The notes beneath the pieces were generated by a model. The model saw nothing but the letters and a program-made list of their open reading frames with translations, was not told the origin of the DNA and did no database searches. The translations under genes and the position numbers were made by a program. Source: Halobacteriales archaeon QS_4_70_19 (GTDB lineage Archaea > Halobacteriota > Halobacteria > Halobacteriales > Haloarculaceae). Taken from it: a stretch of 64,000 bases of DNA. The DNA is taken from NCBI GenBank assembly GCA_003020985.1, contig PXRM01000028.1, positions 57,596-121,595 of the forward strand, in the 5' to 3' direction. The first letter of the stretch is position 1. Every line of letters begins with the position of its first letter. Shown here in pieces: positions 1 to 64,000 of the stretch.

Positions 1-63
1 CCACATCGACCTGTAGCCGCCCTCCCCCCGCGGTTACGCCACCTCCGCGCGTGGGTCCCCGCC

Positions 64-180
64 ACGACCCTCCGCGAGATGGACGACCGCGGGCACGAGC
101 ACGTCGCCTGCTGCCGCGACGAGTCGACGGGGCTGCGCTGCATCGTCGCCGTCTACGACTTCCGGCGCGGGGCGCTGGCG
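64..180 (+). pseudogene. Remnant of Glu/Leu/Phe/Val dehydrogenase N-terminal region
   Basis: In-frame translation TLREMDDRGHEHVACCRDESTGLRCIVAVYD resembles the N-terminal 'RGHEQVxFCxDxxTGLRAIVAVHDTTLG' segment of this family, then similarity stops abruptly. Confidence 0.55.
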
Positions 181-265
181 ACCGCGCCATCCCCGGGTGC
201 GGGTGTGTGCCAGTCGCTCCCGCCGTCTCTAAAGCTTTATCCGGCGCTCCCGACTCCCTCGTGGT

Positions 266-2191
266 ATGGTAGCCGTCACGCTCCCTGACGGATCCGTCCT
301 CGAGCTGGAGGACGGAGTCACGGTCGAGGAGGTCGCCTACGAGATCGGACCCGGGCTCGGGGCGGCCACAGTGGCCGGCGTCGTCGACGGCGAGCTGGTG
401 GACCGGCACACGCCGCTCTCGGAGGACTGCCGGCTGGAGATCGTCACGGAGGACTCCGACGAGTACCTCCGCGTGCTGCGCCACTCCGCGGCGCACGTCT
501 TCGCACAGGCGCTCCAGCGGCTCTCCACCGAGGCGAAGCTCACCATCGGCCCGCCGACGGACGACGGGTTCTACTACGACGTCACGAACGTCGACCTCGA
601 CGAGGACGATCTCGAGGAGATCGAGGGCGAGATGGCCGACATCGTCGAGGCGGACTACGACATCGAGCGCGTCGAGCGCTCGCGCGAGGAGGCCTTCGAA
701 ATCTACGAGGACAACGAGTACAAGCGCGACGTCCTGGAGACGGAGGCGGCCGGCGAGGACCCCGTCTCCTTCTACGCCCAGGACGACTGGCAGGACCTCT
801 GCCAGGGTCCCCACGTCGACGGCACGGGCGAGGTCGGCGCGTTCGAGTTGCTGAGCGTCTCGGCGGCGTACTGGCGCGGCGACGAGGAGAACGAGACGCT
901 CACCCGGGTCCACGGGACGGCGTTCCCCTCCGAGTCCGCCCTCGAGGCGTACCTCGAACGCCGCGAGGAGGCGAAAAAGCGCGACCACCGCCGGCTGGGC
1001 AACGAGCTCGACCTGTTCTCCATCCCGGACACGACGGGCCCCGGCCTGCCGCTGTACCACCCCGCCGGGAAGACGGTGCTCGACGAGCTGTCGGGCTACG
1101 TCCGCGAGCTGAACGAGCGCTACGGCTACGACTACGTCGAGACGCCCCACCTGTTCCGGACGGAGCTGTGGAGGAAGTCCGGCCACTACGACAACTACCG
1201 GGACGACATGTTCCTCCTCGACGTGAACGACGAGGAGTACGGGCTGAAGCCCATGAACTGCCCGGGCCACGCCAGCATCTTCGAGCAGGGCTCCTGGAGC
1301 TACCGTGACCTCCCGGTCCGCTACGCCGAGGACGGCAAGGTGTACCGGAAGGAGCAGCGCGGCGAGCTCTCCGGGCTCTCGCGGGTCTGGGCGTTCACCA
1401 TCGACGACGGCCACCTGTTCTGCCGGCCGGACGACATCGAGCAGGAGGTGGACAACGTGATGACCGCCATCGACGAGGTGCTGGAGACGTTCGACCTCGA
1501 CTACACGGTGGCGCTGGCGACGCGTCCGGAGAAGTCCGTCGGGAGCGACGAGATCTGGAAGCGCGCCGAGTCCCAACTGGAATCGGTGCTCGAGTCGTCC
1601 GGGCTCGACTACGACGTCGAGCCGGGCGACGGCGCCTTCTACGGCCCGAAGATCGACTTCGGCTTCGAGGACGCGCTCGGGCGGGAGTGGGACGGCCCCA
1701 CGGTCCAGCTCGACTTCAACATGCCCGAGCGGTTCGACCTCTCGTACGTCGGCGAGGACAACGAGGAGCATCGCCCGGTGATGATCCACCGTGCGCTGTA
1801 CGGCTCCTACGAGCGGTTCTTCATGGTGCTCATCGAGCACTTCGACGGGAAGTTCCCGCTCTGGCTCGCCCCCGAGCAGGTCCGCGTGCTCCCCATCTCC
1901 GACGACAACCTCGGCTACGCCCACCGCGTAGAGAACGACCTCGCGGACGCCGGCCTCCGTGTCGAGGTGGAGGACCGCGACCAGACCATCGGCCGGAAGA
2001 TCCGCGCCGCCCACGAGGACCGGCTCCCGTACATGGTCATCGTCGGCGACGACGAGGAGGCGGCGGGGACCATCTCCGTCCGCGACCGCAAGGAGCGCGA
2101 GGAGCAAGACGTCACGCTGGAGGACTTCCGCTCGCACCTGGTCGACGAACGCGACGAGAAGCAGACGGAACCCGACTTCCTCGCGGAGTAG
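266..2191 (+). CDS. thrS: Threonyl-tRNA synthetase
   Basis: 641 aa with TGS-like N-terminus and class II aaRS motifs ([51 protein letters not shown]). Confidence 0.97.
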
Positions 2192-2334
2192 TGGCGTACT
2201 CTCGGGATGACCGTCTCGTAGGCGAGATTCCGGCGCAATATCTCTGATTACGTAGATACGTGTCGCCTCTCGGTTGCTCCGGGTCGACCCCGGCGGCGAC
2301 CGAACTAAGACGACGGGACCCGCCAGTCCGTGCC

Positions 2335-3261
2335 ATGAGCATCGGTGACGTCGCCCCGGTCGAGGGCGTCCCGGACTGCTACTACGTGGACACGGGGATG
2401 TACGGGACCGAGAAGTACGGCGCCGTCTACATCTACGACACCGAGCGCCCGGCGATGATCGACGCGGGCATCGGGAAGAACTACGACCTGCTGCTGGACG
2501 CGCTCGACGAGGTCGGCATCGCCCGCGACGACCTCGACCTGCTCGTCCCGACGCACGTCCACCTCGACCACGCGGGCGGAGCGGGCTTTCTCGCGGACGC
2601 GTGTCCGAACGCCGAGGTGTTGATCCACGAGCGGGGCGCGCGCCACGTCATCGACCCCGAGCGGCTCTGGGAGGGGACGAAGGCGGTGGTGGGCAGGCAG
2701 ATCGACTACTACGTCGAGCCCGATCCCGTCCCCGACAGCCGGGTCACGCCACTCGTCGACGGGGAGACCATCGACCTCGGTGACCGCGAACTGGATGTCC
2801 GCGAGGCGCCCGGCCACGCCCCCCACCAGCACGTCCTCCACGACGCGGACGCGGACGCCGTCTTCGTGGCCGACGCGGCGGGCATCTACGTCCCCCAGCT
2901 GGACGCCGTCGAGCCGACCTCGCCGCCGTCGAACTTCGACTTCGAGCAGTGCATCGAGGACGTGCGCCTGCTCCAGCGGCTCGACGCGGAGACGCTCTGC
3001 TACGCCCACTTCGGCCCGGCGCCGGCGGACGGCCTGCTCACGGAGTTCGCCGACGTCCTGACCGACTGGGTGGAGTCCATCGCGGAGGCCCGCGTCGAAC
3101 TGGAGGACGACGAGGCCGTCGTCGAGCGGTTCGTCGAGGCGACCGACATGGACGAGGTGTGGAGCGAGCGCAAGGCCCACACCGAGACCTCGATGAACGT
3201 CCGCGGGGTGCTGGGCTACCTCGACCGGCGGGAGGCCGCGGCGGACGCGGACAGGGCGTGA
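2335..3261 (+). CDS. MBL-fold metallo-hydrolase
   Basis: THVHLDHAGGAGFLA metal-binding motif; internal ATG at 2335 preferred over upstream ORF start. Confidence 0.9.
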   Translation: MSIGDVAPVEGVPDCYYVDTGMYGTEKYGAVYIYDTERPAMIDAGIGKNYDLLLDALDEVGIARDDLDLLVPTHVHLDHAGGAGFLADACPNAEVLIHERGARHVIDPERLWEGTKAVVGRQIDYYVEPDPVPDSRVTPLVDGETIDLGDRELDVREAPGHAPHQHVLHDADADAVFVADAAGIYVPQLDAVEPTSPPSNFDFEQCIEDVRLLQRLDAETLCYAHFGPAPADGLLTEFADVLTDWVESIAEARVELEDDEAVVERFVEATDMDEVWSERKAHTETSMNVRGVLGYLDRREAAADADRA

Positions 3262-3334
3262 GCTGAGGGGAACAGGGCGTGACCCGGGGCGGACACGGCG
3301 TGAGTCGGGGGAGACAGGGCGTGACCCGGGGGTG
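3251..3334 (+). repeat. Four tandem 21-bp imperfect repeats (consensus ACAGGGCGTGACCCGGGGGNG) overlapping the stop codon of the MBL gene
   Basis: Units begin at 3251, 3272, 3293, 3314; each carries gcgTGA in the MBL reading frame. Confidence 0.85.
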
Positions 3335-3420
3335 AGTGGCGGCGCGACCGGGCCGCGCCGGGGCTCGTGACGGGCGGAAGACAGGAGACTTAAGCGACGG
3401 ACGGGCGAGGGGCCGACCGT

Positions 3421-5331
3421 ATGGCGGCTGGAACGAGTACTGGGCTCTATCTCGTCGCGGCCATCATCGGCATCGGAGTCGTCGCGCAGGTGCTGTCCGA
3501 CCGCTTCGAGGTGCCCAGTATCATCTTCCTCATCGCTGCCGGCATCGCCCTCGGGCCGGAGGGGCTCGGCCTGGTGACCCGGGAGACGTTCGCCGGGTCC
3601 CTCCCCTCCATCGTCGGGCTAAGCGTCGCCATCATCGTCTTCGAGGGGGCGTTCCACCTCCGGCTGGAGAAGTTCCGCGAGACGCCGGCCGCGACGACGC
3701 GGCTGGTGACCATCGGCGCCGTCATCGCACTGCTCGGGACCGCCGGCGCGGTCAAGTTCGCGTTCCCGGACACCTCCTGGGAGTTCGCCTTCCTCATCGG
3801 CGCGCTGCTGGTCGCGACGGGCCCGACCGTCATCACCCCCATCATGGAGGTCGTCCCCGTGCGCGACCGCGTCGAGACCGCTCTGGAGACGGAGGGTATC
3901 GTCAACGACGTGACCGCCGCCATCCTCGCGGTCGTCGTCTTCGAGGTCATCGTCACGGGCGGGTCGACCCCCTCGGAGTTCCTCCAGCTGTTCGTCGAGC
4001 GGCTCGGGACGGGGATGGTCATCGGGACCATCGTGGCCGGGGTGCTCTACTACGCACTCCGGTACGTCGACCTGTCGCCGGGGAACGCCCCGCAGAACGC
4101 CCGGCTGCTGGTGCTGGCGGGTGCACTCGTGGCGTTCGCGGCGGCCGACTTCGTCTTCGCCGAGGCCGGCGTCGCCGCGGTCGCCGTCGCCGGCGTCGTG
4201 CTCGGCAACCTGGACGTCCCCTACGAGGATGACATCTCCGAGTTCAAGGGGGACATCACGCTGCTGGTCCTCTCGTTCGTCTTCATCGCCCTGGCCGCCC
4301 TCCTGCGGTTCGAGGACCTCGCCAGGCTGGGGCTGGGTGGCGTCTTCGTCGTCGTGGCGGTCGCCGTCGTCATCCGGCCGGCGCTCGTGTTCCTCGCGAC
4401 GATCGGCGACCGCTTCACGTTCCAGGAGCGCCTGTTCATGTCGGCCGTCGGGCCGCGCGGCATCATCCCGGCCTCCGTAGCGACGCTGTTCGCGGTCGAG
4501 CTGCAGAGCCGGGCCGACGAGCTCCGGGCCGCCGGTGAGATAGTCCAGGCGGCCCAGCTCGACGCCGGTGCGACGCTGCTGGTCGGGACGGTGTTCCTGG
4601 TCATCCTGGCGACGGTCGTGTTCGAGGGCGGCCTCGCCCGGTACATCGCGGAATTCCTCGACGTGATACCCATGCGTGTAATCATCGTCGGAGGCGGACA
4701 GGTGGGCAGAACCCTCGCCGACCGCCTCGAAGACAGAGGGGAGAACGTCGTCATCGCCGAGGTCGACGAGGACGCGGTGGAGCTGGCCCGCAACCAGGGT
4801 CACACGGTCCACATCGGCGACGGGACGGACACGGACGTCCTCCGGTCGGCCGGCGCGGACAACTGCAGTATCCTCGTGACCGCCACCGGTGACGACGACG
4901 CCAACCTCCTCACGGCACAGCTCGCAAAGAGCAAGTTCGACATCGAGACGGTGATGGCCCGCGCCAACAACCCCGACAACGTCGAGGCGTTCGAGGACCT
5001 CGGGGTGCGGACCATCTCCTCGGCGGTCGCCACGGCACAGGCCATGGACAACGCCATCGAGCGGCCGGCGCTCGCCCAGTGGATGGGCGAACTCGGCCGT
5101 TCGGGCGACGTCCAGGAGATCGAGGTCACCTCCGAGGAGCTGATCGGGCGCCCCGTCCGCGAGGTGGGGCCGGAACTCCCGAGCGGCGTCCTCATCGCGC
5201 TGGTCGCCCGCGACGGCGAGAGCCTCGTGCCGGCGGCCGACTTCATCCTCGAGGAGGGCGACTGCATCACCCTCATCGGGAACCGGGAGGCCGTCCGGGA
5301 CGCGATGGAGTTCTGCCACCCCGGGGAGTAG
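3421..5331 (+). CDS. NhaP-type Na+/H+ (cation:proton) antiporter with C-terminal TrkA-N/TrkA-C domains
   Basis: Multiple TM segments, then RVIIVGGGQVGRTLADRLEDRGENVVIAEVDED (TrkA-N) and TrkA-C-like tail. Confidence 0.93.
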   Translation: MAAGTSTGLYLVAAIIGIGVVAQVLSDRFEVPSIIFLIAAGIALGPEGLGLVTRETFAGSLPSIVGLSVAIIVFEGAFHLRLEKFRETPAATTRLVTIGAVIALLGTAGAVKFAFPDTSWEFAFLIGALLVATGPTVITPIMEVVPVRDRVETALETEGIVNDVTAAILAVVVFEVIVTGGSTPSEFLQLFVERLGTGMVIGTIVAGVLYYALRYVDLSPGNAPQNARLLVLAGALVAFAAADFVFAEAGVAAVAVAGVVLGNLDVPYEDDISEFKGDITLLVLSFVFIALAALLRFEDLARLGLGGVFVVVAVAVVIRPALVFLATIGDRFTFQERLFMSAVGPRGIIPASVATLFAVELQSRADELRAAGEIVQAAQLDAGATLLVGTVFLVILATVVFEGGLARYIAEFLDVIPMRVIIVGGGQVGRTLADRLEDRGENVVIAEVDEDAVELARNQGHTVHIGDGTDTDVLRSAGADNCSILVTATGDDDANLLTAQLAKSKFDIETVMARANNPDNVEAFEDLGVRTISSAVATAQAMDNAIERPALAQWMGELGRSGDVQEIEVTSEELIGRPVREVGPELPSGVLIALVARDGESLVPAADFILEEGDCITLIGNREAVRDAMEFCHPGE

Positions 5332-5433
5332 CTGTCGGCGCGGGCTGTCGCCGACACCCGGCGGTCCCGGACATGAACCGACCCGGCTTCCGTGGCACAC
5401 GTTTTATGCCGACGGCACCGCTCGCGTGAGACG

Positions 5434-7128
5434 ATGATTCACAACCGCGGTCCGCTCCTCAGCATCGACGTGGGGGAGCGGACGACGGCGACGGAGGACG
5501 TCTCGGAGGTGAACGAGCAGTTCATCGGCGGACGCGGCGTCGGGACGCGGCTCGCGCACGAACGTATCCCGTTCGACGCCGACCCGCTCGGCCCGGAGAA
5601 CCGGCTCGTCCTCGCGACCGGCCCCCTCCAGACCGCGACGACCTCGTTCACCGGGCGGATGTCCTGTACCGGCCTCTCGCCGCTCACGGACGGCCTCCTC
5701 TCCTCGAACGCCGGCGGCTACATGTCCCGGCCGTTCGCCGCGACCGGGAACGCGGCCGTCGAGATCACGGGGGCCAGCGACGAACTCGTCGGCGTCCACG
5801 TCACCGACGAGGGGGTCGAGTTCGAGACGGTCGAGGACCTCGCGGGCGCGACCACGAGCGAGACCCTCGAGCATATCGAGGAGCACCGCGGCCTCGACGA
5901 GGGCCACACCGCCGTCGTCGGGCCGGCCGGCGAGAACGGCGTCCGGTTCGCGAGCATCATCACCAGCGAATCCCGCGCGTTCGGTCGTGGCGGGCTCGGC
6001 GCCGTCCTCGGGTCGAAGAACGTCAAGTTCCTCACCTTCGACGGGGACTCCCCGCCGGAGATCGAGCTCGACGAGGAGCTGGGGATGGAGATTCACAAGG
6101 AGGCCTCTACGTCCGGCAGCCCGATGAAGGACGCCGGGACGGTGTCCGTTTCGGACTACGCCAACGCCGTCGACGCGCTCCCGACCCGGTACTTCGAGGA
6201 CCAGTCGTTCGAGCATCTCGACCAGATCGGCAGCGGCGCCGTGATGGAGCACAAGTACAAGAAGGGCACCTGCTCGCAGTGTGCGTTCGCCTGCAAGCTC
6301 CCGACGAAGGACGAGGAGTCCGGCATCGTCACGGAGGGGCCGGAGTACGAGACGATGATGTCGTTCGGCTCGAACGCCGACAACGACGACTTCGTCGCCA
6401 TCATGGAGGCCAACCTGCTGTGTGACGAGCTGGGGATGGACACCATCTCCTGTGGCGACGCGGTCGCCGCGTACCTCGAGAGCGAGGGCGAGTTCGGCAA
6501 CGAGGAGCTGATGGTCGAGACGGTCGAGAAGATCGCCCACCGCGACGGTATCGGCGACACGCTCGCCGAGGGCATCGACCGCTGTCACGACGAGCTGGGC
6601 GTCGAGAACTGGACGATGAAAGGGATGGAGTTCGCCGCCCACGACGGCCGGGCCTTGAACGGGCAGGGGCTCTCCTTCGCCACCTCGAACCGCGGCGCCG
6701 ACCACATGTACGCCGAGATGTACCAGCTGGAGTACCCGCTGGTCGCGCCCAACGACGCGCTCGACAAGGAGGGCGTCGAGGGCAAGTCCGAGCACCTCAT
6801 CGAGCAGGAGAACAAGAACGCCGTCCACGACTCGGGCGTCCTGTGCAAGTTCGCCGCGTCCAGCTTCGACCACGAGCGCTACGAGCAGCTGTTCGACGCC
6901 TCCTGGGACCAGCTGATGGACGTGGGCAGCCGCGTCGTCGAGCTCGAACGGCACTTCAACTCGAAGCGCGGCTTCGACCGCTCGGACGACGACGCGCTCC
7001 CCTACGAGCTGGAGGGGCTGGACCAGGAGCTCTCCAACTACTACGACCTCCGGGGCTGGAACGAGGACGGCACCGTGCCGGACGCGAACGTCTCCGGGAG
7101 CGGCGGCGCGACGCCCGCCGACGACTGA
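5434..7128 (+). CDS. Aldehyde ferredoxin oxidoreductase family protein
   Basis: AOR-family features: GGRGVGTRLAHE, RMSCTGLSPLTDG, GRGGLGAVLGSKNVK, CSQCAFACKLPTK; ATG at 5434 preceded by GTTTTATG TATA-like box. Confidence 0.92.
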   Translation: MIHNRGPLLSIDVGERTTATEDVSEVNEQFIGGRGVGTRLAHERIPFDADPLGPENRLVLATGPLQTATTSFTGRMSCTGLSPLTDGLLSSNAGGYMSRPFAATGNAAVEITGASDELVGVHVTDEGVEFETVEDLAGATTSETLEHIEEHRGLDEGHTAVVGPAGENGVRFASIITSESRAFGRGGLGAVLGSKNVKFLTFDGDSPPEIELDEELGMEIHKEASTSGSPMKDAGTVSVSDYANAVDALPTRYFEDQSFEHLDQIGSGAVMEHKYKKGTCSQCAFACKLPTKDEESGIVTEGPEYETMMSFGSNADNDDFVAIMEANLLCDELGMDTISCGDAVAAYLESEGEFGNEELMVETVEKIAHRDGIGDTLAEGIDRCHDELGVENWTMKGMEFAAHDGRALNGQGLSFATSNRGADHMYAEMYQLEYPLVAPNDALDKEGVEGKSEHLIEQENKNAVHDSGVLCKFAASSFDHERYEQLFDASWDQLMDVGSRVVELERHFNSKRGFDRSDDDALPYELEGLDQELSNYYDLRGWNEDGTVPDANVSGSGGATPADD

Positions 7129-7401
7129 GAACCTGGCCCCGTCGCCAGCTTCCTCCGGTCCCGTCGTCCCCGGCGCCGGTCAGATTCGAGACCGCCGAGT
7201 GCCAGACAGCCGTTCTCGGGAGTCGTGCCCACACTCAGGACCCCCGACGACCAGCGGTTTGCATCTGATCGCCCGGCCGCGCCACTCGTGAGGGCGACCG
7301 CTGGAGGTGAACGGGTGGGCTTTCGCCTCGAAACTGTAATGGGTACTCGGAACAGGAGCATATGGAAGATATGTCCGGAATTACTACCGAAACGGTCAGT
7401 T

Positions 7402-8880
7402 TCAGTAGTTCTTCGCGAAGTACGCCGTCTCGGTGGCCCTCTCACCGCAGACACCGCAGGTGTCGTGGATCGACTCCTCGTCGCGGTCGAGCGGCACCAT
7501 CACGATCTCGGCGGCGATCTGGTCCTTGATCTCGGCCTCGCAGTCCTCGTCGCCACACCAGCCCGTCTTCACGTAGCCGCCGTGCCGGCCGAGGGTGCCG
7601 AGGATCTCGTTGCGGCCGTGGGCCTCGCGGACGTTCTCCTCCAGGGTCTCCTCGGCGGCGGCGTACAGCTTCGCGTAGACGGCGTCGAGCGCGCCGGCGA
7701 CGGCGTCGGTGATCGCGTCGCGGTCGGCGACCTCGGTCTCGCCGTCCGGCCGGTGGACGAGCGTGGTCTCGCCGTCCTCGACCTCGTTGGGACCGATCTC
7801 GATGCGGAGGGGGACGCCCTTCAGCTCCCACTCGTTGTACTTGAAGCCGGGGTTGCGCCCGTCGCGGTCGTCGAGGTGGACGCGGAACTCCGCGTCGAGT
7901 TCGGCCGCGAGTTCGGCGCTGTACTCCAGCACGTCCTCCTTCGTGTCCTCCTGCCAGATGGGGACGACGACGACCTGCTCGGGGGCCAGCGCGGGCGGGA
8001 GCACGAGCCCCTGGTCGTCGGAGTGGGTCATGATGAGCGCCCCCATCGCCCGCCAGGAGAGACCCCAGGAGGTGGTGTGTGCGGTGCGTTCCGCCTCGTC
8101 CTCGTCGGAGAAGGTGATGTCGAACGCCTCCGCGAACGAGGTGCCGAGGTAGTGGGAGGTGCCGGCCTGGACGGACTTCCCGTCGGGCATCAGTGCCTCG
8201 ATGGTCGTCGTGGTGTGCGCGCCGGGGAACTTGTCGTGCTCGGGCTTGCGTCCCGTGAGCCCGGGGATGGCCATCACCTCCTCGTAGAGGCGCTCGTACT
8301 GGCCGAGCCGGGTCATCGTCTCCTCCCGGGCGCCCGCCTCGTCGGCGTGGGCGGTGTGGCCCTCCTGCCAGAGGAACTCCTTCGTCCGGAAGAACGGCTT
8401 CGTGTCGGTGGCCTCCCACCGGACGACCGAGCACCACTGGTTGAGCCGCATCGGGAGGTCCCGGTGCGAGCGGACCCACTTCGAGATGAAGGGGGTGATG
8501 ATGGACTCGCTGGTCGGGCGGACGGCCAGGCGCTCCTCCAGCTCCTCGTGGCCGGCCTCCGACACCCACGCTACCTCGGGGTCGAACCCCTCGACGATGT
8601 CCTTCTCCCGCTCCAGATAGGACTCGGGGATGAACAGCGGGAAGTAGGCGTTCTGCACGCCCGTCTCCTTGAACCAGCCGTCGAGGTGGTCCTGGATGCG
8701 CTCCCAGATGGCGTACCCCCGGGGCCGGGTGACGATGAACCCGCCCATCGGGGCGTAGTCCGCCAGCTCGGCCTTCTGGACGACCTCGGCGTACCACTCG
8801 CCGGGCTCGTGCGATTTGGACTCGGTGATGCCGAGCTCCTGTCCGTCGCCGTCGTCGGCGCCGTCGGCGTCGCTGCTCAT
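7402..8880 (-). CDS. proS: Prolyl-tRNA synthetase (archaeal/eukaryotic type)
   Basis: ESKSHEPGEWYAEVVQKAELADYAPMGGFIV, VRPTSESIITPFISKWVRSHRDLPMRLNQWCSVVRWE. Confidence 0.97.
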   Translation of the reverse strand: MSSDADGADDGDGQELGITESKSHEPGEWYAEVVQKAELADYAPMGGFIVTRPRGYAIWERIQDHLDGWFKETGVQNAYFPLFIPESYLEREKDIVEGFDPEVAWVSEAGHEELEERLAVRPTSESIITPFISKWVRSHRDLPMRLNQWCSVVRWEATDTKPFFRTKEFLWQEGHTAHADEAGAREETMTRLGQYERLYEEVMAIPGLTGRKPEHDKFPGAHTTTTIEALMPDGKSVQAGTSHYLGTSFAEAFDITFSDEDEAERTAHTTSWGLSWRAMGALIMTHSDDQGLVLPPALAPEQVVVVPIWQEDTKEDVLEYSAELAAELDAEFRVHLDDRDGRNPGFKYNEWELKGVPLRIEIGPNEVEDGETTLVHRPDGETEVADRDAITDAVAGALDAVYAKLYAAAEETLEENVREAHGRNEILGTLGRHGGYVKTGWCGDEDCEAEIKDQIAAEIVMVPLDRDEESIHDTCGVCGERATETAYFAKNY

Positions 8881-9009
8881 ACGGATAGGTGTCGGAGCGG
8901 CGGTGTAAATACGGTGCGTTCGTGACCGCCCGGGGCCGACGGGTCAAGGCGTGTCACCCCGCCTCACACGGTCACCGAGCATTTGTGAGTGGCACGCCCG
9001 GGGTCGGGC

Positions 9010-9516
9010 ATGGCAGAGTCGACCGCCGTCGAACTCACCGCCAGCGACCCGGCGGACGTAGTGGCGCTCCACGACCTGTACGGGGAGTACGAGTGGTGGG
9101 CCGACCGGACGCGGAGCGAGGTGGCCCGTGCACTGTCGAACAGCGTCGGTGTGGGACTCCAGGAGGGCGACGAACTGGTGGCGGGGGCGCGCCTGCTCAC
9201 CGACAGCGTCCACTACGCACGACTGTACGACGTTGTGGTCGCGGCGGACCGTCGCGGTGATGGACTGGGCCGGCAGCTCGTCTGGAGCGCCGTCGAGCAT
9301 CCGGCCGTCGGTCACCTGAACGTCGTCCTCCTCTGTCGGGAGGGGCTGATACCGTTCTACGAGCGGTGTGGCTTCGAGCGGTACGACCTGACGACCGACA
9401 TCGCTGGCGCGGAGGAGGAGTTCGTCCAGATGGCTCGCTGGCGGACGCACCCGGCGCGCGACGAGACACCCCCGCCAGCGGCGGTGGAGACCCCGGACTG
9501 GTCGGGAGGGACGTGA
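9010..9516 (+). CDS. GNAT family N-acetyltransferase
   Basis: ARLYDVVVAADRRGDGLGRQLV and FYERCGFERY motifs. Confidence 0.88.
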   Translation: MAESTAVELTASDPADVVALHDLYGEYEWWADRTRSEVARALSNSVGVGLQEGDELVAGARLLTDSVHYARLYDVVVAADRRGDGLGRQLVWSAVEHPAVGHLNVVLLCREGLIPFYERCGFERYDLTTDIAGAEEEFVQMARWRTHPARDETPPPAAVETPDWSGGT

Positions 9517-9546
9517 CCGGGCAGACGGCTGGCACGGCAGCCGAAC

Positions 9547-9795
9547 CTACCCCTGGACCCCCCACGCGACCCGGTCCCAGAGCCGCTCGTAGCTGTAGTA
9601 CGTCGCGGTCTTCACGACGTTCGCCACGAGGCCGATGCTGAGCGCCGACGAGGTGTCGCCGGTCACGAGGTAGGCGACCGCGACCGTGATGCAGACCATC
9701 ACCGCGCGGTAGAGCACCGTCTTCACGACGGCGCGTGCGAGCGCCTGGTGCGGACGGCGGGCGAGGAGCCCATCGGGGACCGACCCCATATCCAT
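9547..9795 (-). CDS. DUF2061 membrane protein
   Basis: 82 aa, KTVLYRAVMVCITVAVAYLVTG...NVVKTATYYSYERLWDRVAWG. Confidence 0.85.
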   Translation of the reverse strand: MDMGSVPDGLLARRPHQALARAVVKTVLYRAVMVCITVAVAYLVTGDTSSALSIGLVANVVKTATYYSYERLWDRVAWGVQG

Positions 9796-9861
9796 CGGTT
9801 CGCTCGCGCTCCGTAAGTAACCACCAGACTTTGCAAATTTCGTGGAAACAACCAGTACCAG

Positions 9862-10209
9862 TTACACGACTCCGCCGACCGCGTCGAGCACGACCAGTGC
9901 GACCATTCCGACGGAGATGGTGGCGAGGACGCTCTCGGTCCGCCAGGCGACGAGTGCGGCCAGCGCGCCCGCGAGCAGGCGGTCGTTGCCGAGGACGGTG
10001 GGGGCGCCGTCCGGCGCCACGAGTGCCGGAATCACCAGTGCCGCCAGCACCGCCGCCGGGACGTACCGGAGTGCGCGCTCCAGCCGCGGGGGCACGCCGC
10101 CCACGCGCTCGAACAGGAAGAGGAAGGACGCGCGCAGCAGGAACGTGCCGACGCCGGCGACGACGACGGCGAGCCACACGAAGCGGCCCGGGGGCGGTCC
10201 CGCGCTCAC
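9862..10209 (-). CDS. azlD: AzlD family branched-chain amino acid transport protein
   Basis: 115 aa membrane protein overlapping azlC stop; RYVPAAVLAALVIPALV. Confidence 0.85.
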   Translation of the reverse strand: MSAGPPPGRFVWLAVVVAGVGTFLLRASFLFLFERVGGVPPRLERALRYVPAAVLAALVIPALVAPDGAPTVLGNDRLLAGALAALVAWRTESVLATISVGMVALVVLDAVGGVV

Positions 10210-10940
10210 GCGTGCCCCCCGCCGGGGCCGTCGTCACCGGTCCCGGCTGCATCGGCCCCCACCACTCCCTCCGCGAGGACCCCCGCCAGCACTCCCGCGA
10301 TGGCGCCGACCATCAGGCCGGCCTCCAGCGGGAGCCCGACGCCCACCGTCGCCACCCCGCCACCGACGGCCGCCGCGGCGCCCGTCGCTTGCCCCTCGAC
10401 GGCGGGAACCAGCAGCGCGAGGAAGGTGAGCGGGACGGCGAAGTCCAGCGGGAGCCAGGCCGGGACGCGCGCGCCGACGACCGCACCGACGACCGTGCAG
10501 ACCTGCCAGACGCCCCACAGCGGTGCCGCGGCACCGAGGTAGAACCAGCGGCGGTTCGTCCCGGGGTCGCGCTCGAACCGGGTCACCGACAGCGCGTACG
10601 CCTGGTCGGTCAGGAGGTACGCCTCCAGCGTCCGCCAGCGCCGCGGCTCGTCGAGCAGTTCGGGTGCGATCGACGCGCTGTACATCACCAGCCGCAGGTT
10701 GATGACGAGCACCGTCACGACGACGAGCGCCAGCGGCGCCCCGTCCCCGAGCAGGCCGATGGCCGCGAGCTGCGAGGCGCCGGCGAAGACGACCACCGAC
10801 AGGCCGACGGCGTCCAGCAGCGTCAGTCCCGCGTCGACGGCCGCGGCGCCCGCGACCAGGCCGAACGGGACGATGCCGACGATGATGGGGGCGACGGCCC
10901 GGGCCCCTGCCAGGAACGCGTCGCGTGCCGACTGTGTCAC
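10206..10940 (-). CDS. azlC: AzlC family branched-chain amino acid transporter permease (GTG start)
   Basis: GARAVAPIIVGIVPFGLVAGAAAVDAGLTLLDAVGLSVVVFAGASQLAAIGLL; NLRLVMYSASIAPEL. Confidence 0.92.
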   Translation of the reverse strand: MTQSARDAFLAGARAVAPIIVGIVPFGLVAGAAAVDAGLTLLDAVGLSVVVFAGASQLAAIGLLGDGAPLALVVVTVLVINLRLVMYSASIAPELLDEPRRWRTLEAYLLTDQAYALSVTRFERDPGTNRRWFYLGAAAPLWGVWQVCTVVGAVVGARVPAWLPLDFAVPLTFLALLVPAVEGQATGAAAAVGGGVATVGVGLPLEAGLMVGAIAGVLAGVLAEGVVGADAAGTGDDGPGGGHA

Positions 10941-11025
10941 GCCCCCGGCTCCGGCGGCTGGCGCGACGAGTCTTGCGGTTCGGCTGTCACGACCGTCGGC
11001 CGTCCCGTGCCACCGCGCTCACTCA

Positions 11026-11105
11026 TACGGATTACGCTACGTCATTTCCACATCGACCGTCCGCACACTGGCGGTCGTCGTGGGAAACAGTTAGCGTAAT
11101 CCGTA
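11026..11105 (+). repeat. 80-bp palindromic element, copy A, flanked by TCA/TCA
   Basis: TACGGATTACGCTA...TAGCGTAATCCGTA perfect 14-bp terminal inverted repeat plus internal inverted repeat TTTCCACATCGACCG/CGGTCGTCGTGGGAAA; two related copies at 36799 and 44997. Confidence 0.93.
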
Positions 11106-11633
11106 TCAGGCGACCTGGAGTTCGTTGCCACAGACGTTGCAGTAGACGACCATCCCGTCGTCCGGCTCGCGAACGCCGTGGCTGGTGATTCCGTCGCACT
11201 CGCTGCAGGGGGCGAACGACTCCAGCGCCTCCCAGTCGTGTCGCGAGTCCGGTGCCGCGATGGCGAGTCCGACGACCTGGCCGTCGGACCTGTTCCGACC
11301 GCACTGGAACTGCCCCGGCGGGAAGCGGATCACCTCGCCGGCGAACACCTCCACGGCCTCCGTCTCCGGCCGCTCGCTCGCGTGCCCCTCGGCGTGGTCC
11401 TCGTCGGGCTCGGGCCCCACGTCGAACGTGGCGGTGCCCTCCACGATGTAGAACACCTCCTCCTGGTCGTGGTGGGTGTGGAGGCCGCCGGAGAACTGCT
11501 CGCCCGGGGAGAGGTCGAACCGGACGACGGTCACGTCCTCGGCGTTCAGCGCGTCCGTGACGGGCCGGCGGTCCTGGTTGACCCCCATCGGATGCGGGTC
11601 CTCCCGTACGTCGTCGATGGCGATGTGCTTCAT
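11106..11633 (-). CDS. Cupin-domain protein with C-terminal Cys-containing segment
   Basis: GGLHTHHDQEEVFYIVEGTATFDVG cupin motif; APCSECDGITSHG...VYCNVCGNELQVA C-terminus. Confidence 0.88.
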   Translation of the reverse strand: MKHIAIDDVREDPHPMGVNQDRRPVTDALNAEDVTVVRFDLSPGEQFSGGLHTHHDQEEVFYIVEGTATFDVGPEPDEDHAEGHASERPETEAVEVFAGEVIRFPPGQFQCGRNRSDGQVVGLAIAAPDSRHDWEALESFAPCSECDGITSHGVREPDDGMVVYCNVCGNELQVA

Positions 11634-11878
11634 GGGCCGTCTGCGAGCGGCCGGTACGTAAGCGTACGTGGCTCGCTCCCCGAGTGGCGGATCCGCGCCC
11701 GGGTAGGTGCCGGGTCGTCCCCTCCGGTTCCGGCACCGTTTACCGACACCACGGCATGCTGTCACACGGCGAAACCCGTGCGAGCGGCCCACAGACGCCG
11801 TGTAGAAGCGCTAGCCTTTTATGCGGGCGTTCGGTACGACCGGCACAGTCTAGTGGCCAGGCGTGGAAGCGCCACGGC

Positions 11879-12826
11879 ATGACACGCAGCGTGCTCGTGC
11901 CGTCGTCACTGGTCCGGGAGGCCGAGGACAAGCGGGCTGCGACCCGCAAGCTCGGCGACGTCGCCCGTGCGGCGGCGGTCTTCCGGGTCGACCGGCTGGT
12001 CGTCTACCCCGACCCCGTCGGGGAGGCGGACGCCGGCTGGGGTGACGACGGGTTCGTGCACACCGTACTCGCGTACGCCGCCACGGCGCCCTACCTCCGA
12101 AAGGAGGCCTGGGGCAGGCGGAGCGAACTGGAGTACGCGGGCGTGCTGCCGCCGCTCCACCTGGGTGCACAGACCGGCTCCGGATCGAACGGTTCGGGGT
12201 CGTCAAGACAGGGCATCGTGACCGAGGTCGGACCTGAGAAGCGCGTCCGGGTCAATTGCGGCCTGCAACACCCGATCTCCCTGCCGGTGCCTCCAGGGAT
12301 GGAGGTGCCGCGCGAGGGGGAGCGCGTGACTGTCAGGGTTTCCTCGCGCGAACCGGTCCGCGCCAGACTCGTCGACGAACCCCAGCCGGGGTTCGACGTC
12401 GAACGCGCGGATCTGGCTGCCACGCTCGCCCGGGCCGACGCCGGCGTCCGTATCGCCGCGTCCCGGTTCGGGACCGAGCTGACCGTCGCCCGACTCGACT
12501 CCCTTCGCGGGGAGTGCGAGGCGGCCGGCGGCTGGACGATGGCGTTCGGCGCCCCCGAACGGGGGCTGCCGGCAATCCTCGGCGAGGACGCCGAGGCCAT
12601 CCGGGCAGCGCGCGAGGGAGCTCCGAGTGAGACTGGTACCGTGGCCGTGGCCGGCCACACAGCGGACGACGACGGCGCGCCCGCGACGGGCGCATCCGAC
12701 AACGAACCGCGCGAACCGCGGTTCGACCTCTGGCTCAACACGGTCCCCGACCAGGGCAGCGAGACGGTGCGAACGGAGGAGGCGATGTTCGCGTCGCTCT
12801 CGCCCCTGCGTCTCCCCCTCGAGTAG
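11879..12826 (+). CDS. SPOUT-superfamily putative RNA methyltransferase located upstream of rpl3
   Basis: MTRSVLVPSSLVREAEDKRAATRKLGDVARAAAVFRVDRLVVYPD; GTELTVARLDSL; conserved position before rpl3 in haloarchaea. Confidence 0.85.
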   Translation: MTRSVLVPSSLVREAEDKRAATRKLGDVARAAAVFRVDRLVVYPDPVGEADAGWGDDGFVHTVLAYAATAPYLRKEAWGRRSELEYAGVLPPLHLGAQTGSGSNGSGSSRQGIVTEVGPEKRVRVNCGLQHPISLPVPPGMEVPREGERVTVRVSSREPVRARLVDEPQPGFDVERADLAATLARADAGVRIAASRFGTELTVARLDSLRGECEAAGGWTMAFGAPERGLPAILGEDAEAIRAAREGAPSETGTVAVAGHTADDDGAPATGASDNEPREPRFDLWLNTVPDQGSETVRTEEAMFASLSPLRLPLE

Positions 12827-12956
12827 GGGGTTCGGGGGCGCCGAGTGCCACGATGTGCGACGAGGGACGCCCACGCGCGTTGCGTGCGGCGGGGACATAC
12901 AGGACCCTCGTCGCCGGCACGAGACGCCCACCAGACAAGACAGAGGTAGACAACAC

Positions 12957-13964
12957 ATGCCACAACCAAGCAGACCACGCAAGGGCTCGCTGGGCTACAG
13001 CCCGCGGTCGCGGACGGCCAGCGAGGTGCCCCGCATCTCGACCTGGCCCGACGACGGCGACCAGCCTGCCATCCAGGGGTTCGCCGGCTACAAGGCCGGC
13101 ATGACGCACGTCGTCACGATCAACGACGAACCCGACTCCCCCCGCGAGGGGATGGAGGAAACCGTCCCCGTGACGGTCGTGGAGACGCCGCCGGTCCGCG
13201 CCGCGGCCCTGCGTGCCTACGAATCGACGCCGTACGGACAGCGACCGATCACGGAGGTATGGGCCGACGCCGAGAACCGGCACGACGACCTCGAGCGTAC
13301 GGTCTCCGCCCCCGACGAGATGGACGACGCGGACCTCCAGACGGCCCTTGACGAGGGCCGCGTGGACGACGTGCGCCTCATCACGCACACCGTCCCCGGG
13401 GGACTCCCGAGCGTCCCGAAGACGACCCCTGACGTGATGGAGACGCGCGTCGGCGGCCCCGCCGTCGACGACCGCGTCGAGTTCGCCATGGACCTCCTCG
13501 AAGAGGGCGGCGAGCACGACATCACCGACGTGTTCCGCGCCGGCGAGTACGCCGACGTCGCGGGCGTCACGAAGGGGAAGGGCACCCAGGGCCCGGTCAA
13601 GCGCTGGGGCGTCCAGAAGCGGAAGGGCAAGCACGCACGCCAGGGGTGGCGCCGACGCATCGGCAACCTCGGCCCGTGGAACCCCTCCCGCGTCCGCTCG
13701 ACGGTCCCGCAGCAGGGGCAGATGGGCTACAGCCAGCGGACGGAACTGAACAAGCGACTCCTCGCGCTGGACGAGGGCGAGATGGCGCCGGACGGCGGCT
13801 TCGTCAACTACGGCGAGGTCGACGGCCCGTACGCGCTGATCAAGGGCTCCGTTCCGGGCCCGAACAAGCGCCTCCTGCGCTTTCGCCCCGCGGTCCGCGC
13901 GACGAAGCAGCCGCCCCTCGACCCCGAGGTGCGGTACGTCTCGACGGAATCCAACCAGGGATAG
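12957..13964 (+). CDS. rpl3: 50S ribosomal protein uL3
   Basis: MPQPSRPRKGSLGYSPRSRTASEVPRISTWP; KGKGTQGPVKRWGVQKRKGKHARQGWRRRIGNLGPWNPSRV. Confidence 0.98.
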   Translation: MPQPSRPRKGSLGYSPRSRTASEVPRISTWPDDGDQPAIQGFAGYKAGMTHVVTINDEPDSPREGMEETVPVTVVETPPVRAAALRAYESTPYGQRPITEVWADAENRHDDLERTVSAPDEMDDADLQTALDEGRVDDVRLITHTVPGGLPSVPKTTPDVMETRVGGPAVDDRVEFAMDLLEEGGEHDITDVFRAGEYADVAGVTKGKGTQGPVKRWGVQKRKGKHARQGWRRRIGNLGPWNPSRVRSTVPQQGQMGYSQRTELNKRLLALDEGEMAPDGGFVNYGEVDGPYALIKGSVPGPNKRLLRFRPAVRATKQPPLDPEVRYVSTESNQG

Positions 13965-13967
13965 ATC

Positions 13968-14714
13968 ATGGAAGCAACAGTACGCGACCTGGAGGGCGAG
14001 GACGCTGGCAGCGTGGAGCTGCCGGACGTGTTCGAGACGGTCCACCGACCGGACCTCATCAAGCGAGCCGTGCTCGCCGCCCAGGCCAACCGACGACAGG
14101 ACTACGGTACCGACGAGTTCGCGGGCCTGCGGACGCCCGCCGAGTCCCCCGGCTCCGGCCGCGGGATGGCGCACGTCCCCCGGCAGAACGGTGTCGCGAA
14201 GCGCGTCCCCCAGACGGTGGGCGGCCGCGTGGCGCACCCGCCGAAGGCCGAGAAGGACCGCACGCTCGATATCAACGACAAGGAACGGCAACTCGCCGTC
14301 CGCTCGGCCATCGCGGCCACCGCGGACGGCGACCTCGTTCGCGAGCGCGGGCACGCAGTCGACGACGACGTCGACTTCCCGCTCGTCGTCTCCGACGAGT
14401 TCGAGGACCTCCAGAAGACACAGGAGGCCCTCGCCACGCTCGAGTCACTCGGCGTCGCCCGCGACGTCGACCGTGCCGACGACGGCCGGACGGTCCGGTC
14501 GGGCAAGGGCAAGGGCCGCGGCCGGAAGTACAAGCAGCCCAAGTCCGTGCTCGTCGTGACCAGCGAGGAGCCCTCGCGCGCCGCCCGCAACCTCGCGGGC
14601 GTCGACGTCGCGACGGCCGACGAGGTCAACGCGGAGGATCTCGCGCCCGGCACGCACGCCGGTCGACTCACCCTGTTCACCGAGTCCGCCATCGAGGAGG
14701 TGGCCGACCGATGA
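13968..14714 (+). CDS. rpl4: 50S ribosomal protein uL4
   Basis: ANRRQDYGTDEFAGLRTPAESPGSGRGMAHVPR; operon position. Confidence 0.98.
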   Translation: MEATVRDLEGEDAGSVELPDVFETVHRPDLIKRAVLAAQANRRQDYGTDEFAGLRTPAESPGSGRGMAHVPRQNGVAKRVPQTVGGRVAHPPKAEKDRTLDINDKERQLAVRSAIAATADGDLVRERGHAVDDDVDFPLVVSDEFEDLQKTQEALATLESLGVARDVDRADDGRTVRSGKGKGRGRKYKQPKSVLVVTSEEPSRAARNLAGVDVATADEVNAEDLAPGTHAGRLTLFTESAIEEVADR

Positions 14715-14968
14715 CGGGGGACGTCGTCAAGCACCCGCTCGTCACGGAGAAGGCGATGAACAAGATGGACTTCGAGAACAAGCTCGAGTTCGTCTGTGAC
14801 ATGAGCGCCACGAAGGGCGACATCAGGGAGGCGGTGGAGGACCGCTTCGACGTGCGGGTCACCAACGTCAACACCCAGAACAGGATGCAGGGTCACAAGA
14901 AGGCGACAATCACGCTTCACGAGGACGACGACGCACAGGACGTCGCGTCCCGCGTGGGGGTGTTCTAG
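14711..14968 (+). CDS. rpl23: 50S ribosomal protein uL23
   Basis: KHPLVTEKAMNKMDFENKLEFVCDMSATKGDIREAVE; ATGA overlap with rpl4. Confidence 0.98.
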   Translation: MTGDVVKHPLVTEKAMNKMDFENKLEFVCDMSATKGDIREAVEDRFDVRVTNVNTQNRMQGHKKATITLHEDDDAQDVASRVGVF

Positions 14969-15727
14969 ATGGGGCGTCGCATCCAGGGCCAGCGACGTGG
15001 GCGCGGTACGCCCACGTTCCGTGCGCCCTCGCACCGCTACAAGGCGGATCTCTCCCACCGGAAGGTGGAGGACAGCCGGACGGAATCCGGCGACGGCGAC
15101 GTGGTCGCCGGGGAGATCATCGACATCGAGCACGACCCCGCGCGCAGTGCACCGGTCGCGGACGTGGAGTTCGAGGACGGCGACCGCCGTCTCGTGCTCG
15201 CCCCCGAGGGTATCGCCGTCGGGGACACGCTCCAGGTCGGTGTCAGCGCCGAAGTCGCGCCGGGCAACACGCTCCCGCTGGCCGAGATCCCGGAAGGGGT
15301 CCCGGTCTGCAACGTGGAGCGCCAGCCCGGTGACGGCGGGAAGTTCGCGCGCGCCTCCGGCGTCAGCGCGGACCTGCTGACCCACGACCGCAACGCGGCC
15401 GTGGTCCAGCTCCCGTCGGGCGAGGTCCGACGCCTCAGCCCGGACTGCCGCGCCACCATCGGCGTGGTCGCCGGCGGCGGCCGGACGGAGAAGCCGTTCG
15501 TCAAGGCCGGCAACAAGCACCACAAGATGCGCGCTCGCGGTGGGAAGTACCCCACCGTCCGGGGCGTGGCGATGAACGCCGTCGACCACCCGTTCGGTGG
15601 CGGCGGCCGCCAGCACCCCGGCAAGCCGAAGAGCATCTCCCGGAACGCCCCGCCGGGACGCAAGGTCGGTGACATCTCCTCGCGGCGGACGGGCCGCGGG
15701 GGCAAAGGGGGCCGAGACAAATCATGA
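14969..15727 (+). CDS. rpl2: 50S ribosomal protein uL2
   Basis: [56 protein letters not shown]. Confidence 0.98.
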
Positions 15728-16152
15728 GTTCCGAATACCAGATCGGCCGCGACAAGGACGAGGAGTTCACGTTCCGCGGTCACACGCTCGACGAACTGCA
15801 GGAGCTGTCGCTGGAGGAGGTCGCGGAGCTGCTACCCGCCCGCCAGCGGCGGAGCATTACCCGGGGGCTGACGACCGAGCAGGAGAAGCTGCTCGAGAAG
15901 GCTCGCGACGCCGAGGAGGAGACGACGGCAAACGACCCGCTCCGGACCCACCTGCGGGACATGCCGATCGTCCCCGGGATGGTCGGCCTCACCTTCGAGG
16001 TGTACAACGGCCACGAGTTCGAGCGGGTCCTGGTCGAGCCGGAGATGCTGGGCCACTTCCTGGGCGAGTTCACCCTCACCCGCACCTCGGTCGAACACGG
16101 CCAGGCCGGCATCGGCGCGACCCGGTCCTCGAAGTTCGTGCCCCTCAAGTAA
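15724..16152 (+). CDS. rps19: 30S ribosomal protein uS19
   Basis: [62 protein letters not shown]. Confidence 0.98.
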
Positions 16153-16155
16153 ACC

Positions 16156-16620
16156 ATGGGAATCAGCTACTCGGTAGACGTCGACCCGGACTCCACCGCG
16201 AAAGCGATGCTCCGGGAGCGGCACATGAGCCACAAGCACAGCAAGGAGATCGCAAAGGAAATCAAGGGCATGACGGCCGGCGAGGCCGTCGACTACCTCG
16301 AAGCGGTAGTCGCCGGCGAGCAGTCGGTCCCGTTCAAGTCCCACAACTCCGGCGTCGGTCACCGCAACGACATCGACGGCTGGGACGCCGGTCGCTACCC
16401 CGAGAAGGCGAGCAAGGCGTTCCTCGACCTGCTGGAGAACGCCACCGGCAACGCCGACCACCAGGGGTTCGACGGCGAGACGATGGAGATCATCCACGTC
16501 GCCGCCCACAAGGTGGGCGAGTCCCCGGGGCGCAAGCCCCGCGCGTTCGGACGCGCCTCCGAGTGGAACACCCCGCAGGTCGACGTCGAACTGGTCCTCT
16601 CCGAGGCGGGTGACGAGTAA
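16156..16620 (+). CDS. rpl22: 50S ribosomal protein uL22
   Basis: MGISYSVDVDPDSTAKAMLRERHMSHKHSKEIAKEIKG. Confidence 0.98.
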   Translation: MGISYSVDVDPDSTAKAMLRERHMSHKHSKEIAKEIKGMTAGEAVDYLEAVVAGEQSVPFKSHNSGVGHRNDIDGWDAGRYPEKASKAFLDLLENATGNADHQGFDGETMEIIHVAAHKVGESPGRKPRAFGRASEWNTPQVDVELVLSEAGDE

Positions 16621-17654
16621 TGGCGGACGAGCATCAGTTCATCGAGAACGGTCTCGAGCGGACCCAGATCGACGAGTTCTTCAAGTCCGAACTGTCCCGA
16701 GCGGGCTACGGCGGCATGGACGTCGCCCAGACCCCGATGGGGACCCAGATCGTCCTGAAGGCCGAGAAGCCCGGGATGGTCATCGGCAAGGGCGGGAAGA
16801 ACATCCGGAAGATCACGTCCGAGCTCGAGTCCCGCTTCGACATGGACGACCCGCAGATCGACGTTCAGGAGGTTGACGAGCCGGACCTGAACGCCCAGAT
16901 CGTCGCCGACCGGCTGGCCAACGCACTCGAGCGTGGCTGGTACTTCCGGAAGGCCGGCCACACGACCATCGACCGCATCATGGAGTCCGGCGCGAAGGGC
17001 GCCGAGATCGTCCTGAGCGGGAAGGTCACGGGCGCCCGCTCGCGCGTGGAGAAGTTCAACCGCGGCTACATCAAGCACAACGGCGAACCCGCCGAGACCG
17101 TCGTCGACCACGGGCAGGGCGTCGCGGTGATGAAACTCGGCACCATCGGTGTCGACGTGAAGATCATCGGCCCCGACGCCGAGCTCCCCGACGACTTCGA
17201 GGTCCACGAGGACGTCGAGGTCGAGGACTACATCGAGGAGCCCGAGGAGGGCGTCGAGGAGCTGCTCGAGGGCGAGCCCGACGAGGCCGACGAAGCGGGC
17301 ACCGCCGGTGAGCACGGTGACGACACCGACGGGCTCGCCGACACCGTCGAGGGCGACGCCGCCGACATCGAGGAGGAGGTCCTCGAGGAGGAGACCCTCG
17401 ACGAGGAGGTCCTCGAGGAGGACGAGGCGCCCGCCGAACCCGTCGAGCCCGACGCGGAGATCGAGGAGGACCTCGACGAACTCGAGGAGTCCGTCGAGGA
17501 GGAGGCCGACGAGCTGCTGGAACAGATGCCCGACGAGGCCGACGAGGGCGCCCAGGCTCCGGCCGATACGGAAGCGAACGAGGAAGCGAAAGCGGACGAG
17601 GCCGGGACCGAGGAGACTGCGGCCGACGATGACGACGAGGAGGGTGAGCAATGA
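16620..17654 (+). CDS. rps3: 30S ribosomal protein uS3 with long acidic C-terminal extension
   Basis: KH domain [20 protein letters not shown]; more than 100 aa Glu/Asp-rich tail. Confidence 0.98.
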
Positions 17655-17854
17655 CCATCCTACACGCCGAGGAGATCCGCGACATGACGCCCGCAGAGCG
17701 GGAGGCCGAGCTCGAGGAGCTCGAGACGGAGCTGCTGAACGCGCGCGCCGTCCAGGCCGCGGGTGGTGCCCCGGACGACCCCGGGCGCATCCCGGAGCTC
17801 CGCAAGGCCATCGCCCGCATCAAGACGATCCAGAACGAGGAGGCCGACGAGTGA
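17651..17854 (+). CDS. rpl29: 50S ribosomal protein uL29
   Basis: [39 protein letters not shown]. Confidence 0.97.
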
Positions 17855-17856
17855 CG

Positions 17857-18216
17857 ATGCTGACCCCCGAGACGCTGCCGCGCCACGAACTCGCCGGCCT
17901 ACGGGTCCGCGTCACCGACGCCACCCACCGCGGGTACGTCGGCATCGCGGGCCGCGTGGTCGAGGAGACGGAGCGGACGCTCCACGTCGGAGCCAGTGGC
18001 ACGGACGGCGCGGGGGTCGGCGTGCGGCAGGTCCCGAAGGCGGCGGCGACGTTCGAGTTCCGCCTGCCCACGGGGACGACGCCGGACGATGACGCCTCGG
18101 CGCGCCACGGTGGCGTGCAGGAGGCCGAGGAGGCGTACGTGACCGTGGCCGGCGAGCGACTCGTCGCCCGCCCGGCCCGACGGACCGAACACAGAGGTGA
18201 TTCGATATGGCGCTAG
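17857..18216 (+). CDS. rnp1: Ribonuclease P protein component 1 (Rpp29-like); alternative in-frame GTG start at 17851
   Basis: HELAGLRVRVTDATHRGYVGIAGRVVEETERTLHV; conserved rpl29-rnp1-rps17 position. Confidence 0.92.
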   Translation: MLTPETLPRHELAGLRVRVTDATHRGYVGIAGRVVEETERTLHVGASGTDGAGVGVRQVPKAAATFEFRLPTGTTPDDDASARHGGVQEAEEAYVTVAGERLVARPARRTEHRGDSIWR

Positions 18217-18533
18217 GACTGAACGCAACCGAACCTGAGGCGGCCTGTGCCGACCCCAACTGTCCCTTCCACGGGGAGCTCTCCGTGCGGGGCGGGGTCA
18301 TCGAGGGACAGGTAGCCTCGACAGACATGGACAAGACCGTCGTCGTCGAGCGGGAGTACGACGTGCAGGTCCCGAAGTACGACCGGCTGATGAAGCGCCG
18401 GTCGCGGGTCCCCGCACACCACCCGCCGTGCCTCGAGGTAGAGGTCGGCGACACGGTCCGTATCGCAGAGACACGGCCGCTCTCGAAGACGAAGAGCCAC
18501 GTCGTGATCGACAGCAAGGAGGGCGAGAGCTGA
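18207..18533 (+). CDS. rps17: 30S ribosomal protein uS17
   Basis: [57 protein letters not shown]. Confidence 0.98.
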
Positions 18534-18931
18534 TGGAGGCACTCAACGCCGACGTCACGCCGGGCCTGGAGAAGGGCTCGCTCGTCCGGTGTGCTGACAA
18601 CACCGGCGCCCGCGAACTGAAGATCGTCAGCGTGTCGGGCTACTCCGGCGCGAAGAACCGGCACCCGAAGGCCGGCCTCGGTGACAAGGTGACCGTCTCG
18701 GTCACCAAGGGGACGCCGGAGATGCGACGGCAGGTGCTGCCCGCCGTCATCATCCGGCAGCGCAAGCCCATCCGCCGTCCCGACGGGACGCGCGTGAAGT
18801 TCGAGGACAACGCGGCGGTCATCGTCGACGAGAACGAGGACCCCCGCGGGACCGAACTGAAAGGCCCCATCGCCCGCGAAGTGGCCGAGCGGTTCGGCAG
18901 TATCGCGTCCACCGCGACGATGATAGTATGA
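18533..18931 (+). CDS. rpl14: 50S ribosomal protein uL14
   Basis: [38 protein letters not shown]. Confidence 0.98.
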
Positions 18932-19293
18932 GCAAGCAGCCATCCAAACAGCGGACACGACAGCGACGTGCGCCGCTCCACGAGAAGCAAAAGCAGGTCC
19001 GTGCCCACCTCTCGGAGGACCTCCGTGAGGAGTACGGCCGGCGGTCCGTCCGCGTCAACGCGGGCGACACCGTCGAGGTCCAGCGCGGCGACTTCGCCGG
19101 CGAGACCGGTGAGGTCGTCGACGTCGACCTGCGGTCGGCGACGATCAACGTCGAGGACGTGACCGTCGAGAAGGCCGACGGGGAGGAGGTTCCCCGCGGT
19201 CTCGACGCGTCCAACCTCGTCGTGACGGACCTCGTCTTAGAGGACGATCTGCGCGAGGAGCGGCTGGAACAGACGGAGGCGGATAGCGAATGA
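18928..19293 (+). CDS. rpl24: 50S ribosomal protein uL24
   Basis: [38 protein letters not shown]. Confidence 0.97.
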
Positions 19294-20084
19294 CGCGCCA
19301 CCAGAAGCGCCTCTCGGTGCCGAAGTCGTGGCCCGTCGAGCGCAAGACCAACCCCTACACCGTGAAGGCCGACGCCGGCCCGCACGGCGAGAGCGGCGTC
19401 CCGCTGCTCGTCGTCCTGCGCGACGTGCTCGGGTACGCGGACTCCCGGAAGGAGACCCGGTACGCCCTCGAACAGGACAGCGTCCTGATCAACGGCGCCC
19501 CGGCCTCCGACGAGGAGCGTCCCATCGGGATGTTCGACATCGTGGAGTTCACGGAGCGCGACGAGCACTACCGCGTCTTCCCCGACGCCGGTGGGCGGCT
19601 CGCGCTGACCGCCATCGACGCCGAGAGTGCGGACTCCCGACTCGGCAAGGTCGTCGGCAAGACCCAGGAGACGGGCGGCGAGACGCAGCTCACGCTGCAC
19701 GACGGCGCCACGCTCCGGACCGGCGACGACCAGATCTCGCCGAACGACTCCGTCGTCGTCTCGAACGACGACAAGTCCATCGTGGCGCACTTCCCGTACG
19801 AGGAGGGTGCGCTGGTCACGGCGGTCCGTGGCAGCCACGCCGGCGAGATCGGCCGGATCGACGAGATCCAGGTCACGCCCGGCTCCTCGAAGAACAACGT
19901 CCTCATCGAGGGCGACGACGAGCGCTTCGAGACGGTCGAGGACTACGTCGTCGTCATCGACGAGAACTTCACTGACGACGAGGGCGAGGCCGAGCCCGAC
20001 GTCACCGCGACCGACGAGGACGAGGCCGACGCCGGCACCGACGACGAGGCCGACGACGTCGAGGAGGTGAGCGACGATGAGTAG
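19290..20084 (+). CDS. rps4e: 30S ribosomal protein eS4 with acidic C-terminal tail
   Basis: [47 protein letters not shown]. Confidence 0.97.
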
Positions 20085-20607
20085 CGAGGCCGAGGGCGGC
20101 GAGTTCCACGAGATGCGCCGGCCGCGGATCGAGAAGGTCGTCGTCCACATGGGCGTCGGCGAGGGTGGGCGCGAGCTCGCCAACGCCGAGGAGATCCTCG
20201 CGGAGGTCGCGGGGCAACAGCCCGTGCGGACGACCGCGAAGAACACCATCGGCGAGTTCGGCGTCCGCGAGGGCGACCCGATCGGCGCGAAGGTGACGCT
20301 GCGCGGCGACCCGGCCCGGGAGTTCCTGGAGAAGTCGCTGCCGCTCGTCGAGCTATCGGCGAGCCAGTTCGACGAGTTCGGGAACTTCTCGTTCGGTGTC
20401 GAGGAGCACACCGACTTCCCGAGCCAGGAGTACGACCCGGAGATCGGTATCTACGGGCTGGACGTGACGGTCAACCTCGTCCGCCCGGGCTACCGGGTCC
20501 GCAAGCGCGACAAGGCGGCGAGTTCCATCCCGCCGCGGCACCGACTCGACGCGAACGACGCGGTCGCGTTCATCGAGCAGGAGTTCGACGCGGAGGTTAA
20601 CGAATGA
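20077..20607 (+). CDS. rpl5: 50S ribosomal protein uL5
   Basis: [43 protein letters not shown]. Confidence 0.98.
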
Positions 20608-20801
20608 GCGAGAGCGAGACGGAGACCGAGCAGGAACACGACGACCCCACCGGCGAGAACGCCGCGAAGCGAACCGGCGTGCAGGAGGCCTGCCAGCGGT
20701 GTGGCCGCGAGCAGGGCCTGGTCGGCAAGTACGACATCTGGCTCTGCCGGCAGTGCTTCCGCGAGATCGCCCGCGGTATGGGGTTCGAGAAGTACAACTG
20801 A
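20604..20801 (+). CDS. rps14: 30S ribosomal protein uS14
   Basis: [36 protein letters not shown]. Confidence 0.98.
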
Positions 20802-21193
20802 TGACAGGAAACGATCCACTCGCCGCCGCGCTGTCCGGCATCGACAACGCCGAGCGTGTCGGCCACCTGACACACGAGGTCGAGCCCGCCTCGAACGAGA
20901 TCGGCTCCGTGCTCGAGGTCTTCTACGACCGCGGGTACGTCGACGGCTTCCAGTACGTCGACGACGGGAAAGCCGGGACGTTCGAGGTCGAACTGAAGGG
21001 GGCCATCAACCGATGTGGCGCGGTGAAGCCGCGCTACTCGGCAGGCGCCGACGAGTTCGAGCGCTGGGAGAAGCGGTTCCTCCCGGCGCGCGACTACGGC
21101 GCACTGATCGTCACTACCTCGCAGGGCGTCATGTCCCACTACGAGGCCCGCGAGGCCGGTGTCGGTGGCCAGGTCATCGCCTACGTATACTGA
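20801..21193 (+). CDS. rps8: 30S ribosomal protein uS8
   Basis: [38 protein letters not shown]. Confidence 0.97.
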
Positions 21194-21195
21194 CA

Positions 21196-21762
21196 ATGAC
21201 ACGCATCGAAATCGACGTACCGGAGGACGTGACCGCCTCGATGGACCACCTCGACCTGACGGTCGAGGGGCCCAACGGGAGCGTGACGCGCAAGCTCTGG
21301 TACCCGGACATCGACGTCGCCGTCGAGGACAACTCGGAGTCGGCGGACGCCGACGAGAAGGCCAAGGTCGTCATCACCTCCGAGGAGGAGGACGCGAGGA
21401 CCCACGCCACCGCCGGCACGTTCGAATCGCACGTTCGCAACGCCTTCCACGGCGTGACCGAGGGCTGGGAGTACGAGATGGAGGTCTTCTACTCCCACTT
21501 CCCGATGCAGGTCTCCGTGGAGGGGAGCGAGGTCGTCATCTCGAACTTCCTCGGCGAGAAGGCACCGCGCCGGACCCCGCTCCGTGGCGACACGGAGATG
21601 GAGGTCGACGGCGAGGAGATACGGCTCCATGGCTCGGACATCGAGGCGGTGGGCCAGACGGCGGCCGACATCGAGCAGCTGACCCGCGTGAACGACAAGG
21701 ACAACCGCGTCTTCCAGGACGGGGTCTACATCACCAGCAAGCCCTCCCGAGGTGACGCCTGA
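21196..21762 (+). CDS. rpl6: 50S ribosomal protein uL6
   Basis: [39 protein letters not shown]. Confidence 0.97.
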
Positions 21763-22766
21763 TGGCGGACGACGAGGACGGTCGCGAGGACCAGGCGCGC
21801 GACCAGGAGGACGAGCAGGTCCGCGAGGAGACCGAGGAGGAACTCGAACGGATGGACGAAGAAGAGCCCGCGAACGACGACGAGGAGTTCCAGTTCGGCG
21901 ACGAGGATTCCGAGGAAGACGCGGACGCTTCCGAGAAATCCACCGGAGAGTCCGAAGACGACGAGGATACTGAGGAAACAGAAGAGGTTTCCGAGGAATC
22001 CGCGGACGAGACCGACGAGGAATCCACGGACGAGACCGACGAGGAATCCACGGACGAGACCGACGAGGAATCCACGGACGAGTACACCGACCTGACCGAC
22101 ATCAGCGGCGTCGGGAACGCGAAGGCCGCCGCCCTCGAGGGCGAGGGCTACGAGACGGTCGACGACGTGCGACGTGCTTCCCAGTCCGACCTCGCCGAGG
22201 TCGACGGCATCGGTAACGCGCTCGCCGCGCGGATCAAGGCCGACGTCGGTGGCCTCGAGGTCTCCGAGGAGACGGAGGCGGAGGTCGAGGACGAGGAGGA
22301 ACCCGAGCCCGACGAGGACGTGGAGACGGAGCTCCGTCCCCGCGGCCACGCCGACAAGACGCCGGATCTGACGGAGCAGGAGGAGCGGCTGCTGGCCCAG
22401 CGCAAGCGCATGGGCAAGCCGCAGTTCTACCGGCAGGACTACCACAAGAAAAAGCGGACGCCGACCTCGTGGCGCCGTCCCCGCGGCGGCCTGTCGAAGC
22501 AGCGACGGGGCGTCAAGGGGAAGGGCGACACGGTCGAGGCCGGCTTCCGGACGCCGAAGGCCGTCCGCGGCAAGCACCCCTCGGGCTTCGAGGAGGTCCG
22601 CGTGATGAACGTGGACGACCTCGAGGGCGTCGACGGGTCCCGTGAGGCCGTGCGTATCGGCTCCACCGTCGGCGCCCGCAAGCGCGAGCGCATCGAGGAG
22701 GAGGCCGAGGACCGCGGCATCCGCGTCCTCAACCCGACCTACGTCGAGGTGGAGGTGGAATCATGA
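21762..22766 (+). CDS. rpl32e: 50S ribosomal protein eL32 with acidic repeat-rich N-terminus and helix-hairpin-helix insert
   Basis: [27 protein letters not shown]...[19 protein letters not shown] (HhH), then [53 protein letters not shown] (eL32). Confidence 0.96.
21993..22085 (+). repeat. 24-bp tandem repeat (GAGGAATCCACGGACGAGACCGAC, about 3.8 copies) within rpl32e, encoding ESTDETDE
   Basis: Units at 21993, 22017, 22041 and partial at 22065; units 2 and 3 identical, unit 1 differs by one base. Confidence 0.92.
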
Positions 22767-23221
22767 CCGATCTGAAGGCACAGAAGCGACTGGCCGCCGA
22801 CGTCCTCGACGTCGGCAAGAACCGCGTGAAGCTCGACCCGAACCGCCAGGCCGACATCGCGGACGCCATCACGCGCGACGACGTGCGCGAACTCATCGAC
22901 GAGGGCGCCATCCGTGTCGAGCCCGAGAGCGGCAACAGCCGTGGCCGGGCCCGCGAGCGCGCGAAGAAGCGCGCCTACGGGCACCGCAAGGGCCAGGGCT
23001 CCCGCAAGGGCAAAGCCGGCGGTCGGAAGAACGGGAAAGAGGAGTGGCGGAGCAAGATTCGGGGCCAGCGGCGTCGGCTCCGGAAGTACCGCCAGAACGA
23101 CGAACTGACCCCCGCCGAGTACCGCCAGCTGTACAGGATGGCGGGCGGCGGCGAGTTCGACTCGGTCGCGGACGTGGAGCGCTACGTCCGGGCCAACTAC
23201 GACGTTGGAGGTGACGACTGA
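22763..23221 (+). CDS. rpl19e: 50S ribosomal protein eL19
   Basis: [42 protein letters not shown]. Confidence 0.98.
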
Positions 23222-23781
23222 TGGCGACAGGACCACGATACAAGGTGCCGATGCGGCGTCGGCGCGAATCCAGGACGAACTACCACCAGCGGTTGCGCCT
23301 GCTGAAATCCGGCAAGCCGCGGCTGGTCGCTCGAAAGAGCAACCAGCACACCAGGGCGCAGCTGGTCGTGCGTGGTGCACAGGGAGACGACACGGTCGCC
23401 TCGGCGACCTCGAACGACCTGCAGGAGTACGGCTGGGAGGCACCTACCGGGAACCTGCCGGCGGCGTACCTGACCGGCCTGCTGGCCGGGAAGCGTGCGC
23501 TGGAGGCCGGTCTCGAGGAGGCCGTCCTCGACATCGGGCTGAACACGGCGACGCCCGGAAACAAGGCGTTCGCCGTGCAGGAGGGCGCCATCGACGGCGG
23601 CCTCGAGATACCGCACAGCGACGACGTGTTCGCGGAGTGGCCCCGCACGCGCGGGGAGCACATCGCGGAGTACGCCGAGCAGCTGGACGAGCCGCTCTAC
23701 GGCGGCGACTTCGACGCGACGGAACTACCGGACCACTTCGACGAGGTCCGCGAGACCATCATGGAGGACATCAATGAGTAA
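23221..23781 (+). CDS. rpl18: 50S ribosomal protein uL18
   Basis: [46 protein letters not shown]. Confidence 0.98.
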
Positions 23782-24421
23782 CGGCTGGGAACCCCAGACA
23801 CGACTGGGCCGGAAGGTGGCCGAGGGCGAGATCACGGACATGAAGACGGCCCTCGAGTCCGGGCTCCCGCTGAAGGAGCCCGAGATCGTCGACCAGCTCC
23901 TGCCGGGGCTGGAGGACGAGGTGCTGGACATCAACATGGTCCAGCGGATGACCGACTCCGGGCGCCGGGTGAAGTTCCGGTGCGTGGTGGCGGTCGGCAA
24001 CCGCGACGGTTACATCGGCTACGCGGAGGGCCGCGACGACCAGGTCGGCGGTGCCATCCAGAAGGCCATCGGAATCGCGAAGCTGAACGTGATCAAGGTC
24101 GAGCGCGGTGCCGGCTCGTGGGAGGACCGGTCGGACCGGCCCCACTCGCTGGCCCGCCGGACCGAGGGGAAGGCGGGCTCCGTCACGGTGGAGCTCATCC
24201 CCGCCCCGGAGGGCCTGGGGCTGGCCGCGAGCGAGACCGTGCGGAACGTGGTCGAGCTCGCGGGCATCGAGAACGCCTGGACGAAGAGCCACGGCAACAC
24301 CCGGACCACCCTCAACCTCGGCAAGGCGACGTTCCGGGCGCTCGAGAACGCCGCGAAGGCTCGCGGCCCGCGGGCGCTCCGTGCGGAGTCCGACGTCGAG
24401 CCCGGGGAGGTGAGCGACTGA
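23774..24421 (+). CDS. rps5: 30S ribosomal protein uS5
   Basis: [37 protein letters not shown]. Confidence 0.98.
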
Positions 24422-24885
24422 TGCGCGCGCTCGTCCAGCTCCGTGGCGAGGTCAACCAGGGACAGGGCGTCCGCGACACGCTGGAGATGCTGAACCTCCA
24501 CCGCGTCAACCACGCGACCCTCGTCCCGGAGACGGAAACCTACGACGGGATGGTCAGCAAGGTCAACGACTGGGTGGCTCACGGTGAGCCCTCGACGGAG
24601 GTCATCGAGACGCTCGTCCGTCGCCGCGCCGAGCCCGCGGAGGGTGACGGCGAGATCGACGACGACTGGGTCGCCGAGCACACCGACTACGACGACGTGG
24701 CGGCGCTGGCCGAGGCCCTCGTGAACGAGGAGACGAAGCTCCAGGACGAGGGGCTCTCGCCCACGCTGCGGCTCCACCCGCCGCGTGGCGGCCACGACGG
24801 CATCAAACACCCGATCAAGGAGGGTGGCGTCCTCGGCAAGCAGTCGACCGAGGAGATCGACACCCTGCTGGAGGCGATGCGATGA
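24421..24885 (+). CDS. rpl30: 50S ribosomal protein uL30
   Basis: [38 protein letters not shown]. Confidence 0.97.
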   Translation: MRALVQLRGEVNQGQGVRDTLEMLNLHRVNHATLVPETETYDGMVSKVNDWVAHGEPSTEVIETLVRRRAEPAEGDGEIDDDWVAEHTDYDDVAALAEALVNEETKLQDEGLSPTLRLHPPRGGHDGIKHPIKEGGVLGKQSTEEIDTLLEAMR

Positions 24886-25403
24886 CATCCAAGAAACGAC
24901 GACAGCGCGGCTCCCGCACCCACGGTGGGGGGTCGCACAAGAAGCGACGGGGCGCCGGCCATCGTGGCGGTCGCGGTCGCGCCGGCCGTGACAAGCACGA
25001 GCAGTACCTCTACCCGCCGCTCGGCAAGTCCGGCTTCAAGCGCCCCCAGAAGGTACAGGAGGAGATCGAGACGATCAACGTCAGCGAACTCGACGAGGAC
25101 GCGGTCGTCCTCGCCGCCGAGGGCGTCGCCGAGGAGACGGACGACGGCTACGAGGTCGATGTCCGCGACGTCGTCGAGGACGGCCACTCCTGCGACGCGG
25201 TGAAGGTTCTCGCCGGTGGACAGGTCCACGAGTCGCTGACCGTCCACGCCGACGCGTTCTCGGACGAGGCCCGCGAGGCCCTCGAGGCCGCGGGCGGCGA
25301 GGCGGTCCTCACCGAGCGCGGCGAGCAGCGCGCCGAAGAGCGCGCCGCCGACGAGGACGAGGAGGCCGAAGGAGCTACAACGGACGAGGCCAACGAGGAT
25401 TAA
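24882..25403 (+). CDS. rpl15: 50S ribosomal protein uL15
   Basis: KKRRQRGSRTHGGGSHKKRRGAGHRGGRGRAGRDKHEQ. Confidence 0.97.
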   Translation: MTSKKRRQRGSRTHGGGSHKKRRGAGHRGGRGRAGRDKHEQYLYPPLGKSGFKRPQKVQEEIETINVSELDEDAVVLAAEGVAEETDDGYEVDVRDVVEDGHSCDAVKVLAGGQVHESLTVHADAFSDEAREALEAAGGEAVLTERGEQRAEERAADEDEEAEGATTDEANED

Positions 25404-25406
25404 CGA

Positions 25407-26921
25407 ATGAGCTGGAAGGAGACCGCCGAACCAGTACTCACGCGGATGCCCGGGGTCGAGCGACCGGAGGGGCACGTCCCCTTCCGCCGGAAGCTCGGCT
25501 GGACCGCGGGCATCCTCGTGCTGTACTTCTTCCTCACGAACGTGTTCGTCTACGGACTCGCGAGAGGGCAGGGCGCCGACGCGTTCGGGCAGTTCCGGAC
25601 CATCCTCGCGGGCGGCCAGGGAACCGTGCTGCAGCTGGGCATCGGCCCCATCGTCACGGCGTCCATCGTGCTGCAGTTGCTCGGCGGCGCCAACCTGTTG
25701 GGACTGGACACGCAGGAAAACCCCCGCGACCAGGCCCTGTACCAGGGGCTCCAGAAGCTCCTGGTCATCGTCATGTGCATCCTGACGGGGCTCCCGATGG
25801 TGTTCGCTGGCGGATTCCTGCGCGCGAGCCCGCAGATCGCCCGGCAGCTCGGCATCGGACTGACCGGCGTCGAGTGGCTGATGTTCCTCCAGATCTTCAT
25901 CGGTGGTCTCCTCATCCTGTTCATGGACGAGGTCATCTCCAAGTGGGGCGTCGGCTCCGGGATCGGCCTGTTCATCATCGCCGGCGTGAGCCAGAGTCTC
26001 ATCGGCGGCTTCTTCGGCGTGCCCGGCCTCACGCAGAATCCCGGGTTCTTCTACAACTGGTACACCATCCTGACCGGCGAGCAGACGCTCGGCTCCATCC
26101 TGACGACGCAGGGCCTGCTGAACCTGCTCATCGAGCCCGGGCAGATCCTGTTCCTGTTCACGACGGTCGCCATCTTCGCGGTCGTCGTCTACGCCGAGTC
26201 CGTCCGCGTCGAGATTCCGCTCTCGCACGCACGGGTCAAGGGCGCACGGGGTCGTTTCCCGGTCAAGCTCATCTACGCCAGCGTCCTGCCGATGATCCTC
26301 GTCCGCGCGCTCCAGGCCAACATCCAGTTCCTCGGGCGCATCCTCTACTCGCAGGCCGGCAACGCGAACAACGCCATCGAGCTGTTCGGCACCTCGCTGC
26401 CGTGGCTCGGGGTCTACACCACGTCCGGGGGCGGCACCGCCGAACCCATCCGCGGGCTGTTCTACTACCTGGCTCCCCTCTACAGCTACCAGGACTGGAT
26501 GTGGTTCCTCGGGACCACCTCGAACCCGCCGAGCCAGATCCTGCTGCGCGTCTCCGTCGACCTGTTCATCATGGTCGTCGGGGGTGCCATCTTCGCCATC
26601 TTCTGGGTCGAGACCGCGGACATGGGCCCCGAGGCGACGGCCCAGCAGATCCAGAACTCCGGGATGCAGATCCCCGGGTTCCGGCAGTCGCCCGGCGTCA
26701 TCGAGAAGGTGCTCGAACGCTACATCCCGCAGGTGACCGTCATCGGCGGCGCGCTGGTCGGGCTGCTGGCCGTCATGGCCAACATGCTCGGGACCATCGG
26801 CGCCGTCTCCGGGACGGGCCTGCTGCTGACCGTCTCCATCACCTACAAGCTCTACGAGGAGATCGCGGAGGAGCAGCTGATGGAGATGCACCCGATGATG
26901 CGGCAGGTCTTCGGGGACTGA
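25407..26921 (+). CDS. secY: Preprotein translocase subunit SecY
   Basis: 504 aa multi-TM, ends ATAQQIQNSGMQIPGFRQSPGVIEKVLERYIPQVTVIGGALVGLLAVMANMLG; downstream of rpl15. Confidence 0.98.
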   Translation: MSWKETAEPVLTRMPGVERPEGHVPFRRKLGWTAGILVLYFFLTNVFVYGLARGQGADAFGQFRTILAGGQGTVLQLGIGPIVTASIVLQLLGGANLLGLDTQENPRDQALYQGLQKLLVIVMCILTGLPMVFAGGFLRASPQIARQLGIGLTGVEWLMFLQIFIGGLLILFMDEVISKWGVGSGIGLFIIAGVSQSLIGGFFGVPGLTQNPGFFYNWYTILTGEQTLGSILTTQGLLNLLIEPGQILFLFTTVAIFAVVVYAESVRVEIPLSHARVKGARGRFPVKLIYASVLPMILVRALQANIQFLGRILYSQAGNANNAIELFGTSLPWLGVYTTSGGGTAEPIRGLFYYLAPLYSYQDWMWFLGTTSNPPSQILLRVSVDLFIMVVGGAIFAIFWVETADMGPEATAQQIQNSGMQIPGFRQSPGVIEKVLERYIPQVTVIGGALVGLLAVMANMLGTIGAVSGTGLLLTVSITYKLYEEIAEEQLMEMHPMMRQVFGD

Positions 26922-27060
26922 GGCGCCGACGCGGGACCCGTCCCCGAGTCCCGGCTCGAACTCCCACTCTCCGTCGTCGGTAGCGGCGTATCACTGTCGA
27001 TCACCGGTCCGATTCCGTGATCGGTGAGAACCCGGACCGGAAGCTGGGTGACCCCGGAGA

Positions 27061-28113
27061 TCACTCCTCGCTCCCGGCGCCCATCTCCTCGAACTCCACG
27101 CGGGGCACGAACGGGCCGAAGTCGGCGGTCCGGGAGGCGATGGAGGCGATGCGGAACGTGTAGACCAGCAGGACGACAAAGGGGAGGAAGACGAAGGTGA
27201 GGACGGCGCTGACGACGAGCACGAGCAGCGTGGGGTTCCCGACGGCGCTGACGACGACCGGGTACGACGTCATGAAGATCCCACCACCCAGCAGCGTCGG
27301 GAAGCCGACGGCCAGCAGCAGTTTCGAGAGGTGCGCCAGTTCGTGCTGCATGTATAGCGTCTTGAACGTCTGCCGGGCGACGGCGAGCTGCTGGAGCAGT
27401 TCGACGAGCCGGTCGAGCGTCTCGAGCGTCTCGGCCGGGAACTCGTCCGCGTAGTCCGCCCGGAGCTGCCGGACCGCGTAGAGGTGTGCCCCGTTGAACC
27501 GGCCGAGGACCGCCGACAGCGCGTCGAACGTGCCGAAGTTGGCGTCCTCGAGAGACTCGGAGACGAGGGCGCCCTCGGTCGTGACCGCCGTGACGAAGCT
27601 CCGAACGACGGCCGCCTGCTCCGGGTCGTCCATCCGCTTCGCGGCCACGGTCAGGCCCTCGGCCCGCTCGACGACGGTATCGACGAGCAGCTGGAGGAAA
27701 TTCGCCGGTGCCGCGGGACTGACCGGCGTCCCCGTGAGCCCCTCGACCGCCCGCCGGAACGCTACCATCCCCTCGTACCGGTCCTCGAGGTCGCCCGGCC
27801 AGCCGAGTTCCTGCGAGAGGACCAGCTGGTTGATCGCGAGGACGATGGTGATGAACGGCAGGGTCCCGCCGACGATGGCCGCGACGAGCGTCGTCGCCGT
27901 GGCCGGGTCCGCGACGGGGATGTAGCCGGCGAGGCCGATGGCGACGCACACGGTGAAGACGAGGGCCGAGAACAGTCCCGTGAGGACGTACCGGCTCCCG
28001 TCGAGCAACAGCCACCGCTTGCCCGGTGATGCCCGGAGGCGCTCGTGGACGAGGTCGCTCCGGCGCTTCCCCGCCTCGATCTCCTCGTCGATGTCGGCCT
28101 CGCCCGCGCTCAT
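27061..28113 (-). CDS. Multi-TM membrane protein of unknown function
   Basis: 350-aa ORF with four or more hydrophobic segments (GSRYVLTGLFSALVFTVCVAIGLAGYI; PTLLGGGIFMTSYPVVVSAV; PTLLVLVVSAVLTFVFLPFVVLLVYTF). Confidence 0.8.
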   Translation of the reverse strand: MSAGEADIDEEIEAGKRRSDLVHERLRASPGKRWLLLDGSRYVLTGLFSALVFTVCVAIGLAGYIPVADPATATTLVAAIVGGTLPFITIVLAINQLVLSQELGWPGDLEDRYEGMVAFRRAVEGLTGTPVSPAAPANFLQLLVDTVVERAEGLTVAAKRMDDPEQAAVVRSFVTAVTTEGALVSESLEDANFGTFDALSAVLGRFNGAHLYAVRQLRADYADEFPAETLETLDRLVELLQQLAVARQTFKTLYMQHELAHLSKLLLAVGFPTLLGGGIFMTSYPVVVSAVGNPTLLVLVVSAVLTFVFLPFVVLLVYTFRIASIASRTADFGPFVPRVEFEEMGAGSEE

Positions 28114-28256
28114 GCTGGCCCCTTCGGGGGTGCGGCGGAAACGTTGTGGGCTCCACGGCCCGTCGCCTCGGGGGTCCCGTCGGTCGTGCGGGGTGCCGTG
28201 GCCTGCAGATGCCGGCCCCAGTCTCACCCGTCACCTCGCCGCTAGTTGTCGGTGCA

Positions 28257-28607
28257 ATGTCCCTGGCAGACACCGTCTCACGGATCGACCGGCTGAGCGA
28301 CGAGCAGGAGGAGTGTATCGAGAACTGCAACGAGGCCGCGCAGGTGTGCGAGTGGTGCGCCGACGAGTGCCTCGGGGACGAGGACATGGAGCAGTGCGCC
28401 CGGCTCTGCCGCGACGTGGCCGACCTCGCGTCCCTGCACGCCCGGTTCATGGCGCGCGGATCCGGCTACAGCAGCGACCTCGCCGAGGCCTGCGCCAATG
28501 CCTGCGAGGACTGTGCCGACGAGTGCGAGCAGCACGACGCCGACCACTGCCAGACCTGCGCCGAGGTGCTCCGCGAGTGCGCGGAGACCTGCCGCGAAAT
28601 GGCCTGA
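28257..28607 (+). CDS. Cys-rich four-helix-bundle (DUF326-type, copper-binding-like) protein
   Basis: CIENCNEAAQVCEWCADECLG...CARLCRD...CANACEDCADECEQHDADHCQTCAEVLRECAETC spacing. Confidence 0.85.
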   Translation: MSLADTVSRIDRLSDEQEECIENCNEAAQVCEWCADECLGDEDMEQCARLCRDVADLASLHARFMARGSGYSSDLAEACANACEDCADECEQHDADHCQTCAEVLRECAETCREMA

Positions 28608-28703
28608 CGACCGCGACGACGCACAGTCCTGCTCCCGTTCTCCTCGACGAGCCACCCGGGAGCGACGGCGCCGGCCGCGAAGCGCGCCGCCCCCGAAGCC
28701 GCC

Positions 28704-30185
28704 CTACTGGTTGGCGGGGTGGTCGCTGGGGTAGTCGATCCAGTCGGGGTAGGCGTAGTCGGAGGTCTTGTTCTGCTCGGGCGCGAACGAGTGCATCACG
28801 CCGTAGCCGTCGCGGATCTCCTTGTCGACCTGCCACTGCTGCCAGACGGGGACCCCGGTCTCCTTCATCGAGGTCCACTGGGGCTCGTGGGCGTAGTCGG
28901 CGTCCGGTGGCGTGAACTTGATCTCCGGCAGGATCGTCCCCTCTTTGAACTTGTACTGCTCCAGCGCCTCCACCATCTGCTCGTTGGTGGGGACCTCCTT
29001 CATGTCGTTGTCGAGGACGTACCGCGCCATGGCGGTGGCGTACGCCCGGACGGCGTCGTACGTGATGGGACCGGAGTAGACGGGGTAGGTGTCGAACTTC
29101 TTGTTGTACCGCTTCATGAAGCCCTGGGTGAGGGGCGTGTTCGTCGTCTGTGGGGTGACCGCGTTCATCGTGAAGACGTAGCGACAGGCGCCGGACACCT
29201 CCTCCCAGAACTCGTAGATCTGGGCCGGCACGCTGATGCCGCCCATCTCGAACTGCCGGTTCTGGTTGGCCCACTGCTTGACGGCGGAGGTCCCCGTCAG
29301 CGCCTGGGCGATGAGGTTGATGTCGGCCCCCGAGGAGCCCACCTCGTCGAACAGGGGGGTCCAGTTGGTGGTCCCCGAGGAGGAGCGCTTGAACACCGGC
29401 ACCTCGTCGAAGATGTTGCCCAGTTCGGGCTTGAGCAGTTCGGCGAACGGGTCGAACGGGGCGATGTTCTCGATGAGGGCGGCTCCCTTCTTCCAGCCGA
29501 GCTTGTCGGCGTAGATGTTGAGGAACTCCAGTTCGGCCCGGGCGAGGTCGTACGAGTGGATGGGGCCCGCGCGGAAGTGCCACTTGAACTCGTCGTAGCG
29601 CTCGCTCACGATACGGCCCGGCTTCGGCCCGGCGGCGGCGGTGGTGAGATGGACCGTCCGTGTGGCCTTCATCGGATTGAAACACTGGAGGGTGGACTGC
29701 GTGAGGAACGTCCCGAACGTCGTCTTGCAGCCCTTCTTCTGGACGAGCCGCTTGAACTCCGACTGGGCCGTCCCCGGGGAGGCCTCCGTGTTCCCGGAGA
29801 ACGGCTCCAGCTTCGCGCCCAGAATACCGCGTCCCCCGATGCCGGGGACGCCGTTCTGGTTGATGTCCTGGACGGCCAGCTGCATCGAGTTCCACATCGA
29901 CTGCCCGACCGGGAAGCTCTCCGGCTGGGGCGCCAGGTTCCCGATCCGGATGGTGTTCCCCGAGAGGGGCGTGGGTGGCGCCGTCCCGTCGTTGTTCGCG
30001 CCGCCGACGGTCCCCTCGAACCCACTCCCACCCTGCCGGTCCCGCTCCTTGCAGCCTGCCGCCAGCGCGGCCGCTCCCCCGGCGCCAGCGTACTTCAGGA
30101 ACGACCGTCGTCGTGTGTTACCCTTTGATTCCGCCACCGAACGCCCCGCTGACGACTCGACGGTGGACTGACTCTCCTGGCTCAC
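28704..30185 (-). CDS. ABC transporter substrate-binding lipoprotein (LivJ-type), Tat signal
   Basis: NTRRRSFLKYAGAGGAAALAAGC Tat/lipobox; periplasmic-binding-protein type 1 domain (GNLAPQPESFPVGQSMWNSMQLAVQDIN). Confidence 0.88.
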   Translation of the reverse strand: MSQESQSTVESSAGRSVAESKGNTRRRSFLKYAGAGGAAALAAGCKERDRQGGSGFEGTVGGANNDGTAPPTPLSGNTIRIGNLAPQPESFPVGQSMWNSMQLAVQDINQNGVPGIGGRGILGAKLEPFSGNTEASPGTAQSEFKRLVQKKGCKTTFGTFLTQSTLQCFNPMKATRTVHLTTAAAGPKPGRIVSERYDEFKWHFRAGPIHSYDLARAELEFLNIYADKLGWKKGAALIENIAPFDPFAELLKPELGNIFDEVPVFKRSSSGTTNWTPLFDEVGSSGADINLIAQALTGTSAVKQWANQNRQFEMGGISVPAQIYEFWEEVSGACRYVFTMNAVTPQTTNTPLTQGFMKRYNKKFDTYPVYSGPITYDAVRAYATAMARYVLDNDMKEVPTNEQMVEALEQYKFKEGTILPEIKFTPPDADYAHEPQWTSMKETGVPVWQQWQVDKEIRDGYGVMHSFAPEQNKTSDYAYPDWIDYPSDHPANQ

Positions 30186-30508
30186 ACTGTGTCACCTACT
30201 CACATCATTCCGGCTCGAACAATTAGCTTATTTGGCCCGTAATCGCATTATTTCTGAGTTATGTAGGATAAATTTCAACATTCGACCTGTTCTCCTAGAT
30301 TTATCCACATTCTGCGACCGAACCGCTCGGATCGGCGGAGACGTGGCGGCGGGGCTGGCGGGGGGTTCCGTCGTCGTCGAGAGCGGCCCCGCTCCCCGGA
30401 CGGGGGCTGGCGGCGGACGGAAAGCGGCGGGGACTGCCGGTCGGCTGGCTCGCAGCGTGTCGTCCCGGTCGGTCCGACAACTGCCCGGGCCTGCCGGGAC
30501 CGGTGACG

Positions 30509-31126
30509 CTACCTGTCCGGTCCCAGCGACGTCTCACCCTCGTCGTCCGGAAGTTCGATCTCGTTCGTGAACGCCCCCTCGTCGTCCTCGTAGTCGTACT
30601 CCTCGATGGCCTGGAGGATGACCTCCACGACCGACTCGCGCGACCAGCGCGAGGTGTTGAGCGAGAGGTCGTAGAAGGAGGTGTCGGTCACGTCGACGCC
30701 GTAGGCGCGCTCGAACCGGCCGATCTCCTGGACCTCGCGGACCCGCATCTCGGACTCCATCTCCTCGCGGTCCTCGGTCCGGGTGACGCGCACCTCCTCG
30801 GGGGCGCTGAGCCAGACCCGGAGGTCCGCCCGGTTCCCCGCCAGCCAGCCCGCCAGCCGGGACTCCAGCACGAACCCCTTGTTGGAGGCCCCCCACACCT
30901 CCGCGACGCGCTGCAGCCGGCGGTCGATGAGCCGGTCGATCTCCGGTTTCTCGTCCGCTCGCGCCGAGAACTGCGTGAGGCTCATTCCCCGCTCCTCCGC
31001 CAGTTCCCGGAACACTTCGCCGCCGTCGACCCGCTGGACCCCCAGCGCCTCCGCCAGTGCCTGCGACGTGCTCGACGCGCCGCTGCCCGGCGGCCCCGAC
31101 ACCGTGATGAGGAGGTTGTGCTCCAT
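30509..31126 (-). CDS. cmk: Cytidylate kinase (archaeal type)
   Basis: LLITVSGPPGSGASSTSQALAEALGVQRVDGGEVFRELAEERGMSL. Confidence 0.92.
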   Translation of the reverse strand: MEHNLLITVSGPPGSGASSTSQALAEALGVQRVDGGEVFRELAEERGMSLTQFSARADEKPEIDRLIDRRLQRVAEVWGASNKGFVLESRLAGWLAGNRADLRVWLSAPEEVRVTRTEDREEMESEMRVREVQEIGRFERAYGVDVTDTSFYDLSLNTSRWSRESVVEVILQAIEEYDYEDDEGAFTNEIELPDDEGETSLGPDR

Positions 31127-31279
31127 GTGTTATGACACACGACCGCCGCCGCTACCTAACGGTATCGGTGACATTCTGCCCGCGCGGTGGTGTCGGTGCC
31201 ACCCTCACACCGGGCGGCCCGCGACGACGGGGTGACGGTCGCCGTCAGACCGAAGCCCCCCGCGCTCCGAGTGGAGACG

Positions 31280-31687
31280 ATGCCAGCCACGTCGCCGGCC
31301 GACCGGAAACGGCTCGCCGCTCGGGCCATCGCCCGTCACCGTTCGCGCGACGACGGCGTGGCGTTCCGGGCGCGGGCGGGCGACCGGACGGTCCGGCTCT
31401 CGTACACCGACCGGACGATCGCACTCGACCTGGCCGCGGCCCCGGAGCCGGCCGCGGCGCGCGCGACCCTGGAGGAGCTGCTGGGCTCGTTTCCCGTCTT
31501 CAAGCTCCAGCAGCCCGACACCCGGAAGGCCCGCGACGAGCGAGTGTACGTCTCGGCGCTCGCGGACCCGAAACACGCCGCGGACTTCCTGGAGGCCTGC
31601 TGCCGCGACGTGTTCGACCTCGACGAGGGGTACGCGCTGACGGTGGTCGACCGAGATGGGGGCGACGAGGGGGCCGGACCGCCCTGA
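31280..31687 (+). CDS. Uncharacterised haloarchaeal protein
   Basis: 135-aa ORF with acidic composition consistent with a real gene. Confidence 0.6.
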   Translation: MPATSPADRKRLAARAIARHRSRDDGVAFRARAGDRTVRLSYTDRTIALDLAAAPEPAAARATLEELLGSFPVFKLQQPDTRKARDERVYVSALADPKHAADFLEACCRDVFDLDEGYALTVVDRDGGDEGAGPP

Positions 31688-31802
31688 GCGGGGCGGACGC
31701 ACCGACGGGTGGACGCCATCCCCCGGGGCTCCCGGGTGAGGCGTTCACGAACGTCGCCCGTCTCGAACGTCTTATGACCCTTCCACGCTAACGTTCCCGG
31801 GA

Positions 31803-33122
31803 ATGAGCAGCCCTGAACTCGATGTCGTCGAGTTCCTCCTCACCGCGGCCGTCTACACGGAGGCCAACGATCTCGACGAGCGCGACCTGCCACCGCGGTA
31901 CCGGCGGGTGTTCTGGTCGGAGGGGGAGATCGAACGGCCGCTGGCGACGACGGGGAACACCGCCGCCGCCGCCACCGGTGTCGACCGTCCGTGGGAGGCC
32001 GTCTCCGGGCTGATATTCACCGAACGTGACGACTTCTCCGGGACCATCGACCTGTCGGACCGCGACATGACCGAGTCCTGGTACACCCAGCGCGTCGACG
32101 CCGGCCGCATCCAGGACAACCCGACGCTGGCCTCGTACTTCGAGGGGGGGATCGAGGGCGTCGAGTACGAGTCCGCCCGGGAGCGGAACCGCCCGGTCCA
32201 CGCCGACCGCGTCTGGATCGACTCCCTGCTGGACGAGATGTTCGACGAGGACGACGAGGAGATGCTGGACCTCGTCGAGGTGAAGGCTCCCGAGGAGGTC
32301 GAGATCACGATGGACGACCTCGTCCTCACCCAGGACCAGGAGGACGAGATCCAGAAGGTGGTCAAGGCCATCGAGCACCGGGACTACCTCGCGGAGATCG
32401 GCCTCCGGGAGATCGGGAAGCTCCTGTTCGTCGGGCCGCCGGGAACCGGGAAGACCAGCGTCGCGCGGGCGCTGGCACGCGAACTGGAGCTGCCGTTCGT
32501 CGAGGTGAAGCTGTCGATGATCACCAGCCAGTACCTCGGCGAAACCGCCAAGAACGTCGATAAGACGTTCGAGGTGGCCAAGCGGCTCTCGCCCTGCATC
32601 CTCTTCATGGACGAGTTCGACTTCGTCGCGAAGACGCGCTCCTCGGACGAGCACGCCGCCATCAAGCGCGCGGTCAACACGCTCCTGAAGTCCATCGACG
32701 AGGTCTCGCTCATCCAGGACGACGTGCTGCTCATCGGCGCGACCAACCACCCGGACCAGCTCGATGCCGCCGCCTGGCGGCGGTTCGACGAGATCGTCAA
32801 CTTCCCTAAGCCGGACGCCGACATGCGGGCGGACATCCTCGACGTCGTCACCCGGCGGATGGAGATCGACGACTTCGACCCGCACGAGGTGGCCGAACTC
32901 ACGGAAGGACTCACCGGGAGCGACCTCCGGCTCGTCCTCCGCGAAGCCGTCCTGGACGCCCTGACCGAGGAACGGACTACCCTCACCCAGGCCGACCTCC
33001 GGCGCGCCGTCGAGGGGTTCGAGGAACGGGACAACCTCAAGAACATGGACATGATCGAAGACGATGGGAACACGATCGCCGGCGACGGCGGTCACGACCA
33101 CGACCACGGCCACGACGACTGA
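31803..33122 (+). CDS. AAA-family ATPase with His/Asp-rich C-terminal tail
   Basis: [29 protein letters not shown] (Walker A), CILFMDEFDFVAK (Walker B), C-terminus GDGGHDHDHGHDD. Confidence 0.92.
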   Translation: MSSPELDVVEFLLTAAVYTEANDLDERDLPPRYRRVFWSEGEIERPLATTGNTAAAATGVDRPWEAVSGLIFTERDDFSGTIDLSDRDMTESWYTQRVDAGRIQDNPTLASYFEGGIEGVEYESARERNRPVHADRVWIDSLLDEMFDEDDEEMLDLVEVKAPEEVEITMDDLVLTQDQEDEIQKVVKAIEHRDYLAEIGLREIGKLLFVGPPGTGKTSVARALARELELPFVEVKLSMITSQYLGETAKNVDKTFEVAKRLSPCILFMDEFDFVAKTRSSDEHAAIKRAVNTLLKSIDEVSLIQDDVLLIGATNHPDQLDAAAWRRFDEIVNFPKPDADMRADILDVVTRRMEIDDFDPHEVAELTEGLTGSDLRLVLREAVLDALTEERTTLTQADLRRAVEGFEERDNLKNMDMIEDDGNTIAGDGGHDHDHGHDD

Positions 33123-33198
33123 GGCGCCGCTCCCGCCGGCGTGACCGTCCTCCCGTCTTCTCACGCCCCGGCCGCGGCCCCCGCTTCTCGACGGGGAC

Positions 33199-36090
33199 CT
33201 ACTCCTCCCGGTCGGCCGCTTCGGGTTCGAACAGCGCCCCGCAGAGCTTCCGGTGGCCGGCGCGGAGATGTTGCGAGACGGTGGCGTCGCCGATAGAGAG
33301 GACCTCGGCCACGTCGCTGGCCGAACTCCGGCGGGGCCACTCGTAGTAGCCGGCCCCGTAGGCCGTCTCGAGGGTCTGTCGCTGGCGGTCAGTCAGCTTC
33401 GACTCAACCTCGCTGACGTACTCGGTACTGCTCCTCGACTCCCGGGAGACCTGCTGCTGGCTCACCAGCGTGGCCCGGGGGTACTCGTCGGTTATCGTGT
33501 CGACGACCGAACGCGTGTCGTGCTCGGCCGGAAGCTCGATCGTGACGGCGGCGCCCGACTCCTCGATGGCGATGTCCTGGAGCCGGGCGCCGTACTCGCC
33601 GATGGCCGAGAGCACCGACGGTTCGTCGAGCAGAATCTCGTAGAGGATCACGTTCCCACGCTCCTCGACCTGGCGGAGCCGCGAGAACACGTCCGGAACC
33701 TGCTCGAAGAACGCGCGGACCTCGTCCTCGGTCAGCCCGTGGGCGGCCGTGTAGAGGAGGTGCTCGCCGTCGTCCAACCGGATGGTCCGGTCCATCCGGA
33801 GACGGCTTGGGTCGTCCCGGTCGGCCTCGACGGGGACCGAGAGGTCCGGAATCGCGAGCTCCAGTTCGACGACGCTCTCGGTCAGCAGGGCCTCGCGATG
33901 CTCCAGTGCGGTGATGGCGTGAGCGATGCTCTCGCCGACGTGGGAGATGACGTCCCGCTCGCGGCCGTCGAACGCCCGCTCGCGCGTCGAGTACACGTTC
34001 AGTGTCCCGTACTGGCGCCCCTCGTACTGGAGCGGGATGGCGGCGGCGGACCGGAAGCCGACCTCGCGGGCCGCGGCGCGCCACTGCTCGGCGGAGAACC
34101 GCTCCGTGTCTCGCCTGACGGCCGTCTGTCCAGTCTCGAGGGCGGTCACGCTCGGTCCCCGGGTCTCGAGGTCCTGTCCGTAGGGGACGGTGATGGACTC
34201 GAGGTACGACTCGTATGGCCCGGCACTGGTGCGGGGGACCACCTCGCCGGCCTCGGTGTCGACCTCGCCGATCCACGCGAACGCGTAGACGTCCGAGTTC
34301 GCGAGCGTCTCGCAGACCCGGGTCTCCAGCTCGTCGCGCGAGGAGGCGTCGACGACGACCTCGTTCACCTCGTGGACGACCTGGTTCAGCGTGACCAGGG
34401 CCTCCAGCTCGTCGCGCTGTTCACGCAACCGGCGCTCGCGTCGCTTCCGCTCGGTCACCTCGCGGGCGTTCACGAGGATCCCGTCGATGTATGGGTCGTC
34501 GAGGAGGTTGCGGGCGCTCGCCTCGACGACGGCCTCCGTTCCGTCCTTGCGGGTGAGCCGTGCGTCCATGGTCGGCTGCAGTGACGGGTCGGCGAGGAGA
34601 CTCCCGAGTGTCTCGGCCACCTCGTCCACGTCCCCCGGTGCGAGGTAGCCGAAGACGGACTCGCCGACGACCTCCGCGGGGGTGTAGCCGAACACCTCCT
34701 TGACCGAGGGTGTGATATACTGGACCTGCCCCCCCTCGTCGATGATGGCGCTGACGTTCGTCGAGCGTTCCAGTGCCGCCTCGTACCGCTTGAGTTGTCG
34801 CTCGTAGCGCTGCCGGTCGATGGCTGCGGCCAGGACGTTCGCAACGCTCCTGACGAACGAGATGTCGGTCTCGGCGAACGAGCGGGGTGCCGTATCGTGG
34901 ACGCCCAGGATGCCCCACGGCTCGTCCGAAGGGCCGATGACAACGCTGATACCGCTCTCGACGTCGTGTTCTCTCAGCAGTGGGGGACCGGAGAAGCGCG
35001 TCTCCGTGGTGAGATCCTCGACGATGACCGGCGCCTCGGAGCGGAGAGTGTAGCCCGCCTGGGAGTCGAGGCCGGTTCCGACAGTCGCGCCGACGTACTC
35101 CGGCTTCCAGCCCACTCCGGCCCGGAGCGCCAGCTCGTCCTCGTCCGGCAGGAGTTCGAGGACCTTGCAGTAGTCCGCCCCGAGCGTGTCGGCGATGGCC
35201 TCGACGGCGCTGTCGAACAGGTCGTCCAGCGAGATCTCCTCGAGAGCCTCCCGGCCGAGGGACGCGGCGGCGGCCTGCTGGTCGAGTCGCCGCTCCAGTT
35301 CGCGTTCGTGGCGTTTCTCCTCGGTGACGTCGGTGAAGTAGACCGAGAGCCCCGTTTCGGAGGGGTAGGCGTTCACCCGGTACCAGGTGTCGCGCGGCTC
35401 GAAGTAGGCCTCGAACGCGACCGCCTGCTGGGTCTCCATCGCGCGCTCGTACTCCTTCTGGAACCTCGTGCCCACGGCCCCCGGGTATACGTCCCAGATG
35501 TACTCCCCCACGAGTTCCTCCGGCGGGTAGCCGATGAGGTCGGCCGCGCGGTCGTTGGCGTAGGTGAAGTGAAAGTCCGTATCGAGCGCGAAGAACCCGT
35601 TGGAGATGCGCTCGAAGACAGCCTCGACGTCGTCGGGGCCGCCGGCAGCCGTCTGCTCGCCGTCGTCCGGGGCCGCCCCGTCCGTGTCCGCGGCGTCGGG
35701 GGTCGGTCCGTCGACGTGCTCCCCGGCCGCGGTCGTCTCGTCGGGCGTCGTCTCGTCCGGCTCCGACGGCGGTGTGACGAGCAGGGTCAGCCCGTCGGGG
35801 CCGGGGTAGACGCGGACCCGACGTGACTCGGCTGCCGACCTCGGCAGCCGGACGGTGGTTGACGCGCCCGACTCGCGCGCCGCCCGGAGGTCGTCGGGGA
35901 CGGCCTCCCGCTCGAGACCGGGCCACGCCTCCCAGATACGGCGCCCCTCGAGGGACCCGTCGTTGGCCCCCTCGAGCAGCGTCGCTGCGGCGTCGTTGCA
36001 GTAGCTGATCCGCCACTCGGCATCCAGTGACAGCAGCGGGTCGCTGATGCACTCCAGGGCGATTCGCCGTGCAGGTGTCTCGCTCGACAT
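33199..36090 (-). CDS. PAS/GAF multi-domain regulator with bacterio-opsin activator-type HTH
   Basis: Multiple PAS segments, GAF segments, C-terminal LTDRQRQTLETAYGAGYYEWPRRSSASDVAEVLSIGDATVSQHLRAGHRKL. Confidence 0.9.
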   Translation of the reverse strand: MSSETPARRIALECISDPLLSLDAEWRISYCNDAAATLLEGANDGSLEGRRIWEAWPGLEREAVPDDLRAARESGASTTVRLPRSAAESRRVRVYPGPDGLTLLVTPPSEPDETTPDETTAAGEHVDGPTPDAADTDGAAPDDGEQTAAGGPDDVEAVFERISNGFFALDTDFHFTYANDRAADLIGYPPEELVGEYIWDVYPGAVGTRFQKEYERAMETQQAVAFEAYFEPRDTWYRVNAYPSETGLSVYFTDVTEEKRHERELERRLDQQAAAASLGREALEEISLDDLFDSAVEAIADTLGADYCKVLELLPDEDELALRAGVGWKPEYVGATVGTGLDSQAGYTLRSEAPVIVEDLTTETRFSGPPLLREHDVESGISVVIGPSDEPWGILGVHDTAPRSFAETDISFVRSVANVLAAAIDRQRYERQLKRYEAALERSTNVSAIIDEGGQVQYITPSVKEVFGYTPAEVVGESVFGYLAPGDVDEVAETLGSLLADPSLQPTMDARLTRKDGTEAVVEASARNLLDDPYIDGILVNAREVTERKRRERRLREQRDELEALVTLNQVVHEVNEVVVDASSRDELETRVCETLANSDVYAFAWIGEVDTEAGEVVPRTSAGPYESYLESITVPYGQDLETRGPSVTALETGQTAVRRDTERFSAEQWRAAAREVGFRSAAAIPLQYEGRQYGTLNVYSTRERAFDGRERDVISHVGESIAHAITALEHREALLTESVVELELAIPDLSVPVEADRDDPSRLRMDRTIRLDDGEHLLYTAAHGLTEDEVRAFFEQVPDVFSRLRQVEERGNVILYEILLDEPSVLSAIGEYGARLQDIAIEESGAAVTIELPAEHDTRSVVDTITDEYPRATLVSQQQVSRESRSSTEYVSEVESKLTDRQRQTLETAYGAGYYEWPRRSSASDVAEVLSIGDATVSQHLRAGHRKLCGALFEPEAADREE

Positions 36091-36312
36091 GGTTGGGCGC
36101 GTCCGTCGTCGTTCGGAACCAACGCGGGGGGGTGTATCGCTCTTACGGTCGAACGGGTCGGGCGGCCGCTCCGCTCTGGTCGTCGCGGGGGTCCTCGCTC
36201 CGGACCAAACTATTTTGCCATTATCAATATGAGGGCCTGTTCACTCCTAACGGGTAGGACGCGTGACAGACGATTAATATACCGCCGTCTGTCGCTGCTC
36301 GTTCGCGCAACC

Positions 36313-36798
36313 ATGATCTCCACGCTGACGTCGCTCACGAGGTACGTCGGGCGGTTGTTCACACACCTCCGTGAGTCCCTCGGAGGCGACCACGACGACA
36401 GCACAGATGCCAGCTCCGCCAGTGACTCCGGGCCGACAGCCCCGCCGGCGGAGCCAGAACCCACCACACCCGCGACGCCCCCGACCCCCGGCGAGGGGAC
36501 GCTCCTCGCCGACGGGCGCGGCGACGAGACCCTGAGCCGCTCGGAACTCGCGGGCGTCACCGGACTCCGGCCGGACCGTTACGTCCAGCAGCTCCTCGCC
36601 GAACACGGCGGCCGTCTGCGACAGCGCGAGGTGAGCGAGCTGACGCGGCTCTCGGCCTCCACGACGAGCCGGCTCCTCTCGGAGATGGAGGACGACGACC
36701 AGGTCACTCGCGTCTCCGTCGGTCGCGAGAAGATCGTCTGTCTTCCCTCTGCGGCTCCCGAGATCAGCGCCGGCCCGCCGACCGACCAGGTAGCCTGA
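36313..36798 (+). CDS. Winged-HTH transcriptional regulator-like protein
   Basis: LAEHGGRLRQREVSELTRLSASTTSRLLSEMEDDDQVTRVSVGREKIVCLP. Confidence 0.8.
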   Translation: MISTLTSLTRYVGRLFTHLRESLGGDHDDSTDASSASDSGPTAPPAEPEPTTPATPPTPGEGTLLADGRGDETLSRSELAGVTGLRPDRYVQQLLAEHGGRLRQREVSELTRLSASTTSRLLSEMEDDDQVTRVSVGREKIVCLPSAAPEISAGPPTDQVA

Positions 36799-36878
36799 GA
36801 CGGATTACGCTACGTCCTTTCCACATTGACCGCTTGCTCTCGGGCGGTCATCGTGGGAAACAGTTAGCCTAATCCGTA
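36799..36878 (+). repeat. 80-bp palindromic element, copy B, flanked by TGA/TGA
   Basis: GACGGATTACGCTACGTCCTTTCCACATTGACCGC...GCGGTCATCGTGGGAAACAGTTAGCCTAATCCGTA; same length and sequence family as 11026-11105. Confidence 0.93.
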
Positions 36879-36953
36879 TGAGACGGCGCCGCCGGGCTAC
36901 CCGTCGACCCGCCACCCGGGTACTTTTGTCCCGACGCCCCCTCCCTTGCCCCG

Positions 36954-37775
36954 ATGGAGGTCACGCTCCTGGGGACGGGTGACACGACCGGGACGCCGAC
37001 GCCCGGCTGCGACTGTGACACCTGCCAGGCGGCCCGGGAAGGGGGTGTCGAGCGCTCGCGGTTCTCCGTCCACGTCCACAACGAGCGGACCGGCGAGTCG
37101 CTGCTCGTCGACGCCAGCCCCGACCTCCGCCAGCAGTTCCTCGACCACGACGTGGACCTGCCGAACGAGGTGTGCATCACCCACATCCACTTCGACCACC
37201 TCGACGGCCTCGGCAACGCCTACCGGCTGTTCCCGGAGGTGCCGGCCCACGCCGCCGCCGAGACGGACCCGGAAACCGGCGAGAGCGTCGCGGGCACCGT
37301 CCGCCGGCGCTACGACTACCTCGACGCCGTCGTCGTCGAGCCCCACGCCCCGTTCGAGTCGTTCGAGGCATGCGGGCTCGAACTGACGCTGGTCCCCGTC
37401 GACCACCCGCCGCTCGTCTGCTACGGGCTCGTCGTCGAGGACCCGGAGACCGGCGCGAAACTCTCGCTCTCGGGGGACACCGGCTACGACATCCCGGAGC
37501 CGTCGCGCGACGCCCTCCGGGACCCGGACCTCCTGCTCGCCGACGGCATCGTCCCGGCCCACCTCTGCGAGTACCACCCGCTCGGGGGCGCCGACGAGGT
37601 CGACGGCGAGTTCATGACGTTCGGGACGAAGCACATGACCTTCGAGGGGGCCCGCCGCCTCGGCCGGGACCTGGACGCCGACCGGACCCGCATCGTCCAC
37701 GTCTCCCACTTCGTCCCCGCCGACGAGGCGTTCGAGGACTCGCTGGCGGTCGACGGCGAGCAGTACGTGCTCTGA
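36954..37775 (+). CDS. MBL-fold metallo-hydrolase (PhnP-like)
   Basis: MEVTLLGTGDTTGTPTPGCDCDTCQAAREGG; CITHIHFDHLDGLGN. Confidence 0.9.
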   Translation: MEVTLLGTGDTTGTPTPGCDCDTCQAAREGGVERSRFSVHVHNERTGESLLVDASPDLRQQFLDHDVDLPNEVCITHIHFDHLDGLGNAYRLFPEVPAHAAAETDPETGESVAGTVRRRYDYLDAVVVEPHAPFESFEACGLELTLVPVDHPPLVCYGLVVEDPETGAKLSLSGDTGYDIPEPSRDALRDPDLLLADGIVPAHLCEYHPLGGADEVDGEFMTFGTKHMTFEGARRLGRDLDADRTRIVHVSHFVPADEAFEDSLAVDGEQYVL

Positions 37776-37923
37776 GCCGGGAGGGTGTGGCGGAATATAC
37801 TGTATCTGGACGCATTTATGTGTATAGTATCGATATTGTAATCGAATATCTGATTTTTGCTAATAACATCCGTACATAAAAGAATATGAGCCTCACAATT
37901 GATTAAAGCCCGTGTTCCGGCAC

Positions 37924-38091
37924 CGGCGCGCCGCGGGCGCGCCGTTCACCGGCCGGAGCAACCGGCGGGAGCGAAGGCCGGCAGCGTTTTTTGCATGTTT
38001 TTATTTAGGTGGTTCGCCGGCAGCGCCGGCGGACGAGTAGCTGGCCGGCGCAGCCGGCCAGCCGGTGCCCGCAGGCGTGGCGAAGCCGCGC
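37924..38091. repeat. Cluster of four GC-rich short-loop hairpins in a convergent intergenic region
   Basis: CGGCGCGCC-GCG-GGCGCGCCG (37924-37944); CGCCGGC-AGC-GCCGGCG (38015-38031); GCTGGCCGGC-GCA-GCCGGCCAGC (38040-38062); GGCGTGGC-GAA-GCCGCGCC (about 38073-38091). Confidence 0.8.
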
Positions 38092-38122
38092 CGAGGACAC
38101 CCGCAGCGCAAAAAAGCTCGTC

Positions 38123-40345
38123 CTACTGGAACCCGATGCGACCGCCGCCGCGCTGTGGGGGCTCCGTCCCGCCGCCCCTGAAGTCGTCCTCGATGCGGTC
38201 GTAGTAGTCGCGGATGTCCTCGTTGATGGTGGGACGGACCGACTCCAGCGCCTTGCGGAAGTGGCGCATCTCCACCACGTCGGCGTCGTCGCTCTCGCGG
38301 AGCGCCTCGATGGCGGCCTCGCGGGCGATGGACTCGATGTCCGAGCCGACGTAGCCCTCGGTGAGTTCGGCGAGTTCGCGGAGCGAGACGTCCGCCGACA
38401 GCGGCGTGTCGTCCGTGTGGATGCGGAAGATCTGCTCGCGGCCGTCGACCGCGGGCTCGCCGATGTAGACGAGGCGGTCGAACCGCCCCGAACGGATGAG
38501 TGCGGGGTCGATCATGTCCGGCCGGTTGGTCGCGCCGATGACCATCACGTCGCCCATCTCCTCCAGCCCGTCCAGCTCCGTGAGGAGCTGGTTGACGACG
38601 CGCTCGGAGACGTTCGAGCCGACGTCACCGCCCCGTCCGGGCGCGAGCGAGTCCAGCTCGTCGAAGAAGATGACCGTCGGGGCCACCTGCCGGGCCTTCC
38701 GGAACGTCTGCCGGATGGCCTTCTCGGACTCGCCGACCCACTTCGACAGCAGCTGCGGGCCCCTGACCGAGATGAAGTTGGCGTTGGTCTCGTTGGCGAC
38801 CGCCTTCGCCATGAGCGTCTTTCCGGTCCCGGGCGGGCCGTACAGCAGGACGCCGGCGGGTGGTTCGACGCCCATGCGCTCGAACTTGTGGCGCTGGGTC
38901 ATCGGCCACTCGATGGACTCCTGGACCTGCCCCTTCGCCTCGTCGAGGCCGCCCACGTCGTCCCACGAGACCTTCGGGAGCTCGACGAGGACCTCCCGCA
39001 TCGCCGAGGGGGAGACCTCGTTGAGCGCGCCCCGGAAGTCGTCGCGCTTGATGATCATGCGGTCGATGAGGCTCGGCGGGATGTCCTCCTCGTCGAGGTC
39101 GATCTCGGGGAGGTACCGCCGGAGCGCCTTCATCGCGGCCTCCTTCGTCAGGCTCTCGATGTCGGCGCCGACGAAGCCGTGGGTCTCGTCGGCCATGTGG
39201 TCCAGCGAGACGTCGTCCGAGAGCGGCATCCCGCGGGTGTGGATCTGGAGGATTTCCTTGCGGCCCGTCTCGTCCGGGACGCCGATCTCGATCTCGCGGT
39301 CGAACCGGCCCGGCCGCCGCAGGGCGGGGTCGACGGAGTCGACGCGGTTCGTCGCCGCGATGACGATGACCTGCCCGCGCGACTCGAGCCCGTCCATCAT
39401 CGTCAGGAGCTGGGCGACGACCCGGCGCTCGACCTCGCCGGTCACGTCCTCGCGCTTGGGCGCGATGGAGTCCAGCTCGTCGATGAAGATGATGGAGGGC
39501 GACTCCTCGGAAGCGTCCTCGAAGATCTCCCGGAGCTGTTGCTCGGACTCCCCGTAGTACTTCGAGATGATCTCCGGCCCCGCGATGGAAAAGAAGCTCG
39601 CGGAGGTCTCGTTGGCGACCGCCTTCGCGAGCAGCGTCTTCCCCGTGCCGGGCGGGCCGTGGAGGAGCACCCCCTGGGGCGGCTCGATGCCGAGCTTCTT
39701 GAAGATTTGCGGGTGCTTCATCGGCAGCTCGACCATCTCCCGGACCCGCTGGATCTCGTTGGAGAGGCCGCCGATGTCCTCGTAGGTGATGCCGCCGCCC
39801 GTCTTCTCGAAGCCGGAGATGGGCTCCTCGCGGAGCTCCACCTCCGTGTCCTCGGTGACGAGCACGACGCCCTCGGGGTCCGTCTCGACCGCGATGAGTG
39901 GAATCGCCTGTCCGGGCGACCGCATGAACGGGTGGTTGGTCGATGACATCACCGGGACGATGTCGTGTTCGACGACGGGCCGCTTGAGGATCTGGCGCTT
40001 GACCATGCCGGCGGCGTCCGAGCCGAACTGGACGCTCGCCTCCTCGGGCGGTGCCAGCACCAGCCGGTCGGCCTTGGTGGCCTCGGCCTTGCGGATTTCG
40101 ACGCGCTCGCCGATGCCGACGTCGGCGTTCTGACGGGTGAACCCGTCGATGCGGACCGTGTCCGTGTTCCAGTCCTGCCGGTCCGCGCGCCAGACCTTCG
40201 CGGCGGTCCGGTCACCCCCCTCGATCTCGATGATGTCCCCCGGGCTCAGCTTCAGGTGCAACAGCGTGTCCGGATCGAGGCGTGCGATGCCGCGCCCCGA
40301 GTCGTTCGGGTACGCCTTCGCCACCTCCAGTTGAACCTCGTTCAT
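38123..40345 (-). CDS. CDC48/VCP-family AAA ATPase (two AAA modules)
   Basis: [43 protein letters not shown]; two Walker [19 protein letters not shown] / [18 protein letters not shown]. Confidence 0.97.
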
Positions 40346-40564
40346 GATAGTGTCTGTATACCACGAACCTGAACGCCCGCGGCGATATGTCTTGTGCATA
40401 CCGCCCCGAGCGGTGGACTTTTGACCCGCCGGGCACGGCGACGCACACCGCTCTCCGAATGGTGTGCGAGCGCCGTTCGGGAGTCGGTCGCGATGCGCCG
40501 GTCGCCCCCGACGACCCGCTCGCTCCGGGAAGCTGTCACCGGCCGCAGCGTCGGTGTTGTCGGT

Positions 40565-40840
40565 CTAGATCTCGGTTTCGTCCTCGTCCTCCTCCTCGTC
40601 TGCCGCTTCGTCCTCCGCGTCCTCCCCGTCCGCCACCGCTTCGTCCTCCCCGTCGGCCTCGTCCCCCGCGTCCCCGTGTTCTCCCTCGGCTTCGATCTCG
40701 ACCTCCACCTCGATCTCCAGGCCGTCGGCCTCCAGTTCGGCCTCGGCCTCCCGGGTGTCGCCCAGTTCGATCTCCAGTTCCTCGCGGTCGACCGCCACCT
40801 CGACCTCCACGTCGATCTCGAGTTCGGAGTCGGTTCCCAT
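40565..40840 (-). CDS. Small highly acidic low-complexity protein
   Basis: MGTDSELEIDVEVEVAVDREELEIELGDTREAEAELEADGLEIEVEVEIEAEGEHGDAGDEADGED...; typical acidic composition, ATG at 40840. Confidence 0.65.
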   Translation of the reverse strand: MGTDSELEIDVEVEVAVDREELEIELGDTREAEAELEADGLEIEVEVEIEAEGEHGDAGDEADGEDEAVADGEDAEDEAADEEEDEDETEI

Positions 40841-40914
40841 GTGCGGCGGCAGTCCCGGCGGGCGCAAAATCCGTCGGCTCCCGGCAACCCCGGCCGACCT
40901 CCCGGTTCGGCGGA

Positions 40915-41871
40915 TCAGTCGTCGAACCGCTCGTCGATCTCCTCGGGCGTCAGCGCGCCGAGGGGCTCCTCGTCGTCGTCCCCGTCCTCACCGGTCCCGT
41001 CGCCGCCGGCCTCGACGGTGGCCGCCGCGTCGATACCGGCCAGCTGGACGTACGCCCGTGCCGCGACGGCGGAGCCGAACGCCGTGACGACCGCTCCGAG
41101 GACGACGCCGACGACGGCCGCGGTGAAGGCGCCGAGTGCCGTGGCCTCGGCGACGCTCCCGGGGAGCGTCGCGACCTGGCCGACCAGTACCACGACGAGC
41201 AGGAGCAGCAGAACGCGGACGCGGTGCCCGGCGACCAGCTGCCAGGAGCGCCGGAGCGCCGCGACGACGCCCGCCCCCTCGATCGCCACGACCGCGCGGA
41301 CGAGGTAGAACGCGATGGCGAGGAGGATGCCCGGGAGGAGGAACGCGACGAGGCCGGCGAAGATGGCGACGGCGGCCAGCGAGTTCGCCAGGAACGAGGC
41401 GACCGCGCGCGGCGCCAGGTCGTGCAGCGCCTCGCGGGGGAACGCGCGAGCGTCGCGTGCGAAGACGCGGATCGCGACGACGTGGAGCGTCTCGGCGAGC
41501 AGCGCCGTCACGAGCACCATCCCGACGGCCGTGCTCGGGTCGACCGACAGCGCGAGCGGCGAGGGGTCCGTCGGGGGGAGGTCCGCCGCCGACACGGCGG
41601 CGTTCTCGACGAGGAAGGTACGGAGCCGGGGGAAGACCGCGGCGAAGAGGGTCGTCGTGGCGACGGCGCCCGCGAACCCGACGAGCAGGTACGCGCCGAG
41701 CAGCAGGAGACCGGCCGGGCGGACGAGACGGCGGACAGCGCCGCTCAGCACGTCACCGATCAGCAGCCGGTCCGGGATGGATCCGCCCGGTGGTCCGTCC
41801 CCCGCCTCCGCGTCGGCGTCGTGGGGGGCACCCGGCTCCCCGGGCACCCCGGAGCGGTCGTCGTCGGACAC
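40915..41871 (-). CDS. Multi-TM membrane protein of unknown function (GTG start)
   Basis: RLVRPAGLLLLGAYLLVGFAGAVATTTLFAAVF and further TM segments. Confidence 0.78.
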   Translation of the reverse strand: MSDDDRSGVPGEPGAPHDADAEAGDGPPGGSIPDRLLIGDVLSGAVRRLVRPAGLLLLGAYLLVGFAGAVATTTLFAAVFPRLRTFLVENAAVSAADLPPTDPSPLALSVDPSTAVGMVLVTALLAETLHVVAIRVFARDARAFPREALHDLAPRAVASFLANSLAAVAIFAGLVAFLLPGILLAIAFYLVRAVVAIEGAGVVAALRRSWQLVAGHRVRVLLLLLVVVLVGQVATLPGSVAEATALGAFTAAVVGVVLGAVVTAFGSAVAARAYVQLAGIDAAATVEAGGDGTGEDGDDDEEPLGALTPEEIDERFDD

Positions 41872-41872
41872 G

Positions 41873-42292
41873 TCAGGGCCAGTCGTCGCGTTCGTCCTCG
41901 GTCGGCTCGGCCGCCTCGTCGTCGGGCTCGCCGAGCTCCCAGTCGGCGGCCTCGGCGGCCTGCTCGACGGGGAGGTACTCCCACTCGACCTGCTCGGCGA
42001 GGGCGGCGTCCTCGTCGGAGGTGCCGACGAAGACGTGCCGGTCCGTGTCGAACTGGCGTTTGACGTTCTCGAGGGACTCCTCACGGCCGCGCGGTCCGGA
42101 GAAGAAGTCCTGCCGGATGCGGTTCTTTCGGGTGAAGTTCGTCACCACGTAGGTCGGCTCCTCCGAGACCACGCCGACGTACTTGCTCCACGTGCGTGCG
42201 TCCGAGAAGACGGCGTCCGGCTCGGCCAGCTGTTTCAGGGCCGCCAACTCGAACGCGAGGGTCATGTCGCTCGAACCGCCGCCTCCGTCCAT
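41873..42292 (-). CDS. Conserved haloarchaeal protein (DUF7124-like)
   Basis: MTLAFELAALKQLAEPDAVFSDARTWSKYVGVVSEEPTYVVTNFTRKNRIRQDFFSGP; start at 42292 or 42265. Confidence 0.72.
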   Translation of the reverse strand: MDGGGGSSDMTLAFELAALKQLAEPDAVFSDARTWSKYVGVVSEEPTYVVTNFTRKNRIRQDFFSGPRGREESLENVKRQFDTDRHVFVGTSDEDAALAEQVEWEYLPVEQAAEAADWELGEPDDEAAEPTEDERDDWP

Positions 42293-42635
42293 ACCCGTCC
42301 GTCCCCGCCGCCCGGAGAAAACGCTTTGGAAAGGGCCGCGCGCGCTATGCGGCTGCCGAGTGGACGTCAGGTGAACGTGAGGGGGCCGCCAGCACAGGAT
42401 GGGATACCGGTCCGGGCCGTGGTTGCCCCGCAGCGTGGGACCGGTGGCCTGAACGGCGGAACCTGTTCGCTCGTATCGCTGGCCGCTGGATCGACATCGA
42501 TCGATTCGGCCTTCAGCGCTACCACGCCGATCAGATGACCGACTGTGCCTCGTCGTTATTTGAGTACCGGACACCACCCCTGCGAACGGTTGTCGAGGGC
42601 GCCGTGGCGCGGTTTCGTCGGTCGCTTCGGCAACA

Positions 42636-42644
42636 CTTATATAG
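42636..42644 (+). promoter_or_regulatory. Putative TATA box of the thermosome gene
   Basis: CTTATATAG about 27-35 nt upstream of ATG 42671, consistent with a short-leader archaeal promoter. Confidence 0.7.
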
Positions 42645-42670
42645 AACCGCTGACTGATTTTCGAACGACT

Positions 42671-44248
42671 ATGGCACAACAGCAGCGCATGGGCGGCCAG
42701 CCGATGTTCATCCTCGCCGAGGACTCCCAGCGGACCCGCGGCGAGGACGCACAGTCCTCGAACATCCAGGCCGGAAAGGCCATCGCCGAGTCCGTACGGA
42801 CGACGCTCGGGCCGCGCGGGATGGACAAGATGCTCGTGAGCGACGGCGGTGACGTCGTCATCACGAACGACGGGGCGACGATTCTCGAGGAGATGGACAT
42901 CGAGCATCCCGCCGCACAGATGATCGTCGAGGTCGCCGAGACGCAGGAGGAGGAGGTCGGCGACGGCACGACCACGGCGTCGGTGCTCGCGGGGCGTCTG
43001 CTCGCGCAGGCCGAGGACCTCCTCGAGGACGACGTCCACCCGACCACCATCGTCGAGGGCTACCACGAGGCCAGCGCGCTCGCGCTGGAGGCCGTCGAGG
43101 ACGTCACGCTCGACGAGGAGCTCGACGACGACCTCCTCCGGAAAGTCACCGAGTCCTCGATGACCGGCAAGGGGACCGGCGACGTCGACGCCGCGGCCCT
43201 CGCCGGGACCGTCGTCGACGCCATCCGGGCCGTCGACGGGGAGCAGGGCGTCGGGCGCGAGAACATCACGGTCCGCACCCGGACCGGCGCCTCCTCGTCC
43301 GCCACGGAGCTGGTCGAGGGCGTCATCGCCGAGGAGGAGCCCGTCCACGAGGACATGCCCCGCTCCGTCGAGGGCGCGTCCGTCGCGATTCTCGACCTCG
43401 ACCTGGAGATCCGCGAGGCCAACATCGACGCCGAGTACGACATCACGGACGTCGATCAGCTGAACCAGGCCATCGAGGCCGAGGAGTCCGAGCTCCGCGG
43501 CTACGCGGAGACCCTAGGCGACGCCGGCATCGACATCGCGTTCGTCACCGGTGACGTGGAGGACCGCGTCGGCTCATACCTCGCCGAGTTCGGCGTCCTC
43601 GCGTTCGACTCCCTCTCCGACGACGACGCCGGCGCCATCGCCCGCGCGACGGGCGCGAAGACGCTCGGCTCCGTCGACGACCTCGACACCGACGACTTCG
43701 GTCACGCCGACCGCGTCCGCGTCGAGCGCTTCGGCGGCGACGACCTCGCCTTCGTCGAGGGGGGCGCGGCCGCCGAGGCCGTCACCGTCCTCGCCCGCGG
43801 CGGCACCGAGCACGTCGCCGACGAACTGGAGCGCGCCCTCAACGACGCGCTCGACGTGGCGACCGCCGCGCTCGACTCCGGCGGCGTCGTCCCGGGCGCC
43901 GGCGCCTCCGAGATCGCCATCGCGGACCACATCCGCTCCGAGGCCGCCAGCATCTCCGGCCGCAAGCAGCTCGCCGTCGAGGCGTTCGCCGACGCCGTCG
44001 ACGTCATCCCGCGCACGCTCGCGGAGAACACCGGCATGGACCCCATCGACGCGCTGGTCGACCTCCGCTCGCTCCACGAGGAGGAGGGCGTCGCCGGCCT
44101 CATCGCCGAGGGCCAGACGGGCCACGTCGACGACCCCGTCGAGTACGGCATCCTCGACCCCGCCGCGGTGAAGCGCGAGGCGGTGGAGTCGGCCACCGAG
44201 GCCGCGACGATGATCGTCCGCATCGACGACGTCATCTCGTCGAGTTAA
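42671..44248 (+). CDS. Thermosome (group II chaperonin) subunit
   Basis: [72 protein letters not shown]. Confidence 0.97.
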
Positions 44249-44349
44249 CGTCGGAAACTCGCCATTTTGCAGTGGAGTTTCCGGATTATCGAGTTATTCC
44301 GCACTAACAGCTATATTTTGTTCTGTTCGGGTGCTGTCCGGCGTCGGCG

Positions 44350-44428
44350 GAGACGGCTACGAAGCCCTCGCGCTCTCTCATGACTGCGGCTGCAACGACC
44401 GAGACGGCTACGAAGCCCTCGCGCTCTC
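44350..44428 (+). repeat. 28-bp direct repeat (GAGACGGCTACGAAGCCCTCGCGCTCTC) x2 at 44350-44377 and 44401-44428
   Basis: Identical 28-mers, 51-bp period; second copy is the left arm of the hairpin at 44412-44524. Confidence 0.92.
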
Positions 44429-44524
44429 GACCATCCGGGCCTCGCTGCGCTCCTCACTCGCTCCTTTCGGTCGCTCGTTGCGGTGCTTGCGTCGTCCGGG
44501 ATGGCTCGAGAGCACTCGCCCTTC
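44412..44524 (+). repeat. Hairpin element copy Y (arms GAAGCCCTCGCGCTCTCGACCATCCGGG / CCGGGATGGCTCGAGAGCACTCGCCCTTC)
   Basis: Long inverted repeat; apical motifs CCTCGCTGCGC and GGTGCTTGCGTCGTCCGGG shared with two other copies. Confidence 0.8.
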
Positions 44525-44820
44525 GAGTCCGCCAGGAAATTGAATGTAGCATGGAGCGGCGCCCCTGCCCTTCCCCGGGTCGCGCGAGCCTCCCTTGCGG
44601 TCGGCCACGCGCTCCCGGCCCGTGGATTGCTCGGCTGGCGGGTTCCGGGACCAGAAAGCGCGCTCGCGCTCCAGCCGTGGAGGCCGCGAGCGAAGCGAGC
44701 GTGCCGGAACACCCCCAGCGCGAGCGCGGGGAGGTGTGGGGACACGAGCGCCCGCCGGAACCACCACGCGCACACGCTCGGGGCGACAGGCAACAGGGCG
44801 GGACTGAAAGGGGCCGCCCG

Positions 44821-44843
44821 GCTGGCCGGCTCCGCCGGCCAGC
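44821..44843. repeat. Triloop hairpin GCTGGCCGGC-TCC-GCCGGCCAGC
   Basis: 10-bp arms identical to the hairpin at 38040-38062, different 3-nt loop. Confidence 0.85.
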
Positions 44844-44870
44844 GAATAGATTGTCCGCGAAGCCGACGAT

Positions 44871-44958
44871 CCGCCTCGACCCCGCCCGGACGAAGTAAGG
44901 ACCGCAGGGCGCCGCAGGCGCTCGAGGACCGCAGCGAGGTCCGGCGGGTCGAGGCGGG
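44871..44958 (-). repeat. Hairpin element copy Z (arms CCGCCTCGACC(C)CGCC(C)GGAC, inverted orientation)
   Basis: Plus-strand CCGCCTCGACCCCGCCCGGACGA (44871-44893) pairs with GGTCCGGCGGGTCGAGGCGG (44939-44958); minus strand carries CCTCGCTGCGG and CTTACTTCGTCCGGG. Confidence 0.75.
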
Positions 44959-44996
44959 TACAGAGAGAGCGGGCGAGAGCGTTGTATGGCGACTCG

Positions 44997-45076
44997 TACG
45001 GATTACGCTACCTGTTTCCCACGATGACCGCCTGAGGGCAAGCGGCCAATGTGGGACGGACGTAGCGTAATCCGTA
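44997..45076 (-). repeat. 80-bp palindromic element, copy C (inverted), flanked by TCG/TCA
   Basis: Reverse complement TACGGATTACGCTACGTCCGTCCCACATTGGCCGC...GCGGTCATCGTGGGAAACAGGTAGCGTAATCCGTA aligns to copies A and B over full length. Confidence 0.93.
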
Positions 45077-46189
45077 TCAGTCCGCTGCCTTCGTTTCCTC
45101 GAGGACCGCCTCGTCCAGTTCGACGCCCAGCCCCGGCTTCTCGGGCGCGCGGATGTAGCCATCCTCGTGCTCGAAGCCCTCCTCCAGCATGAACGACCAG
45201 ACGTCCGGCGTCCAGGGCGGCTCCATCGGGTACTCGCACCAGTCCGAGCCGGCGACCGTCATGGTGTGGAGGTTGGCGGCGAAGCCGAGCGCGTTGGTCC
45301 AGGTGTGAGGGACGAACTTCGCGCCGAACTCCCGGGCCATCGCGGCGACCTCGACGCCCTGCTTGATGCCGGTCGCGAGCGCGGCGTCGGGCTGGAACAC
45401 GTCGAGCGACTCGTGCTTGGCGAACTCGCGGAAGTGGTGGGTGCCGTTGTTGAACTCCCCGCCGGCGATGGGGACATCCACCTTCTCGCGGAGCCGGCCG
45501 TAGGCCCGGTAGTCGTGGCGAGGGAGGGGCTCCTCCAGCCAGCGGACGTTGCCGACTTCCTCCAGCCCGCGGGCGAACGCCACGGCGTCCGCGAGCGACC
45601 ACGTCGTCTCCTCCTCCATCACGCGGACGGCCCAGCCCTTGTTGGCGTCGACCATCAGCGGGAGATCCGGGAAGTGGTCGCGGATCTCCTTCACCATCTC
45701 GATGTGCTCGACCTCCGTGACGCGGAGCTTGACCGCCTCGAACCCCTCGTCGATGCGGGCCTGGATGTAGTCGACGCGCTCGTCGGCGGGCCTGTACTCG
45801 CCCGTGGAGGCGTAGCAAGGGATGTCGGCGGGCTCGGCGCCCAGCAGCTCGTAGACGGGCTTGCCGGCGTCCTTTCCGATGATGTCCCAGAGCGCCATCT
45901 CCAGATGCCACGGGCGCGGCCCGACCAGGTTGACGGTGTCGAGCTTCCGGAGGATGCCCTCCACGTTGTGCGGGTCCTCGCCGGTCAGGAACAGCGAGAG
46001 CTGGTCGCCGTACTGGAGCCCGCCGGCGAAGGAGGGGCTCGCGGCGTGGCCCGTGATGCCCTCGTCCGTGTGGATCTCGAACAGTTCGAGTTCGTGCGTG
46101 CTCTGCGGGTAGCCCGGAATCCACGTCGGGTAGAACATCCCGTCGACGGCGCCGTCGAGGTGGGTCTGCTCGATGCCGGTGATTTGCAT
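45077..46189 (-). CDS. Mandelate racemase/muconate lactonizing enzyme family (enolase superfamily) protein
   Basis: RPWHLEMALWDIIGKDAGKPVYELLG; LMVDANKGWAV; PIAGGEFNNGTHHFREF. Confidence 0.9.
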   Translation of the reverse strand: MQITGIEQTHLDGAVDGMFYPTWIPGYPQSTHELELFEIHTDEGITGHAASPSFAGGLQYGDQLSLFLTGEDPHNVEGILRKLDTVNLVGPRPWHLEMALWDIIGKDAGKPVYELLGAEPADIPCYASTGEYRPADERVDYIQARIDEGFEAVKLRVTEVEHIEMVKEIRDHFPDLPLMVDANKGWAVRVMEEETTWSLADAVAFARGLEEVGNVRWLEEPLPRHDYRAYGRLREKVDVPIAGGEFNNGTHHFREFAKHESLDVFQPDAALATGIKQGVEVAAMAREFGAKFVPHTWTNALGFAANLHTMTVAGSDWCEYPMEPPWTPDVWSFMLEEGFEHEDGYIRAPEKPGLGVELDEAVLEETKAAD

Positions 46190-46237
46190 GGGCGGGGACG
46201 GGGAGGGCCCCGACGAATAGTTTGCGCCTGTCCTACG

Positions 46238-46492
46238 GGTAGTGTTCAGGTAAGGGACGGAGTGTGGACGCCACCGCCCCGGAAGCTGGAGTGTTGAAAG
46301 CCCCCGCGCGCTCGCCCGCCCGGGTCTCGCTGCGCGCTTCGCGTTCCGGGCGTGCGGCGCCCTCCGGGCGCCGTTCCGGGCGTGTCGCTCCAGTGCTTGC
46401 GTCGTCCGGGACGGGGCGAGCGCACGGCCCCTTTCAGTCCCACCCCGTGACTGGTTCGCCCGGCCATCACGGGGGCTTATCTGAACACCGCC
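46238..46492. mobile_element. 255-bp MITE-like element with 17-bp imperfect TIRs and 8-bp target duplication
   Basis: GGTAGTGTTCAGGTAAG ... CTTATCTGAACACCGCC (TIR 14/17); flanking GTCCTACG at 46230-46237 and 46493-46500. Confidence 0.75.
46295..46438 (+). repeat. Hairpin element copy X, inside the MITE-like element
   Basis: TGAAAGCCCCCGCGCGCTCGCCCGCCCGGG / CCGGGACGGGGCGAGCGCACGGCCCCTTTCA; apical TCTCGCTGCGC and AGTGCTTGCGTCGTCCGGG. Confidence 0.78.
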
Positions 46493-46539
46493 GTCCTACG
46501 GGGGCGGCTATGAGGGCACGGACGGTCCGAGGCGTCGGG

Positions 46540-46836
46540 TCAGAGGCGGACGTACTGGGCGTGGACGGTCCCGTCCAGGTCGAGCACGTTCTCGGGGTCG
46601 ACGAAGCCCCCCTCGACGGCCGTGGCGACGGCCTCCTCGCCGACGAGGTTGGCCGTCTCCGCGCGGGCCAGCGCCGCCAGCACCGCCTCGTCGTCGGCCG
46701 GGTCGCCGCCGTAGAACTCCTCGGTGACGGTGAGCGACACCTGCTCGGTGGCGTACGACTCGCCCAGCGTGGCCTCGTCGCAGACCGCCACGATGGTCCC
46801 CTCCGGCGTCTCCCGTTCGCGTAGCAGCAGCGTCAT
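46540..46836 (-). CDS. DUF424 family protein
   Basis: MTLLLRERETPEGTIVAVCDEATLGESYATEQVSLTVTEEFYGG. Confidence 0.82.
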   Translation of the reverse strand: MTLLLRERETPEGTIVAVCDEATLGESYATEQVSLTVTEEFYGGDPADDEAVLAALARAETANLVGEEAVATAVEGGFVDPENVLDLDGTVHAQYVRL

Positions 46837-47870
46837 TCGTCCAGTCGTTCCCGGTCGTGCTCGTCGCGCTCGGTGCCCTCGTCCGGTCCGCTGGCGAACT
46901 CCTCGGCCAGTTCCTCCGCGAGGCCGCCCTCGGTCCCCGCGCCCGGCCCGGGTGCCTGCTCGCGGTCGATCGCACCGGCGGGGCCGGCGCCGCTCCCCTG
47001 CCCCTGGCCGCCCGCGGGGCCACTGTGGTCGTCGACCAGCTCCCGCTCGGCGCGCTCGCGCATCTCCTCGGCCTCGGAGACGACCTCCTCCGCGCGGTCG
47101 TAGTGGCCGAGCTCCTCCAGCGCACGGGCCTTCTCCTCCAGGATCTCGGCGTTGCGGAAGCCCAGGCGGAGCGCGTTGTCGAACGCGTTGACGGCGTCCT
47201 CGGCGAGGCCCCGCTCCAGCAGGAAGAACCCGCGGTTGTACCAGGCCTGCGGGAACCGCGGGTCCTGCTCGACGGCGCGCTCGGCGTGTTCGAGCGCCTG
47301 CTCGCCCTGCCCGGACTCGTACAGCGCGTACGCGAGGTTCGTGTGCGCGCTGGCGGCGTGGTCGCCCTCGCCGTCGATGCGGAGCGCCTCGCGGGAGGCC
47401 CCGATGGCCGGGTCGTACTCCTCCAGTTCCGCGTGGGCGACGCCCTTGTTCACCCACGCCTCCTGCTCGAGCCGGGGGTCGTCGGTGAAGCGAGCGACCC
47501 GCTCGAAGGCGTCGGCGGCCTGCTCGTGGCGGTTGATCTGCATGTAGGAGAGCCCGACGTCGAGCAGTTCCTCGGCGTCGACCTGCTCGACGCCGACCTG
47601 CCGGTCGTCGAGCGTGTCCGCCACGACCCGCGAGTCGATCGGGTCGACCTTCCTGGAGTCGACCTTCAGCTCCGGCGGCTCGAAGTCGAACCCCTCCTCG
47701 TACGGGTCACCGAACCCCTGGCCGCCCGAGAACTGGTGGCTGCCGTCGCCACCGTCGCCGGGCCCGGCCCCGGCCTCGTCCTCGTCCTCGCCGTCGTCGT
47801 CCTCCTGCCCCGGGGGAACCGGCGGTCTGGCGTCCTCCGGCGCCGTCGCCTCCTCCTCGTCGTCGGTCAT
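46833..47870 (-). CDS. TPR-repeat protein
   Basis: LGLSYMQINRHEQAADAFERVARFTDDPRLEQEAWVNKGVAHAELEEYDPAI; RFPQAWYNRGFFLLERGLAEDAVNAFDNALRL. Confidence 0.88.
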   Translation of the reverse strand: MTDDEEEATAPEDARPPVPPGQEDDDGEDEDEAGAGPGDGGDGSHQFSGGQGFGDPYEEGFDFEPPELKVDSRKVDPIDSRVVADTLDDRQVGVEQVDAEELLDVGLSYMQINRHEQAADAFERVARFTDDPRLEQEAWVNKGVAHAELEEYDPAIGASREALRIDGEGDHAASAHTNLAYALYESGQGEQALEHAERAVEQDPRFPQAWYNRGFFLLERGLAEDAVNAFDNALRLGFRNAEILEEKARALEELGHYDRAEEVVSEAEEMRERAERELVDDHSGPAGGQGQGSGAGPAGAIDREQAPGPGAGTEGGLAEELAEEFASGPDEGTERDEHDRERLDE

Positions 47871-47934
47871 TGTCCCCGGGTTGACGGTTGGCGGGCGTAA
47901 GGCTTGCGTCAGAGCCGCGCCGGCCGGTGCGGGC

Positions 47935-48528
47935 TCACCGGTCCTGGAAATCCCGCCGCATCGCGATCTCGAACCAGGGGCAGAGCCGGAGCTGGCGGTA
48001 CTGCTTCTGGTGCTCGTAGAGGTGCTGGTAGGGGACCCACATCCGCCCGCCGACCTCCGCGGGGTTCGGGTCCAGCGTCCGGTCCGACAGCGTGCATTTC
48101 AGCACGGCACAGACCTCCCACTCGACGCCCTGGTCGAGGTAGTAGCGCTTGTACTCGAACTTGTCCGTGATCCGGAGGTCGTCGTACTGGTCGGGCGTGA
48201 CGCCGAGTTCCTCCTCCAGTCGCTGGCGGGTCGCGGCCTTCTGGCTCTGACCCTCCTCGGGATGTGAGGCCACGGTCCCGTCCCAGTGGGTGTCCCAGAG
48301 GCGCTTGTCGGCGGCCCGCTGGGCCAGCAGCACGTTCCCCGCCCGGTCGAAGACGAGGACGGTGAACGCGCGGTGACGGATCCCGTCGCCGGTGTGGGCC
48401 TCGAGTCGATTGGCCAGTCCCTGCTCGCGGTCGTTCTCGTCGACGACGATGACCTCCTGACGGGCGTTCTCGTGCTCGGCCTCGGCGCTGTCGGTGGCGC
48501 CACCGGGGTCGATCTCGTCGGTGCTCAT
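47935..48528 (-). CDS. idi: Isopentenyl-diphosphate delta-isomerase (type 1, NUDIX)
   Basis: HRAFTVLVFDRAGNVLLAQRAADKRLWDTHWDGTVASHPEEGQ; EEELGV. Confidence 0.9.
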   Translation of the reverse strand: MSTDEIDPGGATDSAEAEHENARQEVIVVDENDREQGLANRLEAHTGDGIRHRAFTVLVFDRAGNVLLAQRAADKRLWDTHWDGTVASHPEEGQSQKAATRQRLEEELGVTPDQYDDLRITDKFEYKRYYLDQGVEWEVCAVLKCTLSDRTLDPNPAEVGGRMWVPYQHLYEHQKQYRQLRLCPWFEIAMRRDFQDR

Positions 48529-48605
48529 GTGGGTCGCTTGCCCGTTCACCTTAAGACCGCTTCGGCTTTCGGGGGCCGGTTCCGCTCGAACTGCGGTCGC
48601 CGTAG

Positions 48606-48616
48606 CATATAAATAG
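48606..48616 (-). promoter_or_regulatory. Putative TATA box for idi
   Basis: Minus strand TATTTATATGC upstream of idi start. Confidence 0.5.
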
Positions 48617-48863
48617 CCGAACACTTCCGGGCATCGGACGGTCCCGTCCCGGTAATCCTCGGGTCGAGAAGGCCCCCGTGGCCGGGATGGGTCCCGGGGC
48701 GCCCCAGCGTGGATTCGGCGTTCGGGCCCCCTCCCGGGCGTGCGGGTGTGTGTTAGGATGACGTGGGCGGGGAGGAGGCGGTCCTGTCACTCGTGTAATC
48801 AGGAATACTCTAGACAGTTAGTACGCAGAATTTTATACGTATGGACGGTAGTAGTGTGTACGG

Positions 48864-49550
48864 ATGCTACACAAAGCTGTGGACACCGGCGGTGTGGGCC
48901 GCGGGGAGGTCGGCGCGGAGGGGACCGAGCTGCGGCGGCTCGGGACACAGGGCTGTCTGGCGCTGTTCGTCGGCGAGCAATCGCCGGCGCACGCGACCGC
49001 GAGCAGCCGGCTCCACGCACGAGCCCCGGAGGAGGATCACCACCTGTTCGTGAGTCCCCCGCGGACTCTGCCCTCAGTGAAACACCACGTCGACGCCGTT
49101 CCGGCTGGCGCGTCGGTCCGAGTCATCCGGACCTCGCGCGGGCCCGACCACGACGGCCGCTTCGACGGGATTCCGACACGGGCCGCCGTCGACCAGGTGA
49201 ACGGCTCGCTCCGCGCGCTCGGAGCCGCCGTCTCCGACGCGATGGAGATCACGGCCGCCCGCGACGAGGGGCGACCCGTCGTCTGCCTGCGCGACGTGGC
49301 CTCGCTGACCGACGACCGGTTCGAGCTGGAGCGGTTCCTGCTCGAACTGCGCGTCGCGGCGCTCGAAACGAACGCGGTCGTCCACGCACACCTCCCGGTC
49401 ACATCGGACCACGAGTGGCTGGACGGCCTGCTCGACCTCGCAGACGCGACCTGCTACATCGAGGACGGGCTCCCGCCGGAAGGCGAATGGGACCTCCACC
49501 AGGCGGCGATGGAGACGGCCGCCCCCGGAACCGCCAGCGAATCCGTCTGA
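48864..49550 (+). CDS. Haloarchaeal RecA/KaiC-like DUF7504-type protein
   Basis: RGEVGAEGTELRRLG...VCLRDVASLTDDRFELERFLLELRVAALETNAVVHAHLPV; TTTTATACG TATA box upstream. Confidence 0.7.
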   Translation: MLHKAVDTGGVGRGEVGAEGTELRRLGTQGCLALFVGEQSPAHATASSRLHARAPEEDHHLFVSPPRTLPSVKHHVDAVPAGASVRVIRTSRGPDHDGRFDGIPTRAAVDQVNGSLRALGAAVSDAMEITAARDEGRPVVCLRDVASLTDDRFELERFLLELRVAALETNAVVHAHLPVTSDHEWLDGLLDLADATCYIEDGLPPEGEWDLHQAAMETAAPGTASESV

Positions 49551-49648
49551 GACGGCCCCCACGGCCACATCGGACCTGCGGCTCCGGGTCCACTTCCTTC
49601 TGACTGCGAGCGACGCGGCTGTCCTTCCCCGTGTCCTCCGGTAGGCTC

Positions 49649-50062
49649 TCAGCCCAGTTTCTCGTCGAGGATGAGCCGCGTCTTCGTCGAGACCACCTCG
49701 TCCAACTCGCGCGCCCGCGTGATGAGCGAGTTCAGCGCGTCCGTGTCGGCCGTGTCGGCCACGACGACGATGTCCTCCTCGCCGGAGACCTGCCAGACGA
49801 AGTCCACCTCCGACCACTCGGCCATCCCGTCGGACACCGCCGTGGTGTCGACGTCGACGGCCACGTCGATCTCGATCATCGCCTTCACGTTCCCCGTCCT
49901 GGTGGCGACGGTGAAGCGCTCGATGACGCCCTCGTCCATCAGCCGATCCACCCGGTTCCGGACGGTCCCCTCGCTGGTGCCGACCTCGTCGGCGATCTCC
50001 GTGTACGGCGTGCGGGAGTCCCGCCGGAGGATGGTGAGGATCTCCCGGTCCAGACTGTCCAT
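49649..50062 (-). CDS. Lrp/AsnC-family transcriptional regulator
   Basis: MDSLDREILTILRRDSRTPYTEIADEVGTSEGTVRNRVDRLMDEGVI. Confidence 0.93.
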   Translation of the reverse strand: MDSLDREILTILRRDSRTPYTEIADEVGTSEGTVRNRVDRLMDEGVIERFTVATRTGNVKAMIEIDVAVDVDTTAVSDGMAEWSEVDFVWQVSGEEDIVVVADTADTDALNSLITRARELDEVVSTKTRLILDEKLG

Positions 50063-50140
50063 GGTCGGTCGCGGGGCCCGTGCGAGTGGCCGTCGGCACC
50101 CCGTCGAGGTGAGACGCTTTCCGCGGACCGCACTTACCGA

Positions 50141-50155
50141 TTACGAAATTCGTAA
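50141..50155. promoter_or_regulatory. Palindromic putative Lrp-type operator in the lrp/carA divergent intergenic region
   Basis: TTACGAA-A-TTCGTAA perfect 7-bp arms. Confidence 0.65.
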
Positions 50156-50206
50156 CTCGGCTTCGAACGCAACGGTTATTCCGGGGGCGACGATACGAGC
50201 ATCGTA

Positions 50207-51325
50207 ATGACCGACGCCCCAGACGGCGACGAGTACCCGACAGCCTACGTGGCCATCGAGGGGGGCCGGGTCGTCGAGGCCCGGACCCGCGCCCCCGGTC
50301 GGGCGCGTGGCGAACTCGTGTTCACCACCGCCTACACCGGCTACGAGGAGTCGCTCACGGACCCCTCCTACGAGGAGCAGATCCTGACCTTCTCCTACCC
50401 CCTCATCGGGAACTACGGCGTCCGGGAGGAGCGGTTCGAGTCCGACCGCGTCCACCCGCGTGCGGCCGTCGCCCGCGAGTTCACCGACGACGTGGCCGAG
50501 TGGCTCGCCGACGAGGGCGTGCCGGCCGTCGACCACCTCGACACCCGCGACCTCGTCACGGGCATCCGCGAGGAGGGGGCCATGGAGTGTGGCATCGCCG
50601 CCGGCCCCGACGCCACGCCCGAGGCCGCCCGCGAGGAACTAGCACAGTGCGTCGCGATGAGCGACCACACGGACATCGGCTCGCAGGTCAGCGTCCCCGG
50701 GCGCGCGACCCACAACGGGGACGGCGACGGCCCGCGCGTCGCCCTCATCGACTGCGGCGCGAAGGAGAGCATCGTCAGCTCGCTGCTCGAGCGCGACGCC
50801 GTCGTCGACGTCCTCCCGTACGACGCCACCGTCGCCGACATCGAGCACGTCGACCCGGACGTGCTCTTCATCTCGAACGGGCCGGGCGACCCGGAGAACT
50901 TCGAGGCGGCCGCCGAACTCGTCGAGGAGTACGTCGGCGAGACGCCCATCGCGGGCATCTGTCTGGGGCAGCAGGTCGTCGCCAACGCGCTGGGCGGGTC
51001 GACGGAGAAGATGGAGTTCGGCCACCGGGGCGTCAACCAGCCGGTTCGTGACCTGCGGACCAACCGCGTCGTGATGACCACCCAGAACCACGGCTACACG
51101 GTCGCCGAGCCGGGCGACCAGCTCGAGGTCACGCAGATCAACGTCAACGACGACACGCCCGAGGGGCTCGAATCGGACGACCTCGACATCATCACCCGTC
51201 AGTACCACCCCGAGGCCAACCCCGGCCCGAACGACTCGCTGGACTTCTTCGACGACGTGCTGGCGCTGGCCGGCTACGAGACTGACGCCGGCGACACGGG
51301 CGCGACGAAGGCACCGACGAACTGA
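50207..51325 (+). CDS. carA: Carbamoyl-phosphate synthase small subunit
   Basis: AYVAIEGGRVVEARTRAPGRARGELVFTTAYTGYEESLTDPSYEEQI; GICLGQQVVANALGG glutamine amidotransferase motif. Confidence 0.97.
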   Translation: MTDAPDGDEYPTAYVAIEGGRVVEARTRAPGRARGELVFTTAYTGYEESLTDPSYEEQILTFSYPLIGNYGVREERFESDRVHPRAAVAREFTDDVAEWLADEGVPAVDHLDTRDLVTGIREEGAMECGIAAGPDATPEAAREELAQCVAMSDHTDIGSQVSVPGRATHNGDGDGPRVALIDCGAKESIVSSLLERDAVVDVLPYDATVADIEHVDPDVLFISNGPGDPENFEAAAELVEEYVGETPIAGICLGQQVVANALGGSTEKMEFGHRGVNQPVRDLRTNRVVMTTQNHGYTVAEPGDQLEVTQINVNDDTPEGLESDDLDIITRQYHPEANPGPNDSLDFFDDVLALAGYETDAGDTGATKAPTN

Positions 51326-51394
51326 GCGCTCGACCCGCCGGGGTGGCGGTCGCCGGGGGAGGGTATAAGTAGAGATACCTGTTTGGAACAGAAG

Positions 51395-52657
51395 GTGGCG
51401 ACGGAACGGCCGGACGGACACCGGGGGCGGGGAGCGCGGCTCCGCGGAGCGGCCGCCCTGGCCGCCCGCTGGCTGTGGCACTACCGGGTCCGCTCGGGGC
51501 TCGCCGTCGCCGGCATCACCGTCGCGGTCGTCCTGGCCATCACGCTCGGCAGTGTCGGCCACGGCGTAACGGCGAACGGGGGGCAGGCGATCGAGCTCAT
51601 CAACCGCGACCTGTGGGCGACGACGGGGAGCGTCGCCCTCCGCCCCGGCGGGGTCGGGGGTGTCGCAAACCCCGTCCAGAACGCCCACGAGCGGACCGCC
51701 GCGTTCGAGGCCACGGAGGGGGTCAGCGACGCCGACGCGCTCGGGTTCAACGCCGTCTACGTCAGCGACACCCCGTCGGACTTCGAGACGATCGTCGGCG
51801 TCGGCGTGACCGGGAGCGCCACGGAGGCGAACATGGAGGCCGGGACCGCGTTCGGGACGGTCGACCTCCATTACGGTAGCGGGGACTACGACGGCCCCAT
51901 GACGCGCGAACTGCTCATCGATCGCCGGACGGCCGAGCGGTTCGACGTGGGCGTCGGGGACGAGCTCTACGTCGGCGGGACGATCGCGACCGCCGAGCAG
52001 CAGTCGTTCGAGGTGGTCGGCATCACGTCGACGTTCTCCCGGTTCCTCGGGGCGCCGACCGTGACGCTGCATCTCTCGGAGCTCCAGACGGTTGTCGGGA
52101 CGACGGGTACCGACCCGGCAGCGGTCATCGCCATCACGACCCCACAGGACGCCAGCACGGACCGCGTCCAGCGGCGGCTGGAGCGGCGGTTCCCGGAGTT
52201 CAGCGTCCGGACGAACGACGAGCAGGTCCGGGCCATCACCGGCCGCCAGTCGACGCTGCTGGTCGCCGCGGGGCTGCTCGTCCTGCTGGCGATCGTGACG
52301 AGCGTCCTGCTCACGGCGAACGTCGCGGCACTGCTGGTCCAGCAGCAGCGCGAGTCACTGGCCGCCGCGCTCGCGACCGGCATGCGCCCGTTGACGCTCG
52401 CGGTGGCGGTGGTGGTGCAGGGGGCGCTTCTGGGGCTCACCGGCGCCGTCCTGGGCTGTCTGCTCGCGCTCCCGATGATCGCGGGGGTGAACGCCGTCGT
52501 CGGCACGCTGACCGGGTTCGGCGACCTCCTGCTCGCGCCGCCCTGGCTCTATCTGCTGGGGAGCGGGCTGGCGGTCGGCTTCGGCGTCCTCGGCTCGCTG
52601 ACCGGCGCCTACCTCGTGTTGCGCCTCGAGCCGGTCCGGGTCCTCTCGCGCCACTGA
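51395..52657 (+). CDS. ABC transporter permease (MacB/FtsX type); start uncertain (TTG 51383 or GTG 51395)
   Basis: N-terminal TM, large extracytoplasmic domain, three C-terminal TM; TATAAG at about 51364. Confidence 0.85.
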   Translation: MATERPDGHRGRGARLRGAAALAARWLWHYRVRSGLAVAGITVAVVLAITLGSVGHGVTANGGQAIELINRDLWATTGSVALRPGGVGGVANPVQNAHERTAAFEATEGVSDADALGFNAVYVSDTPSDFETIVGVGVTGSATEANMEAGTAFGTVDLHYGSGDYDGPMTRELLIDRRTAERFDVGVGDELYVGGTIATAEQQSFEVVGITSTFSRFLGAPTVTLHLSELQTVVGTTGTDPAAVIAITTPQDASTDRVQRRLERRFPEFSVRTNDEQVRAITGRQSTLLVAAGLLVLLAIVTSVLLTANVAALLVQQQRESLAAALATGMRPLTLAVAVVVQGALLGLTGAVLGCLLALPMIAGVNAVVGTLTGFGDLLLAPPWLYLLGSGLAVGFGVLGSLTGAYLVLRLEPVRVLSRH

Positions 52658-52710
52658 GCGCCGGGTCCGCGTTCGTCCCGACAGCGGGTGGTTCGTACGA
52701 TACGGCCGGG

Positions 52711-52753
52711 GGCGGTGTCGAACACCGCCCTACGGAAGTCGGTTCATCCGTAG
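52711..52753. terminator. Two adjacent hairpins downstream of the permease gene
   Basis: GGCGGTGT-CGA-ACACCGCC (52711-52729) and CTACGGA-agtcggttca-TCCGTAG (52730-52753). Confidence 0.5.
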
Positions 52754-52919
52754 ATTAATTATGTTTGGCTTCGAGGAACTCGTCGTCACGAGGTACTCTG
52801 TGACACATGACGGGTTCGCACTACGGGGGTTACCATACCGAGTGGGGAAGCGCAGTCGAACGACAGGCGGGGTCCGGACGGACCTCATCGCGTGGTGGGT
52901 GGGGCGGGGGTGAGCGGTC

Positions 52920-55900
52920 GTGTCGCTGAATCGCCTCCGTGCGGTGACGCTGTCGGTGCTGCTGGTGGTGAGCGTGTTCGCGGGCACCATCGCGTTCGCG
53001 GGCACCGCGGGGGCCGCCAACACCACCGCCTCAGCCAACGTGAGCTTCGAACGCGGCGGTGCGCTGACCGCCGTCGGCAACTCCATCTCGTCGGTTCCGG
53101 ATGTCCGGTTCAACCGGACCGTGACGCTGGATCCCAACGAGGGGGACGCGCTGATCGTCACCAACGCCGATACCGGCACCAACGTGACGGTCACGCCGAA
53201 CCGGACCGTCACGCTCAATGAGAGCAACATCCGGATATACGACGGTCGCGGGGACGAGCGCTTCCGGCCGACCATCGACACCGCCGACCAGGAGTACAAC
53301 GTCACCGTCTCCGGTGACGCCGGATCGGTGGCGGTCGAACCGCTGTCGAACCTCACGGTCAGCCTGCAGGACAACGGCTCCACGGTGTCGACGACGAGCT
53401 ACGCGCGCCTCCACCCCGTCAACTACACGGGGACGCTCGCGCAGAACTCGACGAGCGGTACCATCGAGTTCTCCGTCCCGAAGCGGGCGCTGCCGAAGCG
53501 CTCGACGGCGGTGCTCGTCTCGTTCGACTCCAGCTTCGAGCGGAACATGACTTACGACGCCAGCACGGGGACCTACCGGGTCACCGTCGACGGGTCGGCC
53601 ATCAACGGGACCGAGTCCGGTGGCGTCATCTTCCGAACCCAGCAGGACGCCGCCTACTTCCTCGTCTCCGGTGACCTGGAGAGTAGCACCAGTAGTGGCG
53701 GCGGTAGTGGTGGCGGCGACGCCACCGGCACGGCGAACGTGAGCTACGATCTGAGCGGTATCGGCACCACGACGACGGACGGTGCCACCGCCCGAAATCC
53801 GGCGCTCACGTTCGACGGCAACGTCACGTTCAACGCGTCCGAGACGGACGGGATCCGGGTGACGAACGCCGACAACGGCGCTCAGTTCTTGGTCGAGCCG
53901 GACGAGGAGGTGAACGTCTCCAGCGACGCCGTCCTCCTCGTCCAGCCGTACGACGGTAACGGGTCGGTCACCGCTCCGGAGTTCGCCGTGTTCGAGAACG
54001 AGCGGCTCACGGAGTTCAACGCGACCGTCGGGGGCAACACCTCGGCGATCCAGGAGCCCATTTCCAACCTCACGGCCACGTACGTCGACAACGGGGTCAC
54101 GGTGAGTTCGACGAGCAGCGCCGAGCCGCACCCGATCAACTACACCGGGAGAATCACTCGGAACTCCTCGACCGGCACCATCGAGTTCACCGTCCCGCGG
54201 CAGGGGCTGCTCGACGGGTCCGCGGAACTCGCGTTCCGGAACTCCAGCACGACCACGCAGATGAGCTACGACCCCGGCACGGGCAACTACACGGCCCTGG
54301 TGGACGAGGCGAACGCCACCAGCGAGGCCGCCGTCTCGTTCTTCTACGGGGGTAGGGTGCGGTACTTCCGAACCTTCAGCCAGGTCTCGATCAACGGGAC
54401 CGGGAGCACCGCCCAGGCCGCGGTCGACATGACGGACCTCCGCGGCCGGGGTGATCAGCTCGAGGGCGTCCGTATCGAGAACGTCACCCTCCCGGACGGC
54501 GGGTTCGTCGTCGTCCGCGACGCCAACTTCACCGACGACCCGATCAACTCGACGCGCGGCGCCTCCGACTACATCGAGCCGGTGGAGAACGACACGCTCA
54601 CCGTCCGGCTCGACGACCCGATCAGCACGAACCAGACGGTCGGGGCGTTCGTCCACCGGGACACCGACGACGACCGGACGTACGACTTCACCGACACGAA
54701 CGGGAGCGACGACGGGCCCTACACCGACGAGAACGGTACCGTCATTGCGGATAGCGAGTCCCTCGAACTGCTCGACCCGTTCGAGTTCACGCTGGCGGAC
54801 CAGACCGGCGACGGGACGAACGTCACGGTCAGTTCGGCGACGCTTCCCGAGGGCGCCTTCCTGGCCGTGCTCAGTGGACCCGCGCTCAACGACAGCAACA
54901 CCACCGTCTTCGAGGCCGAGCGCGGGGCGACGTCGTTCATCCAGCCGGGCACGTACCAGAACGGGACGATCCAGCTCGACGAGCCGCTCAACGAGAGCCA
55001 GGACGTCGTCCTGGTCGCCTTCCGTGACACGGACAACGACGGAACGTACGACTTCGTCGCCACGAACGGGAGCGAGGATGGGCCCCACCTGCAGGTCGGG
55101 AACGCCCTGCCGTTCGCGACGGCGGCGAACTACACGCTCCAGAGCGACCTCGCCAACGTCGCCATGTCGAACATCTCCGGCCCCGGCACCGAGCTGAATC
55201 GAGTGCGTGTGGACGAGGTGTACCTGCCCGAGGGCGGGTTCGTGGAGATCCACGACTCGACGCTGGCGACCGACGGCTCGGTCTTCGGCAGCGTCCGCGG
55301 CCACTCGGGGTACCTCGGGACCGGAGTCCATCGGAACGTCACGTTCACGCTCGACGACCCCGTCACGGCCAACGACACGCTCCTGGCGATGCCGCACCGG
55401 GACACTGACAATGACCAGACGTACGACTTCGTGGCCACGAACGGGAGCGAAGACGGCCCGTACACGAACGCTGACGGCGACCCGGTCGTCGACTCGGCCG
55501 AACTGTCGCTCCTCAATCCGGTCGAACTCCGGATCGACAACCAGACCGGGACGGGCGCGAACGTCACGGTCCGGTCGGCCACGCTGCCCGATGGCGGCTT
55601 CGTCGCCATCTACAGCAGTAACGTGAGCGACTCCCCGTTCGACGCCCAGTTCGGCAACTCCAGCTACCTCACCCCGGGGATCCACCGGAACGTCACCGTC
55701 GAGTTGAACGAGGCGATCACGGAGAACCAGACCGTGTTCGTGCTCGCCTTCCGCGACACGGACGGTGACCGGACGTACGACTTCCCGGCCACGAACGGGT
55801 CCGACGACGGGCCCTACGTGGACGTGAACGGACGGATCCCGTTCGACAGGGCGGAGTACACCGTTGCCCGGGACGGCGGCTCCCTGGTCGGCACGTCCGG

Positions 55901-55985
55901 CCAGCCCGGCTTCGGCCTCGCGGCCGCCCTCGCGGCGCTCGCGATGCTGGGAGCTGCCCTGCTGCTGGGACGTCGCCGGGAGTAG
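52920..55985 (+). CDS. Secreted repeat-rich surface glycoprotein with DUF7282-type domains and PGF-CTERM-like C-terminus (GTG start)
   Basis: Signal peptide; many N-x-S/T sequons; about four ~120-aa repeats (xVTVxSATLPxGGFVAIxxS ... FRDTDxDxTYDFxATNGSxDGPY); C-terminus GQPGFGLAAALAALAMLGAALLLGRRRE. Confidence 0.87.
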   Translation: MSLNRLRAVTLSVLLVVSVFAGTIAFAGTAGAANTTASANVSFERGGALTAVGNSISSVPDVRFNRTVTLDPNEGDALIVTNADTGTNVTVTPNRTVTLNESNIRIYDGRGDERFRPTIDTADQEYNVTVSGDAGSVAVEPLSNLTVSLQDNGSTVSTTSYARLHPVNYTGTLAQNSTSGTIEFSVPKRALPKRSTAVLVSFDSSFERNMTYDASTGTYRVTVDGSAINGTESGGVIFRTQQDAAYFLVSGDLESSTSSGGGSGGGDATGTANVSYDLSGIGTTTTDGATARNPALTFDGNVTFNASETDGIRVTNADNGAQFLVEPDEEVNVSSDAVLLVQPYDGNGSVTAPEFAVFENERLTEFNATVGGNTSAIQEPISNLTATYVDNGVTVSSTSSAEPHPINYTGRITRNSSTGTIEFTVPRQGLLDGSAELAFRNSSTTTQMSYDPGTGNYTALVDEANATSEAAVSFFYGGRVRYFRTFSQVSINGTGSTAQAAVDMTDLRGRGDQLEGVRIENVTLPDGGFVVVRDANFTDDPINSTRGASDYIEPVENDTLTVRLDDPISTNQTVGAFVHRDTDDDRTYDFTDTNGSDDGPYTDENGTVIADSESLELLDPFEFTLADQTGDGTNVTVSSATLPEGAFLAVLSGPALNDSNTTVFEAERGATSFIQPGTYQNGTIQLDEPLNESQDVVLVAFRDTDNDGTYDFVATNGSEDGPHLQVGNALPFATAANYTLQSDLANVAMSNISGPGTELNRVRVDEVYLPEGGFVEIHDSTLATDGSVFGSVRGHSGYLGTGVHRNVTFTLDDPVTANDTLLAMPHRDTDNDQTYDFVATNGSEDGPYTNADGDPVVDSAELSLLNPVELRIDNQTGTGANVTVRSATLPDGGFVAIYSSNVSDSPFDAQFGNSSYLTPGIHRNVTVELNEAITENQTVFVLAFRDTDGDRTYDFPATNGSDDGPYVDVNGRIPFDRAEYTVARDGGSLVGTSGQPGFGLAAALAALAMLGAALLLGRRRE

Positions 55986-56171
55986 CCGCCCACGCCGGTC
56001 TCGTCTCGCTTCTCTCACTCCGACGCGAGTGGGGTCTCGGCCCGGATAGCTGGATCAAACCTCGACTAGGTGATCTAGACGTCGAATTGATCGTTAATCA
56101 GTACAACAAGATCGAAATAGAGTAGCTTGCAACTCTCGCGCCGACGGTCGTCTCTCGCCCGCCCCGGGCGC

Positions 56172-56567
56172 TCACTCGTCGCTTCCCTTGCCGAGGCTCG
56201 CCCCGAACTCCTGCAGGCGGCCGGCGAACTGGCCGAAGACGACGTTGAAGACGCCGGCCATCGCCAGCAGCGCGCCGAGGAAGAGCGGCGACCCCTGCGA
56301 CGGCGGGACGACCACGGGGTAGAGCCAGACGAGGACGCCGCTGACGAGGAACCCCAGCGAGACGCCGCGCTGGGCGTTCTCCGTGTACTCGAACACCATC
56401 GCGGCGATGCCGAGGAACCCGAGGATGCCGACCATCGGCTCGTACGGTGACTCCCGGACCGACGCCGCTCCCAGCACCAGCAGCCCCGCGACGACGGAGC
56501 CGACGCCCATCAGCCGCATCTGCCGCTTCTTCAGGTCCCCCTCCACGTCGGCCTCGTCGTCTGCCAT
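56172..56567 (-). CDS. Membrane protein of unknown function (about four TM)
   Basis: MADDEADVEGDLKKRQMRLMGVGSVVAGLLVLGAASVRESPYEPMVGILGFLGIAAMVFEYTENAQRG. Confidence 0.75.
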   Translation of the reverse strand: MADDEADVEGDLKKRQMRLMGVGSVVAGLLVLGAASVRESPYEPMVGILGFLGIAAMVFEYTENAQRGVSLGFLVSGVLVWLYPVVVPPSQGSPLFLGALLAMAGVFNVVFGQFAGRLQEFGASLGKGSDE

Positions 56568-56706
56568 ATCCCGTCTCCGCGGCCCCCGCGCTAATCGTTG
56601 TCGGTCGTCGTCGGTCGGTACGTGGTCGCTCCCGGTCGGTCACCGGGCACCGGCGGCCACAGGCTCGTCCCGGTCGCGCTCCGGTCCCTCCAGCCAGGAG
56701 GACCCC

Positions 56707-57465
56707 TCCGAGACGCTGGACTACAGCTACGAGAAGATGCGCGACGAGCTGCAGGACGTCAAGCAGGGCATCGCGGACCTGACGACCCAGAAGAAGCGCC
56801 TCGAAATCCAGAAGCGCCGGCTGGAGGAGAACGTCGAGAAGCACAACGAGCAGGCCCGGGAGGCGGTCGACGCGGGCCGCGACGACCTCGCCCGCAGGGC
56901 CCTGGAGAAGAAGAAGCAGAAGATGACGCAGATCGAGGACCTGGAGACCCAGGTCGCCGACCTGCAGGACACCCAGGACCGGCTGGTCGAGAAGAAAGAC
57001 GAACTCCAGGAGCGCATCGAGCGGTTCCGCACGGAGAAGGAGACGATGAAGGCGCGCTACGAGGCGGCCGAGGCGAGCGCGCGCGTCTCGGAGGCGATGA
57101 GCGGCGTCGGCGACGAGATGGACGAGACCGCCCGCACCATCGAGCGCGCCCGCGAGCGGACCGACGAGATGGAGGCCCGGGCCGAGGCGATGGACGAGCT
57201 CCAGTCCACCGGCGCGTTCGACGACGCGCTCTCCGACGAGGACGACCTCGACCGCGAGCTGCGGGAGCTCCGGAGCGACAGCGAGGTGGAGGCGGAGCTG
57301 GAGACGCTGAAGACCGAGGCCGGGCGCGGCTCGGCCGAGAGCGACGAAGCAACCACGGCCGAGTCGGCCGAGGAGTCGGCCGACCCGGAGCTGGAGGCGG
57401 AGCTGGCGGACCTGAAGGAGGAGGAGTCGGAGACGGACTCGGAGACGGACGACCGCGCCGACTGA
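56707..57465 (+). CDS. PspA/IM30-family coiled-coil protein, apparently lacking the N-terminal amphipathic helix
   Basis: EDPSETLDYSYEKMRDELQDVKQGIADLTTQKKRLEIQKRRLEENVEKHNEQAREAV; first downstream ATG is at 56737; no plausible upstream start outside sequence antisense to the neighbouring gene. Confidence 0.75.
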   Translation, partial: SETLDYSYEKMRDELQDVKQGIADLTTQKKRLEIQKRRLEENVEKHNEQAREAVDAGRDDLARRALEKKKQKMTQIEDLETQVADLQDTQDRLVEKKDELQERIERFRTEKETMKARYEAAEASARVSEAMSGVGDEMDETARTIERARERTDEMEARAEAMDELQSTGAFDDALSDEDDLDRELRELRSDSEVEAELETLKTEAGRGSAESDEATTAESAEESADPELEAELADLKEEESETDSETDDRAD

Positions 57466-57522
57466 GCCGTCCGGACGGCGCGTTCGGTGGACCGCCGGTT
57501 CGCTCCCCGTCTCTCCCGTCGT

Positions 57523-57882
57523 CTACTCCAGCAGCATCGCGGCGACGGCGCCCACGACCACGCCGAGGACCACGACGGCTACGAGCCGGTACCAGCGGCC
57601 CGGGACGGGGAGTGTCCCGCGGGCGTAGCCCGCCGGCCGGCGAGCGTAGTGGACCGCGAGCCCGAACTGCGCCAGTGCCGCGAGGCCGAGCAGCCACGGC
57701 TCGCCCGGAGCGAGATTCAGGGCGCGCGCCGCCGCGAGCCCGCCGAACACGAGCGCGGCCAGCGCCAGCCCGGTCGCCCAGAACTCCGCGCGGACCAGGG
57801 GCCGGCCCAGGCCCGGGACTGCCGGTGGGCCGGCCCCGCCGGTGTCGTCGTCGAACTTCCAGTCACGCTCGTCGTCGGCCAT
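57523..57882 (-). CDS. Membrane protein of unknown function
   Basis: MADDERDWKFDDDTGGAGPPAVPGLGRPLVRAEFWATGLALAALVFGG. Confidence 0.68.
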   Translation of the reverse strand: MADDERDWKFDDDTGGAGPPAVPGLGRPLVRAEFWATGLALAALVFGGLAAARALNLAPGEPWLLGLAALAQFGLAVHYARRPAGYARGTLPVPGRWYRLVAVVVLGVVVGAVAAMLLE

Positions 57883-57885
57883 CGG

Positions 57886-58233
57886 TCAGATGAACTCCCG
57901 GACGTCGGAGTACCACATGTCGTGGTGGTCGACGGCGTCGATGTGGGGGGCGATCTTCGCGGCGATGACGTGCCAGCAGAGCGCGTCCGGGTCCTCCGCG
58001 TCGAGGTTGTACTGGCTGTCCTCGCAGGTGCAGGCCCCGTCCTCGACGACGTACTCGTCGTTGTGGCCGACGACGACCGTGAAGTCGCGGTAGTGCTTGA
58101 CGCGTCGCTCCCCGACCGCCTCGATGGCGCGCCGGCCGCGTGACCCGTGCGCCGCGATGATGCGGTCGACGATGTCGGGGGTCAGCTCCCCGGCCTCGGC
58201 GAGCGCGTCGGTCCACTCCGCGACGGTACTCAC
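57886..58233 (-). CDS. SWIM zinc-finger domain protein (GTG start)
   Basis: CTCEDSQYNLDAEDPDALCWHVIAAKI matches CxCx(n)CxH SWIM pattern. Confidence 0.8.
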   Translation of the reverse strand: MSTVAEWTDALAEAGELTPDIVDRIIAAHGSRGRRAIEAVGERRVKHYRDFTVVVGHNDEYVVEDGACTCEDSQYNLDAEDPDALCWHVIAAKIAPHIDAVDHHDMWYSDVREFI

Positions 58234-58361
58234 TACGCGTACTCGGTGACGCGGGCACAAAACCGTTCGGTGGCTCGTCCGACGCCTGTCGGTCGCCGGG
58301 CCCAGCCCGTCCCCGTTCCCGACTCCCCGCCGCCCCGTTCCCCGCCGGGGGTGCGTCTCGC

Positions 58362-58532
58362 TCAGCCGACCTGCTTCCACTCCCGGCTGCACTCCGGGCA
58401 GCTGCGGATCTTCCCCAGCCCGTCCGGGTTGTCGCGCGTGTCCAGGTTCTCGTCGCACTCCGTACACACCAGCCGCTCGTAGGTGTCCTTCGTGATCTGC
58501 TCGGAGCGGAGCCCCTTTCGGACGGATTCCAT
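58362..58532 (-). CDS. Small zinc-finger protein (HVO_0758-like)
   Basis: MESVRKGLRSEQITKDTYERLVCTECDENLDTRDNPDGLGKIRSCPECSREWKQVG, two CxxC pairs. Confidence 0.85.
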   Translation of the reverse strand: MESVRKGLRSEQITKDTYERLVCTECDENLDTRDNPDGLGKIRSCPECSREWKQVG

Positions 58533-58614
58533 ACCGCTTCGTATGCGATCCCCTGTCAAAAGCCCGGCGGCGACCTGCGCGCACCGATTCGGCCCGGGGT
58601 CGGCGTTGGCGAGC

Positions 58615-58990
58615 TGTCGCTCCCGGCGGACGGTGGCTGAGGGGAGTAAGCCCCCTTCTGTTCGTCCCGGCATTCGGCTGAGCGCCCGCCGCTCGTCCGG
58701 GCTACCTGTGCGGCGGGCTTGCACCGGCGAGGATTCGCCGTTCCATCCGTTCCCGGTCGTCGGGCGCGCGGTTGTACGAGCGGGCGTCGCCCGCTCGTGC
58801 CGGGGGACCTCGCGGCCGCCCGCGCCTCATCACTCGGATCGGGGGGTCTCGTTGCTGTTCCAGAGCCGACGGTCTCCCGTCCCGGGCTTGCGCCCGGTCG
58901 CCCGCCCGGACGGTGGGGGGACTTTCCTCGTGCGCCACACTGCGCACGGGAGCCGGGCTCCCTCTGCCACGCCGAGATAAGCCGGTGGGC
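58615..58990 (-). ncRNA. rnpB: RNase P RNA (archaeal type A)
   Basis: Minus strand contains the 5' conserved GAGGAAAGTCCCCCCAC (CR-I) and the 3' conserved ACAGAAGGGGGCTTACTCCCC (CR-V) at expected spacing; boundaries approximate. Confidence 0.93.
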
Positions 58991-59127
58991 GTCTTGAGGG
59001 GTTCGGTCGCGCGAACCCACGGCCCGGTCCACCGGAAAGCGGCGGGGCACGGGCGGTCGAGAACTCCCGGAGAGCAGGATTACGTATTTGTGGTGGTCAC
59101 AAGTGTTTTGTTATCGAAATGATATTC

Positions 59128-59643
59128 CTATGCGTAGTTTTCATCCAGATACGCCACGATATCGTCGCTCTCGTAGAGCGACTCGCCCCGCTCGTGGTCG
59201 ACCAGCAGCGGCACCTGGTTCCGCCCGTAGCCCTCCAGTTCCGCGTGGCGGTTGCGGTTCGTGACCGTCCCGCGGCCGAGCAGGCTCCCCTCGGTGCGCG
59301 GGTTGTGGAGGGTGTAGCTGATCCCGTTCCGGGTGCAGAACCGGCGCACCTTCGCGCAGTGGGGACAGCCCTCGGCCTGGTACAGTTCGAGCGTGTCGGC
59401 GGTGTCCGGGCGGCCCCCGTCGTCCGCTTCGAGCCCGACCGACCGCTGGACGGTCAGCCCGACCGTGACCACCAGCACGGCCAGGGCGATGGCGCCGACG
59501 GGAAGGAGGCTGCCGGTCCTGACGGCGTCGAGCTGACCGGCGAAGCCGGCGACCGTGGTGAACGCGCCGAGGAACGCTAGCATCCACATCGCGCCGTCGC
59601 GCAGGCGTTCGGGGCCCCCGAGCTGCTGGAGCGGTGTCGTCAT
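59128..59643 (-). CDS. Membrane-anchored glutaredoxin/GST-N-domain protein
   Basis: LYQAEGCPHCAKVRRFCTRNGISYTLHNPRTEG...NQVPLLVDHERGESLYESDDIVAYLDENY. Confidence 0.85.
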   Translation of the reverse strand: MTTPLQQLGGPERLRDGAMWMLAFLGAFTTVAGFAGQLDAVRTGSLLPVGAIALAVLVVTVGLTVQRSVGLEADDGGRPDTADTLELYQAEGCPHCAKVRRFCTRNGISYTLHNPRTEGSLLGRGTVTNRNRHAELEGYGRNQVPLLVDHERGESLYESDDIVAYLDENYA

Positions 59644-59688
59644 CACCGCGAGGGTCGGCACGGGGCGACTTCAAGTCCCCGCGTGGCA

Positions 59689-60468
59689 TTAACGGTCCGG
59701 GCGTGTCGGCTCGCCCACGCGGGCCGTCCCGTCCGTGACGACGCCGTGGGCAGCCGCCGCGACCGAGGCCGGCAGCTCGTCGCCGCGGTCCCGATAGCGC
59801 GACCGGAGGCTCGCGAGCAGGGCGTCCCGGACACAGACACGGACCGCGTCGCCGACCGTCGTGGCGCTCCCCGCGAACGACGCCGGGTCGCCCTCGGGGT
59901 CGCAGCCGACGGCGACGGCGTCCGAGGTAGTGCCCGAGAAGCCCGTGGCCGCGAGCAGGGTCGCCGTCTTCGCCTCCACGGCGGTCGCCAACAGCTCCGT
60001 CAGCGTTCCCGCCGCGAGCGCGCGGCCGGTCGCCACGAGCAGGTTGACGGTGCCGACCGGGGGCCGGTCGTCGGGCGGCGACGAGCCACCCTGCGACTCC
60101 AGCGGGAGCGTCGCGGGGTTCGAGAGGCCGCCGGTTGCGACCACTGTGACCGGGCCACGGACGGCGACGCGAGCGTGGCGCATCGAGACGCCGGTGAGCA
60201 GCGACGGCCCCGGCGTCTCGAAACCGGCCTCCCGCCGGCGCTCGCGGGCGTACGCGTCGAGGTCGGTCCGGTCGAACTCCTCGGGGACGGTGACGTTGTA
60301 CGCGGCGCGCGCGTGCCGGCGGCCGCCGCCGTGGCCGGTGACCAGCCAGCGCCACTCCGCGGGCGCCCGGACGCGGCAGACGTCCGCACTGACGGCCGCC
60401 GTCACGTCGGCGCCCGCGTCCTCGTCCACCTCCGCGGCCGTCGCCGGGTCGTCGCCGTCCTCAGACAT
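59689..60468 (-). CDS. cbiZ: Adenosylcobinamide amidohydrolase CbiZ family
   Basis: TVNLLVATGRALAAGTLTELLATAVEAKTATLLAATGFSGTTSDAVAVGC. Confidence 0.88.
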   Translation of the reverse strand: MSEDGDDPATAAEVDEDAGADVTAAVSADVCRVRAPAEWRWLVTGHGGGRRHARAAYNVTVPEEFDRTDLDAYARERRREAGFETPGPSLLTGVSMRHARVAVRGPVTVVATGGLSNPATLPLESQGGSSPPDDRPPVGTVNLLVATGRALAAGTLTELLATAVEAKTATLLAATGFSGTTSDAVAVGCDPEGDPASFAGSATTVGDAVRVCVRDALLASLRSRYRDRGDELPASVAAAAHGVVTDGTARVGEPTRPDR

Positions 60469-61480
60469 CCAGCGCCTCCAGGAGCCGGTCGTTCTCGTCC
60501 GGGAGCCGGACCGCGACCCGGACGTGCCGGTCCAGCCCGCGGAAGGTGGTGGCGTCCCGGACGGCGATGCCCTCGCGGTCGAGGCGCGCGGTCAGGGCCG
60601 GCACCGACCCGTCGGGGTCGTCGTCGCGGAGCCGACAGCAGAGGAAGGGAGCCTCGCCGTCGTGGACGTCGAAGCGTGTCCCGAGGCGGTCGCGCATGCG
60701 CTCGCGCTCGCCGGCGACCCGGTCGCGCGTCTCCCGGACGAACTCGTCCGCACGCATCGCGCGAGCGCCGGCGGCGGCCGCGGGCGTCCCGAGCGCCCAC
60801 GCGGGCACGGCCGTCTGCAGGCGGTCCAGCGCCCGGCCGCGGGCGACCGCGAACCCGGCGCGGAGGCCGGGCAGGCCGAACAGCTTCGTGAGCGAGCGCG
60901 CCGCGACGACGCCCGCCTCCCCGGCGAGCGAGTCACGGTCGGTGAACCCGAGGAACGCCTCGTCGGCCAGCAGGAGGGTGTCGGCCGCGCGGCAGCGGCG
61001 GGCGAACGCCCGGAGCGCGTCGGGCGTGGGCGCGTCGCCGGTCGGGTTGTTCGGGACGCAGACGACCGCGAGCGTGTGGTCCGCGGGGTCCGCGTCGACG
61101 AGTTCGTCGTGGGGGACGAACGTGGGCTCGCCGCCCTGCAGGCGGACCTCGCGGGCGTACTCGCCGAAGCTCGGTGCCGGGAGGAGCACGCCGTCCCCGG
61201 GCGAGACGTGCGTGGCGATCGTGAGACGGATGGCCTGCAGCCCGCCGGCGGTCGGGACCACGTGCGGGGGGTCGCAGTCGGCGTAGTCGGCCGCCGCGAC
61301 ACGGTAGTCGGGGTAGCCGCGCGGCGGGTACGTCCGTGCCGCGTCCAGCGCGTCCTCGTACGCGGCGCGCGTCCCGGGCGGGGTCCGGGGGTTGATATTG
61401 GCGCTGAAGTCCAGCACGTCGGGGTCGTCGCTGGAGCCGTGTGGCACGCGCTCCGTCCGGTCGACGGCCTCCGGGTTCAT
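60461..61480 (-). CDS. cobD: Threonine-phosphate decarboxylase-like PLP enzyme
   Basis: VLDFSANINPRTPPGTRAAY; LLLADEAFLGFTD; ARSLTKLFGLPGLRAGFAVA; cobalamin gene context. Confidence 0.9.
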   Translation of the reverse strand: MNPEAVDRTERVPHGSSDDPDVLDFSANINPRTPPGTRAAYEDALDAARTYPPRGYPDYRVAAADYADCDPPHVVPTAGGLQAIRLTIATHVSPGDGVLLPAPSFGEYAREVRLQGGEPTFVPHDELVDADPADHTLAVVCVPNNPTGDAPTPDALRAFARRCRAADTLLLADEAFLGFTDRDSLAGEAGVVAARSLTKLFGLPGLRAGFAVARGRALDRLQTAVPAWALGTPAAAAGARAMRADEFVRETRDRVAGERERMRDRLGTRFDVHDGEAPFLCCRLRDDDPDGSVPALTARLDREGIAVRDATTFRGLDRHVRVAVRLPDENDRLLEALDV

Positions 61481-62187
61481 CGTCGCCCCTCCGCGAGCCG
61501 GTCGGCGACCGCCGCGTCCGGGAGCCGGTTCACGTTCACCGCCAGCCGGGCGTCGTGGGTCACGTACAGCCGTTCGTCGTGCGCCGGCGACGTGTCGGTT
61601 TCGCCCGCGGTCGGCTCGTCGGCGTCCCCATCCCCGTCCCCGTCGTCGCCCTCGTCGGCGACGGTCCCGACGACGTTCAGTCCGGTCGGCGACAGCTCGC
61701 GGCCGCCGTGGGCGCGGGTGGCGTCCGCGGAGACGCCGAGTGCGTGCTCGAGCGGGGTCGGGACACAGACCGTCAGCGAGGGGTTCGCGGTCGGCTTCGG
61801 GTCGAGCGCAGCGTAGTGGTCGACGACGGTATCGACCGCGTCGGCCGCGAGCAGCGGGAGGTCCGCGACGACGGTCAGGCAGGGTGTCTCGACCCGCTCG
61901 GCGTGCAGGGCGCGGCCGAGGTCGGCGACGTACCCCTCGCCCGGCGTCCGGAGGACCGTCTCGCCCGAGTGAACGGTCTCGGCGACGTGGCGCGCGGTCC
62001 GCGGGGCGTGCGGGGACGTGACGAGGTGGACGCGGGAGACCCCGTCGGCCCGGCGGAGGGCGGCGCGCACCCGGTCGAGCATCGGCCGGCCGGCGACCTC
62101 GTGGAGGGGCTTCTCCGTCTCGCTGTCGAGCCGGGTGCCGCGACCGCCGCACATGACGAGCGCGTTCATCGTGTCGCTATCCGACAT
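61477..62187 (-). CDS. cobY: GTP:adenosylcobinamide-phosphate guanylyltransferase, NTP-transferase fold
   Basis: MNALVMCGGRGTRLDSETEKPLHEVAGRPMLDRVRAAL; start 62187 or 62169. Confidence 0.88.
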   Translation of the reverse strand: MSDSDTMNALVMCGGRGTRLDSETEKPLHEVAGRPMLDRVRAALRRADGVSRVHLVTSPHAPRTARHVAETVHSGETVLRTPGEGYVADLGRALHAERVETPCLTVVADLPLLAADAVDTVVDHYAALDPKPTANPSLTVCVPTPLEHALGVSADATRAHGGRELSPTGLNVVGTVADEGDDGDGDGDADEPTAGETDTSPAHDERLYVTHDARLAVNVNRLPDAAVADRLAEGRR

Positions 62188-62353
62188 ATACCTTCAAACT
62201 CCGAATTTTCTGATTCGTTTCTGTCATTACTGTAAAATATAGTCTGCATCGATTCTAGACGAAAGGTTGTCGAAGAACCGGACGGGGGCGACGCTGCTCC
62301 CGGGACCGTGATGACGGCCGTGAACGCGCTGGAGGACAGCGCTGTGTCGCCCG

Positions 62354-63175
62354 TCATCCCATCACCCAGGCGACGGCGCCGGCGTGCAGCGCCACCAGCC
62401 GCCCCAGTTCGTTCGCCGCGCCGAACACGTCCCCGTTGACGCCGCCCAGCCGCGACCGGGCCCACCGGACGACGACCAGCGCCGTCAGGAACGCCGACAG
62501 TAGCGCCACCGGCGCCGCGGGCGACACGCCCGTCAGCAACGCGGCGGGGAGCGCGACGACGACGGGTCCGACGAGGAGGCCGGGTGTCGCCCGGCCGGTG
62601 AACGCGGCCCCGAAGCCGTCCGTGATGGCCTCCCCGAGACACGCCACGGCGGCCATCCCGAGTTTGGCACCGACCTCCGCCGCGACGACGAGGCCGGCGG
62701 CCCGGAGCGGGGGCGCGAGCGCGCCGCCCACGACGAGCGGCTCCGCGAGCGACCCTCGGCCCAGCGAGGCCACGGCGAGCAGGCCGAGCGCCGTCCCCGC
62801 GAGCCCGATGCCGGCGGCGGCCAGCGCGCCGACGCCGGTGGTCGTGTCCTTCAGCACCTCGCGGCGGCGCTCGACGGTGTGGACGGCGGCCGCGTCGCCG
62901 CAGTCGGCCAGCCCGTCGAGGTGGTTGATGCCGGTGACGAGGTAGAGCGTCGCGAGCGACGCCGTCGCGGCGACCGGCGCGGGCGCGCCGACCGCCGCGA
63001 ACCCGAGCAGCGGGAGCGCCGCGAGCACGCCGACGACGTAGCCGACGGCCGGGAACGCCGGCGGCGTCCCCTGGAACGCGACCCACGCGCGGCCCTCGTG
63101 GGAGACCGGGAGCCGGGTGAGAAAGCCCAGCGCGCCCCGGATGGCCTGTCGGAGCCGCACGCGGGTCGGCGGCAT
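62354..63175 (-). CDS. cobS: Adenosylcobinamide-GDP ribazoletransferase
   Basis: GALGFLTRLPVSHEGRAWVAFQGTPPAFPAVGYVVGVL; NHLDGLADCGDAAAVHTVERRREVLKDTTTGVGALAAAG. Confidence 0.93.
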   Translation of the reverse strand: MPPTRVRLRQAIRGALGFLTRLPVSHEGRAWVAFQGTPPAFPAVGYVVGVLAALPLLGFAAVGAPAPVAATASLATLYLVTGINHLDGLADCGDAAAVHTVERRREVLKDTTTGVGALAAAGIGLAGTALGLLAVASLGRGSLAEPLVVGGALAPPLRAAGLVVAAEVGAKLGMAAVACLGEAITDGFGAAFTGRATPGLLVGPVVVALPAALLTGVSPAAPVALLSAFLTALVVVRWARSRLGGVNGDVFGAANELGRLVALHAGAVAWVMG

Positions 63176-64000
63176 CAGGATCCACCTCCGCTCGCCGCCG
63201 ACCCGTCGCTGTCGCGTCCCGCGAGCCACGCCAGCCCCGCGGCGCCCATCCACGCGAGCCAGCCGGCACGCGCGACGACCCGGACGCCACGCCGGGCCAG
63301 CGACGCGTCCGGGAGCCGGTCGCCGCCGGGGAGCACGTAGCCGCCGGGTTTCTCCAGGCGGGTCCCGAGCGCCGCCGCGAGCGTCCCCATCGGCCAGCCG
63401 GAGTTCGGCGAGGGGACGCCGTCGAGCCAGGCGCGGGCCCGGCGTGGCGCGCGGGCGTCCCCGGCGGCGACCGCGAGCGGGCCGGCACTGGCGCGGGCGG
63501 GCAGCCACGCGACGGCGTCGTCGAGCCGCGCGCTGGCCGTGCCGTGGGCCTTGCCGGGGTAGCCCAGCATCGAGTCGAGCGTGTTGACGGCCTTCACCCA
63601 GGCGGCGCCCGCCGCGGCGGCGGGAAGCGAGACGACGGCACCGAGACAGAAGCCCGCCAGCGGCGCGACCAGCCCGTCGGCCAGGTTCTCGGCTGCGGAC
63701 TCGACGGCCGCGCTCCGGACCTCGCCCGCGGAGAGGGCATCCGCGTCGCGCCCGGCCAGCGCCCGGAGCTCCGTGCGGGCCCGGTCGAGGTCCCGCTCGC
63801 TCGCGTCGACGACGGCCGCGGCCGTCTCCACGAGCAGCCGGTGGCTCGTCGCGGTGAACAGGGCGCCCGCGGCCGCGAGGACGCCGAGGCGACGGTCACG
63901 ACGGTCGGCGACGGCGACGACCCCGCCGACCGTCGCGGCCGCCAGCGCGGGGAGCAGACCGGCGATCGCCACGCCGGCCACCCGCGGTCGGGGCCAGGTT
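63175..64000 (-). CDS. cbiB: Adenosylcobinamide-phosphate synthase, N-terminus beyond the window edge
   Basis: AAVESAAENLADGLVAPLAGFCLG; KAVNTLDSMLGYPGKAHGTASARLDDAVAWLPAR; reading frame appears to continue past 64000. Confidence 0.88.
   Translation of the reverse strand, partial: TWPRPRVAGVAIAGLLPALAAATVGGVVAVADRRDRRLGVLAAAGALFTATSHRLLVETAAAVVDASERDLDRARTELRALAGRDADALSAGEVRSAAVESAAENLADGLVAPLAGFCLGAVVSLPAAAAGAAWVKAVNTLDSMLGYPGKAHGTASARLDDAVAWLPARASAGPLAVAAGDARAPRRARAWLDGVPSPNSGWPMGTLAAALGTRLEKPGGYVLPGGDRLPDASLARRGVRVVARAGWLAWMGAAGLAWLAGRDSDGSAASGGGS

Follow-up and report, generated by a model that had tools for sequence, protein, structure and literature searches.

The 80-bp sequence that directly follows the stop codon of a winged-helix gene in a haloarchaeal draft genome (2.84 Mb, 46 contigs, 82% complete) is, very probably, a copy of a haloarchaeal mobile element, MITE-like and non-autonomous, that relies on a DDE-type transposase supplied in trans. 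We infer the DDE step, because no autonomous copy was found. The window, i.e., the whole stretch of 64,000 nucleotides that was analyzed, contains copies A, B, and C of the element, and copy B is the one that follows the winged-helix gene:

11023..11025, minus strand: distal copy of the target-site duplication of copy A (TCA)
11026..11105, plus strand: 80-bp element copy A, with TCA/TCA flanks
11106..11108, minus strand: target-site duplication copy of copy A (TCA), which serves as the TGA stop for a gene of 176 codons on the minus strand
36229..36798, plus strand: host gene of copy B, encoding a 189-aa DUF7343 / IclR-type winged-helix protein and ending at the target TGA
36796..36798, plus strand: gene-side target-site duplication copy of copy B, which is the TGA stop of the DUF7343 HTH gene
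36799..36878, plus strand: 80-bp element copy B, with terminal inverted repeats (TIRs) whose first base is G and not T, an inner imperfect inverted repeat, and a tetraloop
36879..36881, plus strand: distal target-site duplication copy of copy B (TGA)
44994..44996, minus strand: distal target-site duplication copy of copy C, decayed to TCG
44997..45076, minus strand: 80-bp element copy C, in inverse orientation, with TCG/TCA flanks
45077..45079, minus strand: target-site duplication copy of copy C (TCA), which is the TGA stop of the gene at 45077-46189 (370 aa)

At copy B, GTAGCC TGA is followed by GACGGATTACGCTA...TAGCCTAATCCGTA (80 bp) and then by TGA again. When the sequence was reread, the position given to this copy in the initial annotation, with TGA on both sides, proved correct to the base. 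The accompanying claim that the duplicated 3 bp are the stop codon was borne out as well, and holds for most copies in the genome. The two differences from copy A that had been described, C to T in the left arm and G to A in the right arm, are both present; the two copies come from separate subfamilies, and their loops differ too. The initial G of copy B is a private change, the consensus being T. The sequence 3' of the hairpin is TGAGACGG, with no T-run. The window also contains a 21-bp tandem repeat of three to four units at 3247-3330 (GGGGCGGACAGGGCGTGAGC-like) and, at 38007-38065 and 44818-44876, an inverted GC-rich pair (76%) in or near intergenic DNA, with small palindromes such as GGCCGGCTCCGCCGGCC.

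The search of the genome with the element identified 31 copies, far above chance (E = 5e-36 for the 80-nt match), plus one remnant. All 31 agree in the outermost 12-14 bp of each end; 28 are 80 bp long, one is 79 bp, and two are 78 bp. Without any condition being imposed on the flanks, an identical TGA or TCA was found on both sides of 26 copies, while the remaining five have TAA, TCG, or GCA on the gene-distal side only and an intact copy on the gene side. Counted against the TGA strand, the two orientations of the element stand at 15:16, and near-identical copies lie beside TGA and beside TCA, in either orientation, both in this genome and in Halomicrobium katesii. As in MITEs, the copies are short, non-coding, and dispersed, with TIRs of 13-14 bp, and they have target-site duplications, as attested by the 26 exact TSA duplications and by the empty sites described below. 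A 19-bp end remnant was observed beside TCA at about positions 3658-3676 of locus L032 (G000:C31:8657-8675), where the upstream reading frame apparently stops inside the remnant.

Empty sites were found for two insertions. The gene at copy C (45077-46189, minus strand) has orthologs 90-92% identical in four congeneric genomes. One of these orthologs (L248, 92% identical) is a natural empty site, reading GAGGAC TGA GAC without the element, where the window reads GCGGAC TGA (80 bp) CGA GTC, with CGA as the decayed form of the distal TGA. The other case is a nested one in another genome (L066), in which one element lies at a TGA within the right-hand TIR of another, and the uninterrupted counterpart of this site, CAGTGAGAGC, occurs in L044. 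These two empty sites (L248 and L044) prove insertion with a 3-bp duplication of TGA. The duplication therefore has, as in elements mobilized by DDE enzymes, a fixed length (3 bp) and an origin in the target, as given by the orientation test and the empty site.

To describe the sites of insertion, genes were called with a simple codon-usage caller trained on 400 kb of the genome plus the window, and the same DNA served as background. With this automatic caller, at least 24 of the 31 copies in the genome fall precisely where a gene has its TGA stop. The caller missed three further stops that are backed by homology: those of MetX (called out of frame), of an alpha/beta hydrolase, and of a short zinc-ribbon-like protein, this last case being weak since its Pfam matches are below the cut-off. 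Given these three and one copy at a contig edge, stops account for around 27 of the 30 copies that can be assessed. To state that every copy is at a stop codon would be too strong, because copies L009 and L030 of this genome have no recognizable stop at the insertion site and because 59 of 118 copies in a wider sample are at stops.

The consensus of the insertion site is a 9-bp palindrome, GWC-TSA-GWC, and is the same in insertions away from stops. Haloarchaeal genes often end in GAC TGA, the commonest gene end being given as GAC TGA G. The resemblance of the target palindrome to this gene end means that the element will often land on TGA stops. Relative to non-coding CTSAG sites, stops are nevertheless in excess among insertions, with 24:5 against 64:72 in the genome (odds ratio 5.4, p = 4e-4) and 59:46 against 53:133 in the collection (odds ratio 3.2, p = 5e-6). 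When background sites were weighted with a position weight matrix built from the non-stop insertions, the expected fraction of stops was 0.47 in the genome and 0.24 in the collection, while the observed values are 0.83 and 0.56. The target sequence accounts for part of the stop-codon bias, but not for all of it. Stops that have a tandem gene no more than 20 nt away are avoided in the genome (0/13 vs. 67/170, p = 0.002) and in the collection (2/34 vs. 85/285, p = 0.002), which looks like selection against polar effects. A stop codon is no requirement for insertion, since a relative of the element lies inside the coding sequence of a PF01609 transposase in Halomicrobium katesii, at CTTGAG (L227, G158:C1 near 25.9 kb, positions 1453-1538).

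The folded element has three helices: a symmetric internal loop separates the outer helix from the middle one, a second, small internal loop separates the middle helix from the inner one, and a short loop caps the inner helix. The folding energy is -41 to -54 kcal/mol, with z of about -7 to -10 relative to shuffled sequences. Inside the TIRs, the inner part forms a second, imperfect inverted repeat. The bases that face each other at positions 16/65, 18/63, and 22/59 are hardly ever paired, in this genome and in relatives alike, so the left and right arms are distinct. This fits an element made of two dissimilar transposon ends fused head to head.

The paired substitution between copies A and B had been taken to suggest that the stem is maintained, and this claim stands only in part. 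Between subfamilies, the arms do covary strongly. In the inner helix, among 73 distinct relatives, changes on both sides were found at eight of the nine pairs, and the helix is replaced wholesale between subfamilies while still being paired. Paired cells amount to 93% in these relatives, compared with 81% in shuffles, and pairing between subfamilies is 88% in register, compared with 18-45% when the arms are slid, both comparisons being uncorrected for relatedness. The T-A form of the stem difference itself is common to 7 of the 28 full-length (80-bp) copies, these seven being from one subfamily, and the C-G to T-A change is thus one ancestral event. Within the genome, private substitutions are alike in the two classes of columns (21 in 52 stem columns and 9 in 28 unpaired columns). 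Eleven of the private stem changes disrupt a pair and ten still allow a standard or wobble pair; for none is there a compensating private change in the opposite arm. Hence, a stem maintained for a host function such as termination is contradicted within the genome: stem columns change like unpaired ones and their substitutions accumulate uncompensated (11 breaks, none rescued), the element is found in either orientation, no T-run follows it, and no Rfam family matches it. Symmetry kept by transposition is a better reading than a stem that functions in place.

A transcription terminator, or a hairpin stabilizing mRNA 3' ends, selected at each site, would fit a hairpin that lies right against the stop codon, is far more stable in its fold than shuffled sequences, and has arms that covary between subfamilies. 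We regard this explanation as very unlikely. Besides the uncompensated stem changes within the genome, as frequent as those in unpaired columns, the T-run and the fixed orientation of intrinsic terminators are missing (15:16), and there is no enrichment at convergent or tandem neighbors. The hairpin is lacking at the orthologous site of congeners and from four congeneric genomes; nested (L066) and within-gene (L227) copies exist. In Rfam, no family exceeded the gathering score for the element. Even less probable is the site-specific recombination of a small circular element with a TGA core, which would make the flanking TGAs copies of the core. The strict 3-bp TSA and the imperfect palindrome with conserved mismatches do recall folded recombination sites. 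Yet near-identical copies stand at TGA or TCA in both orientations, in the genome (15:16) and in H. katesii, so the duplication is copied from the target and the core is not borne by the element. A target-derived duplication favors a 3-bp staggered DDE cut over recombination at a TGA core.

The element might also be moved by a domesticated enzyme encoded by the host, as RAYT moves REP, in which case no autonomous element with these ends would exist. This we think rather unlikely. In the genomes examined, no single element with an end pair more than about 110 bp apart was found, despite around 80 to 240 ends and near-identical copies in some of them, as this explanation would have it; absence from drafts under strict end patterns is, however, weak evidence, and the 3-bp duplication and TIRs suit an ordinary transposase from another element. 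A more ambitious version holds that the palindromic target is tuned to gene ends, insertion at TGA stops being a built-in safe harbor and not a by-product of selection, and that these elements are a widespread haloarchaeal orphan class of around 80 bp moved by a resident host-encoded enzyme; taken together, these propositions are unlikely.

Under the MITE-like reading that we prefer, a DDE-type transposase acting in trans would recognize both ends, make a 3-bp staggered cut centered on the target palindrome, and paste the element in. A gene hit at its stop retains its own TGA, and its protein is therefore unchanged. Insertions that disrupt coding sequences or fall in tight operons would be purged by selection, and an inserted copy would then drift neutrally. 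We propose that subfamilies retain symmetric arms because a copy without this symmetry can no longer move. Neutral decay of inserted copies, together with selection on mobile copies to stay symmetric, fits the observed substitutions.

The pattern used to search for relatives consisted solely of degenerate terminal repeats, a TGA at each flank, and a gap of 42-62 bp. Relatives with the same TIR, length, and target-site duplication occur in at least 112 genome stretches, and the titles listed are all haloarchaeal; the hosts include Haloarcula, Halorhabdus, Halapricum, Halomicrobium, Halosimplex, Natrialba, Natrarchaeobius, Natronolimnohabitans, and Halostella. From 80 of the at least 112 matched loci, we retrieved 87 elements, of which 63 are exactly 80 bp long and 17 are 79 bp. 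At least one strictly intact copy is present in 59 of 400 genomes of the class, across 25 of 86 genera, and the reversed-pattern control gave none. In some genomes the ends number about 80 to 240, and some have around 100 copies. Variants of about 108 bp (L169, L171, L175) have only the outer 26 bp or so in common with the 80-bp form, which may be the minimal end recognized by the enzyme. Among the viral contigs of IMG/VR there was no full element, the two single-end matches being chance matches in coding sequence, and the plasmids of PLSDB contained no element.

TIR scans of the genome itself, nine relatives, and eight named genomes, using strict end patterns on drafts, revealed no autonomous copy. 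In the genome, the 12-mer of the TIR is confined to the 80-bp copies. End pairs 170-1370 bp apart do exist, and those that were opened are neighboring, nested, or IS-interrupted copies of around 80 bp. The 20 apparently lone ends are all complete, decayed, or truncated copies of this size. The ends found in G363, a genome that is 99% complete and has near-identical copies, are all parts of units of around 80 bp, as are the ends opened in Halomicrobium katesii among the matches listed. No transposase locus of PF01609 or PF13586 is flanked by a matching end pair. A candidate autonomous transposon at about 1042-3156 of L238 (G158:C1 near 1.564 Mb) turned out to be an IS with ends GAGGGTGTCATAGAA inserted in a copy of the element. 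At L227, as noted above, the element has gone into a transposase gene.

For this family, common as it is in haloarchaea, we found no description in the open literature searched, and searches of open-licence papers turned up no account of insertion into stop codons. By landing on a stop codon and leaving the gene with a stop of its own, the element clearly illustrates, in nature, an insertion made harmless by the choice of target. As a strong hairpin directly follows the stop of many genes, mRNA 3' ends may be affected. The GWC-TSA-GWC target and the ends of around 26 bp would suit a simple transposition assay and could possibly serve as a tool to tag gene ends in haloarchaea.

Several known systems resemble the element in part. 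The REP/BIME sequences of bacteria, with their RAYT, are short, palindromic, intergenic, and in high copy number, without an autonomous copy bearing the same ends; they have a GTAG-type tetranucleotide at the foot of the hairpin and no target duplication. The 80-bp element differs from these bacterial sequences in lacking a GTAG-type foot (its TIR starts with TACGG/TAGTG) and in having long TIRs and a 3-bp duplication. IS5-family subgroups and PIF-Harbinger elements make 3-bp duplications of the TNA type. The T-N-A duplication is common to them and to the 80-bp element, but no IS5-type transposase among the PF01609 and PF13586 loci has the element's ends. Prokaryotic MITEs, including those of Haloquadratum walsbyi (PMC3119063), are alike in being short, non-coding, and multi-copy, with TIRs, target duplication, and, for the 80-bp element probably, movement in trans. 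Unlike them, the 80-bp element has no parent transposon with matching ends in the genomes scanned, keeps a size of around 80 bp over many genera, contains a second inner inverted repeat, and in its own genome is mostly on stop codons. The nearest published description that we found is that of the MITEs and small mobile repeats (SMRs) of Haloquadratum walsbyi (PMC3119063). These SMRs, namely SMR-A of around 110 bp and SMR-B, which includes the 80-bp HqIRS41, have TIRs unrelated to known transposons and an enigmatic mobilization, and are said to lack target duplication and to insert into other mobile elements (PMC3119063). The likeness lies in the size of 80-110 bp, the TIRs without kinship to known transposons, the enigmatic mobilization, and the haloarchaeal host. 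The SMRs are set apart by their description, in that the 80-bp element duplicates TGA (a 3-bp TSA). It also targets mostly gene ends, with only rare nested cases (L066, L227).
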